Shown: positions 1 through 64,000 of the stretch, in pieces
Layout of the letters: each line of letters begins with the position of its first letter
Numbering within the stretch: the stretch's first letter is position 1
DNA from: Adineta ricciae
Lineage: Eukaryota; Rotifera; Eurotatoria; Adinetida; Adinetidae
Assembly (NCBI GenBank): GCA_905250025.1
Contig: CAJNOJ010000195.1
Span: forward strand, 41,720-105,719
DNA length: 64,000 nucleotides
Direction of reading: 5' to 3'
Notes under the pieces: model-generated
Database searches by the model: none
The model's input: only the letters and a program-made list of their open reading frames with translations
What the model was told of the DNA's origin: nothing
Program-made: the position numbers and the translations under genes

Positions 1-2684
<2,684 letters not shown>

Positions 2685-3620
2685 TTGTTATGGATTGAAT
2701 GTTAGATTTAGAAAGAGAGATTTTATTGAATAAAAGAAAACGAACAAAATGATCTAAAAGAACATCGAAAGGTTTAGTTCATCTTTTCCTTGTAACAGCA
2801 AAATAGTTGAAGGAGTCTGCTCTTTCAGAAACACATCTCACTCAGAATAGTTTGTGTTAGAACGTAGATTTTAATCGAAGACAATTTCTGAAATTAGGCA
2901 TTGTTGCTTTTTTTCTTATAGATGTTGTAATATAAATGTCAAAAAAGCGATGATTTAACGAGACAATATTCCATCTTCATCAGTTCACAATTTGATTACC
3001 AAACAAGTGGTACATCCTAAGTTTTATCTCGTTTATGCCTTTCGAATAAAAATATAACTGAAAGCTGTTCACAAATATTGGCCAAGTTGCAGAATCTATC
3101 TTCACTAACAATCCATGTTCTGAGAAAAACGAAAATTACGTCTCGGAGATGAGCTTTTGCAGAAACTTCAGTCAAATCAAATAGTATAAAGCTTCGTATT
3201 TATGTGTTGTTTTAGAAATGAAATAAGATATCGCCGATTATCGCAGTTCAGCACTCTTTAAGGACATACGCAAGAATATCAGAGATTTTGAAAAGTTATG
3301 AAAAACTTCGACGACTGTGGTAGCTGTTTGAAGTAATTGATTTATGTGTTTGTGAGTAAATAGATGTTTTTGAAAGAGGAAAAATTAGTGCATCTTTTCA
3401 AGATGAAAAGCAACTTTTTTTATTTTTCAGAAGAACGATATTGTTAGCGGAGGATCTTTTCAGGTAGATAAAGATTTTTTGTCTTACGCGAGACAAGATA
3501 CAAAATAAATAAACTTGCTTTTCTTCTCTGATGAAAACTAAATGACTAGAGTGGAAAAGAAGCAAATTGCCTAAAAATACGACGAAACAAACATGAAGAA
3601 AGTTCGATAAAGTTCATATT
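2685..3620. other. Non-coding gap between CPSF3 and ELOVL
   Basis: This holds the upstream region of CPSF3 and the 3' flank of the elongase gene, which is transcribed in the same direction. It is AT-rich, and I see no exon with family resemblance, no RNA gene and no repeat of note. Confidence 0.5.
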
Positions 3621-4747
3621 TTAATGATGTTTCTTTGTAACACCATTTTGTTTTGATGATTTATTTGTTGATTGATCATCAGTTGATTGATTGATTTGAT
3701 TTGTTTTAAGTTTTCGACGTTTAACATCATTACTTCTTGTCACATATTCATGAATATAAAAATTTGTAAAAAGAAGTAACATGATTATCATATAAGTACT
3801 CAACATAATTTGACCCCTGGAGAAAAAGAAAGAAAGAAATAAACAAATGATGATGATGATGAACAGATTTGTTATACCATCGTGGATAATCACAACCACG
3901 TAAAAGACCAGTGAACGTATGAGTAAATATAAGTACGAATTGAATCTAAAGAAGGAAAGAAAGAATAAATAAACACATGACGAGAATGATTTTACCAATT
4001 GAAACATGGTGATATATCGTTTCCACCAGAGTTTATCACGTAATGAAGGAATAACAGATAAACCATAATACGCATACATAAATACATGAACAGTTGAATT
4101 TAAAACTGGTCCTAACCATGCTTGTCCACCCTTGAATGAAAATGGAAATGATTTCTATCAATAAAGATGTGAATTGTCTTACGGGAATCCATGTCATTAC
4201 AATCCACCAAATAATTAACATTGTTGAATGATGAAAGACATGAAGAAATGTAATTTGTGTGAATCGTTTTCGAACAACCATAAATATTGTATCCATAAAT
4301 TCAATCGCTTTGGAGAAAAAATAAAACCACAATGCATTGGTTATTTTCATTTCATTTTTATCCGTTGTAACAACCATTCTTTGACAAAAAAGATTATATT
4401 TACGAAGATAAAGACCAACAACAAGCTTTTCGAGAAGAAATACATATGAAAATGACTAAAGAAAGAAAGTTGTGAAGTTGACTTACTTCTTCGACCATAT
4501 AAGCTGAAAGAACGACCAAAGCCATGTTATAAATGAAAAGTATCGATGATGGAATATGAAATGGTTGTCGATGACGCATATAACGTGGACCAATGATGAC
4601 AATTGCCAAATAGATCAAAGCTAATGTTACTGCAGGAACTGGATCACGCCATAATAAAAACCAATCTTTTGTTCGTGGATCAGCATGTTTAAGGGCAAGT
4701 TTATACGATGGAAATTGTTCTTTAAACCATTCATTTAACCAAGTCAT
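3621..4747 (-). CDS. Very-long-chain fatty acid elongase (ELOVL family)
   Basis: This is a 3-ketoacyl-CoA synthase of the ER membrane that condenses malonyl-CoA with long-chain acyl-CoA. The start is at 4747 (MTWLNEWFKEQFPSYKLALK). Exon 1 (4487-4747) ends in YMVEE. Exon 2 carries LYLRKYNLFCQR, the KAIEFMDTIF segment and the catalytic HVFHHS (HxxHH) box. Exon 3 begins GGQAWLGPVLNSTVHVFMYAYYG. Two more exons give CDYPRW joined across a short intron to GQIMLSTYMIIMLL. Several hydrophobic segments fit the seven-helix fold. The C-terminus ends KKHH, a dilysine ER-retrieval signal. The set of motifs is closest to the ELOVL1/4/7 group rather than ELOVL3/6, but the exact member cannot be fixed by eye. 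Confidence 0.93.
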
Positions 4748-4904
4748 GATTTTTATTATCTGAAATTGAAACAATTACAAAAGAAGCAAAAACAATTTTC
4801 GATGATTTCACATTATGGATTTATATTCTAAAATTGAAAACACTGTTTGTTTTTACTTTTAAACCAGAGAAAATAAAATACAAAGGACAATACATAAAAA
4901 CAAA

Positions 4905-6757
4905 CTATTCTGCAGATTGTTGAGACATTGAATTGATATGTACAAGAAATGATTCAGGTAATGTAAACACTTCATCCAATGATATCCCACTAAAAGAAAT
5001 AGATATTGGTTTTTCAACTCAGAGAATATGATTAAATATGTTCTCTACCTTAATTCCAGATCATAATCATCTATATAATTGAAAACTTCATCGTATAACA
5101 TTAAGCAAATATTCTGATTCGTTGGCGAACGTGTTGATGTTGGCTTCAAATATTCTGCACGTAAAAGATACGCTTGTTCTTCTTTATCAGGGATGTACTA
5201 TCCGATAAGAGACGTAAGAACTGACTTAGTTTAAATAGAAAAGATAAAGAAAACAAACTTTGAACAGGTGTGCGTATTTCTTCTGAAATTGCTTGTATTG
5301 TTGATGATTGTTACTTTTATTGCCATTCGTATTTTCGTATTTACCGGGAATGATATGACTGATGACAAATTTCGTTTGATTGTTGATAGATATAGGTAAT
5401 GATATCGATGTTCTTGGACATATACGTTTTCTCTTTCGTCTGAAATGAACAATATTTAAACGAAATAAAGAATTATTTGATGAAAAATTTACTTTGTACT
5501 GCCGTTGTTTACAGTGGCTGTTATCATCGAAGGAGAAGAAACATTTGTAGTTAGATCAACTGTTGGTGAGAGTGGCTCTGTTGCTGGTAGTGTTGAACAA
5601 GATGAGTATGTTCCCAATGCCTGTATAAGATAGATATTGAATGTATGAAAGAGATACGCCCGCGTGGCCTAATGGATTAAGGCATCGGACTCCTAAATTT
5701 CTTATATGTAATAGAGCTATCCGAAGAGTCCGGGTTCGAGTCCCGGCGCGGGTGTTCTATTCTTTTGTTTCTCTGTTCATTTCTTTCTTCATCTTTTTCT
5801 TTTTTTTTTCTTCATGCTAAAGCGATTAATAAATGCCAAGGATGTATGGAAAATGTTTAAAAACATGTGTCGTAGATAGACCTTGAGTTGTCTTTGTAGA
5901 AATAACTCCTAACTAAAAGCTCATTCTTTTTCTACAAACCTCAATAGAGTGAAGCGACGGGCCTCGAGTCTCCGTGTATACAATATCATCAAAACATAAA
6001 CTTTGCGTCTTTTCCTCACATACCTCTGTTACAATGGCACATAAACTTGAGCGAATCGTGTCATCCGAGACATTCGGTGCGTTTACTTGATCGAAATAAG
6101 TCTAACATAGAAAAAGCTATTCGCATTGAACATCAAATGTTCAGATTTACCGTTTTATATCTATCAAGTAATGATTTCAATTCATCTTCCAAAGGCCTGT
6201 GTATAATCAAACGCACAAGGTCAATCCATTCGCTATCATTTATCGTCGGTTTTGTTGTTGGTTGACGTTGTCTGAAAGGAGTCAAGCGCATTTCACATAC
6301 AATCATTTCGGTTGATTCAATTTTTACTTGAGTAAACTGATTTGATTCGCATAAGCGGCATTATACGACTTTTTGTGTTTGGTTTCCGATGGTGGCGGTG
6401 CTAACAACGTTGATGACGATGTAATTAAAGTTTTTAATATTTCTGGACGTCGACTAACAGGAAGAACCTGATCCGAAGACATAGTTTTCATAAAATAGAG
6501 TTCGATGTTCAACTTACATATGTTACCGGTTGATGCGGACAGTCGTCAGATGATGTTGATGATAGACAACAATTATTTGATGATTTTTTTCGTTCGCGCT
6601 GTTGAGTTGAATTTAGAAGTTTTTCTTCTTCTGTCATTGTTGATGTCGCCGGTAAACATAACGGTGGTGGTAGTAATTTTTTCGATCGAGCCAAGAAATT
6701 TGTTGATGGCGAGTTTGTTTCCGCTTGAGCTGAGTCAATTTTTGACGTACTAGTCAT
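4905..6757 (-). CDS. DNTTIP1: DNTTIP1-like subunit of the MiDAC histone deacetylase complex
   Basis: DNTTIP1 dimerises and tethers HDAC1/2 and MIDEAS in the mitotic deacetylase complex. Spliced from the start at 6757, the protein has a low-complexity N-terminus and then a helical region (DSEWIDLVRLIIHRPLEDE, then DQVNAPNVSDDTIRSSLCAI). This matches the N-terminal dimerisation domain of DNTTIP1. A basic stretch, KRKRKR, follows, like the nuclear signal in the human protein. The C-terminal domain contains YAHLFKYIPDKEEQ and ends DVFxLP-like (DEVFTLPESFLVHI), where human has YIKHPHLFKY and FVLPSWMVEKM. Seven or so exons fit with consistent phases. A tRNA gene lies on the opposite strand in the roughly 400-bp intron at 5623-6023. 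The assignment rests on two separate conserved blocks in the right order. Confidence 0.78.
5658..5754 (+). tRNA. tRNA-Arg (anticodon CCT) with a 23-nt intron
   Basis: A full cloverleaf can be folded. The acceptor stem GCCCGCG (5658-5664) pairs with CGCGGGT (5747-5753), with one G-U pair, and the discriminator is G5754. The D-arm is GCC...GGC. The anticodon stem TCGGA/TCCGA encloses the loop CTCCTAA with anticodon CCT. The T-arm CCGGG-TTCGAGT-CCCGG carries the B box. A 23-nt intron (5696-5718) sits just after position 37, the usual site for nuclear tRNA introns. A T-rich tract follows at about 5800. The gene lies inside a DNTTIP1 intron on the opposite strand. Confidence 0.93.
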
Positions 6758-7226
6758 ATTTTCCTGTTTAGAAAAAAAAACGACGAGACGTTTAGCTGCC
6801 GACGAGCGTTTTTTTCTTCTTCTGTGGTCGTGTCATCAGTGCAGGGGTATTTGGAGAAAGTAGCACAGGCAGGGCGAGGAAAAGAAGAAAATATTTGCTA
6901 TAACTCACGATTGGCTCAACAGATGTCGCTTAAATCAATCGAAGATCTAGAAAAAAACAGATATTTTACGAAAATATTCAAGAAAACACGAATCGTTTTG
7001 ATATTAATCTAATTGTGAGTAAAAATATTTCATTTTCACTCACAGATATGAACCAATCATATTGTTGGTCGAATCTTTCTCTCTTTCATCAATCATATAT
7101 GACACTAAATCCATTTCTTAGCAAAACAAAATATTAACCAAAACCTACCTAAACTCAATGAATCATTGACCTTGTGTTCAATCAAATGTAACATTTCATG
7201 TGGATTTAGATTTCAATCTACTAGGA
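6758..7226. other. Divergent promoter region between DNTTIP1 and the PssA-like gene
   Basis: Both neighbouring genes point away from this stretch. It is AT-rich with no recognisable coding exon. A 5' untranslated exon of the PssA-like gene may lie here, because a possible splice acceptor (ctactag) sits directly before its first ATG. Confidence 0.4.
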
Positions 7227-7841
7227 ATGTCGAACACAACCGAAACTGAATTCAGATCAACATCGAATAGTGTTTATTTGAAACTAGCGGATGATTACGC
7301 AAATAAAATACGTCGTTCTATACCTAACGCATTAACACTGGGAAATTTGGCTTGTGGTCTGTTTTCATTAATCATGACCATGAATGGTCTTCATCGTTTT
7401 GCAGCTTTATTTGTCTTTCTTGCTGCTGTATTTGATTTTTTTGACGGACGTGTTGCACGAAAGTTGGGATACGCATCGCCAATTGGTGCAGAATTAGATT
7501 CACTAGCCGACGTTGTTTCATTCGGAGTTGCACCAACGATTTTGGCTTATTCGATTTCACAATGGTCATTTCTGATGATTATCGCATTTTTCAGCTTTCC
7601 GTACGTCGTTTTCTCACTTTTTGTTATTGCAATTGATTTCCTCTTGTTTTTCAGTCTTGCTGGTGCTTGGCGGTTAGCTCGATTCAATATTCATCCGACT
7701 ACAGGACATTTCGTTGGTCTTCCAATTCCAGCTGCTGGTCTAAGTGTCGCATTCTTAGCGTTATTTTCGTATGTTTCACCATTAATAATGATTGCCTTAG
7801 CAGGATTTATGGTTTCGAAAGTTGACGTACCAAAACTATGA
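7227..7841 (+). CDS. pssA: CDP-diacylglycerol-serine O-phosphatidyltransferase (PssA/CHO1 type)
   Basis: This enzyme makes phosphatidylserine from CDP-diacylglycerol and L-serine in a membrane. The CDP-alcohol phosphotransferase signature is complete: DG-RV-AR, eight residues, G, three, D, three, D (about residues 76-98). It is followed by VVSFGVAP and later RLARFNI and FVGLPIP, which mark the serine-specific branch. The first ATG in frame is 7227 (MSNTTETEF); an in-frame GTG at 7200 is not needed. A 54-nt intron (7601-7654, gtacgt...ttttcag) joins FFSFP to LAGAWRL. Without it the protein is about 186 aa, close to the short bacterial enzymes (B. subtilis about 177) and much shorter than yeast Cho1. 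Animals normally make PS by base exchange (PTDSS1/2), so a transferred origin is likely. The intron shows the gene is settled in a eukaryotic chromosome. Confidence 0.88.
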   Translation: MSNTTETEFRSTSNSVYLKLADDYANKIRRSIPNALTLGNLACGLFSLIMTMNGLHRFAALFVFLAAVFDFFDGRVARKLGYASPIGAELDSLADVVSFGVAPTILAYSISQWSFLMIIAFFSFPYVVFSLFVIAIDFLLFFSLAGAWRLARFNIHPTTGHFVGLPIPAAGLSVAFLALFSYVSPLIMIALAGFMVSKVDVPKL

Positions 7842-8240
7842 AAATGATAAGATTTCATACAAACTCTTCTTCTCTTTATTTTATACTCGCCTTTTTCTCA
7901 AAGAAGAATATCTACTCACTTTTATTCAAGCTTTCGGCAACGAAACAAAAGAGCAGATTATCGAGTTTTTTACCAAATATTCTGAATAAACTACTAAATG
8001 ATTCCTTTTTTTGTTAAATTTTTCTTTCATCGGAGAGTCTATAGAACAAATATCCTTTCATCGTTTCATTAAAACATCTAGAAAACAAGTGCGGATAAAC
8101 AGAGATTTTATGTTATCAGCTTGGTATAATCAGATACCATGCTCATACAGAAAGAAAAACAAACTACAGAGATAAATATGTAGAAGAATAAGCAAAATAC
8201 TAAACAGTTCAAAGTTATTTACAGACAGTTTGACTTTGAT
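7842..8240. other. Convergent 3' flank, no gene seen
   Basis: This AT-rich stretch lies between the ends of the PssA-like gene and the 3CxxC zinc-finger gene. It should contain both 3' UTRs. No coding or RNA feature is visible. Confidence 0.45.
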
Positions 8241-9303
8241 TCACATAAAACAATAACCGAAATCACATGCAACACAGTGATTTCTATCGTGTGGTGCCGT
8301 CATGTTTCCTGGACGTTGTTGAGGATCGTGTTGCGGACGACGACGAGGTGGATTCACTTGTAGAGCATTTTCACTGGTTACCATGGAAGGAAAATACCGA
8401 GCAAAGATGAAATTCGATAAGTTTTTCATAACACGACAAACTTCCTCTAGAACAAAAAAACATAAAGTTAAGTTAATTCTTCGAAAAACGAATGATTTGT
8501 GTTAGATGTTTACCTGTGTACCACAGTGGTTGAGCAACTGAGTGACATTGTTTACACTTTTGCTCAAAGATTTTGAGTACAATGAAGCCGTCAAGTTGAG
8601 GAACACTAACTACGAAAGCGATTCGTCCGCGTGCTGATGTCCATAAACGACGACAAACAGGATTTTGACATTGAAGTTGGGTTTTTGCATTGTCTAGTTT
8701 TATCGCGTCAGCACCGCGCCAGGAACGAGCGTCACTATTCACTTCGTCTTGAGCTAATAGATGGTATCGAAAATCTCCATTGATACTGATAATTGGTTCA
8801 TAAATTAACGTGGCAAATTCACCGTGAAAGACAACCATTGTGTTTTCACAAAATTCTTTCTTTTCGACGTCTGAAACACGTTTAGCCAGTTCAATCAAGG
8901 CTAAACGAATAGAAAGTGTTAGAATATCAAATCATATTTTTTCAGCAAATAACAACAGCAGTGAATGAGACTTACTTGGAGGGTGTTCTTGCACTATTGG
9001 TTGTTCAGCAACAAAAACGGGTGGAATTGATCCTTCATCATCATCATCATCGACGCAAGGAGCGAAAGCGTTAATTGTTTCGTTATCATTTTCATTTTGT
9101 TGATCAAAATCTTCTACACCAGAGTCGAAATCACTTGGTGTTTGATTGCGTTGAATGCATAATTTTTCTTCCGATATTATATCGAACGAATACGAGTGAT
9201 CAGCCGATGACCACCGACGAAGTGTTTGTTGTTCCATTTTATCGACGTTCGAATGACCTGCTGATAAACTATGTTGACGGTTGTACGCTAATGAACCGGT
9301 CAT
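8241..9303 (-). CDS. 3CxxC-type zinc-finger protein (receptor-transporting-protein / ZAR1-like)
   Basis: Three exons (8976-9303, 8514-8900, 8241-8446) join in frame to about 306 aa. The N-terminal third is acidic and disordered (start MTGSLAYNRQHSLSAG, then a DDDDDE run). The C-terminal half has the 3CxxC zinc-finger layout: LQCQNPVCRRLW, then an SARGRIAFVV strand, then QKCKQCHSVAQPLWYTG, and at the very end HCVACDFGYC. This pattern of three CxxC pairs with a conserved W and Q-x-C is shared by RTP receptor chaperones and the ZAR1 RNA-binding proteins. There is no C-terminal membrane anchor as in vertebrate RTPs. I therefore cannot choose between a chaperone role and an RNA-binding role. Confidence 0.72.
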
Positions 9304-10925
9304 CGTTTGATTGTATTGCGTTATATGAAGTGCAAGATACGTGTGGGGACGCGTGGACGCTAGATATCTGAAATAAATAAAGTGCAACAGAATGAAAGGT
9401 GGTCTTTTATGGAAAGGAGAAGGTAGACATGTTACACATACGGACTGTGAAAAAAAGAAATGAGAAGAGGTTGCGCAGAAACAGCAAAGATTTCGTTTTC
9501 TCCGAAAGGCAAAAACAAATATTATGCATATGCACGTTAGGAAAGAGAAGAATCGTCTTTTCAAAACGCTAAATGATGAGAAGAATCCCAGTGTAATCGT
9601 TTTGTGCATTTGTGAATACGTAAAAGGTAACTAAGATAGGAAGTACAGAAAAAAAAGAAATCTGACGCTTGCAGAAAAAATCTATCAAACAAAGAAAAAG
9701 AAGCAAATTTCTTCTTCGTTCTTATTTGTAGACTATACTTGAAAACTATTACACGCTTATTGTGAAATTTATGATGACGTTAGTGGATGATGCAAGACTA
9801 GAATAGGCAAGGGCAGTGTCGATGATCTATCTTCTTTCCTGTCCTAACAACGAATTGTATTCGTAAGACTGACTGACAGGTCTATAAACATCTATGTATT
9901 ATGTAGAAATTCATAGAAGGAAGAAGAGAAAAAAAAGGAAAACATATACATAGTTTCGTTATTACTCAATTACTATGAAAGCGGCTTTGTAAGAATAAAA
10001 ATGGAGCTATACATGATTGTTTCTATCGCTATATATACTCAGAGTTCACTTGGAAAATTCCCCAGACCAACTACGCGCGTTCTATAATGACTAATTATTC
10101 GTATAAAAGAAACGATAATTTAGTTCGATTCTTTCTTTCATTAGATGAATAAACCTGATAAAGAGAATCAAACCAACCTGTCGTGGATCGACATTCCGAC
10201 CGAATGTTCGTATCTTTTCCTTCTCTCCGATCTCACTAATACGTCATTGCTAATATCTGACTAATCTATGAATCATGTCTAACAGGTTCACACATTTTGA
10301 AATCTAGAACATTCTCTCGACAGAATTCTCCTTTATCTTTTTACCCAGTTCAAAAAGAATTGCTAAAAGTCTAGAAAATTTACTATTTTATTTCATGGTA
10401 ATCCGTAGATAAGCAATGAACACATCATTGACTCACTCAGAGTTTAAACTGGAAAAAAAGCTATTCTATGTAATAATATTCTTTTATTTCCATAAGAAAA
10501 ACAACATGAATAATCAACAGGTTTATAACAATCGAATGATAAACAAATATTTGTGAACTGCGAAGAAATAATATCGTTTATCAGAGTATTACTGAATGTA
10601 TTTATCAAGTGTCAAGTCAGACGGATGATAATAAATATTTTACTGATTATACATCAATTAAATCAAGTTTTGAATGCCTTACCTTCTCCTTCAACTAAGA
10701 TTCTTATTATAATAATATTCCAACAAACTTTATTTGATAAAAATGACTGAACTGAATCAAAACTCGTGTTTATATACAGGAGAATGAGATAAGGAAAAAA
10801 CCAAGCTCATTATTTTTCCTATGCAAATTCCCAGTAAGACTCGGTTTTTTCCAATAACATTTGTGACGTAGTTCTCAACCTTGTGTCAGATCACCATTTA
10901 TTAATCATACATAAATATCTAATAT
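9304..10925. other. Non-coding region upstream of the 3CxxC gene
   Basis: About 1.6 kb of AT-rich sequence with short purine runs. Open frames here are short, unsupported by splice structure and lack family motifs. It probably holds the promoter of the 3CxxC gene and the 3' flank of the TMEM272-like gene. Confidence 0.45.
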
Positions 10926-12333
10926 TCAACTCGATGACGCTCGTTTTATAATTGTATATCGAGTACAACAAACTAACAACATGACAAGAATAAAAAATGT
11001 AATTAAAAGAATGTATGTAATCACGATGGAAATAAACGAACATAAAACAACGGATTTATCACACCAAACATCGGGTGTTTCTAATGGTTGTTCGAATTGT
11101 GGTGGATAACCAATCGTCGCCAACCAATAATGACCTAAGAAGAACCAAACGATCAAAAATGACGTCATGAGACCGTCAATGAACGCATGACCATCATTGC
11201 GTTCTGTTGGCGTTTCTTCATCGTTCGATGCTTTTTGTTGGAGACGATATTTATGCCAAATATTTTGAAGAAGTTTTGTTGTCCAAACAATTCCCGCGAC
11301 AAATAAATAAATAGGCAAATGTGTTTGTCGTGGACAATCGCTTAAATGACTAACACCTAAAGTCAAATTGAATATTTGTTCGGAAAATTAGAGAAATATG
11401 CATAACTTACCGATACTCATCATTATTATCGGTAGAATGAGAAGAATGCCGAGAAAACCCGTAGCGATTTCTATACAAACGCAATATTTGATGTGGAAAA
11501 ATCGAGGTTTCAAATGAGAACGTACTCGTGTGTACAAGTACTAACACAGTTTTCTTCGCAAATTCGAATAGCGATTCACAGTCTGTATATTCTTCGATTA
11601 AACGTGCACGTAAACTATCAAAATGATGTCCATCCTGTTGAAAATCGATGCTCCACTTTGATGTATGTGATTCATCCTAAATAAATCTCGAAAGTCTCTT
11701 TCGATTCTCGAAAATCTTTATTTTACTTTTTTCATTGTTGTACTTTGTGATGAATTCCAATACAACATTGAAACAAGTGATTGTCGTTCGCCGAAACTAC
11801 TTCGCATTGCTGGTCCCATTGCTGAATTAATCGAAGATGCTCGACTGCGTTTTCCATCAGCACTCAAGTTTTTACTTCTCAAAAGTTGAACAGATAAATC
11901 AGCAATAGATGCCGTTGATCTTCGAGGATTCATTGGAGACAACGTAGTAGATATCAAAATCGCTGGTAATGGCTGTGTGGGCAAAGGAGCATATAATGAC
12001 GGCCGACGACACATCGTACTTCGACGACGAGAAAACGAAGCTGCATGTCGTTTTAATTCTAATTGTGAACAAACGATACTCTCGAAAGTCAACGGATTAT
12101 TCCCGTTAACTGCCGAATTCGTCATTGTAGGAGTTAATTGATGAGAATTTGGCATTGTACTTCGTCCTGAATCCTAAATATATCAAAACTGAGACTTGTC
12201 AGAGTCTTCATATATGCATGAAGAGTTCCTGTCAAAATGAAAGAAATATCTATTGAAAAATACTCAATGAATAACGAGTTTTCTCTAAATAATTAATCGA
12301 TAGAAGAAAAGAATTTCTTACCGATGGTTTCAT
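10926..12333 (-). CDS. TMEM272-like four-helix membrane protein with a long N-terminal extension
   Basis: The C-terminal half has the TMEM272 family pattern: a hydrophobic segment ending IIMMSIGVSHLSDCPRQ, then LPIYLFVAGIVW, then the segment with WFFLGHYWLATIGYPP, PDVWCDKSVVLCSF and a last hydrophobic helix before a short basic tail. Function of the family is unknown. Exons join with matching phases: a tiny first exon MKPS (ATG at 12333), a Ser/Arg-rich exon starting DSGRSTMPNSHQLTP and ending TTMKK (about 11728-12165), then DESHTSKWSIDFQQD, then the membrane exons. The disordered N-terminal 150 residues are not part of the vertebrate protein and have many possible phosphorylation sites. The start is the least certain part. 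Confidence 0.72.
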
Positions 12334-13741
12334 TGATTTCTTTTTCTTACGAAAAATTCAAGAAAGAATTAATATATGCGGTCTTTTCTTCATAAATGCA
12401 ACATGTTGTTCTCGACAGATGAACTTTAGTTTGTCTATTTCTTCATTTAATTATATATCGATGATCTTTCTTAATACGATCACAACTCATCGTCGTCTCC
12501 TCTTATAATAAGCTTAGCATCGTAACTCGTTACTTTCTTTTCTCTGCATTGTATTCGTTCGATACCGTTCAACATTGATCAAATGAAACTTACATGAAGA
12601 ATTCTTGTTCGATCAATGGATGTCAACGATTATTGAAAAGTCGAACCTAAAAAAAAACATGTTTTGCCGGTCTGTCGATATCTGAATGATTAAAAACATG
12701 AACTGACACGAAAAGTTCAAGATGCAACTCGTCATTTTAGTTAAAAAGTCCAGATGTTCTCCTGAGAAAATGACGAGAACTATGATATTTGGAGGAAAAA
12801 ATCATTACGTTTTTACATGTCTATTCAAAGAGAGTTGCTATAAAAAGAGGCGGATATCCTTTCGAACGAAAGTAATAGAAGTACACTGATAAGAATTTCC
12901 AGACTCACGCATTCGAAGAAGTATTTGTTCATTTCCTTGTATATTAGACGCAAGTGGATTTTCTAAAGAATCGATTTAGTATCAAAGTGAGCAGGCAAAT
13001 GACTCGCACTTTTATCTTCATGTGAAACGACATTTCATTCGATTCAAAAAGAAATCATGAAGTGTATGGTCTAACGGCATGACGTTGAAATTATTTCACA
13101 TATGATACTTCTTTTCCTCATAACAGTGCCGCAGGAGGTCACGTGTCTATTGTTGGAAGGATTTCCACTTCCCATTGTGTACTTTGTAGATAGATTACAT
13201 TTGTTAAAAAAGATAAACGTAGTATGACAAAGTTGTTCTAGGCTATAGAATGAGAGAACAGTTCAACAATTCGTAGTACATATGAAATTGCCTGGCTTGA
13301 GAATTGCAAGGCACAAAATCCAAGAAAAACATCAGAGTCTGTTTATGATGATTAACAATTGATGTAGAAAATGACAGAAAGCAGAATGTGACATCCATCT
13401 TTACACTGTTTTAATTAAAGCCAGTCCAAATCCGCACATGTTTGCCCATCCAAACAGTCATTCCAACAGACATATGAAAAACGAACGAAAGTAAAACATT
13501 TACTACAGGAGTACTCTATAGTTTATTGACTTTCGTTGGCCATCGATATTCACCAGTGGTGAGGAAGAACAAAACTTCGACGATCACATTCGATGATTCA
13601 TAGGATTCGTTTTTCGAATAGAATATGTTCCATAAAAGTATTCAAATGTGATCACGTACTCGATTTGAGATAAAAACTGCAACATAACTTTGTACTTAAC
13701 AATTTTTCAGAACAAGAACCGACGATTCTTCAGGAGCGAAT
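12334..13741. other. Divergent intergenic region before glutathione synthetase
   Basis: About 1.4 kb between two divergent genes. No exon, RNA gene or repeat could be supported. A polypyrimidine-AG (aatttttcag) at about 13701-13710, shortly before the GSS start codon, could be a 5' UTR intron end or a trans-splice acceptor. Confidence 0.45.
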
Positions 13742-15721
13742 ATGTCTGTCGAGCATTGGATGAAAAATCTCGATCAAAATGAACTAAATTGTGAATGTCA
13801 ACGATGGGCTTTTGCTCATGGCAAGTGTGTTAGTGAAAACATCGATCTCTTTGATTTCAAATTGATTTCAAGGTTTTGTTCAACGTTGTTTTGCATTGAA
13901 TGACGATTCAAACGTGATTCCATATCCATTTACAATTTGTCCTTCGCCATATCCACGAAATGAATATGAAAGAGCATGTCGAATTCAATCTGCAATCAAT
14001 CGACTCGTCTATCGCCTCGCATTCGATATTCAAATGATGGATTCTGTTCTTGAAAAGTTGAAAAACGTTCAAAAGTTTTATACAAAACTTCACCTATGAA
14101 TCTATTTAGGTTCATTGACTGTGATCCGTTCATTAAACGTTTGCGACAGATTTATGATCATATTCAACAACTTCCATATCAAGTAAATAGAGATTTAATG
14201 TACATTCGCCTTCTTATTATTGCATAGTAGAGTGTTGCTGAGACGTGTATCATTCGAACGGATTATATGTTACAAGAGTTGAGTCGGTGTGCGGAAAGAA
14301 CAAAACTTCGTTTGATTGAAATCAATACAATTGCCATTGGTTTGGGAGCAGCAGCAAAATTAATGCGAGAATGGCATAAGTACTTGAAGGAAAGTCTTTT
14401 TATGTGAGAAAAAAAAGTATGAAATTGTAGGACATTTCTCACGAAAATTCAGTCGGATTTCGTCTCACAAGTAAGTCCGTGGAAATTCTTTTGGCAATAT
14501 TCGTGTCGTGTTTGAAGTTACCCGAGAATGAATCCCATGATCTTGTAATCGAAAGTTTACTTGAATCGTGGAAGATCTATGGCAATCCAAAGTTTGTATC
14601 GCTTCAATGAGATTTCATTGTTATATTCGATTCAATTTCAGAGCAATGATTCTCTTTGTTATTCCCGAACGTGAATTTAATATAGGTGATCAAATGCTTA
14701 TTGAACAAGGTCTTCTATCTCGATGTGACCATTCTTCTTTGCTTATTAAACACGTTACTTTAATCGAAATTTCTCGTTGTTGTTCTTTGAATTCTAAAGG
14801 CATTCTTTTCTTGTGAGCTTCAACTTCATTCGACCAAGAAAAAATCGAATCTTGTTCTTCATTTAGCGGTAAATTCGAAGTTGCACTTGTCTACTATCGA
14901 ACAGCCTATGATCCCAAACATTTTTACAACGAAGATGTAAGCCATTGTATATTGATGAAGATCATTAAGTGTATGTTCTAGATTTGGCAAGCGTATATCA
15001 TGTTGGAATCGTCATGTGCGGTGAAATGTCCGAGTTTAAGATATCATCTTGCTGGAATGAAATGTTTTCAATTAGCATTGACGAAAGAGAATTTTCTCAA
15101 AGAAGTTTTCAAAGAAGAACGAGAGTTTATTGATGATGTCACAGATATCACAGAGGAAATGTTCACCATCGAACAGGTAAAATGAATAAAATCATGCGGG
15201 GAGAAGAAAGAGTGATTTTTGTCAAGGCGATGAATGACGCAGTGGTTCAACAGCGAATTTTAGAACATCCGGAATCTTTCTATTTGAAGCAAAGTCGAGA
15301 AGGAGGTGAGTCGAATTAGAAAATAGACTCAACTGACTCTGTTGACAATTTAGGTGGTAATGTGTATTGCGGTGGGATGTTAAAGTAACACGGAAAGTCG
15401 ACTGTTGTTTATTCGCCTCAATTAAAGTTTATGTTTAGAGAACGCCTTAACGAAATTGTCGAGAAAAACGATTCGAAACGTTATTTCCTCATGTCGCGAA
15501 TTTTTCCTCCAATTCGTCCAAGTTTAATTTGTTCGAACGGAAGCATCACCGAGAAACAAATCAATAGCGAATTGGGAATTTTCGGCAGTTTGATAACTCA
15601 AAACGGAAAACTCGTTTCCGAACGCTCCGGTGGTTATTTATTACGAAGTAAACCATCGAGTAACATCGAAGGTGGCATCGCATCAGGTCAAGGTTTCATT
15701 GATTCGATATATTTGGTTTAA
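13742..15721 (+). CDS. GSS: Glutathione synthetase
   Basis: ATP-dependent ligation of glycine to gamma-glutamylcysteine in the cytosol, the second step of glutathione synthesis. The protein starts MSVEHWMKNLDQNELNCECQ. Exons then give YPFTICPSPYPR (human YAPFTLFPS), RTDYMLQE and LIEINTIAIGLG (human QIEINTISASFG). Next come ILFVIPEREFNIGDQMLIEQ, FEVALVYYRTAYDP, CPSLRYHLAGMKCFQ, and the glycine-rich ATP loop LKQSREGGGNVYCGG. The end is INSELGIFG...GGYLLRSK...GGIASGQGF. All blocks are in the order of the eukaryotic enzyme, about 470 aa, across ten or so exons separated by introns of about 50 nt. Nothing suggests decay. The neighbouring permease converges on it with only 150 bp between the stop codons. 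Confidence 0.95.
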
Positions 15722-15871
15722 AAAAAAAGAAAAGAATTTTCAATGTGTGTTTTTTTAATAATTCTTTTATGAAAATAGCTAAACGATTAAGAAGAAAAGA
15801 ATTGAATCACAGATGAACTAATTGAAAAAGAATTTATTCCGAAAATCTGACAAATGTTAAATTGTATCGAT

Positions 15872-18147
15872 TTAAGAATGAGTTATCAATCTTATTCCGC
15901 CCATTTCGGCGAGATGGTGTGAAAAGTTACCAGCTGGACATGTGATAAACATGAAGTTTGTTGGAATGTCTAGTCGTTCACTAAGAATTTTCACTGTTGG
16001 AGGATCAAATCGGCCTTTGACTAATAGCTAAAGCAAGAAATCCATTGATAACACAAATATTAGACATTTGTATGTGTTCTTACCAAATCAATACACATTT
16101 TTGGATATTGTCGATCGAGAAATTTAACATTGGCTTCCAATCCCGATGGAATTTCATTTTCATTTTCATAAACATGGCAAATCTTCAGAAAATTTGTCAC
16201 TTCATTTTCACGAACGTATAAAATCGCTTTATTCAGAACTGATGGATCGTCTGTCCGTGTGAAAAACAACATCGGACGATCTTCGATCTTCTTATACTGC
16301 CGATTTAACATATCTTTCCATCGTTTCGGTCCGCCAAAATAAATCAACATTTTCAATACACGGTTCCTTGAGAACATCAACATAACAATGAGGAATGTGA
16401 TACCGAAATACAGAATAAAATAGGTAATATGTTGAAAATTCAATATGATTTCGCCAATGAGACCAACAAGAACGAAAATGAATCCGAATATCACGTGTGG
16501 CCATGATGCATAGATCGTTCGACGTAACGTTCCACGTTTGTATTTCAAAATCATATTTCCAATTGCAAATAATGACATTACACTTAGAAATGACATTGTA
16601 TAAACTCCAGCAAGGCTTTCTAAATTTCCTCGAACGAGAAAATGAAGAAAACTCGTCACAAGGAAGAAACCGATAATAATAAAATGATTCGTTTTCCGCC
16701 AAGGATTTGTGTATGACAAAAACATAGGTAAACATCGATCGTAACTCATACGACGAATTAAACCAGTTATGCCAACATAAGAAGTTAACACAGAACCAGA
16801 CAGAACAAGTAAAGCATCTGCTGAGATTAGTTTATTCAACCAAACAGATGATGGTGGTTGACTCGTGGCTGTGCCCATCGCAGCAAGAAGATCATCACGA
16901 TGTTGACGAATGATGTCCATTGGCATGATGAATAACGATAACAAAGCAAATACTAAATAGATTTAACAATTAAGAAAACGATGGATATTTGCGAATAATG
17001 GACTTACGTGGATTGAATAGTGAAACAACGTACCACATGTTTCGCAATGTTTTTGGAAATACTCCTGGTCCTTGTTCTTCAATATAATTCGATGAAGTTT
17101 CAAAACCACTGACACCTAACAACGCTAATGCAAATCCATAATAAATATCAGTCGGAATATTTTCTAACGGCTTCGTGGCCCAATTTTTCTTAAACATGAT
17201 TATCGAATCATACGATTCCACTAGTTTATACAAACACATTAACAATAAGATTATCATAGTACCAACATGTATTACGAATATCCCTAAAGCGACATTTGCT
17301 GATTCTTTCAAACCAAATAAAGTTATCAAACAAAAGAATCCTAATAATGCCATGACTGCCCATGAAGGATCTAATCCGGACCAGAGATTCTGTCCGTAAG
17401 CAATAGCTGAGCTCGCCGACACAACTGCTGTTGCAATGTATGAGACTAATGTAAGACAGGCAGCAATAGACGCGATAAATTTTGATGTACAATTCAATAG
17501 GACATTGTATGCACCACCATTTAATGGAAGAGCAAGACCAACTTCGGAATAAATATTTCGATATAAATAAAGAACTAATGCTACAAGATATAAGGATATA
17601 AACGAATATTGGCCAGCTGGAAATAGAAATAAAAACAGAAGGAAATGAGACAGATGATCGATGAATAGAAATAACCTTTCTGAGCACATATTCCAGCTGT
17701 ATAGAGACAAGAAGAAGAGATATCATTGCCGGCAATTGCTGTTGCGCGCCATTCACCTAATAATTTATGATCGCTCTTATTTGCTTCTCCACGAGCTAGA
17801 TTTCGTAGACGATTTCTTAGAGGAATGGTAGGCATGGGTGTTTGTGATGCATCAATATTGACATCATGGATTGCGGCCGAAGATGAAACTGAATCTGCAG
17901 CATATTCCGAAAGATCAAGACGTGTTATCTCACCCCATCGTCCAGGAAATTCCTAAACAAACAAAGTTTCGTCGTACTTTATTGATTTTTCTCATTTAAA
18001 ATCAATGATTACCCAAGAAATCGAATGTCTCGGTCCAATGCGACTAATTGGTGATACTGTATGTTGTAGTTGTTGCACAAGTAACCGCGTGGTTTCGTTC
18101 GACGATGTGAGTTCGTCATCTGCGTTGACTGAATTTCCTGAATTCAT
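15872..18147 (-). CDS. APC-superfamily amino-acid permease with a cytosolic C-terminal domain
   Basis: A membrane transporter of about 700 aa. The start at 18147 gives MNSGNSVNADDELTSSNETT. The transport core begins KLLGEWRATAIAGNDISSSC, the first APC helix with its broken GN-x-S centre. It continues through some twelve hydrophobic segments, including NIYSEVGLALPLNGGAYN (the helix-3 glycine motif), LLGVSGFETSSNYIEEQGPG (helix 6 region) and ITGLIRRMSYDRCLP. After the last helix about 150 residues are soluble (FTRTDDPSVLNKAILYVREN ... ending AEMGGIRLITHS) and look like a nucleotide-fold or universal-stress-like domain; that fold call is an inference. It does not read like SLC7A1-11 or SLC12. 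Substrate cannot be named. It resembles permeases of bacteria and protists in its opening motif, so transfer is possible but not shown. Confidence 0.75.
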
Positions 18148-18499
18148 TTACAATCTAAATGAAATGCATAAACAAACAAAAACTAACACGATAGACTCTT
18201 TGTTCTGTCTGTTAGGCCTTTATTTTTCTTTGATAAAAACTCTCTTGTCTTTTGCTTCGCTCCTTTTTCAAACTATCATATCTTTTAAGATACGAGATGA
18301 GATAGTGAATTAAAAAAGAAAATCTCTTCTCACTCTCAACTCTCAACCGTTATTTTCAATTCTAATTGGTTCATTCTTCTGTCAAATCATTCGTTACATG
18401 TCGCCTTTTCCCATTGATAGTAACTCCATTTTTGTCTTGTTCTTAGTATTCTTTATTCTATTTACTCTGTCGACAAATTCGTTTCATTTTCTTTCCGAT

Positions 18500-19781
18500 A
18501 TGACTTCGTCAGACGTACCTGAACTCGAAGATCTCCCATTTTATCAGCAACTAATATCGAATCATTCGGAGTTTTATGCGAAAGTTCAAGGTGCGTGTTC
18601 GTTTATCGTTATTCCACAACATCTCAATGCTGTTTTATTGAAACGGGATGCGTTTGAGTCCCACATTTTCCGTCCTTCGCCCATGTACCTTCGCAAACAT
18701 GTTTCATGGAATGATAAATATGAAATTGAGTTTGACAACAATCGCGCAATACGATTTTTCTATAAGAAACAAGGTGCCGGTGAAAAACGCATCAAAATCT
18801 TGAGTCAAGAAGATGTTCGTGATAGTGTACGGCAACGTACTTACACGATATTAATCATAGAGCAACCATTGATCGATCTAAATGGATTTGAACAAATTTC
18901 AAATAACCCGTTATACAAACCAATCATTAGAACTTTGTCACCAACGGTAAAAATCTCCTTATTAGATTTCAGTTCATTATCTCGTAAAGGTTCTCGTTTA
19001 GATCCCTCGATTTAATGCATCTACAGCCAGTTATGAGTCATCATTTGTGTTTCTTGATTCACTTCGTCAAATTGAACCTGCATTCACTCGTCTATGTACG
19101 GACTTATTTTCGTTTACTGACAAATACGTCGTTCTTCCCAAGTTTCTCAATCACGCCATCGATAAACTTCGTCTTCTACGTACACAATTCCTTCAAGACT
19201 CCTATAGATTGTTAAATCGGCAATCCGAAGATCGAGATATCGAATTAGCTAGTGAGATTTATGTAACAGGCTATGTATATACAAAGGTTTGGCCAACGAT
19301 TCTCGAATCGACCGAAAGTAAAGAGAAACTTCTGTTTGAAAACATTCGAATTCGACAAAGAAAGCAACGAGCCAATTCCAATGATTTCCCAGCAAATTCC
19401 AATCAAAGTGCGTCGAATGAATTGAAACGACTCGATGATCTAAAATCCTCATATGAAAAGGCGAAATGTATTCGTTCAACATTGGATTTAACAATCGCTG
19501 CCAAGACATTAATGGTTGTCGATGCGAAGAATTCCGCAGTTGCCTATCATTCATCATCCGAGGGAATGGCCATGGCAGCTGATGAAACCTTGACTGCCTT
19601 TATCGATCTCATCTGTCAATTAGTATCAAACGCAGATGTCAATTCGACAGTTCATTTAGTCGCCCATGAGTATTATACTGAAAATTTTCGATTTCTCCCT
19701 CTTCCACAAGATATTGATTACGCTTTTACGACGTATCGAGGTGTGATTGAATATTTAACAAATAGCTCGACGGTATTTTAA
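18500..19781 (+). CDS. VPS9-domain protein like the N-terminus of VARP (ANKRD27)
   Basis: Two exons (18500-18946 and 19002-19781) with a 55-nt intron give about 408 aa. It opens MTSSDVPELEDLPFYQQLIS, as VARP opens MALYDEDLLKNPFYLALQ, and keeps the following FESHI block. The second exon carries helical sequence and then a VPS9-type segment, ADETLTAFIDLICQLVSNA...YYTENFRF, ending with DIDYAFTTYRGVIEYLTNSS (human LGYCLTSFEAAIEYIRQGS). VPS9 domains are exchange factors for Rab5/Rab21 GTPases on endosomes. The protein stops right after this domain, so both ankyrin blocks and the VAMP7-binding region of vertebrate VARP are missing. The upstream ATG at 18398 would add a hydrophobic stretch and is probably 5' UTR. 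Confidence 0.72.
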
Positions 19782-19953
19782 ATAAATTTGTGTATAAAAA
19801 TACGAAGTTGATTTTTTTTATACAAAATTAGATGACTTTTCCGGTGATTTTGTGTTCTGTTTCGGCAGATGTGTATTTCATTCATTCATTTGCTGTTTTT
19901 ATTCAATAAAAATGTATTAAAAAGAAAAACCACTATTATCAAACTTATCTTCC

Positions 19954-22900
19954 TTATTTATTGTTGCTTATAGGGACGTTTTCTTTAGGTTTCATAGCAG
20001 CTGCAGCTTTTACAGTCGGATCTTCCGGTATTAGTGCTTGATGCGTCTGTTGTTTGATTATTTCCATTAATTCATCAGCCTGTAGAAAAGAAGGTTATTA
20101 AACAAAATTGAGTTTCGTGATGACTGATGTACCTTCGTTGGTGCTGGAAGATTTTTTAAATTGTAAACAACAACTGAACCTACATTTGTACCAGCAAGAA
20201 CGCACTGAAAATTAAATGAGAAAGTCGAATAGTAAAGCAAGAAGGATTCAGGAATACTTCAGAATTCGGAGCGTAGGTGATCGATGTGAATATGTATGGA
20301 TGCGTTGTTAATATAACATCGATGGGTTCGAGTCTATCAAGAGAGGACAGATTATCGGTAAAGATATGAGAATAATATGACTTACGTGTTTCGTGAAATG
20401 TCCCAAACTTCAACAGCTTCTTCATTAGCACAACAGAACATCGTGGCAGATTTTGGTGACCAGCAAATGTCAAAAACTGGCTTCTATAAAATAAGAAAAG
20501 AATTAGTGACTTCGTTTCAAAGGTTTGATGGAGACCTTTCTCGATGTAAATGTAATACACGGTTCATATCTGTCAGTTGTCCAAAGTGATACAGTCCAAT
20601 CAGCAGATGATGAAAGAAAAACATCTTTAGCCAACGGACTCCAAGCCAAACGATAAATTGGACCCTAAGCACAAATGAAAATCAATCACAAATTTGAAAT
20701 TTCGATAAAACTATCTCAATTACTGAATGTCTTGCGTACGTATCCAAATACTGTTCATTGTTGGCCAATGAACATCGATGGATAAGACCTTCTTCTGTAC
20801 CACATAAATATCTGTAAATGAAGTATGATAGACACATGTAAATACGACTTTTAACATACATAGTAGAATCATCAGGACAAACATCGAAACATAAACCACC
20901 CGATTGTCGATATAACAAATTCTCTGATTTGGGAATCTTTACTTCTTTGGAATTATCACGTCTTTGAATTGTCTGTTTACTCAAAATGCGTTTTAATTTC
21001 ATCGAATCTAAATAGATCAGAGTACAACAAACAATTCTGTATGAATTACACATTTCTTCATTTACCACTCGATTCAAAACCTTTACGTAATAACCATTGA
21101 GTTACTCGACCGTCTTCAAAAGCAAAATTACAATCGTCAAAAATAAGTATTCAAAATACAATGTGACACGAACCGGTTGAAACTGACATAAGTACTTCTC
21201 CTGTATCATCATCACGACTCTTTTCCACAGCTAACCAATAAAGTTGCCAAACAGGTGCAGTATGTTTACCAGGAACTTCCCTATCCACAATCAAAGTAAA
21301 CTCTCACAAGACAACACAACTATGAATCTTACTCGGTATCAAGTAAAGCTTTATCGATATTATTTTGTACATTATAAACATTAACTGTTCCATCAAAAAG
21401 ACCAACCTGTAACGAAAGGAAACAGTGAACATTTATCAAAACAAATTCATCGTCTCACAGCTAATAACGATGGAAACTTGACGGAAAACGCCACTGTTGT
21501 TACCGCGGATGGCGTATGATAAAATCGTTCAGGAAACTAAACAAAGAGAATAGAAAGAATGCGTTTCAGCAGTTGATTTTAACAAAGGTATACATCTTGA
21601 TTTTTTAGACACCAACAGCAAACCAAACCACTACGTTGATCATTGTATTCAAAAGGACCGTAACCGACGGCGAGTAAATCGGAATTTTGATGATTCCACG
21701 ACAATGCGCTGACATTTTTATTATTGGTTATTTCAGCCGAATAAGCTAGAAGAAGATATGATCTTTATTTACGAGAAATTTCGATCATTTACCGAATAAT
21801 TTATCGAGAGTTAAACCAGAATAAGCGACAGTTTCTAAACAAAAGTGGTTTGATTTGTCGATAAAAGAGATCTGAAGGAGATTTACTTTCTTCTCGGTCA
21901 GTTAATGGAGTTAATCCACGATAGATCGCTTGTTTTACTTGATTTGTGTTCGAATTGAGTATTCGTTCCATGATGAAAACACTCGTAGCGATTTTCGATG
22001 ACTAAACGAAGAATTCCAAGTCATCTTGAGGATGATTTGCATAGAAATTTACATCAAATGATTGTGGATCTTCAACTTGTTCGTTCGTACTTTTTGCAAT
22101 TGTTGGTTTTCTCATTGTTTCATCAATCGATTGTTCCGAGAGACGCGTACCATGTGATTTATCAACCCCAGAACCCACCGATCGTGTCATATCTGAAAAA
22201 CATCAACTTCACTTCTATATTTCCTTCTTTTTTATACACAACAGACCAGTTCGAGACAACGGTTCATCAATTGTTTGTGTATCATGAGTACTTTTACCAA
22301 GAATAACTAAAATCATTCGTGAAATTACAAAGAAAACCAATGATACGATTGTGTTACATACTTTTACTTTCACCTCGTTCAGAATCGTACATATCGGCTA
22401 CAGAAGCATATACTTCTCGACTCTAGGAAAAGTGAATGACACGTCAATGATTTACATCGGACTGATATACCTGTGATTGAATTCGTTCACATTGAACTTC
22501 TTTGTTCTTAACTGTGTTATTGAATGTGTTCATACCACGATCACTGAACACATCGCTCCCTTGACGACTTTTACATAACTAAAATAATTCATTTCCATAA
22601 AAGAAAGTTGTCCAATGCAAATTCTTTTACTTCAACATATCGTTCATTTTGTTTTTTAATACCTTCTAAATCTGTGGCATCGTTCGCAACAATACAACTA
22701 TCAATACTAAGAACAAAAATCGTATCTGTTTCGCTAAGCGTTAATAATGATTGAGGTGTTTCTCCATCCATTGACATGAGTGATTCGTCTAAAGTTTTCT
22801 TCATCAAACTTTATCAAGCGAATATCAATTTTACCGTCTTCAATTACGTGTGTTGCAACACTTTGGGCCAACTGATCTGCATCATGATCAGATGGGAAAC

Positions 22901-23346
22901 TTTCTGCGTCAGTTCCATGCGAATTCGCAACTCCACCATGACTATGTCCCATCAACGATCTAAAAGCAAACATTTAATATCGGCAAATGATGTTTTTTAA
23001 TGATATACTTGGTTGCAGAGAAAACTTGTGGTTGTGCTGTTGAATACGTTGTTTCACTTGGCTAAAAGACGTACAAATGTGTTGATGTTTGAAATACTGA
23101 GATAGTTACAGTTGATGAGGCATCATTTGAGAGAACTGAATCTTTGACTTTGTTGTAATATTGTTCAGGATCAACGAGACGTTTGGGCGTCACATCTTGA
23201 TCATTTTCGATTAGTTTCGGTAAACCGCGAGCAGATCGATTTGTTGGTGCAGTTTTTCGTGTCACGCCTGATGCTTGACCACCAGATCTGCCACCAGCAG
23301 AAATTCCAGTTCGTACAGACGCAGCTGAACGTAACGTCGATGTCAT
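19954..23346 (-). CDS. DNAI4: Axonemal dynein intermediate chain 4 (DNAI4/WDR78)
   Basis: A WD-repeat subunit of axonemal dynein assembly, needed in motile cilia. Start at 23346 (MTSTLRSAASVRTGISAGGR). The N-terminal half has DVTPKRLVDPEQYY, the SETDTIFVLSIDSC segment and a block with NERYVE / LCKSRQGSD / DRGMNTFNNTVKNKEVQCE that matches DNAI4. The WD region begins after MERILNSNTNQVKQAIYRGL and includes NSDLLAVGYGPFEYNDQRSG followed by LVCCWCLKN, a signature of this subunit. WD blades continue to a C-terminal helix ADELMEIIKQQTHQALIPED and stop at 19954. About fifteen exons with short introns fit. It converges with the VPS9 gene (172 bp gap) and diverges from the next gene (179 bp gap). Confidence 0.9.
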
Positions 23347-23525
23347 TTCTTATTCGAATCAGTTCGTTTGAATTTGACGCTCTGTATTCTTTCTCATCAA
23401 CCATTTTTCATTTCTTCTCACCTGACATTACCTCTGTTCTTCCCGTTCTCTCTTCTTTCAATAGATGCCTCCCGTTTGTAAATGAAAACAATTCTTGAAA
23501 GATAAGCATCAAAAAGAAAAACAAG

Positions 23526-25561
23526 ATGTTGAAGGTATCGCAACAATCAAAAGGAAACTTTGAGAACAATCGTCAATTTCAGGTGATTTCCTATCCGGAT
23601 GAAAATGTGTCATTGAACTCGATATTTCCACAGGGATGGGATCGTCTATCCACTGCAATCAATGCCGCTAATGACGAAAAACTCCGAAAATTTATCGATT
23701 TATCCGCTTCCGAACAACAGTGTGTTCTTGCTGAAATCAGACGACAATGGAAAACGATGTTCACTGAAGAAAGTAACAGTTTTCTCATTGAAAACTTTGC
23801 CGAGTTGTTGGTTTCTGCTGGTTCTTCATCACAAGTATCACCAAAACACGATTATTTGACTGAGATAAGTAATGACATGATTACTCTGTTACGCAATTGG
23901 TCTAACGAAAAATCGAAATTCTACGCATTTTTCAATCGCCCATTGAGTCAACCAATACGTTCGATTAGTTGGCATTTGTATTTATCCAATGCTAATTGTA
24001 AGTCAGAAGAGTATTCTGTCTGATGAGATTCTAATCAGAGATGAATGTCAATTTCAGTAATTGAATCATCGATAATCCGATTATTTTCATATCTTTTTTG
24101 GAATCTCATTAATAATTGGTGTTTATTTTTAGATCCAGAAAAGTTTCGTGATGATTTATCAAATCATCCGCAGAGTGTTTTGTCACCTATGGATATGGAG
24201 ATTCATGATAAATGCGATTATTTCATTTCATTCCTACCATGTGCATCGGAAATTCAAAAATCTCTTCGTAAAAAGAACATTTTTTGAAAGTTTCTTCATA
24301 AAATCCAAAAATATCTCGTAGAAACTGTGCAAGCAATGAAAGCGATCCTTTCTTATTATCGTTCGCAATTCATCGACCAACGAAACTTAACCCAAGCCGA
24401 ATATTATTACCTCATACCAATTGTTTATGTCCAACAAACAGATTTGTCCAAGTAAATTCAATTTCAAACTTTCCTCATCATCTCTCTTGTTAGATCTTTG
24501 GAAACATTTCTCTCGGATTCCATTGAAATGTATCAAACATTCATTGATACACTTCCCAAACCACTGAAATACATTCATTTAAACGTAATACATCCAAATC
24601 TATTTGCCATGATCACGTTCAGTGCTTTTAGAATTCAATCGAGACATTTGATTTATGGTTTGAGAAAGTCGAATATCATTTGAACCGTATCGATCCGTTC
24701 ATTTGGAATCACATACAAACTGTTCTTCAAAACAATCTTGTTTCACGTTCGCAATGCATGAAAAACGACGTGCTGTACTTTCTGAGAAAATCTTGTTCTA
24801 GTTGGTTCCACTACATGTTTATCAGTAAGAAAAGTGTGAATGAAACAGAATAATTGATGAGATGTTTAGACTGTTTAACAATGGACACTTTATTGTTTGT
24901 ATGGGATCAGTATTTAATAACTAAGGATTTACCGAATTTCTACGACGAGTTGTTACCGGCGGTTACCACGGCGATAATTGTGATCCTGAAGGATTTCATA
25001 GTCGAATGTAAAAAGGTTTGAAATTGAAGTTTTCGAACGTTTTCTATTTGACATTGCTGTTTAGACATCAGAAATTGAAAGAATCTTGAAAACGAAACCA
25101 GCTTTGATCGAAACCTATCAATTTCAATCAACATTTTCTCGGTTCTTTCTTGTCAATTCCCCATCGAAAACCATTGTCATTCGCCCAACTCGAAGTCTGT
25201 TCCCAAAATACCCTCGACATCCGTTCCATTCTTGTATTTTTATCAGTTAATCAATCAACTAATCCAGTTCATGATTTATTAACGAGAATCACAAAGACAT
25301 TTAATCTAGGTAATCATTTCTCGTGATGAAAATCGAATCCCGTCGTTTTTGCCTCATTAAGTTACTCATGGTGAAGGAACAAAACGTGCGGAACTTGATC
25401 GACGAACAACAAGTACTATTCGAACATACCGCTTCGATTTGATGATGTCAAAATTTCACTGCTCATCGTCCAAGGAATCAGAATTACAAATCGCCATAAA
25501 ACGAGTCCAAACTCGGTATCTTATGGATCAAAATGCTCCACTTTTCTCAGACTTGCGCTAA
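23526..25561 (+). CDS. Unrecognised cytosolic protein, about 600 aa, possible TBC-like C-terminal half
   Basis: Many exons on the plus strand give a soluble helical protein. Readable pieces in order: IFPQGWDRLSTAINAANDEK, ASEQQCVLAEIRRQWKTMF, LTEISNDMITLLRNWSNEKS, MDMEIHDKCDYFISFLPCAS, ETVQAMKAILSYYRSQFIDQ, FLSDSIEMYQTFIDTLPKPL, FWNHI-like region (IDPFIWNHIQTVLQNNLVSR), and LTMDTLLFVWDQYLITKDLP. The last piece, with W-D-x-x-L after a hydrophobic helix, recalls the end of TBC (Rab-GAP) domains, but the catalytic IxxDxxR and YxQ fingers are not visible, so this is only a hint. The first 48 bases after MLK can be spliced out as a stopless intron. It shares a 179-bp divergent promoter with DNAI4, so a ciliary role is conceivable. 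Confidence 0.6.
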
Positions 25562-25945
25562 ACTCTAGCAGCGTCCTATCATTCTAATTACGATTCTATT
25601 TTTATCACGAAGATTTGATGAGTGCAATAGACTACAATGACCTTAGAATCACGTCTAGTCCCCGGTGAACGAAGTACATAACGGAAGAGAAAAAAAAGTA
25701 ATTATCTTCAAGTAGATCGAAAGCAACCGTAATCATTTTCATTACCATTCTTTTCTGATAAATGATATAACATGTATTTTAATAATCGAATATCGACACC
25801 AAAAAAATCGAATGTATCAAGCAACAGAAAAACAAATCAAACAAAACCTTTCCAATCGATATATAATACAAAAAAAGACGCAACAGAATGTCAATCTTAT
25901 ATACAGAAAAAACAATAAAGTCTAAACGATCGTTTCAGGCTGCAT
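25562..25945. other. Convergent 3' flank
   Basis: AT-rich spacer with several possible polyadenylation signals (aataaa-like) between two converging genes. No coding feature is visible. Confidence 0.45.
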
Positions 25946-28900
25946 TTAACTTCCACTATCATCACCAGTTATGATGATTGATGGAGATCCAGATGCGATA
26001 CTATTATCTCGTCGAGTACCAGCCGTTGTTGATTGTTGATGTGAGAGTAATGAAGGTGTTGACTGATCACTACTATCTCCTTCCTTTTCTTCTGCTTCTT
26101 TTTGCTCGATATTTTCGGGAAGATGCACGGATGGATAATGATATTGCGGATGTTTACGAGGATAGGTTTGTAAGGAATTCTGATGACGTTGTTTATTTAC
26201 AGGCGAACGAGGTTGTTTGTGTGAATTAGTAGGAGATGTACTCGTTGCGGTTGTTTCATCGAACGTTTTCGGGCGCACTCGATGATGGTAACGTTTAGGT
26301 ATGGTTCGATGTAGATTATCTTCGGAAAAGTTTTTTTTATCATCTAATGTCGGATCGTGCATGAGAAATTCATTCACAATGCGATTGGTTTTCTCGTCGA
26401 TACTGTAATCTCGTGTTATCGGCATGGAATAAACCGGCGCACTATGTCCTAAGCCAGTCATGGCTGATTCGCGTACCATACTGAATTTAAGACGTGATTT
26501 AGTTACACATGTCGGAAAGATAGAATTAGTTGATGGAGGAGATTTGCTTTTCGTTGTCGATGAGGATTGGGTATCGAAGGAAACAGAATTGCGTTGTGAA
26601 CGAAAGGCATCGGTTTGACATTGCAGAGTGACAGGTGATGTTGTTGAAGATGGTGAACGTTGGAGAGTAACTCGAGTTTTGTCTACGTCAGTTGAATTCG
26701 GTGAAAGAAGATGACGAATTGGGCCTGAAGGAGAATGAACAACTGGCAGACCATCTGCACTTGATGATAAACGAGTATTCGGATTTGCGGTCAATTCATT
26801 AGTTGAGGAATCTATTAGAACGAAAGTAGATGAACAATTGAGAAGATGAATATGAATTTACTTTCAGTATTTGGTGGAACAGTTCTCGCGCCATCAGATC
26901 TCGTTCGGCGAAGATCTGGATGTCGTACTTGTAATGATGAAAATTTTTCAGTTGTTTCATTAATCTAATCGATAAACAGTCAATAAAGATATATTAAATG
27001 TTAATAGAAAACATTACTTGATGAACTGTTATTTGACGTTCATCATTGATCAAAGGTGGAAGACTAGCATTCGATGATGCGTGTTTTTTATCTTTTCCAA
27101 ATTCTCGTCGTTTCTTACTGGCGGTGCGAATAAACGACGAAGATGTGGAAAGTTTATTCGAATTATTATTATTGTGATTATGATGATTATTCAGTTGATT
27201 CATTGGATTGGAATTGAATGCAGCAGAGAGATTAATCGGACTTGGTTTCGAATGGTCAACAAATGGAATATTCGTTGATAAACTACGATTTTGCATCAGA
27301 GGAGCATTAGCTGAACCAGATTGAATGAGATTTGTTGATGTTTCTTGATAGGAATGTTGAAGACCAGCGTGAAGTAATTTCGGACTACGTCTGAAACAAA
27401 AATAAAAATAAAAACGTGACTTTTATAAAACGAAATCGTTATTACCGATTGGTGTTTAATTGATTTCCCTGTTGTTCTTGTTCTACTAAATCTTCATCTA
27501 AGTCTTTGATATCAACACTTCTTTGTTGTATACGTGAATCACCCAAATAGATAACACTTTCTCCTCCATCTGCTGACATCCAATCTAAACTGATGGTTCG
27601 ATTTTGACTGTTTTGACTTTCTAATGATTTGTAGCCGCTGTCATTTTGTTGTGGCGAGATTTGTGGTGATGATTGTTGTTGCTGTCGGCGAGTTGTTATG
27701 TATCGGCTGGTCGCATCGGGTAACGCGTTTTCATTTCCTGATGATTCAATTGAAGTGAACTGATCATTGTGTCCTCGACTACTTGTATCTGATTGCATAT
27801 CGAAATCGGTTTCTAAACTTCGTTCGAAACTCGAATTTTCACTCTTGGAATTGAAATTGTTCAGTAAAGTTGATAATTTCGTCACAGGATTTCGTAAGTT
27901 CTCATCATCTAGACCCATTGGATCGTGAAGCAATTGTTGTTCACGCCGAGCATTCGACTGATTAATACAACTACGTCGTTTTTCAAACGTACGTCGCAAT
28001 GCTTGCCGACGAACTTCCGGAGGTGGTAGTAGAAGATTGGACGAACTTTTTCTTCGATAATGATATTTTAATGGATTTTCATCGTTATTGATCAGAGGGT
28101 TATGATTACTGGAATTATGAATCGGCATAGCTCCTGCTGAATCGATAGATGTTGACGTTAAGAGATCAGGTGAAAGATCTTCGGGTGATGTTCGATCGAG
28201 TTGTTGTTGTTCTTCGAGTTCATACGATTGTCGTAATCGCCAAAGATCTTGCGATGCTGTTCGAGCTACTTGATCATCATTATTGCTGAACTGTTGAACA
28301 AGAGTTTCTTTTCGACCGGTCTTACTTTGATATTCCTCCTGAAAAGCAAAGAATCAGTCGATTTTCGAATGAGACATCTTCGCGAATGCTTTTTACCATC
28401 TTGGTACTTTCACGTCGATTTTGAATTCGAGATAATTGAGCTGCTTGAACGAGTTCACTCATGTCCGGAATTTTAATAACGATAGGTGCTGGTGCAATCG
28501 ATGATGTCGATGGACGGCGTTCATCAGCACATTCATAAGATTTCGTTCGACGATTAACTACATCTGAACGATTCACACCAGGTCGTAGAAGGTGGACAGC
28601 ATCGAAGCTACGAGATTGTTTATCATTTGCTGGGCTACTTGTCGTAGAATGATGTTGTACTGGTGGCGATGAATATTCCAATGATCGAGAATGCTCATGT
28701 TCACGTTGTACAACACTTGAACGAACTGTCAATGGTTGATTTCCTATAACGGAAAATGTTCGAAGGCATTTTTCCTGTTGTTTCCTTTCGCTTACCGAAT
28801 GTGTCAAGTGTTGCAGTGAGATCTTTCTTTTCGATAATAAGTGCAATAGAATTCTTGCGACTTGCTGTTGGCGTAGGTGGTGATAAATGTTGAGAGCTTG

Positions 28901-30192
28901 TTGGCGTGTTCGATACCGGATTTCCCATAACGGACAAACTTGATCCACGTGGTGTATAATATATATCTGGTTGTGTGGATGCTAGAGATGTTGGTGACGA
29001 GGGTTGTTGTTGTTGTTGCTGAGAACGATAAGCAAGATTAACGTCAAAACTGCTTTGTCGATATGGTGATAAGGAAGATGGTGATGGACGAGTATCCGCA
29101 TTTAGCGAATGACCTTTTTCAAGACGTGGTGTGTCAGATTTTCTGTGTGCTAATAAAGCAAGTGTCGTGCTCGAATTTTGTCGAACGTAACAGCGTGGAT
29201 CAACTTGTAAATAAGCTTGTTCCTCATCATTAGCAACATTTCGACGAGACGAACTAAACCAGACGAAAACTTGCGTATTTTCTTCGTATTTGTCAATACT
29301 TACGAATCATGCGACTTGACACCTAAAATTCAAAAACAAAATCAAAGAAAAGTTTATGAATAAGATAAATTAGGCATTGGCCTTCTCTTTCTCTCTCTGT
29401 CGTGAACGGAAAATTGTAATTCTTATTCAAATTCCATTGCCGAGAAAGGCTGACATCCGTACGCAAGTATACGTGATTAATTTCTTAAAGTGCGTTATTT
29501 CCACGTACTCAGATGTTCTCGACTACTGTGATAAGATTGATTATGCGCAGTTTGACCACCTGGCAGATGATAATCAGACAGAATCGGTTTTGAACGTGGT
29601 ATTTGCCATTGTTCCCTATATGAGACTATGAGTGAGTGAATCAATATGAATTTTATATACTCTTGTAACAGATATCGATCGAGTGGATTCGATCGGCGTG
29701 GTTCCAGTGGTGACGATTCGCGAATTCCTTTTGCATAAAATCGATTTGGATCGGTGAACGAGGCTTGATTTAACGCTTCGTACAAAAGTTTCATTTGCTC
29801 GGCTTCCCTGCAAATCAAATCATTCGTTAATGAACCAATAGAATGAAACTGAAATTTTCACCTCAAATTTCTTCGATTTAAACAATATTTGCATAATAGT
29901 AGAATCGAAAAAACGATGAGAAGACCACCGACAATTCCCGAAATGAGCACGATGAACGCCAGACTTCTTTGATTCAACGGCGAACGTACACTCTAAATAG
30001 AAATACTTTCATATAAAACATGACTTTCAACCTTTGCCGCAGGCAACAAAGATGATCATTCTTCTACATCAAACTAAATATTCATGTCATCTGTCGACAA
30101 AGAGCATAGTTGAGAAGAAAGAAAAGAAAACTAATTAATACGAGTATATTCCAATTCATTTTCGATCAATCCATCTTCATATTTACCATCAT
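25946..30192 (-). CDS. Single-pass membrane protein with a very long disordered Ser-rich tail (unrecognised)
   Basis: Spliced exons give roughly 1,200 aa. An N-terminal exon ending at 29992 encodes SVRSPLNQR, then a clear transmembrane helix (LAFIVLISGIVGGLLIVFSI) and a basic stop-transfer KYCLNRRNLR. The next exon gives EAEQMKLLYEALNQASFTDP. The rest is Ser/Thr/Gln/Asn-rich, with short tracts such as QQQQQQPSSPTSL, and ends IIITGDDSGS at 25946. There is no folded domain that I recognise. Arg-x-x-Ser and Ser-Pro sites are frequent, suggesting a phosphorylated cytosolic tail. A possible first exon is only ATGATG at 30187-30192 followed by gtaaat, which keeps frame. If that is wrong, a signal peptide or ectodomain may lie farther right. 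Gene existence is secure, the N-terminus is not. Confidence 0.65.
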
Positions 30193-33100
30193 TTTTACAC
30201 AGCAATATCTTGGTTAATATCATATTGATAAATATTGCCCGGCATTATCCTCGGATTGTTCTTCGAAACGAATTTCTTCATCTGAAATTGAAATAAATTC
30301 ACCTTTGAAGACTCAATATAAATACATCGAAAGAAATTCGACATCACTTCAGAATAACATCATCAGAAAAAAGAACTAGTCACTTTGTTTCTGTCTGCTA
30401 CTTTTTATATATTCTATTGTATACCTCGAAGTGGGAGTAACAGCAATGCGTTTTCCTTTTTCTACTCTTTCGTCTGCGCTTGCAACAAATGTGAATAACA
30501 AGAGACCACAGGTTGAAAAACGTTCATAAAGGGCAAAGATAACTGTCAGCACTTATCAAATCTTGATCACGTTCTTAGTAGTTTTCGATTGTATGTATGA
30601 AAACGTTCGATGTTCATTTCGTGTATCGAGGTTCTCACGCAATGTTGACGTTCAACGATCTATTATTATAATTATGCGTAAGACACAATTATAATTCCTT
30701 ACAAGACAAAGACGACTGCTGTGTAATTACAATGCTTAATAGAAAAGAAAAAACAAAAACCGTTCTCTAACGATAAATGAGAAGAGAAGAGAAGAGAAGA
30801 GAGAGAGGAAAGGGAAAATGAACAACAACAAGAACAACAGCAATAGCTACAGCAACAAAAGACCTAATGTTGATTACACTCTCGTGAGATTCGTTTTCTA
30901 ATCAATGAACAAATAATCAAGAGAAAGCAAAAGTGGATAAATATATGTTAATGAAAACAACAACAGACCGATGTTGGACTTTTCATTAAAATCGTTTTGT
31001 TCGTTTTTATGCGTTAATGAAGATTATTCAGCTTGCACAAGCATGAAGACCGGCATAGACATATTGTTTTTGCAAATTTGTCCGCAAGAATACTAATCGA
31101 GACTGAGTGAACGAGTGGGTGAACGACTAGATGACGTATTTGGATGCAAAAGAAAGTAGCTGACTGAGTGAACGCGCAAGTGAGTGAGTGTCTGTGTCTT
31201 TTCACTCATACTGCCATCATTGTTGACGTCGTCGGTTTCCTATCATGGAAGAAGAATAGCAATGTACTACTATATGCAAAAATTTCATCGAAGATGAAAC
31301 AAAAATGTGCGAAAGCTTATATAGAAGAAAGAAAAAAGACTCTTCTGTCTCCCCCTTACTCAATCTTCTTTAATTACAAATATATGTCATGTATATTTTA
31401 TGATCCCGTATGCGTGACTTCTAATCAACAAGCATCTTAATCAATTTTTTCACAAACGGTTCTCTCTCTCTGTGTGTCTCACTTCCTCCTTCTTCTTACA
31501 CTTTAATCGATAAATGTTCGAAAATAAAAAACAGAATAGACTTACAATAATACGCAGTAAAAACACTTCAATTTTGCATGAATACTTAGCGAAACATAAG
31601 TGTTATGCGGTAATTACAACATGGGTTATCCTTTGTCATTTTCTTCGAAAACAGGAAATTGCTTTTAAGACTATTTAAAAGGAAAGTTTCAACTCGAGCA
31701 GATTCAACTAAGTAAAAGAAGTTATGTTTGCGCTACTGGTACCTTAAACTAGTCGCATAGTCTTCAGTGGGACCTTCTCATGATTATTTTCAAACAATCA
31801 AGTAGAACATTGATATATATGAGAATACGCGATAGAAAAACAATTTCTGGATGTCAAAAAGAAATAAAGTGAATGTCTGAAAAGTCACGTCTAGCTATTA
31901 TCAATCAACAATAACACAAAAAAAAGACTTTAGAACATAACAAAAGCAATGTACTTTACTATTAATGGAAATATTTACAAAACCGTAATTAATCATTCGT
32001 TATAACCGATTGAAATCTGATTACATAATGGCACACCCCCTGGCTTTTGAGTAAAAACCTGAAATTCAACACAATGACTATCGGATCTATAAGTACATAC
32101 CGTTCGGCGGGCTTCTGTGAAAGCCTCGTGAGTTAGTTACTTTTTCATTTAATTAATTATAGCACATACCCTTTTTCTCTTCTTTCAGATATGTTATTTA
32201 GCTTTATGTTTTTGAAGAAATGACTTTCCTTTTATGCCGACGAGGGTATATACAGAAATATTTCAATCGCAATTGCACTAATAATTGTGATTAGACAATG
32301 AAAAAAAAGAGGGAAAAAGAAAAGAGAAACAATAAAAGCAAACAATCAAATTAACAAATATATATTCTCCTTTTTTTGTTCTACTTCATAAATGGTAGAA
32401 AACATCACGTTTGTCTCGGTTTTTTCTCTCTCTCTCTCTCTTCATTTCCTCGATGAGCTTCTGTCAATGACAGTCGAAACAAAGTTGCAACACCGAAGAA
32501 CTTGATATATAAAAATAAAATTCTTTTATCAACATTTCACATCGCGTGTTTATCGCGTCGCAAATATTGGTTTGATCATCAGAGAAAAGAAACCTTGACA
32601 AAGTCACATCTGAATTTTTGAAAAACAAAGAAAACTAAATAACTTCCAACGGAAATTGCTTTGCTAATTTCTCTACTTTAATATGAATACATCTGAAACC
32701 AAACGTGCTTGAAGAAGATGGAGTTTTGTAAACAAAAAAAGAGTTCCACCGTGTATCGCATTTCGTTGCTTAACTTGAAGCAAAGAGCGAGGATTCAATT
32801 GAATGAAAATGCAGTTTTCTACTGAACAAAAGAAAAGCCATCATCTTTAGAATACAAATAGAACGTTTATTGCAAAGTCACGGACGGAAACTTCGTTCAA
32901 AGGATATCAAACGCTTCGTGAATCACACAGCAACGAGGTTCTTTTATATTTCTTCTTTGCCAAAGGAAACCTTTTGTGTGTTTGATTATGCATTTTCTTA
33001 GGTATCAAGAGGCGGACAAGAATTGATTAGTATGCGGGTGTCGTCAGTTATGGCAAAACTGCGAATATGTATACAACGTCATTCGAAGCAAACAGCACAG

Positions 33101-33954
33101 AATGCGAGTCTTGACGTCGACAGAAAGGAGATAATGTGTTCTCTTCTGTTCGGATGCTTCCTAATAAACAATCAAAAGAAAAAGAAGAAGGCAAACTTCT
33201 TGTACATTCCAATGAAGAGATGATTATTCATTTATCTGTCTTTCGTTCTTGTCCTTTTGCATTCTTCCATCTGTATATGGCTAAACGAGTTGCTGTGAAC
33301 AATAAATGTGGATATTCTCTCCTTCCTTTCTTTTCTACTCGATTGCTGTTTGTTTTTTTCTGCCGAGTAAATTGTACAAAGCTCTGATATCGAGGCAGGA
33401 AGGAAAAAAAACTCAATGTACTGTTTTTTGACCCATCGGTTGGGAGAAGAGTCGAATCGAACGGCAACTCAAGGGATTCTCTTCAATCGATTAGATTAAT
33501 CAACTAAAAAGTGAAAAGAAAAGCTATTACGAAGATTATTTATGTCACTTGGTAAGTCGAATTTCCTCCAGTTGGTAAATAAACATACTCTATTGAAAAA
33601 TACACAGACAAACATCATCCGACAGAGAGAATTTCTCTCCGATTTATTCATCGAGCTGAATAATTACTTGTAAATGATGTAACAACATTGCGAAAGATAA
33701 AAGATGAATACATGTGTTTGTCGATCATAGTCGAGCTAATGAACAAATAAATGAATACAGAAGCATCATCTCCTCTCCTAACCTTCATCTACTTCTGTGT
33801 ACATTGATTAGGTATCGAGAGTTATATGATCGATGAGAGATTCCGATTGCGAAGATTCTTTTTTTTTTGTTCTTTTTTCCTCGATTTTCTCTCCCTCTCT
33901 CAGTGTGCGTATCACAATCTCTTCGGCAGTATCTCGCAATGATGCATATGTATA
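30193..33954. other. Gene-poor 3.8-kb region with simple repeats
   Basis: No exon with family resemblance was found on either strand. There are purine tracts (agaag repeats near 30780-30815), a (tc)n run near 32426-32445 and T-rich tracts near 33860. The two genes at its sides point away from it, so it probably contains their promoters and long 5' regions. Given how compact the rest of the window is, its length suggests regulatory content. Confidence 0.45.
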
Positions 33955-36900
33955 ATGCACGTGCTGCGCAAACTTGCGAGTTGTTTGTCGCTCACGACTG
34001 GTGATAACGATGAGTTTATAAACTGTGAAGAAACTCCTTCATCAACATCGCAGACACTTTCTCTCGTTGAAGATCTTTCGACTCCAATCAATAAGATCGA
34101 TTCTACTTTAGAACGTGCAACTATTGACCAAACAACTGTAATGAGTGACAGGTAAGTGAAAAGACTAAGCAAATGCATGGAAAAGATTAAGAGATCATTC
34201 GACCCATCTGCTCTGTATCATCAAAGAAAATAGACGAAAGGTTATGTTTCAAATAAACGTTTTCTTTTCCCCTTCGTTTTTATTTCGATTTAATATTCCT
34301 CCACATCGTTCTCGAGAATATAAATGGGAATATTCTATTAGCTAGATGGCAATTTCTGAAAATCTATATTTACTTTGATATAGACGAATAAAAAATGCAT
34401 AATTGTCTGAAATGATTAATAATTACCGGCTCCAAATGTTTTCCTTTGTCTCGAGTGAATGGAAGACGTTCGTTTCACCGATCGGATGATCATTAAAATT
34501 GATCATATTCATTCCATTTCAAGAATCATACCGTGTTTTTCAATTTCTAGGTTTTTTGAAATATTTCTGTTCATGACTTACATCGATAAATAACGATGCA
34601 AAAGAATATCCTGAAGAACACTAAGTGTTCATTAAGAAGAGTTTCACTGAATTTGATTCACAGCAGAAAAATCGTCAATTATCATTAAGAGGAATGTTTT
34701 CTTCGCTTAACTCAAGCGAATCTAACGATTTGACAGATATAATCAGATCTATCAGCACATGGATAATATTCCTTTTTCATCTTGCATGCTATAGGCTTCG
34801 TTAATCCAAGCAATGATTCTGATACTGAAACTTGTACATTCTTGTGTACGAAGTCTGACTTGTTTTCACAGAATGAGAGCTATATTTGATCTTGCACGTA
34901 AATAGCCTGCCGAAAACAAATCCTTGGAGATTTCCTCGACTTCTTTCCTCATCTTAATTGTACATAGAACATTCAGTTCATATTCTTTTCCTCATTAACC
35001 GACTCCCACGAGTGTGGGTGCATATTTTTCTTTCTATCCACAAGTTAGACGATGGAATATGATGACAAAATCTGTCATCTCAAATTGTATGTGTGTGTGC
35101 ATTTCTTGTACGTACAGAGAGAAAAAAATATGCGCCGTAGACACATCGTATGAATATCCCTAACCTATCAGACATCAAGCACAGAAGATAGGAGTAGTCG
35201 AGAAAAAAGCAAAGCTAACATTTGAAGATGGCCAATCCTCATCAAAAGGCAGATCGGTGGTCGTCAGCGGAAAATACGTTGTTGAATGTTGTACAATCGA
35301 AAAATGATCGAGCATCTGCAAGTGACCTAAGTACAACGAATTCTAACAATAATTCATCTAATGATCAGTAAGTGAACTTTAATTATCTAATGAGAATCAT
35401 TTCAGTTGAATTGATCGAAGTAAACCGTTTTCTTTCTCTGTCTCTCGTCCTTTTTATCAGCATGATCATCGCGAGAAGCGATTTCTGTCTTTTCACCTTC
35501 AGCCTTCAGATCAAGTAACCTTGCAAATGTTTGTTTGTATTTTCTGTAAGAGAAGATCTCTGTTGCTTTTTATTCTATTGTACAAATTTCACGAGAGTAT
35601 TATTCTATATCGAGCAGTTGGATTCGTCGCCAACTCACCAAATAATTACTAACGATTTCTAAGAACAACATACATCGATGTACACCCCGTCTCATCATAT
35701 GTCAAATAAATAAGAATTCCTTCTCTCTAATACATCCCAACGAGCAAACCATCGTTGCTTAAGTGAAAGAAACAACAAGCTGATGATAAGAAGAGCAATA
35801 GAATAGGCAGACGAAGATTCCCCAACGATTCATTCTTCGATGATTTGTTTAGAAATTTAACGAATTCCAAAACGGAAGATAGTGAACATTTATCGTTACC
35901 CGAAGCGAGCTTACCACGTACTTCATCGGCAAGAACAACTCCGGCTTTAGCAGACAGCATGTCACAGCAAGTACTTCGTCTAGCTGAAAAAATCAATGAT
36001 CAATATTTGACGTGTAAAATATGTCTGGTATGTCAACTGAATATGAAAATCGCATCTCGATAGTCTTTGTTTTTTTAGGAACCATTCAAAGATCCGAAAT
36101 GTTTAACTTGTTTACATACATTTTGCGAACAGTGTATTGAAAATCATGTTTCTGCTCAAAGGTAAAGTCTTTTGTCGAGCAATTAGAAGTGATGAAACCA
36201 CTCAGAGATAGTTGATTTTGTCTAAGCGAAAAGCTCATCATTTGTTTAGAGATTAAACTTGAGTTGTTAACAACATTTCTGTTTTGGATAGGAATATACT
36301 GTTTACATACGTAAAGTGTTTACAGTAATCCATGCTGATCGGATAAATCAAAGAGAAACATGAAGAGTTTGAGTGTCTTCATAAGAAAATCTCGGTTGTT
36401 TTGTATAAACAAAAGTATTAGTGCTTTTTGTCAATTAGAGCAATCTCTTTAGATCATACAAATACACTGATTATCGTGAATTTGCGTGTCCAATATGTCG
36501 AAAGAAGACAGCGATTCCATCGGGTGGTGTTCACAAGTTACCCGACAATTTCTTAATCGCTGGTTTATCCGAAATGATCTCACAGAAGAATCCCAATGGA
36601 ACTGGATCGATCAAAGTACTAACAAATTGTGAAATTTGTAAAGCTGTTCACGATCGTGAACGCGAAGCCACATCACGCTGTCTGGAATGTCAGAAATTTC
36701 TCTGCCGACAATGTGTTCAAGCACATCAAACAATCACCGTTACACGTGATCATTCGATTTACGAATTGGAAATCGAAAAAGACATCCTATGCAAAGTAAG
36801 AATCCAATTTTGATTAACTTTCAAATAATGTTTTATCTTGAAAAGCATCATCCATCAGAATTCGTGCGATATTATTGTGAACAATGTGAAACGTGTATTT

Positions 36901-38279
36901 GTATTGCTTGTACTTATGTTGACCATCGTGATCACGATCTGGCAGATTTCCGAGCAGCAGCTGCGCATCACAAATCGTACATAAACGAATGTCTTGATGG
37001 ATGTAAGACGCGTATGGGCGAATTAGAGGCTTATTTAAATATTATTCGTCGATGTGATGCGAATATCGCGCAGATTGAAGCGAGTATTCATGCGTTGGCG
37101 AGCACATTTGAAAAATCCCTACGCATCAAAGAGCAAGAACTTGTTCAACAAATCTCGGAGTTATATGGCGAAGAAACAAACGAATTTATCAAGCGTCGAG
37201 AAGAATTGGATGAATACTTCGAACAAATTAAAAATACTTGTTCATTAACAGAACTTGTTGTCCACGGGAAAGACATTGAACTGTTATTAGTAAAGAAACA
37301 ATTGATGGAGAAGTTTCGTGAACTGGATGCCGTTGAACTGGACCCATTACCAGAGAATATTTGTATGAGATTGGATTTTCAACCGGGACAATTACATTTA
37401 GGAACGTTGAAGATCTGTGATGTGACACCAGAGGATGATGATGAACGCGAAGGTGAGATTGAAGAAGAAGAAGAAGAAGAAGAAGAGGAGGAGGAAGAAG
37501 AAGAGGAAGAAGATGAAGAAGTCGAAGAAAATGATGATAGAGAAGAGTTTGAAGGAAAACCAGAGAAGACAAAAGATGCCGATGCCGATACCACAGATCT
37601 CAATCCAGAATCTGCCAAAACCTTTGTTTCCATAGCGACTCAAACAGATGATGTCATAACGACAGCGCAAGCTGTACAGGTATAAACGAAATCTAACTTT
37701 GATTCGTGATCTACTTCATTGTATTGATTCATTTTGTAGACAGTAGAAGAAGTTTCAACGACGACGAATGAATTTAACTTTGACAGTAATGCTGTTCCAC
37801 GATCTTCATTACCAACAGAAGAAAATGGTTCACTTTCACCTACCGCTCTCGCCACGTCATCATCTGCACCTCCGACATCTTCAACTGAAGGTAATGGAAA
37901 TATCTACGAACAAAGTAATAAGTTATCGCGTCGCGTTCGTCGTCTTCTCAAACCAACATGCAGTGTTGCCGTTCTACCGAATACCGATGTAATTATTCTC
38001 GACTGTGAACAAAATCTCGCATCAATTCTCGATAAAAAAGGCAAATTTAAATATTGCTTCACATCAGAAATTCCCGCGACTGAACGAAAAGGCTTTGCTG
38101 TCGCTGGATTTTCCTCGACAGCAAACGTAAGTAATGCCCCAGCTGGTTCAAACCGTACAGTTCGAATCCCAACGCAACAAGGTGTTTTATGTATTAAATT
38201 GAAAGGTGAACGAGTTAGCGAATTACCATTTGGCTTCACTGTTCATGCTTTCAATTCAATCTCGGAAAGTGACAATTGA
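33955..38279 (+). CDS. TRIM-family E3 ubiquitin ligase (RING, two B-boxes, coiled coil) with alternative first exons
   Basis: The shared body starts at 35802. The RING reads CKICLEPFKDPKCLTCLHTF, then FCEQCIENHVS and ACPICRKKTAIPSGG, split by introns. B-box 1 is CEICKAVHDREREATSRCLE followed by C-x-x-C and H pairs. B-box 2 is LCKHHPSEFVRYYCEQCETC followed by YVDHRDHD. A long coiled coil follows, then an acidic glutamate run, then a Ser-rich segment and a C-terminal region ending at 38279 (HAFNSISESDN). There is no NHL, B30.2 or filamin domain I can recognise, unlike TRIM2/3. Two possible first coding exons, 33955-34151 (MHVLRKLASC...SDR) and 35228-35369 (MANPHQKADR...NDQ), both end in phase 2 and both fit the acceptor at 35801, so alternative promoters are likely. 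It should act as a ubiquitin ligase; the substrate is unknown. Confidence 0.85.
37461..37530 (+). repeat. (GAA/GAG)n microsatellite coding a glutamate run
   Basis: Imperfect GAA/GAG repeats inside the TRIM gene encode about 18 consecutive Glu residues, followed by further acidic sequence (DEEVEENDD). The length is likely variable between alleles or individuals. Confidence 0.9.
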
Positions 38280-38960
38280 GATTCCGTTTGGGAATATCCT
38301 TCGACTTGTTATCAAATTTTGTTACAGAACGGACGTTTGACGTATTTCTATATATGTGTAATCGGTTTTCAAGCAACTATTGGCTTTCTTCAATTGAAAT
38401 TATGACAGATGTTTGACTTAATGAATAAAATTATAAAGACGAAGATTGGCACATCGCTTCATGCGTTGAAAACACATTCCCCTTTCCTCTCGAACTTCTC
38501 TCTACTGGTCAGCTGAGAGAGACATACTTTACTAAAGCTTTATATTTCAGAAACTAAGAGAAGTTTTGAGAATTTTCTTTAATGACACGAGAAACAAATT
38601 CACGCGCCCGTTAAATAGCGTCTCTCGATTCAACGAAATCATGATCGTATAAAAATAGAACTTCTTTACTTAATTGCGAGTATACGTGCATACGAGAAAT
38701 ATATTCAAAGGATTTTTTAAAAATAAAAGTATTTGTACTATTCGTGTGACATCGCTAACCTACTTTCTCAAAATAAATCGTACACTATAACACTGTCGAA
38801 AGTTCTCAACATTCAGGTAATTTCTGTACTGGGGCGACTTAGAAATGTTTTTATATGTGAATATTATGACAATAATAAAGAAATGCTTCGAGTTGTTGCT
38901 CATTTATTTATACAAACAATAGTAAATATACCGAAAAATATACACGAATAAAACAAGCGA
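38280..38960. other. Convergent intergenic spacer
   Basis: Lies between the ends of the TRIM and DAG lipase genes. It is AT-rich with several aataaa-type signals on both strands. No coding or RNA feature could be supported. Confidence 0.45.
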
Positions 38961-41154
38961 CTAGTTGATTTCTTGAAGATTTTGATCGTAATTATCAATC
39001 ACATCAGTCAGTGCTGTACTATACGATGCTGGAAAGTGATCCAACCACATTCTCGGATGAACAATCAATTGAGAAAATTGATCATATGAACTTAGACACG
39101 CACGATAGGAGATTTTACGTGAAAATAATCCGACACGATTCGTTGAATACAAATGAATAATCGTTCCTGGCATAACTAAATGTTGTCGGTCACCAGAACG
39201 ACGAGAAAGAACAAGTTGTGAAACAGCGGGGTCAGGATTTATCGTCACTGTTGTCGTTGTAGGAGATAATAACGAATCATCACTTAGTGTTTGTGTACGA
39301 CCACTCATGGAATGAAATGCTTGTCTTCGTTTGCTCAATGTCTGAACAAGTGTCATGGTCAACACGCTCATTTTATTTCGATTACATTTATCCAACGCAT
39401 CAATAATCCGATCACGTAAATGTTCTAACGAACGTATTGACGCACGTCCAATCATATCGACATCTACAACGTACGAATAGATAAAATCCCGAGTTGCAGA
39501 TGCTAAGTTTTCCGATAAAACTGAGCCGGGCATAGCGATACCATAACAAATTAAATGAGGATAAGTTGACTTGAATAAAATTGAAAGTATAGCAGCGATA
39601 CCAGCACCAAGGGAATAACCACAAATAACTAATTTGTAATCAGGATATTTGAGAAATATATCGATTAAACGTGTTGAGATATCGTCACGAATGTAATTAG
39701 CTGCTGTATGCATACCTACCAACAATGGAAAATAAAGATTTGAAAGATTTTCTCAGAAATCAAAGTTTACCGCTGTGACAATGTCCACTGCCGAATAATT
39801 CAGTGTTCAAAGTATCTTCTACTGCATTAATATCAGTTAAAATATCTGTCGCACTCAGTGTTCCACGAATAGAAACAATGATTGTCTTTTTCTCATTATC
39901 AGCTGCGATGTAAAACGGAGCTAAAGCAACAAAAAGACATTGAAATCTTTCAAAAAGGAGATCTCATCCTACCTCGATGAAGTGCACCAAGGAAATTTGC
40001 ATATAGAATAACAGGTTTTTGTTTCCGTAAAAGATATGTCAATGTACTAAACTGACTTCCACATGGGTCATTTAGACTATCTTGATTTTGACAACAAAGT
40101 GTACAACATCCACACCATGAACAACAAAATCCGATTGTTCTATGTAAATAGGAAAAAAAACCTTTACTGAATTTCTCTGAAATATCCGGCCTTTTATACT
40201 TGAATCGCATGGCAAAGAGAATTCGTGGGAGAAATGTTAATCGATATTGATAGGCCAGAGAAAACCTCGAAAGTAAAAAAAAGATCAATTTAGACAAACC
40301 GAACTTCGAAAACAGGAAAATTTACCATCCAAAAGCAGATTGTGCATAAGAATTATAATAAAGACCTTGTTGAAGTAGTTCTAAAGGTACTGATCGTTCA
40401 ATATCAATTGATCGTTCTTCCAGAACATCTTCTTGTTGTAGAAGTATCAAACCAGCTGCAACATCACTCGGAACCAGATCGAATCTTTCATCGTCAATCA
40501 AATATCTCAATGTCTTAACAATATTCTTTATATCCGACGATTGTCCTCCTATTCACAAAGTAAAAGAATTTCAACGAAATCATTTTGTCGATGAATTTCC
40601 TTACCGTAACCTCTTCCACAACAAAAAATTAATTTGATCCGCATCTCCCATTTTTTCTCCGGACTGACTACACCACTTAGATCAATAAAGAATGCTAAGA
40701 TGATAAACAGAGCAAACGCGACTGTCCAACTCAATGCGATCGACGTAAGAATCGTAGCACGTAAAATCAACGCACATATTTGAAATACTCGTACGATAAT
40801 GACCAGTCCCAAAATATTTATACTAATATCAATTAATACCAGAAGTAAACGAATGTAAATCATCAATGGTATATGACGACGTGGTCGAGTATTTTTCACC
40901 GGTGTTCCTCGAAGACTCGTCAGCAACATAACCGAAGCCAGAATGGTTATTGCTGCATAAACACTTAAAAGTGGATAAAAATATCCAATGTAGAATGACG
41001 ATGGACATGTGGAATCAGGTGATTCATCTTTGAGACGAAAGACAATGAACGTGGCGAGTAGTGGAAGACGAAGTGCAATGTCAATGACACATGGAATTGT
41101 TAAATCATCAGATGAGAAATTAAAACGACGACCAAATAGACGTATGCCGGGCAT
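38961..41154 (-). CDS. DAGLB: Sn1-specific diacylglycerol lipase (DAGL-beta-like)
   Basis: Releases 2-acylglycerol (including 2-AG) from diacylglycerol at the plasma membrane. The start at 41154 gives MPGIRLFGRRFNFSSDDLTI, matching MPGIVVFRRRWSVGSDDLVL of the human enzymes. Four N-terminal hydrophobic helices follow, then DLVPSDVAAGLILLQQ (human DIVPSDIIAGLVLLRQ). A Cys-rich insert (WCGCCTLCC) comes next, then IVSIRGTLSATDILTD and the nucleophile motif VICGYSLGAG (GxSxG; human has H where this has Y). The acid sits in VVDVDMIGRASI and the catalytic His in WLDHFP near the C-terminus. The protein ends soon after (YDQNLQEIN), without the long DAGL-alpha tail, so the beta type fits better. The full catalytic triad is present. 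Confidence 0.92.
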
Positions 41155-41584
41155 TGCGAGAAATATTCTAAAGTGAGTGCAATTTGATATGTTGTCGGTA
41201 TGATAAATATCAACAGAAAAGAAAGAGAATATGTTATTCATCAGAATGATATATTTTTTTTTTCGTTCTCTTGCATATATTCTAGAGAAAACAAACACAC
41301 GGGATGAGTTTTTTTCCTACTTACATCACTTAAAATTTGAAAAGTAAATCATCTAAAAATAAGTCGAGACAATCATTGTGAGTGTAGTTAGGTGAATCAA
41401 TGCACGTGAATCAACTGTTCTTTGCCTCGTGTGACACCCAAACATTCTCTTTCAAAGAATATCGAATACTTTCAATAAATATCTCATATTTATTATGGAA
41501 AATATAAACTAAATATATACATGTATAGACAAGACAAAACATTTTCTGCAACTGAGATTCATCGAAAGAAGAACTCAGTTGGAT
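41155..41584. other. Spacer upstream of DAG lipase
   Basis: 430 bp between two minus-strand genes. It should hold the DAGL promoter and the 3' UTR of the fusion gene to its right. Nothing else is visible. Confidence 0.4.
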
Positions 41585-43481
41585 TTAATTGACTTTTTCT
41601 AAATGTTCCATATCATCCGCTTGAATATGCGAAAACAATTCTTTGCGCAATTGTGTACTCGAAACACCGTTTGTATAAGGCAAGAATTTGATTGGCATTA
41701 ATTCTTCCACGACATGTCGAGATGGAAAATCTGCCATATCATCACCTCGGATATAGACTGCCGTTTCATTTTCTCGTAAATGTACAACACATTTGACGAA
41801 ATTCGACGGATCAGTACCTGCGACACAATAGACTTCATCTGCATATCGTTTCACATTCAACATTCGTGTTTCCGTTCCATCGACAGGGACACGTTTCTTT
41901 AATTTATGAATACTTCGACTGTCATGAACACCAACAATAACTTGACGACCATATTGTCTCATACGTTGAAGAAGAAGACGATGTCCTTCGTGAAATAAAT
42001 CAAAGCAACCGACAGTATAAACTTTATCTGCACGACCATCGATCCAAATACTTGGTAAAGATGCACTACGTTGAAACGAATGTAATGGATCATCGGCATT
42101 GTCAGATGAAGATGTAGAATGGGAATCATCTTCAGAATCGATTGTTTCGGCGATCATTGGATTTGTCATGTTTGCGGAAAATATTGGTGGAGTTTGATCC
42201 TTTGTATGTTTACTTTTTTCATTCTAAAATAACGAAGATTTGTACTTTTTTTCTTATCCCGATCGCTATGATTGTTAACATACTTCTCGTCGTGATGAAT
42301 CCAAAGTCATTGCTCGTTGACGTGTATTTGCATCATTGTTTGAAATCGATGTATTAATAACTGCAATGGATTTTTGAACAGGTATTTGAATTTCTTCGGG
42401 TTGGTCTTGGATGGTCACATTCTTCTTTTCTTTTCTCGACTCTCGTGCTTGTAATTTCTTCGTTAAAGAAATATAAGCTAATCGAATGGTCAATGCCAAG
42501 CAAACAACGCCGAAGATTCCAGCTGAAAAATAAGAGCAAAATCTTCAATTAGACACAGAACTTAACTGAATAATTTCACTTACTCCAATGTTCGAATGGT
42601 GTAGCGTGACCAATGGATAAACATAAAAATGCTAATCCTATTGATTCAAATTTTTCCTTTAACTTTCCTTCCATCACAGCTGCTGTCGAATTCTTATTTG
42701 TTGTTCTAGAAAAATCCAAAATACAACTAATGTCCAATGAATTCAACTGAAATCACATACTTATTTCCAAGAAGAGCAGCATGAAAGTAATCTTGAACAC
42801 GTACAACTCCAATTGCTGTTTCCAATCCAATGACTGTATAGCAAAGAAGTACAAATGCAATTGCCATTAGAGTTGATGTTTGATCGAAATGGGTTTCTTG
42901 AATAATTGTCCATAGACAAAAGACATTGACAATTTTGTCACAGAATGCGTCCATAAAACCACCTAACAACGGATCATCAATGTTATCACCGTAGATACGT
43001 TTATGAACTTTAGCAACAATGCCGTCGATATGATCAAGAAAATCATGAAATAGTATCAATGAACAAGCCAAAGTTGGATAATTACATCTAAATAAAAAAC
43101 GAATTTCATCATAGAATTTCAATGAAACTTCGAACTTACTTCAAACACCAAGCAATTGGGATAATAAGAAGTGTTCGTGAATAAGTAACAACATTTGCAT
43201 TGAATACGGTGAAACTTTTGTTTCCAATTCGAATAACACGTGGAATACGAGACACATAAGGCGACAAATACGCTTGTAACGGTGTGTACATATATAAATC
43301 GTACCAAATAACCAAATGAAACATAATAGATGTGGTAACACGGCTGACAGTTATCAAAAGGTTGATAAACCATTGAATTACGGATAATAATCCTTGAAAG
43401 CCTAAAAGAAAGACATGACAATTTTCATACTACAACTTTAAAACACATACGAAAGTGAATATTTGAAGTTCCAATAGTCAT
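41585..43481 (-). CDS. Fusion of a CDP-alcohol phosphotransferase (ceramide-phosphoethanolamine-synthase-like) and a cytidylyltransferase
   Basis: About 540 aa from ATG 43481 (MTIGTSNIHF). Residues 1-250 are a multi-helix membrane domain. It contains FHDFLDHIDGIVAKVHKR and then DDPLLGGFMDAFCDKI, that is D-x2-DG-x2-A-(K for R)...G-x3-D-x3-D, the CDP-alcohol phosphotransferase motif in the form I associate with insect ceramide phosphoethanolamine synthase. A basic linker follows (KKLQARESRKEKK). The C-terminal 170 residues are a nucleotidyltransferase: KVYTVGCFDLFHEGHRLLLQ (HxGH), IVGVHDSRSIHKLKK, IRGDDMADF and YTNGVSSTQLRKEL. All introns have matching phases; the key joint (SSRRE to NEKSKH across 42203-42287) is phase 0 with good splice sites. 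Such a protein could make CDP-ethanolamine (or a related CDP-alcohol) and pass it to ceramide or another lipid. Substrates are inferred from the family only. Confidence 0.8.
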
Positions 43482-43939
43482 TTCTGTATCTGTCTTCGTT
43501 TTTTATAATGAATTGCAAATGTTTCGAACGAGATCTTATATACTTTCTGTGACTGTTGACTTTACAAGAGGGTTGAAAGACCAACTGTCTAGATAAGAAC
43601 ATTCTACGTAAATATGTCCTAGTTAAAAACGCGTAAATAGGTCAGATTTTTGACACCAATTCTCGAAAGTTTTAAGTTTTAAGTAAGTCATTTCTTACAC
43701 AGCATCTTTTCTCATTCTCTACTATTCGATTCTCTGCTCATTTTCTTTTGAAATTAAATACAACTTAACTCACCCGCATGACAATATCTTCCGTTCAATC
43801 ATGGTGAAAAATTTCTCTAAAAGAAAATTTATATATAAATAGATTTCCGTATGAATTCGAATATGTCATTCATATGAAAGAATTCACTCGATTTACAAGA
43901 CAACAACAAGGATAAAAAGGTATTTGAGAATATTTTCTG
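43482..43939. other. Short intergenic spacer
   Basis: 458 bp separating two minus-strand genes. AT-rich, presumably the promoter of the fusion gene to the left. No feature was recognised. Confidence 0.4.
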
Positions 43940-45497
43940 TCATGTATAAACACGAATGACATCATCGATGCGTTTACGGCAGACTGGACATGGATCTTTG
44001 CGATTGTACAATAATCGTGCACATTCATAACATGTGACGAAATGATTACAAGATCGTATAACGGAATTTCGCGGACGATCCATACAAATTGAGCAATCCA
44101 CATTTTCATTGGCAATTGAGTTGTTATTTCCATTATTTGTGCTATCAACTAAAACAAACCAATACGAAACTTTTTTGTTTGTTTTTCTTTTCTGCGAGGT
44201 TTTACTTAATTCACTGCGATTTCCATTGTGACTCGTGCGATGAGTAGAGGAAGTTAATTCGGGTAATGTTCGACCGCGAACAACCATAATGCCACTACTT
44301 TTTTTCAATTGTTCAATTCGAGCTAAATGAATCATTTCCGAAGATTAGTTGAATGAGTCAATGAAAACCTTTTCGTCTTGCTTCACGTTGCTCTTCGTCA
44401 AGAATTAACGGATCCATTGATGAACGAAAGTACAAAACTTTATCCATTTGTTCCAATAGTTTTCTCACTGGAAAACAAAATAAAATTTTCTGCGAATTTA
44501 TGAATAACATTTCATACCGGCACTGATTGTTTGCGTACTTGTTGATTTACTTGGATTGAGTTCAACTTCAGGCACATAATAAACAGGAAAAAGAAATCGT
44601 GCTCCGACAAAACTCTACATAGAACATTGGATCTTTATTTTAAACTGACTTCGAGATGAACTAACCTCTTTATGAGAAAGATTTTCCGAAATCTTGTCTA
44701 AATCTAATCTCATTGTATTTGAACATATGATGACGTTTGCTGGAGCAAATTGGGCGGCTTCTTGAAAGAAAAAGTAGAACATTCTCTTGCATCTGACCTA
44801 GTTTTTCGTTTCTTTAGAATTCTAAAGAACGACACTCGAAAGATACTCTTTTCATTTTGTTCGCAAAAACCAGCTCTGATGATAAAAATACCCATCGTTT
44901 TTTTCCTTTCGTTCGAACTACACTAAAATGGCCTGAAAAGTGTGTCATTCTGCAGGTAAGTGAAATGACAATGCTCTTTTTTTCTACTCAAACATCCAAA
45001 GCAATCTGCTTACTTTCGATTAGCGATTGTTTGATTTCCATATTTTCAATAACACATTCAAAAACGAACTCCACGTCTTTCACCGCATCTTCCAGTCGAT
45101 TCAAACACAAGATTTGCCCCTGAAGAAGTCAAATCGAACAACAATGATATTTCGTTCGCAAACAGGAATGTGGATAACGCTGGAAACGATAGCGGGGGCA
45201 CTAACTCGTCTTCGAACTTTTTTAGAACCATTCGTTGACACTCACTAAAAATTTCGGCGATTCAATCAATCCATCGCGATACAATTGATCTTCATCATGA
45301 TGAATACGCTCACAAGCACTGTCCAGTTGTTTTAAATCACTATCGAAAATCTTTACAACGTGACCATAATAGGCGAAATTGCCTATGCAGAAGAAAGAAC
45401 AATGAAAATGAGAAAGGCACAGACATTGAAAGCGGAGATAGAAACCTGCGATTTTCAAACCCATCGTTCCACAACCCAAAACAGCAATTCGAACCAT
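43940..45497 (-). CDS. 3-hydroxyacyl-CoA dehydrogenase NAD-binding domain fused to a C-terminal RING finger
   Basis: About 300 aa. It begins MVRIAVLGCGTMGLKIAGNF, a Rossmann GxGxxG start, and continues DVEFVFECVIENMEIKQSLI, IICSNTMRLDLDKIS and SFVGARFLFPVYYVPEVELN. These align in order with the NAD domain of 3-hydroxyacyl-CoA dehydrogenases (human VVEAIVENLKVKNELF, FASNTSSL, FAGLHFFNPVPVMKLVEV). The usual catalytic His in GLHFFNPV is Arg here, so dehydrogenase activity is doubtful. The second dehydrogenase domain is absent. After a helical linker (EEQREARRKARIEQLKK) comes a C3HC4 RING: CSICMDRP, CNHFVTCYECARLL, CPVCRKRI. The RING is of the type found at the end of IAP and MUL1 proteins. Exons join with consistent phases throughout (phase 1 at the linker joint). 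Likely an E3 ligase with a dinucleotide- or acyl-CoA-binding regulatory domain; this is inferred. Confidence 0.8.
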
Positions 45498-45937
45498 TCC
45501 GAGATAATTTATCTGTAAAAAGTCATCTTTTTATATATATGTACAGAATATGAATCTCGAAGAGTTATTTGTGCTTTTGTTTTACTCATCCTCTCTAGCT
45601 AATTTGATATTTAGCCGGACGGACACAGAAAAAACGAAGAGAAATAGAGAATTACATGAAAAAAGATAACAAGCAAAAAAGAAAAAAAAGGAAACAATTG
45701 TTTCGTCTGTCTTATATGTCTTTGTCTTGTTTGTTTTTAATAATAAATCCATCATCATAGCAATACAAATACAAGAAGAAGTAATACAACAAAGAAAAAG
45801 AGAAACATGCACAAAAGAGAAAGAAAAACGACAGTAGAATTCGATTGAATTTCTCTTCTCTGGTTTTTATTTCTTCAAATACACATTTATATTAGAAAGG
45901 ATATATGTTAAATATATATCACACATGATTGACACTA
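45498..45937. other. Spacer between the RING fusion and the CLK kinase
   Basis: 440 bp rich in poly-A/poly-T tracts. It holds the promoter of the RING fusion and the 3' UTR of the kinase. No feature was recognised. Confidence 0.4.
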
Positions 45938-48464
45938 TCAAGATTTGGAAGATGTATTGGCGCATGGAGAGAGATCGCGAATACGCTGTTCTGCTAAAAA
46001 ACGTTCGAAGAATGGATGACGAAGTGCATCAACTAGAGTTATTCGTCGTTTTGGATCATATTCGAGCATTTTTTCAATTATGTCAAATAGTTGTTGATGA
46101 TCTTGTTCATCACCCATCATATAACGCTAAAAGATGAGGCAATGAATAGTAAAGATGAATTTCCAATGTGAATCTTACTCTTAGTGGTTTACAATTATCG
46201 CGTACATAACGACCAGCTGAACTACGTTCATCCCAATCCAGTCGACCATGATAGAAATATTTTGTTTTCCTACAAAAAACCGTTTCTCGAAACTTTTTGT
46301 CAGTATGTTCCTCTTACTTTGATTGTTTTGCCATTCGATAAGGAATAGAACCCAGAATTCGTTCCATCATAGCTAAATGTTCTTTATTATCATGTGTCTA
46401 AAATGAACTTTATTAGAATCTTTTGCATTTCTCCACAATGCACTCACTTGAAAAAGTGTAAAACCAAGATAAAGTTCGAAAATAATACAACCAATACTCC
46501 AAACATCACATGGCTGCGACCATCCTAATTCGAGAATAACTTCTGGTGCCCGATAATGTCGAGTTGAAACAATCGTTGAATGATGTTCCCAATCGAATGT
46601 CGCCGAACCAAAATCGATCACTTTGATATCTGTACGACGTACTACACGTTCATCTCTTCGTTTCCGATGATTATACACCACATTATAATCCGAATTCACA
46701 AAAAGAATGTTTTCAGGCTAAAAGATTTTCACGCATGTACAACTTCGATCAACAAAACTTAACTATTCTTACTTTTAAATCAGTATGTGTCAAGGCAATT
46801 TCGTGAAGAAATTTCACAGCAAGACACAATTGATACGAGATATGACGAACTTGATCAATTGGATATGGGATATAATTATTTTCTTTTAAAAAATCAAATA
46901 CACTTAAGCCTAACATATCAAAAGCAATACACATGTGACCATAATAATCAAATGAATCAAGTAATGCAACACATAAACTAAACAAATGCACAATATGAAA
47001 TCCTTTTGATTATTGTTCAAATGAATTCGACTTACTTAACACCATCGGGATCTTTTTCATTGATTGTTTTAAGTACATTGATTTCTAACCGGGCCGCTTC
47101 ACGATATTTGTCCACATTTTTGATAATTTTCAATGCTAAACGTGTATTAGCATCACTAAAACAAAACAAAAAGTCAGCACATATATCTCATTTCATACGC
47201 GAATCTTTTCTTACCTACGAAGATCACGAATTTCCACGACTTTTCCAAATGTTCCTTCGCCGAGTGTTCGTCGAATTTCATCTAATTAAAAACAAACATG
47301 TAATTATCCTTTTGTCCAATTCTCATCCAACTCGTCGATCTCAATCGAATGTCTCCAAACGAATTCAAACATCAACTATATTAAGTTATAAATCAATGAA
47401 TACGTTCTGTTTGCCTATGCATAGATAGAGCTATCAGATCAAAACAAATGTCTGTACTATTATCTCGTAGAACGACTCTCGTTCATCAATTACAATTTTC
47501 ATATTTCAACTCAACTCAATTAGCGTATATTTGCTAGAGGCTATCAATCAATATATCTTGTTTAGATGTAAACATTTCAGTGAAGAATTCGTTCAACTTA
47601 CATTGATGATGGAGAACATCACCTAGAAAGAAAAACAAGCCAAAGTTTTTTAATCTTTTTTTTCAATGAAATAATATACCTGGAACATAGATTAAATGTC
47701 CTTCATCGTCATCACGAATATTGACATGGCCCGAGTCGCTTTTGTCTCGTAGACTCTACATATAAAGACATAATTGTCATTTTCTCAGACAGATTATTTA
47801 ATACTCTTACAAATGAACATTCACACGCACATCATACTTACTTTCACTTAATGCCTCTCCTTCAGGGAAAAGAATCGGATCAGTATTACATCATCTTACT
47901 TTACTAATAGGAGTGAAGAAGAAGAACAAGAACAAGAAGAGAAACAAATCGGTATGAATTACATAAGTATATAGTACGCCTTTTTATAATAAGGATCTGC
48001 TTCGTTGGTTTTTAATATAAGTTAAATGTAAAGAAGGTCAAACATCTCCACACGTGTCGAGCTTTTGAATCAATAAATGACACATACAACAACTTAAATA
48101 CGTGTACGTGTTAGTTGCGCTGTTCATCGTGTAGAGCTTAGCTTGTCCTTACCTCGACGGTAAGGGTTGATGATGGAATTGGATTAAGTACGGGTGGTGT
48201 TTTTCCTTGATTGGATGTCTGACAAGTTTTCGGATGTATTGAAGAGAGATATTGTCGGTGAATATAATATTCATGAGTGGTATTTATTGAGATATTCGAT
48301 TTACTTGATGAACTAGTTGTTGCTATCGATGTGTTAGAAGAATGATGTGGTGATGGTGGTAGGGGAGGGGCAAGATAATATCTCGGGGATGGTTCAGTTT
48401 GTTGTTGTGGTTGAACATCTTTCAATACAACTCGAAGACCGCTGTTGAATTGAATAAGTCGCAT
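45938..48464 (-). CDS. CLK: LAMMER dual-specificity kinase (CLK family)
   Basis: Phosphorylates SR splicing factors in the nucleus. Exons to the left of 47755 give [19 protein letters not shown], the glycine loop [14 protein letters not shown], the VAIK-type lysine in [32 protein letters not shown], and HTDLK at the catalytic loop. Then follow [34 protein letters not shown] and the family signature [20 protein letters not shown]. The stop is at 45938. The N-terminus is less clear. The exon at 48153-48464 ([18 protein letters not shown]...STLTVE) ends in phase 0 and fits the phase-0 acceptor at 47755. It lacks the RS repeats usual in CLKs. A non-coding 5' exon with a good donor sits near 47866. 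See the Ser-rich block at 49507-51929 for another possible N-terminus. Confidence 0.88.
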
Positions 48465-49506
48465 GTTGTTTGAAGAAACTTCGTTCAGATGATATTAAAT
48501 CATATTTTCTTCAAGGAAATATCCATTTCTCAGCGTTTCTTTTCTTCTTTGAAATATTACCTTCAGGAACCCAGAGAATGATACATTGATATATATATAT
48601 ACATACACGTATATATATATTTATATGTATAATATCGATTTGAAAAGAATGAGTATAATAGTTGAATGTATGAGTATATGTTGTACGTTTCTTCGCCGAT
48701 ATGGATATGAAGAGAATATATGGGGATGTATGTGTATATGTATGTGAGCGAATAACAATCTTTGTCTTTCCTCTTCTTTTCTTCCGCCACCAAAACTTTA
48801 GTCGAAGGTCGTCGTCAGTTTGCTTGCTCGAAAATTATTAATCAATTCGACCAAGTGACCACTTCTATTTCAATATGTGTTCGTTCTCTCGCTCTCTTTT
48901 TCTTTATTTTTTCCTCCTCTTCTTCTTCTTCTTTTTCTTTATCATTTGTCTATTAGAGTTCATGCGCACAGTGTCCGTCATCTTTCTCTTTTCGACTGAT
49001 CATCTGGACGACAGAGAAAGGGCAGCAGTAATAACAGCAACAGCACCCATAGCTTCTTTTTCTTTTCTTCCTTCCTCTTTTTTTCTCCCTCTTTTCAGAA
49101 TATTGAAACTATACTAGTGCTGCGTCTATGATGGCTGCTGTAGCTGCGACTAATACTATTCTACTTTTACTTAGCAAACAATTTTAAATGTGAGAATATC
49201 CAAGTAAACGAGGAAGAAGTAGGATTAAATTGACCATTGACTATTTCACATTGCTCTATGAATGTATTCGAGTATATGCCGTACTCATGATAGTCTTATG
49301 TTGCATAAGAAGAAGACAAAAAAACGCTATGAGGTCAATTTCCGTTTTTTTTTTGTATATATACATATACACGCGCTTGACACGACATATCAAGGTGTCA
49401 TTAACCTCGGTTGTTCGCTGGCGTACATATGTATCAAGATAATGTTCTTGTATATTCAGAAATAATCGAAATCTAATGATCAATAAATGAAAATCCAAGG
49501 ACTTAC
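48465..49506. other. Low-complexity non-coding stretch
   Basis: Contains a (TA)-rich segment near 48585-48640 and polypyrimidine tracts near 48880-48950 and 49060-49100. Open frames here are made of such repeats. It probably works as an intron or promoter region of the CLK locus. Confidence 0.45.
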
Positions 49507-51929
49507 TCTTTGATTTGGTGTTGAAGTTGATCGTTTTTTATGGTGATGATGTTGATAATTATTATTGGTATGATTATTCGTCAAATTGTTCGTTTTCTTT
49601 GAACGTTTGGATGTCGAGTTATTACTTGAGATGCTTTCGGCACGCGCCGTACCGGTGGCGTTGTTGACACCATGTCGATTTTCCGACGAATCATGCCGAT
49701 TGTGCCGACGCCTACGATGACGTTCAATCGATGAGCTAGTTTGTAAGTTATTGCGAGCCGGTGTTGAAGAACTGCAAACACATGCAAAATATTGAAACAT
49801 GCAAAAATGAAAAGAAAAAACTTAAGAATATGGATGAAGCTTAATCTAACACAGGCATCTGCAGTAACACAGCAATCATTTTTATCCTTAGTATGCGCAC
49901 ACAGACAGACACACACACACGCACGCAAAGACAAAATCCCCCACCCATCCTCGGTAGTTGTAGAGATGATCGATCGGGATGGAGATTGTTCTTTTATACT
50001 ATGTGAAGGAACAAGTTCAAGGAGAGAATTTGTTGTTGATTTTAGCGATGGTTGATGTTGTTTGTTTAAAGATGTAAGAGAAGACGATAATGATACACCG
50101 ATCACTGGGGGGATCTTAGTGTTAGTATTAGTAGTATTATTTGGTGGACTAGATGATAATTGAGCATTAGGTGTGGAGAAAACAACGTTTTCTGCAATAT
50201 GACTAGTTGTTGCAGCAGGTAGTGATGGAGGCGGTGGTGAAGCAACTGGACTCAATGTTGGAATTGAGGGAATCGGTGGTGATGAAGGTGTTGGTGTAGT
50301 AGTCCGAAGTGATGGAATAACAGGAATATTTGCTGCTGCTACTGTTGTGATGGTGGTGGATTTTGGAGATATCGAAGATCGTGGAGATGGCGGAGTGATT
50401 GCATGTGCATTAGCAATAATCACACTCGAACCTTCTCCACTTGTTGTTTTATAGTCATCATTCAAAGATAGTTTTTCGAAATTATTCGAAATAGGTTCTG
50501 TTTGATGTGGAAGAGATGTGCCGATACCACTTTTAGCAAGGAGATACTTTTTTATTCGTCGTTTCGATGAACTTGGGGTTTGATAACTTGGAAATGAAGT
50601 GACAGCTGTATAAGACGAATTCTTATCCGTCACTGCACTTGGTTTACCAATATAACACGGTTCATCAAATGTACGATAAGAATTCAATGGATTCGTTGCT
50701 ATTGTTGAACCAATATATGGTGAATTACTTGATCCAATTTGTGATGATGATGGTATTTCCGATGTATGGAGTGAAGATGTTATATAATTTGAATCGTGGT
50801 ATGTCGGTCGTATGTGTTCTTTTGATTTTGCACGTAAATAGTCATAATTATATGATGGATGTGATGTTGTTGATGCTACTGCTGAGGAGGAGGAGGCGGA
50901 AGATGTTGCTGTTGCTGCGGCTGCTGAAGTTGACGATTGTGAAGGTAAAACAGATTTATTAAGAGTATCGTTTATCGTTGATGACATGGTATTCGACGGT
51001 AAATGATAATGATAATAATGAGAATCTTTACGTGTTGGTGTCGTTGGTGGAATCGCCGTTGGTTGATAATCATCCATTGGATGAGTTATTTGATCAATAC
51101 GTTTGAACGAATTTGCTTTGTGTAAATTTGTTGTCGAACGAGCCTTTGAATCGGTTCGTCCAAACATGGTGTCTTTAATACGCGTGTTGAAAACTAGATC
51201 TTTCAGCTGATCAATTCGCGCTTTACGTTCGCTAGGATTCGTGAATTTTTCATCGATCGATAAGGGTGGAGGCGGAGGCGGAGGTGGAGGTGGTGATTGC
51301 AAACGTGATGATGATATGTGCATAGTTAGAGCACCACCTGTATATTTCTTCTTAGCGCGCGATGATGAAGAAGTACTTGATGAAACGGGTGGTTCTTTTC
51401 CAAGGTCGTGAGATGTATAATGGGGAGTGTATTGTTGACGATAACTGTTCGATTCATGATGGAGATGGTGAAGTGGATGATGTGAATTGGAGTTCGTACT
51501 ATGTACAGTCGGTTGGGGTTGCTGTAGCTGCTGAGATTGATTTGATGAGTTTTGCGATTGAGTGAGCGAACCACGACGTTCGCTCGGGGCTCGATCTTCA
51601 TTGTAGAAACTGACTAGTGATTGTGCTTGATGAAACGTCGATGCGAATTTCTTCTTTAATTGCCTTGGCTTAGTGATATGACACCAGATCGGTGCAATAT
51701 TCGCGTACTTTCGAGCAAGTTGACTGGGCGTAGAGTAGCTCCACGTTGGTGGAGTGACTGTAGGCGCGGCTGTTGATGATGAACCATAGTACAAAGGATT
51801 ACTATTACTATTCAGGGTGCTATTTGCTGATTGACCAGTTAGATTTGAACTATTTGTAACTGAATTGAGAGGCATCGGTCTTAGACGATATGCGTGACCA
51901 GTTGTGCCCGAACTGATATTGCTTGTCAT
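49507..51929 (-). CDS. Ser/Asn/Pro-rich disordered coding block, possibly an alternative CLK N-terminus
   Basis: Two exons (49945-51929 and 49507-49771) join in phase 2 at TTTEDG/SSTPARNN and give exactly 750 codons, starting MTSNISSGTTGHAYRLRPMP. It is mostly disordered, with a run of ten prolines (PPPPPPPPPPLSIDEKF), tracts of Ser, Thr and Ala, and a short possibly ordered part, RKARIDQLKDLVFNTRIKDT. The last exon holds a basic patch, IERHRRRRHNRHDSSE. That exon ends at STPNQR with a good donor (gtaagt) in phase 0. I find no convincing terminal exon before the CLK locus, whose phase-0 acceptor at 47755 would accept it. It could thus be a separate gene with an unseen end or a long kinase isoform. 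No known domain was recognised. Confidence 0.6.
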
Positions 51930-53801
51930 TTGCTGATTGTCTTATAGCATCAAGATATGTGTGTATATATGTTAGTAGACGGAGAAAAAAAGCCGACGAT
52001 CGTCTCTACTCGTTTTTCCTCATGATTAGATAAGAATGAATAACGAACCGAGAGAATAACTACGCAAGAGATATGTATAGATGAATGTACGGAAGAAGAA
52101 GCAACAGACAACGCCTTCTTTTCTCCTTGCCCTAGTGAGATAGACAGCGAGAAAAAGAAGACGAAGGAAATGTTGATCTTCAGAAAACTTGCGTCGTTAC
52201 TGCTGATGCCGTTGTTTTCCTTCGTTCTCCTTTCTTTCTCTCTTGCGATATTTACTAAGCATTGATATTCTGTGGGTGGAAGATTTTCTCATATGGTATG
52301 TTCTTTTCCTATCGAACAGAGTTAATATACACACGAAGAGAAAAGAAAGAAAAAAAAGCGCAGAAAGGATGAAGATATTTTCAAAGTAATTATGGATGAT
52401 ACAGGGATTGCAAACGAGCGAGCATATGTGCGAGCGCGCGATTGCGCCAAACGTGTATACATATAATGATGACGCAGAAAATTGTTAGCCTCCGTGCTCT
52501 TTTTACCCGCCTACATTGTACAGTATTTACTTCTAAGTATTACTTTACAAAAAGAAAAAGAAGAACATTCTATAGTTTATGGAAAAAAAAGAAAGTCAAT
52601 GATATTATGATTACAGTTCTATTGATGAGATAGAAGAAGAATTAACTAAGATAACACAATGAAAATTTTTCTCTCGAAGAAATCGCTAACGATCTGATGA
52701 TCATTCTCTCTTATTTCGTGTTCGAATCCAACATACTTTGTGAAATATCTATTATTGGATTTCATACGTTCGATGAATTCACTGGGATATTGCCGATGTT
52801 TCCTCCGATGATGGTGACGACATGAACATTGTTGGTCATATCTTTGAGCGATATGGTTAATATCTTCGCCAAAATGAAACGAAGATATTTTACCAAGAGA
52901 ATTTCCATATGAAGCTTGTCGACTAAGAATCATTAGTATTTCATATCCAGACAGAAAAAAAAACTCCGACTGTTTTAGTATAGGTAACTGACACTCATCG
53001 ATCAGTCGAATAATGCACGCAAACACATTGTATATAATGTGGTTTTCGCTATGGTATATTTTTGTGTTATTTATACACTTATTAAGTTCACGTTAACTAA
53101 TGAGATAGGTGAAATAAGAAGAAGAGAAAAAAAAAGAAAAGAAAATCAAAACAAAATAACAATCATGCAGGTAAGAAAGAAAAAAAAATGATTACTGATG
53201 TGACTATGAATGCTAAGGTATTTGACGAGAAAATATCGACGATGAAATCATTAGAGATAATTTTAATAAATAGACAATATTTTCAAGAAACATGACTAAG
53301 ATAAGATTTGTTGTTCTGCAATTCAAGGCTCAATAGCAATGATTTACGATAAATTAGTTACTCTTGATTTCGAATGTGAAAGAAAGTTAAATATATGTTT
53401 ATACCAGTTCATGTTCTAAGGGGACTTGCTATCGATTCGATCTATCAAAACGATAGACAACGGCTATAATTAGATATTCAAATCTGGTCGAAGGATCTTT
53501 TTCTATTTCTGTTAATTTGCTAATTTTGTTGCTAAATATACTTTTGTCATCAACTTCTTCGATGCCCAAACAATCGTCTAGTTCTACACACAATTAGTTA
53601 CATAATTCCCTACTACTTCATCTAAGCAATGAACTATCGAGATGATTGTGTTATCTTCCACCCGATCGCTTACCTAGATGAATCGAAACAACAGCGGAAA
53701 AGATTTTCATCTAGTGAAATCTTGCCCGAGTAGATATCGATACAATACGATGGTATTAGCAGACTGACAGCTATTCCATTTCATTGCTTACTTATGTTTA
53801 A
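51930..53801. other. Non-coding region upstream of the Ser-rich block
   Basis: About 1.9 kb of AT-rich sequence. A 126-codon open frame on the minus strand at 52646-53026 has no recognised domain and no splice context, so it is not called. The rest shows short purine tracts only. Confidence 0.4.
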
Positions 53802-54296
53802 TTAATAGGATATGTAAAGATTGTTTTCGCTCAATAGAGCGTAAACTTCCAGTAGGGAATCTTGAAGATCTATTCTAATGTGTGACATTGAATCGCAAAT
53901 TATCTCTGATGATTTCATGGGGAAAAGAAAGATTTGTACATACCGTCGTTTCGATCGAGATCTTGATCGTCGGCGATGTTGTCGATGATGGACTCGTCGT
54001 TTTCGATGTCGTTCTTGGTTATGTTTTCGTTTTGAATGTGCATGACGTGAGTGAGTTGAACTTTTTCGTCGAGTAGAATTAGCCGATCGAGATGACGACG
54101 ATGTTGACGACGAAGACGATGCCGAAGAAATCGACGAAGAGCTCGATCGTGATCGAGTATATTTTCGTTTATCACTCGAGCTATTTGTTTCATTATTTAT
54201 CGATGAATGTCGACGAGATTTTTGATGGTAAGATGAACGTGATCGGTCATCATCACTATATCGATCAGACGAACGACGTCGTTTATGACGCGTCAT
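53802..54296 (-). CDS. Small RS-rich (SR-like) protein
   Basis: Exon 1 starts at 54296 with MTRHKRRRSSDRYSDDDRSR. It continues as arginine/serine and serine-only tracts, including TRSRSSSSSISSASSSSS and RRRSRSRSKRR, up to a donor at about 53946. Exon 2 (53802-53874) joins in phase 2 and adds IDLQDSLLEVYALLSENNLY before the stop. The product is about 140 aa with no RNA-recognition motif. RS proteins of this kind take part in splicing and are substrates of SRPK and CLK kinases; a CLK gene lies 6 kb away, probably by chance. The short second exon is the least certain part. Confidence 0.6.
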   Translation of the reverse strand: MTRHKRRRSSDRYSDDDRSRSSYHQKSRRHSSINNETNSSSDKRKYTRSRSSSSSISSASSSSSTSSSSRSANSTRRKSSTHSRHAHSKRKHNQERHRKRRVHHRQHRRRSRSRSKRRYVQIFLFPMKSSEIICDSMSHIRIDLQDSLLEVYALLSENNLYISY

Positions 54297-54637
54297 ATTA
54301 GAAAAGTGTTTTCCTTTTCGATATAATGATAATAATAATAATCTTCAATTAAGAAGTTATTGAACAAAAAAAGAAAAGAAAATAAAATCCATTCTTGATT
54401 CCATAATCTATTCTGACGATTGATAATCGATCGCTAAAATAAAACATAACTATCCAAATGCTTATTTTCCGAAAGAAAAAATTTTTCAAAACCAAAAAGC
54501 AAAAAGCTGAGTATTGAAAACGGGATTGAATATTGTAAAAAAGAGAAACAAGTTTTTTGCTTAACAAATTGAGATTAAGTTGACTTTTACAAATGCACTT
54601 CAACATGAGAATAAAAATAGATGAGAAAAACAATGTT
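54297..54637. other. Spacer between Derlin-1 and the RS-rich gene
   Basis: 340 bp, AT-rich with poly-A tracts. It holds the promoter of the RS-rich gene and the 3' UTR of Derlin-1. No other feature was seen. Confidence 0.4.
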
Positions 54638-55664
54638 TTAGTTGCCGCCGAGAACGTGACCACGTCCTCCAAAGATTTGTCGGCCTCGGTTCGCATCATT
54701 GTTGTCCGCGTCTGCTTGACGACGTGGAATAGGAGCCGTGCCAAAACCACTGACACCAGATCGTTCGTTAGGAAAGTAACGATATCTTAAGAAAAGAAGA
54801 AAGATTATCAAATCAAATCGAGATTTTCTTACAGAAAACTAGGTGTTTGAAGAAGTCGTGCACCACCGAAATCTTGCGGATATTTAAAAGCCAGAAAAAA
54901 GTATAAATGACCAACGACAATTCCGCATAATTCGACTAAAAATCTAAATGCAAATCATTTTCTCATTATTATTTCGAATGAATTCAAATGACCTACGATC
55001 CGCGAACAATCCAATTGAATAATAAGATTACCCATGGCATATACATCGCTTTAAACTGCATTCCAAACCAAAATGACATCACTGTTTCTTTGTTCAATTG
55101 GCACCAGATGTAAATAACACTCAGAATCAATGCATCGGTCAGAATCTACGTAATAAACTTAATTCATTTACGTCATATGTCAAAGACACCATTACTTACA
55201 AAAATAGACAGTAAACTACCAACGAGAACATTGCATATCCAGAGAAAAAACAGACAGAAGATGTAATCCGCAGGTTTACCACTGAAAGTGCCTAAAATCA
55301 AAATGAATTCGAAATAATTCGTGATATTTTTTGTTTGATTTCCATACTTGATTCAAGTCGTGCGCTATATTGATAAATAAAAAAGAGATTAACCAAATAA
55401 TTGAAACCCACACGATAGTAAAGTACACATGTGAGTAATCGCCAAATCTAAAACCACAATGAGAACAAAGTTTCCTCTAAAATCCTAATTTTAAACATTT
55501 ACTTGAAAATGATAAATAGTAGGATTAATAAAAAGCAGCATGTTCATTTCGTTCAAAAGTCCCATTCGCACTGACAAAGGCACGGCTGTAGCTGCTGTGA
55601 ACCAAATACGAGTTATTGGCGGAATACTTTTGTACCATAGCCCAAGATCGTTCGATACCGACAT
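54638..55664 (-). CDS. DERL1: Derlin-1 (ER-associated degradation channel subunit)
   Basis: A rhomboid-like pseudoprotease that helps retrotranslocate misfolded proteins from the ER. Start at 55664: [20 protein letters not shown] (human MSDIGDWFRSIPAITRYWF). Spliced exons give [92 protein letters not shown], and the conserved [17 protein letters not shown]. The C-terminus has [20 protein letters not shown], matching YRWLPSRRGGVSGFGVPPAS, and ends GRGHVLGGN. About seven exons with short introns. The C-terminal tail resembles the human one, which binds p97/VCP through a SHP box (human RHNWGQGFRLGDQ; here [14 protein letters not shown]). Confidence 0.94.
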
Positions 55665-56092
55665 ATTAACTAGTTAGGTAAACAAGTATACAATGTAATT
55701 TCAGGTGGCGAATGTATTTACAGCAACTTATGCAAAGGTTTTTCTTTCGTAAATGCGACAATGCAATACAAAGACAGAAAGAAAAGAAATATCGTCATGA
55801 TTAGTCATAAATATATCAACCATTCACAAATCAAATGAACGAGAGCTGTGATAAAAGATATTTCGAGAAGAAATTCGCATCATGACATCAAATGTATGAA
55901 AAATTTTATTTATTAAATCAAATTTTTTGTCAATTAATAGCGAGTGATTCGGAGCGACATCTGTCGACAAATCTAAATTATCCGTGAAAGCAACTGTGCA
56001 AAATAAAATTTTATAAACATAGAAAGTACAGAATTCTGTTGATTGTAACGGCAATTAATAAAAAGAGAAATCGACATTGATTTATTTGGAAA
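55665..56092. other. Spacer upstream of Derlin-1
   Basis: 428 bp, AT-rich. Holds the Derlin-1 promoter and the 3' flank of the next minus-strand gene. No feature was recognised. Confidence 0.4.
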
Positions 56093-56957
56093 TTATGTTT
56101 GACGAATTAAACGATTATGTTGAAGATAATTCAAATGAAGTGGATTATTAAAGTAACGTGGATAATTACTCGTGTAAAGTCGCATACCAAGAGATGGCAT
56201 GATCAATGGTTCTAATCGTGTGCACTTTGTTACACTCGATACATGCGATGGTTGAATCATTTTTGTGACTTCAGTCATTGATTGAATTTCAGTAGATGAT
56301 TCCGAATCATCCGATCTACTAGGATTTCTATTGACAGTAGTAGAAAGTATAACCAATGGTCGTTTCGAATTGCCAGTCGCTATCTGTAACAAAAACAAAT
56401 ACTTTTATTTGATTTAATAGAAAATCCTTAGAAATACTTACAGATGATGATGATGGTGGTGGTGCTGGATTACGCGAGTCTTGGTGGCGTATATCAGATC
56501 GAGGTATTGCAGATGATGTGACAATCGTGGATTGCCCATCAGATGATCGAATTGATTTCCACCATCGTGCTGCTGTTTCTTGTAAATGTTGTTGAACGCG
56601 TTGTTTTGAAGTAGTTGTAGCCGATGTATTTGTATCAATGGATGCTTCGCTATCACTTATTTTCGTATTTGTTTGAAGCACATGTAAGATTTTGGTAAGA
56701 TTCGCTAGAGTTATATACGGAGGATTGGATTGCGCAGATGAGATGTCTGGATGTTTGATATAAGCTGTGTTCGCTCGTTCTTGATTTGGTTTTGAGCGTG
56801 TTTGTTGTCGAGGTTGAGGACGCGGTGCCGAGGGAAGAATAGTCGGTCGTACAAAAGGCTGTTGAATGGGTTGAGAAAGGGTTATGACTGTTCGTTTCTG
56901 CTGTTGTTGTTGGAATCTTGGATTCAGTTGCGAAAGATGTTTTCGATGAATATCCAT
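56093..56957 (-). CDS. Uncharacterised Gln/Pro/Ser-rich protein
   Basis: Two exons (about 56442-56957 and 56093-56384) join in phase 0 (PPPSSSS to IATGNSKRP) and give about 268 aa. It starts MDIHRKHLSQLNPRFQQQQQ. The N-terminal part is basic and Pro/Gln-rich. A short helical part follows (LANLTKILHVLQTNTKISDS, then HLQETAARWWKSIRSSDG), and the end is SLGMRLYTSNYPRYFNNPLH and LNYLQHNRLIRQT. I recognise no domain, signal peptide or membrane segment. The open frames are long, the splice sites are good and the amino-acid make-up is like other disordered proteins in this window, so a real gene is likely. Confidence 0.55.
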
Positions 56958-57761
56958 TTTCTATCGCTGAAGTAAAAGTTGTCAACGTTCACTGGCGAGT
57001 TAATATGAACGTATTGGATGGTTGTTACGCAGGTAAAAGCCGTTTGATTGTAAGATTTTGTAGAGTGGTTGTCTTTTGATTTTACAAGAGCCGAAAAAGA
57101 AAAAGAATTAGCAATTGTTGCGAAGGAGAAAAATGTTGAACAAGCATTATAAAGATTTCTTTCTTTGTTATTGTAGCTTTTCTTGACTGCTGTCGTCAAT
57201 GTTATTTTAATGTCATTGTTGAGCTAGTAGTGATGCCGTCGTTGCTACTCCAAAGAAAATAGGAAGAAAAAAGCGAAGAGAAAAAAAAATCATTTATGAT
57301 TATCGTATTATTATATGACAAACCAGATCGAAGTTCGACTGTCTAAATTTATTGCTCTGATGTACCCGGTGTGTTTTTGAGTTAAAATTAAAGAACAACA
57401 AGGAGATATTTTAGTCTTGTTCAATATTTGACCGAGGATGTTGTTGTTTGTCGTTGAAAAGTCTTCGGCTGGATGAATTTGATCTGAATTTTCATTTTCA
57501 ACAGAAGAATTTACTTTAGCCTGTAAAATCATATAATCAGTATTTATTTTACCGATCAATGACACTTGAATTGTTGATAGGGTTATTTTCTTTTGAGATT
57601 TATGATCTTCTTGGAGAAAGAAACCAGAATACTTTTTGCTTGTGGAAAAATGTAAAGTACAATACAAATGAAATTTCGAATCAGCTTGTTTTTATTAAAA
57701 TACAAAAATATTCAAGAAACACTGCTTATTTACAAGATTAATAATAGCAAAAAAGAACTAA
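56958..57761. other. Spacer with an unconvincing open frame
   Basis: The minus strand has a 118-codon open frame at 57311-57667, part of which follows a possible acceptor near 57523. It shows no domain and may be an alternative 3' end of the astacin gene or chance. The rest is AT-rich and empty. Confidence 0.35.
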
Positions 57762-60707
57762 TTACGAAAGTGTTGCTTGTGCACGGAAGCCTCGTCCACC
57801 ATAATAACCATCAGATTGAAAAACGAGCATTATATAGTTATTTTCGCTCACAAAACGAAGATTGTTCGTGTTAGCACCTGTTCCACAGTAAACGGGACCT
57901 GGTTGACCTATAAACCAAAAGAAATATTCGACGAATTAATCAGAAAATCACTTGTCAGACATACCGAGATGATAATAACGAACTTCGATTGAATCATCAC
58001 AGTCGTTGTAACTCTGTGTAGGCAGATTGAAATCCGTCAATTGAAGTGTTACGTGTTTGGATGATGGAGCGACAATGTAATAATAACACTTCGAATTTGG
58101 TGGATATAGATTCGGATAATTGGGAGATGTTAAAGAGATTTCGCTATTTTGATCATTTAGATTGATTACACGACTACAACCTGATCCTGTAATAGACAAA
58201 TTGTGACAAATGATATATCAGATAATTTTTTTTCAATGAATTTTGAAAAGTTTTCGTACTTGCATTCGATTGTCGACGTTTTCGACGTTGTGAATTGCTG
58301 GTCTGATTGGAAGCTATGAAAGAAGAATTTTTTATCATTACTTTCGTACTTTTAGAATACGTACGACAAACTCCTTCAATGATGCTGATATCATCAATTG
58401 CGATATGGCTCGATTCTGATGAATATGATTCGTATTCAAATACGAGTTTATAATCTTCATCAGTTGAAATCGTTTGTTCGATTGATACCCAGTTTTTATC
58501 TAGATGATATACGACATTCAAAAAGAGAAATGAGTGAGTTAAATCAATCTACTGTGATCTTTTCCATCGAATGTTACGGTAACGTTTCGTGTATTATTTT
58601 TGACGATGATCAATTTACCAACGACTGGTCCGTAGATGGAATACCAAAATTGCAAACAGTTATTCTTGTCAGAGCGAGAGAACGGACCCAGTTCGAGCGG
58701 TTGGCCGGATTTGGATTGATTTGTATTAGTGATTAAAAGAAAATATTTTCCATCTATTCAAATCGTTGAAATCGAATTTCGTAAGTTACAAACGACTTTC
58801 CGTACCTCCACGAGTATGATCGTTGATAGGTCGAGTTTGATCGGCTAGTTTACCTTTTTGAATTTGACCAGAATCTGCAAGTTTCGCTGAACATTTTTCA
58901 TCTTTCAAGTCAAAAGTACAACTGAGAAGAACATCGGCTTCTAATCATCGGATCAGAAATAGAAATTGCGTTTTTATGACAACTCTTTCCTACGTACGAT
59001 GACAGTCGGCATTTTGACACGATTCAATTTGAAATGAATCGCCGCCTAATGATATACATGGATTGGTACTGCCATGAATTGTTGTATTTGAGCATAGACG
59101 AGTTCGAACACGAACACCACTGCCACATGATTGACTGCAGTTCGACCATTCGCTCCAAGCGAGCCAATGAAGACCGATAATTTCTTGAAAATCAATTTTA
59201 AGCGTGATTAAATGGATCAACGAAGTATTTACTTGGTGCTTTCGTCGTTGTTGATGTCGAAGATGAAGTGGATTCAGTTTTTTCCACTACTGTTGCAGTG
59301 GAAGTTTCAACATCCGGTGGAGGAAGAGATCTGTCTGCTGTAAAACAAATAGAATCGATCGCTACTTTACACATAATCATAGGAAAGGTAATAACATACA
59401 CGAATATCCCGTGAGTCGGTCACATTGTTGACCAAAAATTCCATCAGGGCATACACATTGACAAGAATTATCTACATAACCTTCGTTATAGCACACAGGT
59501 GGCGAATTACAACTATCACTGCAATGGTAAGCTAAATTAGCCAGTTTTATATCCAAAAATGAGAGCGAAACACGTTGACCCATCAGAAACGTTCGTCGAC
59601 TGTCTCGAGCATACATCACATCCTAAGAGCAGATCATTTCCTTTTATATTCTAAACAACTGCTTCCTTACTGTTGGCGAGTAATGCATTATCGAACCGAG
59701 ATCGTACGGTTGACCGTAATAGCCCGGCATTGGATTAGGCATAATATTATATTGGATAGCGTCTGTCGTTGACATTTGATTGAAATCCAATACAATTGCT
59801 TGATCACGATCTGTTCGGGCCATTTCATGATAGAAACCAATCACATGTCCTAACTCGTGAATAGCAGAACCAAGTGGGCAATTCAATGGTAAATAAACGG
59901 CATATGATGTCGGTGTATTTGATGTTGTTGCTCGATAACCAACATAAGTTGCACAACTTCAAAATAGAACTTGTTTCAAGGCCTATCGATTAGAAGTGTT
60001 GTTTTTAGTTACCCGGATCCGCGATCGTCAAAAGTGATTTGCGCACTGATATCCCAATGACGTTGGGAATCATATGGTTCAAAACGAATACATGTCCGTT
60101 GATGCCAATGCTGAATAGCTCTGAGAACATTCTGTTGCACTCGATAATCTATTTTTTCATACAAATGAATTCGTTGAATTGATTCGGAATGAGAATCTCT
60201 CACCAATGTTGGAAAGAAACGTATAGGGCACAACGCCACGTGGCCATCGATTGCTGTAACCAAAACGGTTAGTTTCGGCAATAACTTTCCGTTTAACTCT
60301 ATTTATTAATCACAAAAATAAAGTCAACGACAAACAATTAACATAGAAATCATGTTTTCGTCGGAAACAAAATCTACCGTTTAGAACTCGAAGGTTCAAT
60401 TTCGTCTTTTGGAACAAGAATATCGCCGTACTGAACATACGGTAGATCTTTTTTAATAGCATCGTCTTCTTGTAATTCGGATTCTTTTGCTTGATCAGCC
60501 GGCGTTGCACTTGGCACCTACAAAGAATGCAATATTCAGAAATCAAACTGATTGAGAGAAACTTACAGGTTTCAAGATAATACGACCATTTTCTAATATG
60601 TGATGACTGCTTATTCCATTGTCTTCATTCTTCTTTGCATTATTATGGATTTCGCCATGAACCGCAAAGAGAAAAACAAGAAAAATTAAACTTTGGAACA
60701 AGTTCAT
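57762..60707 (-). CDS. Secreted astacin metalloprotease with EGF, TSP1, MAM and CUB domains
   Basis: A zinc endopeptidase of the astacin/meprin/tolloid family acting outside the cell. It starts MNLFQSLIFLVFLFAVHGEI (signal peptide), followed by an acidic propeptide and a basic cleavage site (SSKRVKRK). The protease begins NRWPRGVVPYTFLSN, has the zinc motif AIHELGHVIGFYHEMART (HExxHxxGFxHE) and the Met-turn GSIMHYSPT. An EGF-like Cys-rich module follows (NSPPVCYNEGYVDNSCQCVC), then a Thr/Ser linker and a TSP1 repeat (WSEWSNCSQSCGSGVRVRTR). Next is a MAM domain (LLSCTFDLKDEKCSAKLADS, then DHTRG, and AIDDISIIEGVC). The last is a CUB domain (SLTSPNYPNLYPPNSKCYYY, ending GGRGFRAQATLS at 57762). 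Introns are short and phases fit. Nothing is missing from the active site. Digestive or matrix-processing roles are both possible. Confidence 0.92.
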
Positions 60708-61440
60708 TGTTTTCACGAAGATGTGATATGAAAATATTGTTGCGAGTTATGAATATTTATAAATGCACTACGAATGATAAACAAATACATGAAGGTAAGC
60801 AACAACACAATAATATTTCATCAATTTCAAATGAATCGCTTTTGTTTTATACAGAGAGTATTTGACAGGACAAGGCTGACTATTGTGAAACTGGGTAATG
60901 CTTCAAGGATACCAATCAAATGATCTTTTCAACGATTGTTTTTCATATAGTTCGTTCTTTTATCAAAACATTCATAACAAAATCACGAGTGGAAATTATT
61001 GTCAAAAATAAGAAAACCATATTGGATCAGTGAAGGTCAACAAGCTGATCTGAATGGGCTATTACGTGTCATTACACATACGACGCGATTATCTGTCAAT
61101 TATTTCGATATCTTGACAAGTGAAACCATGAATACAAGTAGGCAGAACATTATTTGATGAAATTATCTCAATTATTTTCATACATAATATAGTTTGCTTG
61201 AAGATTCCAGATAAATACTCATAAACAATTCATTTGGTTTTATCTGTAAATACTTCGATCATTAGTGTAAAATTGACTTCCGATATTTAAAAGTCATAAG
61301 TATTGTTTCCTACTGATATTTATTTTAACCTTGACCATTTACATAAGATTGAAAATAAGAGGCGTTTCCTGATCGCGTCATATGAGTCATCAATAGAAAT
61401 ATTTTTCGCCCACTGTTCCTATTGACAAAAGAAACGATTT
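60708..61440. other. Spacer upstream of the astacin gene
   Basis: 733 bp, AT-rich. It contains the astacin promoter and the 3' flank of the LigB-like gene. No coding exon could be supported. Confidence 0.4.
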
Positions 61441-62578
61441 TTACTCAATATTAGTACGAACAAACAGTGCAGCCATCATTCCATAATAAGTAGGACAAGC
61501 AGAGATGAAATCTGTTAACAACCAATCTGCTGATGAATTTGCTTTTCCAGAAGAATCTGCAACTCGGTTTTGAATTGTTTGATTTTCTAAGACGCCCTGC
61601 AGTGTCAATGAACCAACATAACCACAACTTAGTGCAAATCTTTCAATCGGCCCTGCTTCATCAACGATTAGTTTCTTATCCAAAGAATATAAGTCATTAT
61701 TTGAATTCGAACGTCTTCCAGTCATCCAGTCCTCGACAATTTTATCAAATGATCTCGCTTCTTCAGTGCCAGCTTGTGGAAATTTCGAAAAGCATGAAGG
61801 ATCAGGTTGATAGATAGTTGCCAATTGAGGAGACCATGCATGAGTATGAGCTTGGTCACCACTGATAAGTAAGAGTATTCGATGTGATGATTGATCACAC
61901 CATGATCGGAGTAAACGACCGAATTCTACTAGTTTGGAACGTTGTTCAACCATAAAATATTCTCGTTCTTCCACTAAATCAAAATTTCTATAATCACAAT
62001 GAACACTTTCCTAAATGATATTTCAAATTACTTGTTGAACCTTTTGCAGGTTGTGCAATGATAACAACTTTCGGTGATGATGGAACAGATATTTGTTTCA
62101 ACGATGTTGTCGTTCCATTGGCATTCGAAACTATCTGATGTAGAGCAAAATAAAGCGGCACAACTTCACCCCATCTTAATGGTGTACTCAGTCCACCAAA
62201 TGATAGCATTCCTTCAACTTTTACCATGTGTTGTTTTAAATAAGAAAATAGATGTTGAGATGCTTCACCATCAAGATGAACATTAACACTGAAGTCATTC
62301 CACTGATCATTCCATTCAGCATTGCCACTAGCCGTACAGGATGAAGTACCTGGTTGGTAAATATTCAAACTTTGGTGAAGATTAATTCCATGCGGGGTTA
62401 AAAGAATGATTAGATCTGGATTTAATTGTGCTATCTTTTCACTGATTCGAGTGCAAGCTCTATGAAGATCATCGGCGCCATGTGGAAGATCTTCTCGATT
62501 AGGATCTAAAGTCATGGTACCATGAGGAAGATAAGCAATTCCGACTAAGCCATGATCAGTGTTCACTAAGTTTTCCAT
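61441..62578 (-). CDS. LigB-superfamily protein (class III extradiol dioxygenase, subunit-B type)
   Basis: Two exons (62032-62578 and 61441-61973) give 359 aa, joined in phase 1 at KGST/MEEREY. The start is MENLVNTDHGLVGIAYLPHG. Key features of the superfamily are an early His in AYLPHGTMTLDP, the helix LHRACTRISEKIAQLNPDLI followed by ILLTPHGI, a later LLLISGDQAHTHAW, and a C-terminal FALSCGYVGSLTLQGVL. The three His/Glu iron ligands of class III dioxygenases map to such positions, but I cannot prove that metal binding is kept. Members open aromatic rings or act in small-molecule metabolism, and related proteins occur in MEMO/AMMECR1-linked bacterial systems. This type is uncommon in animals. 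A single phase-1 intron and normal base composition show it is an integrated nuclear gene. Confidence 0.75.
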
Positions 62579-63312
62579 GTTGTCAAATATTCGAAAGTAG
62601 AAAAAAAAAGTTTTGATTTTGCGTTTCAATTTGATTCGTGTAAACACATCACCGATGATTTTTCTCGTTCTTTACAACATCGATAGAAAGGTGACAAACA
62701 GATGTCATACACTGATATATTCCTTCGCAAAACACAGAGCATTCGAACAAGCGAATAGCTTCAACCAAAGTTTTGTTTCGTAAACAGTTAAATATATATA
62801 CTTCTCAGTTATAACCAATTAATTCCGATCGTTTGACTTCTCTGATACATTACTGATTTTCTGGCACTTCATGTGATACATTTGGTTCATGTGTTCACAT
62901 CGATTATTTTGTGTGAAATTTTCATCTTAATCGAACCTCAATATGAGAAAGAAAAGAAACAAGACGAATTCATTCAATTGCGTGATTTCAAGCTACGTAG
63001 TTCTTTCAGTCACACGTCCGTTTTTGGTAAAAAGCCAATAACGTATTTCCCTATATCGGCAACTATTGTAGATATCTCAACGGCGGACACAAAAAGCAGG
63101 AAACTACCGACATAACCTCGTATGCTCACTGTATATATTTGGAAAACTATTCAAAACTTGATTTGAAATGCATTGTTATGATCACAGATTTTGATTTGAT
63201 AAAATAACGTCTCATATTTGTTCGCAGCTTATTCATATGGACAAGACACAAATATTGACTTCATTAGTCGTTAGCAAAACTGCGTGCCACCTTTTGCTTT
63301 CTTCTCTTTTCA
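62579..63312. other. Region upstream of the LigB-like gene
   Basis: About 730 bp. A plus-strand open frame at 62873-63115 begins with a hydrophobic stretch (MIHLVHVFTSIILCEIFILI) that could be a signal peptide of the gene suspected to the right. I cannot connect it by splicing with confidence. Confidence 0.3.
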
Positions 63313-64000
63313 GATAGAAGAATGTTATATGCAAATGAACGCTGATATAGGGAACTATACAATTAAAGTTTCTCTCATTAGCCAATTCTTTCGTTTAGTT
63401 TTCCGTATGGGTATGCTTGATGACGTACGAACTACTCTACTTTTTATTAAAATATTTATAAATTGTTCTATTTAGAAAAGGGATCGTGCACTTAAAATCG
63501 TCAAACTTATGCTCCAAATTAACCGGTCAACAAGTGTATCAAATGATTCATCACGTACCGGTTCATCATTTAATGAGATGCTATCAACATATTCAATAAC
63601 AAAACTTGTTTCAAGGAATGACTCATCTTCTCGAATGCGTCATTCGATCAATTACGGTATCTCTTGTTGAGATTTTCCGAGAAAATAACATTCACTAAAC
63701 GGCTATGTCTGATTTGTTTTCAATAATGTGTACGTTGGATAGTTAAAAGTTCAAAAAATTTCACAGTATGAAGTATTTCTTTGATCTGAACGTATCAATC
63801 TCAATTGATTTCTGCGCTAATTTCATTTCAGACAGAATTTTCTTGATTAAACATATCCAACAAGAGTTTGATGTTAATTGATCCATTCTGAATAAATAGA
63901 GTTCGTATCAATGGTTCGATATGCGATTGTTCATCATGTCAAATTCGGTATGTCATCTGATAATTTCGGCATAGTTTTCAAACTTTTGCTTTTCAGCACA
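63313..64000 (+). CDS. Unresolved exons of a plus-strand gene running off the right edge
   Basis: A possible exon at 63316-63410 (IEECYMQMNADIGNYTIKVS, ending LVFRM) follows a cttttcag acceptor. Further possible exons are at about 63476-63671 (KRDRALKIVKLMLQINRSTS, or another frame with LTGQQVYQMIHHVPVHHLMR) and 63900-63948 (SSYQWFDMRLFIMSNS) before a gtatgt donor. The pieces do not join in one unambiguous frame and no family is recognised. The upstream hydrophobic ATG frame at 62873 may be part of it. Confidence 0.25.

Follow-up and report, generated by a model that had tools for sequence, protein, structure and literature searches.

Activating a headgroup and transferring it to a lipid are usually the tasks of separate proteins. 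The window, a stretch of 64,000 nucleotides of Adineta ricciae DNA, holds on its minus strand a predicted gene that appears to carry both, its first half resembling a CDP-alcohol phosphotransferase and its second half an HxGH nucleotidyltransferase. Do the two halves belong to one chain, and what would such a chain do?

Gene model

Splicing of the predicted gene gives a single frame of 539 amino acids from six exons, running on the minus strand from its first base at 43481 to its last at 41585 (Table 1). The spliced length of 1620 nt equals 539 codons plus the TAA stop. The five introns are short (49, 52, 55, 61 and 60 bp); all five have GTATGT or GTAAGT as donor, and all five end in a pyrimidine-rich AG. 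An earlier note on this DNA had described a gene with these coordinates, strand and motifs, with exon joints that keep the frame and with a phase-0 joint between its halves, and splicing and translation reproduced every one of these points. There is no intron in the 639 nt of the C-terminal half, as against four in the preceding 981 nt, a weak hint that this half was acquired later.

Table 1. Features of the predicted fusion gene, in window positions.
Feature	Position	Strand	Details
Exon 1, ATG to donor	43451..43481	-	31 nt; least secure exon of the model (codon score +0.19)
Exon 2, extra N-terminal membrane segment and start of CDP-alcohol phosphotransferase domain	43140..43401	-	
Exon 3, catalytic motif and the membrane segments after it	42761..43087	-	
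Exon 4	42584..42705	-	splice model, codon scores
Exon 5, last membrane segment and ~60-residue tail, basic at its start	42284..42522	-	
Intron 5, joint of the two halves	42224..42283	-	60 bp, GTATGT...TTTTAG, phase 0
Exon 6, Ser/Asp-rich linker and nucleotidyltransferase domain	41585..42223	-	stop TAA, intronless
PF01066 (CDP-OH_P_transf) span, introns included	42585..43198	-	Pfam; coordinates worked out by hand
Motif DHIDGIVAK-x15-GGFMDAFCD	42937..43035	-	compared with the PMC9550178 motif; coordinates by hand
PF01467 (CTP_transf_like)	41642..42019	-	Pfam; coordinates worked out by hand
HxGH motif CFDLFHEGH	41981..42007	-	
Second signature GVSSTQL	41648..41668	-	preceded by PYTN (PRTE in solved GCT 1coz)
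AATAAA	41489..41494	-	after the final stop; only AATAAA on the strand, 43481 to 41300

The joint between the two halves

Intron 5 joins the membrane half to the nucleotidyltransferase half, and a joint of this kind is unlikely by chance. When the 401-nt joint region was shuffled with its dinucleotides preserved, a GTATGT or GTAAGT donor followed 45–70 bp downstream by a pyrimidine-rich AG appeared in 22 of 5000 shuffles, and in 8 of 5000 when the intron length also had to be divisible by 3; the acceptor and length limits of this test were chosen after the introns had been seen. Such an acceptor follows 26 of the 83 GTATGT/GTAAGT donors in the real window. An agnostic scan of the minus strand for short introns that join frames, which recovered four of the five introns of the fusion gene, returned the joint among 14 candidates, 12 of them 49–61 bp long. 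On both sides of the joint the predicted frame scores as coding, at +0.33 for the exon 5 tail and +0.49 for the exon 6 linker against a non-coding 99th percentile of -0.02. The null for these scores comprised 5000 non-coding draws, and the codon model was trained on 3286 codons from window ORFs, several of them without a Pfam match, against presumed non-coding stretches. The DNA is continuous through the joint and contains no N, and an assembly join was rejected as the origin of the fusion.

Could the same DNA instead hold two genes? The first would be a phosphotransferase ending in ...RREVC-stop and the second a nucleotidyltransferase starting at Met346 (~42169), its transcript receiving a spliced leader in trans at acceptor 42223. 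We regard this arrangement as very unlikely. Rotifers do use spliced-leader trans-splicing (PMC3795323), and the acceptor at 42224 resembles what a trans-splice acceptor would look like. Reading through an unspliced intron 5 gives a stop after two codons, an in-frame ATG lies 18 codons into exon 6, and a weak poly(A)-like variant, AGTAAA, is found at 42214, just beyond the joint. However, a donor is not required for trans-splicing, whereas position 42283 has a consensus GTATGT in frame, and the 60-bp spacing at the joint resembles that of the other introns of the gene. Scanning the strand from 43481 to 41300 revealed neither AATAAA nor ATTAAA between exon 5 and the nucleotidyltransferase domain, the two ATTAAA found there lying at 41903, inside the coding exon, and at 41589, at the stop. 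The 18 codons ahead of the first in-frame ATG of exon 6 also score as coding in the fusion frame, if marginally, at +0.29 against a 99th percentile of +0.27. The known rotifer spliced leader is absent from the window, which says little.

As far as gene structure goes, frame, splice signals and coding signal thus lend good support to the proposal of the earlier note that activation and transfer reside in one chain. The exons are confirmed to join in one frame with both domains in one predicted protein, presumably transcribed as a single mRNA.

The membrane half

Pfam places a CDP-alcohol phosphotransferase domain (PF01066) at residues 79–247 with an E of 1.7e-5 and 25.7 bits against a cut-off of 22, and the half is predicted to consist of a six-helix core with one extra N-terminal membrane segment. 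Its catalytic motif reads D(X)2DG(X)2AK(X)15G(X)3D(X)3D. All four Asp are kept, and every letter of the superfamily motif D-x2-DG-x2-AR-...-G-x3-D-x3-D is present except the Arg, which is Lys, a replacement that the earlier note had read correctly. According to PMC4634129, metal is bound by the first three Asp of the motif, and the fourth probably acts as the base. By its Pfam score this half is CDP-alcohol phosphotransferase-like, departing from the family at the motif Arg.

Which lipid would it act on? The earlier note had named ceramide phosphoethanolamine as a possible product, which is that of ceramide phosphoethanolamine synthase (CPES). The motif D(X)2DG(X)2(A/Y)R(X)8-16G(X)3D(X)3D is given for CPES in a paper on the fly enzyme (PMC9550178), and the loop of 15 residues in the rotifer protein lies within its range of 8–16, which takes in short loops as well; the required Arg is missing. 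Because the loop spacing fits and the Arg is Lys, we call the membrane half CPES-like and not CPES. The long loop fits a CPES assignment and the Arg does not, leaving a likeness by motif that is supported, not proved.

The same loop bears on a reading in which the membrane half is some other CDP-alcohol phosphotransferase, with diacylglycerol or another acceptor and hence a glycerophospholipid as product. Its modest Pfam score would be in keeping with that reading, as would its best NCBIfam match, archaetidylinositol phosphate synthase, whose cut-off of 180 lies far above the 30 bits reached. Against it stands the position of the loop within the CPES range, with the reservation about short loops noted above, and we think this reading quite unlikely. 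In the PDB no solved structure matched the membrane half by sequence at E up to 1, which does not discriminate.

In 227 Asgard genomes the membrane half has six weak relatives at E up to 0.001, the best at 6.9e-5, and such sparse, weak matches are as expected of a eukaryotic enzyme. Close-match patterns found no relatives of this half in viral contigs.

The C-terminal nucleotidyltransferase domain

The C-terminal half matches PF01467 over residues 396–521 (E 3.1e-14, 53.8 bits against a cut-off of 21). In an AlphaFold model built with eight sequences, residues 61–200 of exon 6 have block means of 81–97, and block means fall under 50 across most of the exon 6 linker, which is predicted to be disordered. 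Foldseek ranked first the glycerol-3-phosphate cytidylyltransferase of B. subtilis (1coz, TMt 0.83), second the choline-phosphate cytidylyltransferase CCT (4mvd_B) and third the phosphonate cytidylyltransferase (CyTase) domain of Fom1 (5x3d, TMt 0.76), with the human ethanolamine-phosphate cytidylyltransferase PCYT2 (3elb) in tenth place. With HxGH kept and these as the top three solved folds, the predicted model is that of a cytidylyltransferase.

By sequence the domain stands near several known families and within none of them. Judged by whole-sequence E, the best solved match is PCYT2 at 2.7e-13, a value reached by adding up two weaker stretches (29.8 and 21.9 bits); PCYT2 has two cytidylyltransferase domains, and the rotifer protein has one and a membrane enzyme. 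Membership of the PCYT2 family was rejected on the single PF01467 stretch against the two matched stretches in 3elb. The TagD/GCT family provides the best single-stretch solved match (1coz, 42.5 bits) as well as the best fold match; its NCBIfam model (TIGR01518) gives 41.7 bits, far below the cut-off of 165.4, and its members fall in a separate clade of the tree described below, and TagD membership was likewise rejected. The best NCBIfam match is HldE-type heptose adenylyltransferase (TIGR02199; the HldE/RfaE heptose 1-phosphate adenylyltransferases) at 45.1 bits, a score that leaves its cut-off of 181.5 unreached. The rotifer protein has no heptose kinase domain and the HldE sequences lie outside its clade; this assignment, too, was rejected. 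The PDB profile search also returned designed TIM barrels, which we took as noise.

We infer CTP as the nucleotide from the fold ranking and from the partner domain. CTP is not assured, because the best NCBIfam match and the one PHROG matched by the domain are both HldE-like, that is, of an adenylyltransferase kind. For the phosphorylated substrate, ethanolamine phosphate is the default, and 2-aminoethylphosphonate fits too. The latter would give the same bifunctional design a different headgroup, CMP-aminoethylphosphonate serving to make ceramide aminoethylphosphonate. In its favour, Fom1 CyTase ranks third among the solved folds and also matches weakly in sequence (E 7.4e-4); PMC6697681 counts a fused PF01467 domain in 23.6% of the prokaryotic PEP mutases that it inventories; and PMC9174665 names ceramide aminoethylphosphonate as the chief sphingolipid of marine molluscs and cnidarians. 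The sequence match to ethanolamine-phosphate cytidylyltransferase is nevertheless better than that to Fom1 CyTase, and no PEP mutase was seen in the 20 Pfam-scanned ORFs of the window (from 149 of at least 75 aa), though the gene may lie elsewhere. On balance the aminoethylphosphonate product, although a leading rival, seems unlikely, and ethanolamine phosphate is kept as the substrate of the preferred reading.

The second signature of the domain departs from the family at one residue. The Arg of RTEGIST/RTxGIST matters in cytidylyltransferases; in the rotifer domain it is Tyr. The signature Arg is missing from other members of the HxGH nucleotidyltransferase family as well. Together, the Tyr before GVSST and the Lys in the CDP-binding motif could mean that the fusion is real and one half is catalytically dead, serving as membrane anchor or regulator of the other. 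Such decay looks rather improbable to us: the four Asp and HxGH are all kept, both halves carry a coding signal, and the three Asgard relatives described below share this Tyr, two of them lying outside the clade of the rotifer domain, so that the residue need not mean decay.

Relatives of the nucleotidyltransferase domain

A close-match pattern scan of the genome collection matched 25 stretches and yielded two relatives. The best, from a Candidatus Helarchaeota MAG (L004:5977-7356), is 40% identical over residues 7–140. Its ORF of 459 aa is itself a fusion, with the nucleotidyltransferase at the N-terminus and a phosphatidylserine decarboxylase making up the remainder, and the adjoining gene is a CDP-alcohol phosphotransferase. 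In a tree of 23 rows the rotifer domain groups with the Helarchaeota protein at a support of 100/98. The TagD proteins fall in another clade (98/94), and the HldE rows are unresolved, outside the clade of the rotifer domain.

Among 227 Asgard genomes, three contain relatives of the C-terminal domain at E up to 1e-8, and a CDP-alcohol phosphotransferase gene adjoins the relative in all three. Two of these neighbours were identified by Pfam; the third, partly masked, was recognised because it shares 69% identity with the second over 85 residues. The second and third relatives themselves, with E near 1e-9, lie outside the clade of the rotifer domain. Pairing of such domains with headgroup-lipid enzymes thus appears, from these sequences, to recur, with one close case found.

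Searches of other sources returned more distant sequences. No relative close over the whole C-terminal domain was found in viral contigs, where seven phage-like HxGH loci matched and two further scans came back empty. Matches to the domain occurred in 23 plasmid records and four phage records, all under 60% identity. With a limit of E 1e-12, a profile search of 294 Planctomycetota genomes hit 81, and an HxGH ORF was present in each of the 30 loci examined. None of these 30 loci had a CDP-alcohol phosphotransferase motif anywhere. By motif the loci are labelled HldE, and five of the six that are tree rows pass TIGR02199, the exception (L033) falling below it at 154.

Predicted topology

The earlier note had seen a puzzle in the topology, with the active site of the insect enzyme facing the Golgi lumen and a C-terminal cytidylyltransferase expected in the cytosol. 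In the family fold, as described in PMC4634129, six helices ring the active site, the motif is borne by helices 2 and 3, and the cavity lies at the cytosolic boundary. In CEPT1, too, helices 2 and 3 carry the motif on their cytosolic side. The hydropathy script missed the motif-bearing helix of the rotifer protein, and this helix was placed from the family fold. Because six crossings bring the chain back, the C-terminus would come to lie on the active-site side, and by analogy with the family fold both active sites would share one side of the membrane, whichever the orientation. This parity argument hangs on the helix count, and one miscounted helix would overturn it.

Which side is it? The loops on the active-site side contain 5, 3 and 6 Lys plus Arg, and the tail on that side starts TKKLQARESRKEKK; the loops on the opposite side contain 1, 0 and 0, plus one Lys within a called segment. 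By the positive-inside rule, this distribution suggests that the shared side is cytosolic. The tail and C-terminal domain taken together are balanced, with 38 basic and 40 acidic residues. The active-site side has all seven N-glycosylation sequons and the opposite side has none, a placement that would suit the lumen if the sequons were used, but the active-site side also holds the greater part of the chain.

CTP is cytosolic and is not known to be available in the Golgi lumen. Were the orientation lumenal, the activity proposed for the second half would be impossible. A figure legend of PMC9550178 and the title of Vacaru et al. 2013 place the action of fly CPES in the Golgi lumen, and relative to it the rotifer enzyme would be inverted. 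The puzzle largely dissolves, with the C-terminus predicted on the active-site side.

A proposed bifunctional enzyme and its known counterparts

Our preferred reading, held tentatively and at a little short of an even chance, is a bifunctional enzyme that converts ethanolamine phosphate to CDP-ethanolamine and then passes the headgroup to ceramide, likely on the cytosolic side. What we infer covers the two activities, the nucleotide, the substrates, the topology and any channelling. The C-terminal domain would use CTP to make the CDP form of a small phosphorylated alcohol, with ethanolamine phosphate as the likeliest substrate. The membrane core would then hand the headgroup on to a lipid, for which ceramide is the likeliest choice, and ceramide phosphoethanolamine would result. 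Both sites would lie on the same, probably cytosolic, side, and a flexible linker of ~120 residues could hold the activated headgroup near its user. Ceramide as acceptor and ethanolamine as headgroup are the most likely choices by analogy. The alternatives weighed above overlap with one another, and the likelihoods given to them and to the preferred reading need not sum to one.

The nearest known design is archaeal. The bifunctional inositol-1-phosphate cytidylyltransferase (IPCT)/DIPP synthase and Af2299 have a cytidylyltransferase or cytidylyltransferase-like domain and a six-helix CDP-alcohol phosphotransferase in one chain, both on the cytosolic side (PMC4634129). The rotifer protein scores 12.9 bits against a cut-off of 580 with the NCBIfam model of bifunctional IPCT/DIPPS (NF041135), the membrane part alone being matched. 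On this score and on its C-terminal PF01467 domain we rejected membership; the protein would work alike and is not a member. In the archaeal fusions the cytidylyltransferase-like domain is N-terminal and has the MobA/NTP-transferase fold, whereas the rotifer gene has an HxGH domain of PF01467 at the C-terminus. The rotifer gene is also spliced and animal-like, and its motif is of the CPES type. The Helarchaeota fusion shares the nucleotidyltransferase subfamily, the fusion to a headgroup-lipid enzyme and an adjacent CDP-alcohol phosphotransferase gene; it differs in its partner within the chain, the decarboxylase, and in having the nucleotidyltransferase N-terminal. With insect CPES, compared by motif only, the likeness lies in the CDP-alcohol phosphotransferase motif and its long loop (PMC9550178), and the differences lie in the Lys for Arg, the added nucleotidyltransferase and the predicted opposite orientation.

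How might such a gene have arisen? One account is that, in an animal lineage, a CPES-type phosphotransferase became joined to a cytidylyltransferase that was deeply divergent or had come in by horizontal transfer, and that the enzyme reversed its orientation in the membrane, with phosphoethanolamine or aminoethylphosphonate activated and transferred on the cytosolic face and not in the lumen with imported CDP-ethanolamine. We offer this account as somewhat doubtful.

We know of no explanation for the source of the nucleotide-activated donor used by fly CPES, which is described as lumenal. By placing donor synthesis and donor use in one chain on one side, the fusion would make the question of topology and channelling testable with a single protein. 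It would also show that the archaeal design of activation plus transfer has been reached with a different nucleotidyltransferase family at the opposite end of the chain. Searches of an open-access library brought up no published description of this particular fusion. Fusion of a cytidylyltransferase-like domain to a CDP-alcohol phosphotransferase is known in archaea; what sets the rotifer gene apart is its domain family, its domain order, its host and its CPES-type motif. Unremarked copies may well exist in further genomes of this group.

Related loci in Asgard genomes and on a plasmid

In two Asgard genomes with more distant relatives of the C-terminal domain, a CDP-alcohol phosphotransferase gene comes after a stand-alone nucleotidyltransferase gene in the same orientation, with a gap of 3 bp in L044 and 64 bp in L045. 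These pairs are the counterpart of the fused window gene as two genes. In the Candidatus Helarchaeota MAG (L004), nucleotidyltransferase and phosphatidylserine decarboxylase are joined in one fusion, which a PssA-like gene adjoins. On a Bacteroides finegoldii plasmid (L055), a related nucleotidyltransferase lies beside three other genes (class V aminotransferase, phosphotransferase and CDP-glycerol glycerophosphotransferase), a possible headgroup or phosphonate cluster.

Other genes in the window

A second CDP-alcohol phosphotransferase gene, of the bacterial PssA type, matches its Pfam family at 71 bits, and its product is 41% identical to Cytobacillus spongiae pssA. Because phosphatidylserine in animals is made by base exchange, this gene may have been horizontally acquired. 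The dioxygenase-like ORF scored 25.7 bits in Pfam, slightly below the cut-off of 26.3. ELO elongase exons represent one more lipid gene sharing the window with the fused gene. A class 3 lipase domain, also on the minus strand, lies downstream of the fused gene; the hydrophobic ORF between them had no Pfam match, and lipase domain and ORF may constitute a single diacylglycerol-lipase-like gene.

Coordinates of the window features and of the related loci
Feature	Location	Strand	Pfam
ELO fatty-acid elongase exons	window 3624-4455	-	PF01151
PssA-type gene	window 7170-7838	+	PF01066
Class 3 lipase domain	window 38964-39752	-	PF01764
Hydrophobic ORF	window 40552-41316		
LigB-type extradiol dioxygenase-like ORF	window 61997-62671	-	PF02900
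Nucleotidyltransferase-decarboxylase fusion	L004:5977-7356		
PssA-like gene	L004:7393-8160		
Two-gene pair	L044:3518-4693		
Two-gene pair	L045:7087-7942		
Plasmid gene group	L055:99-3477
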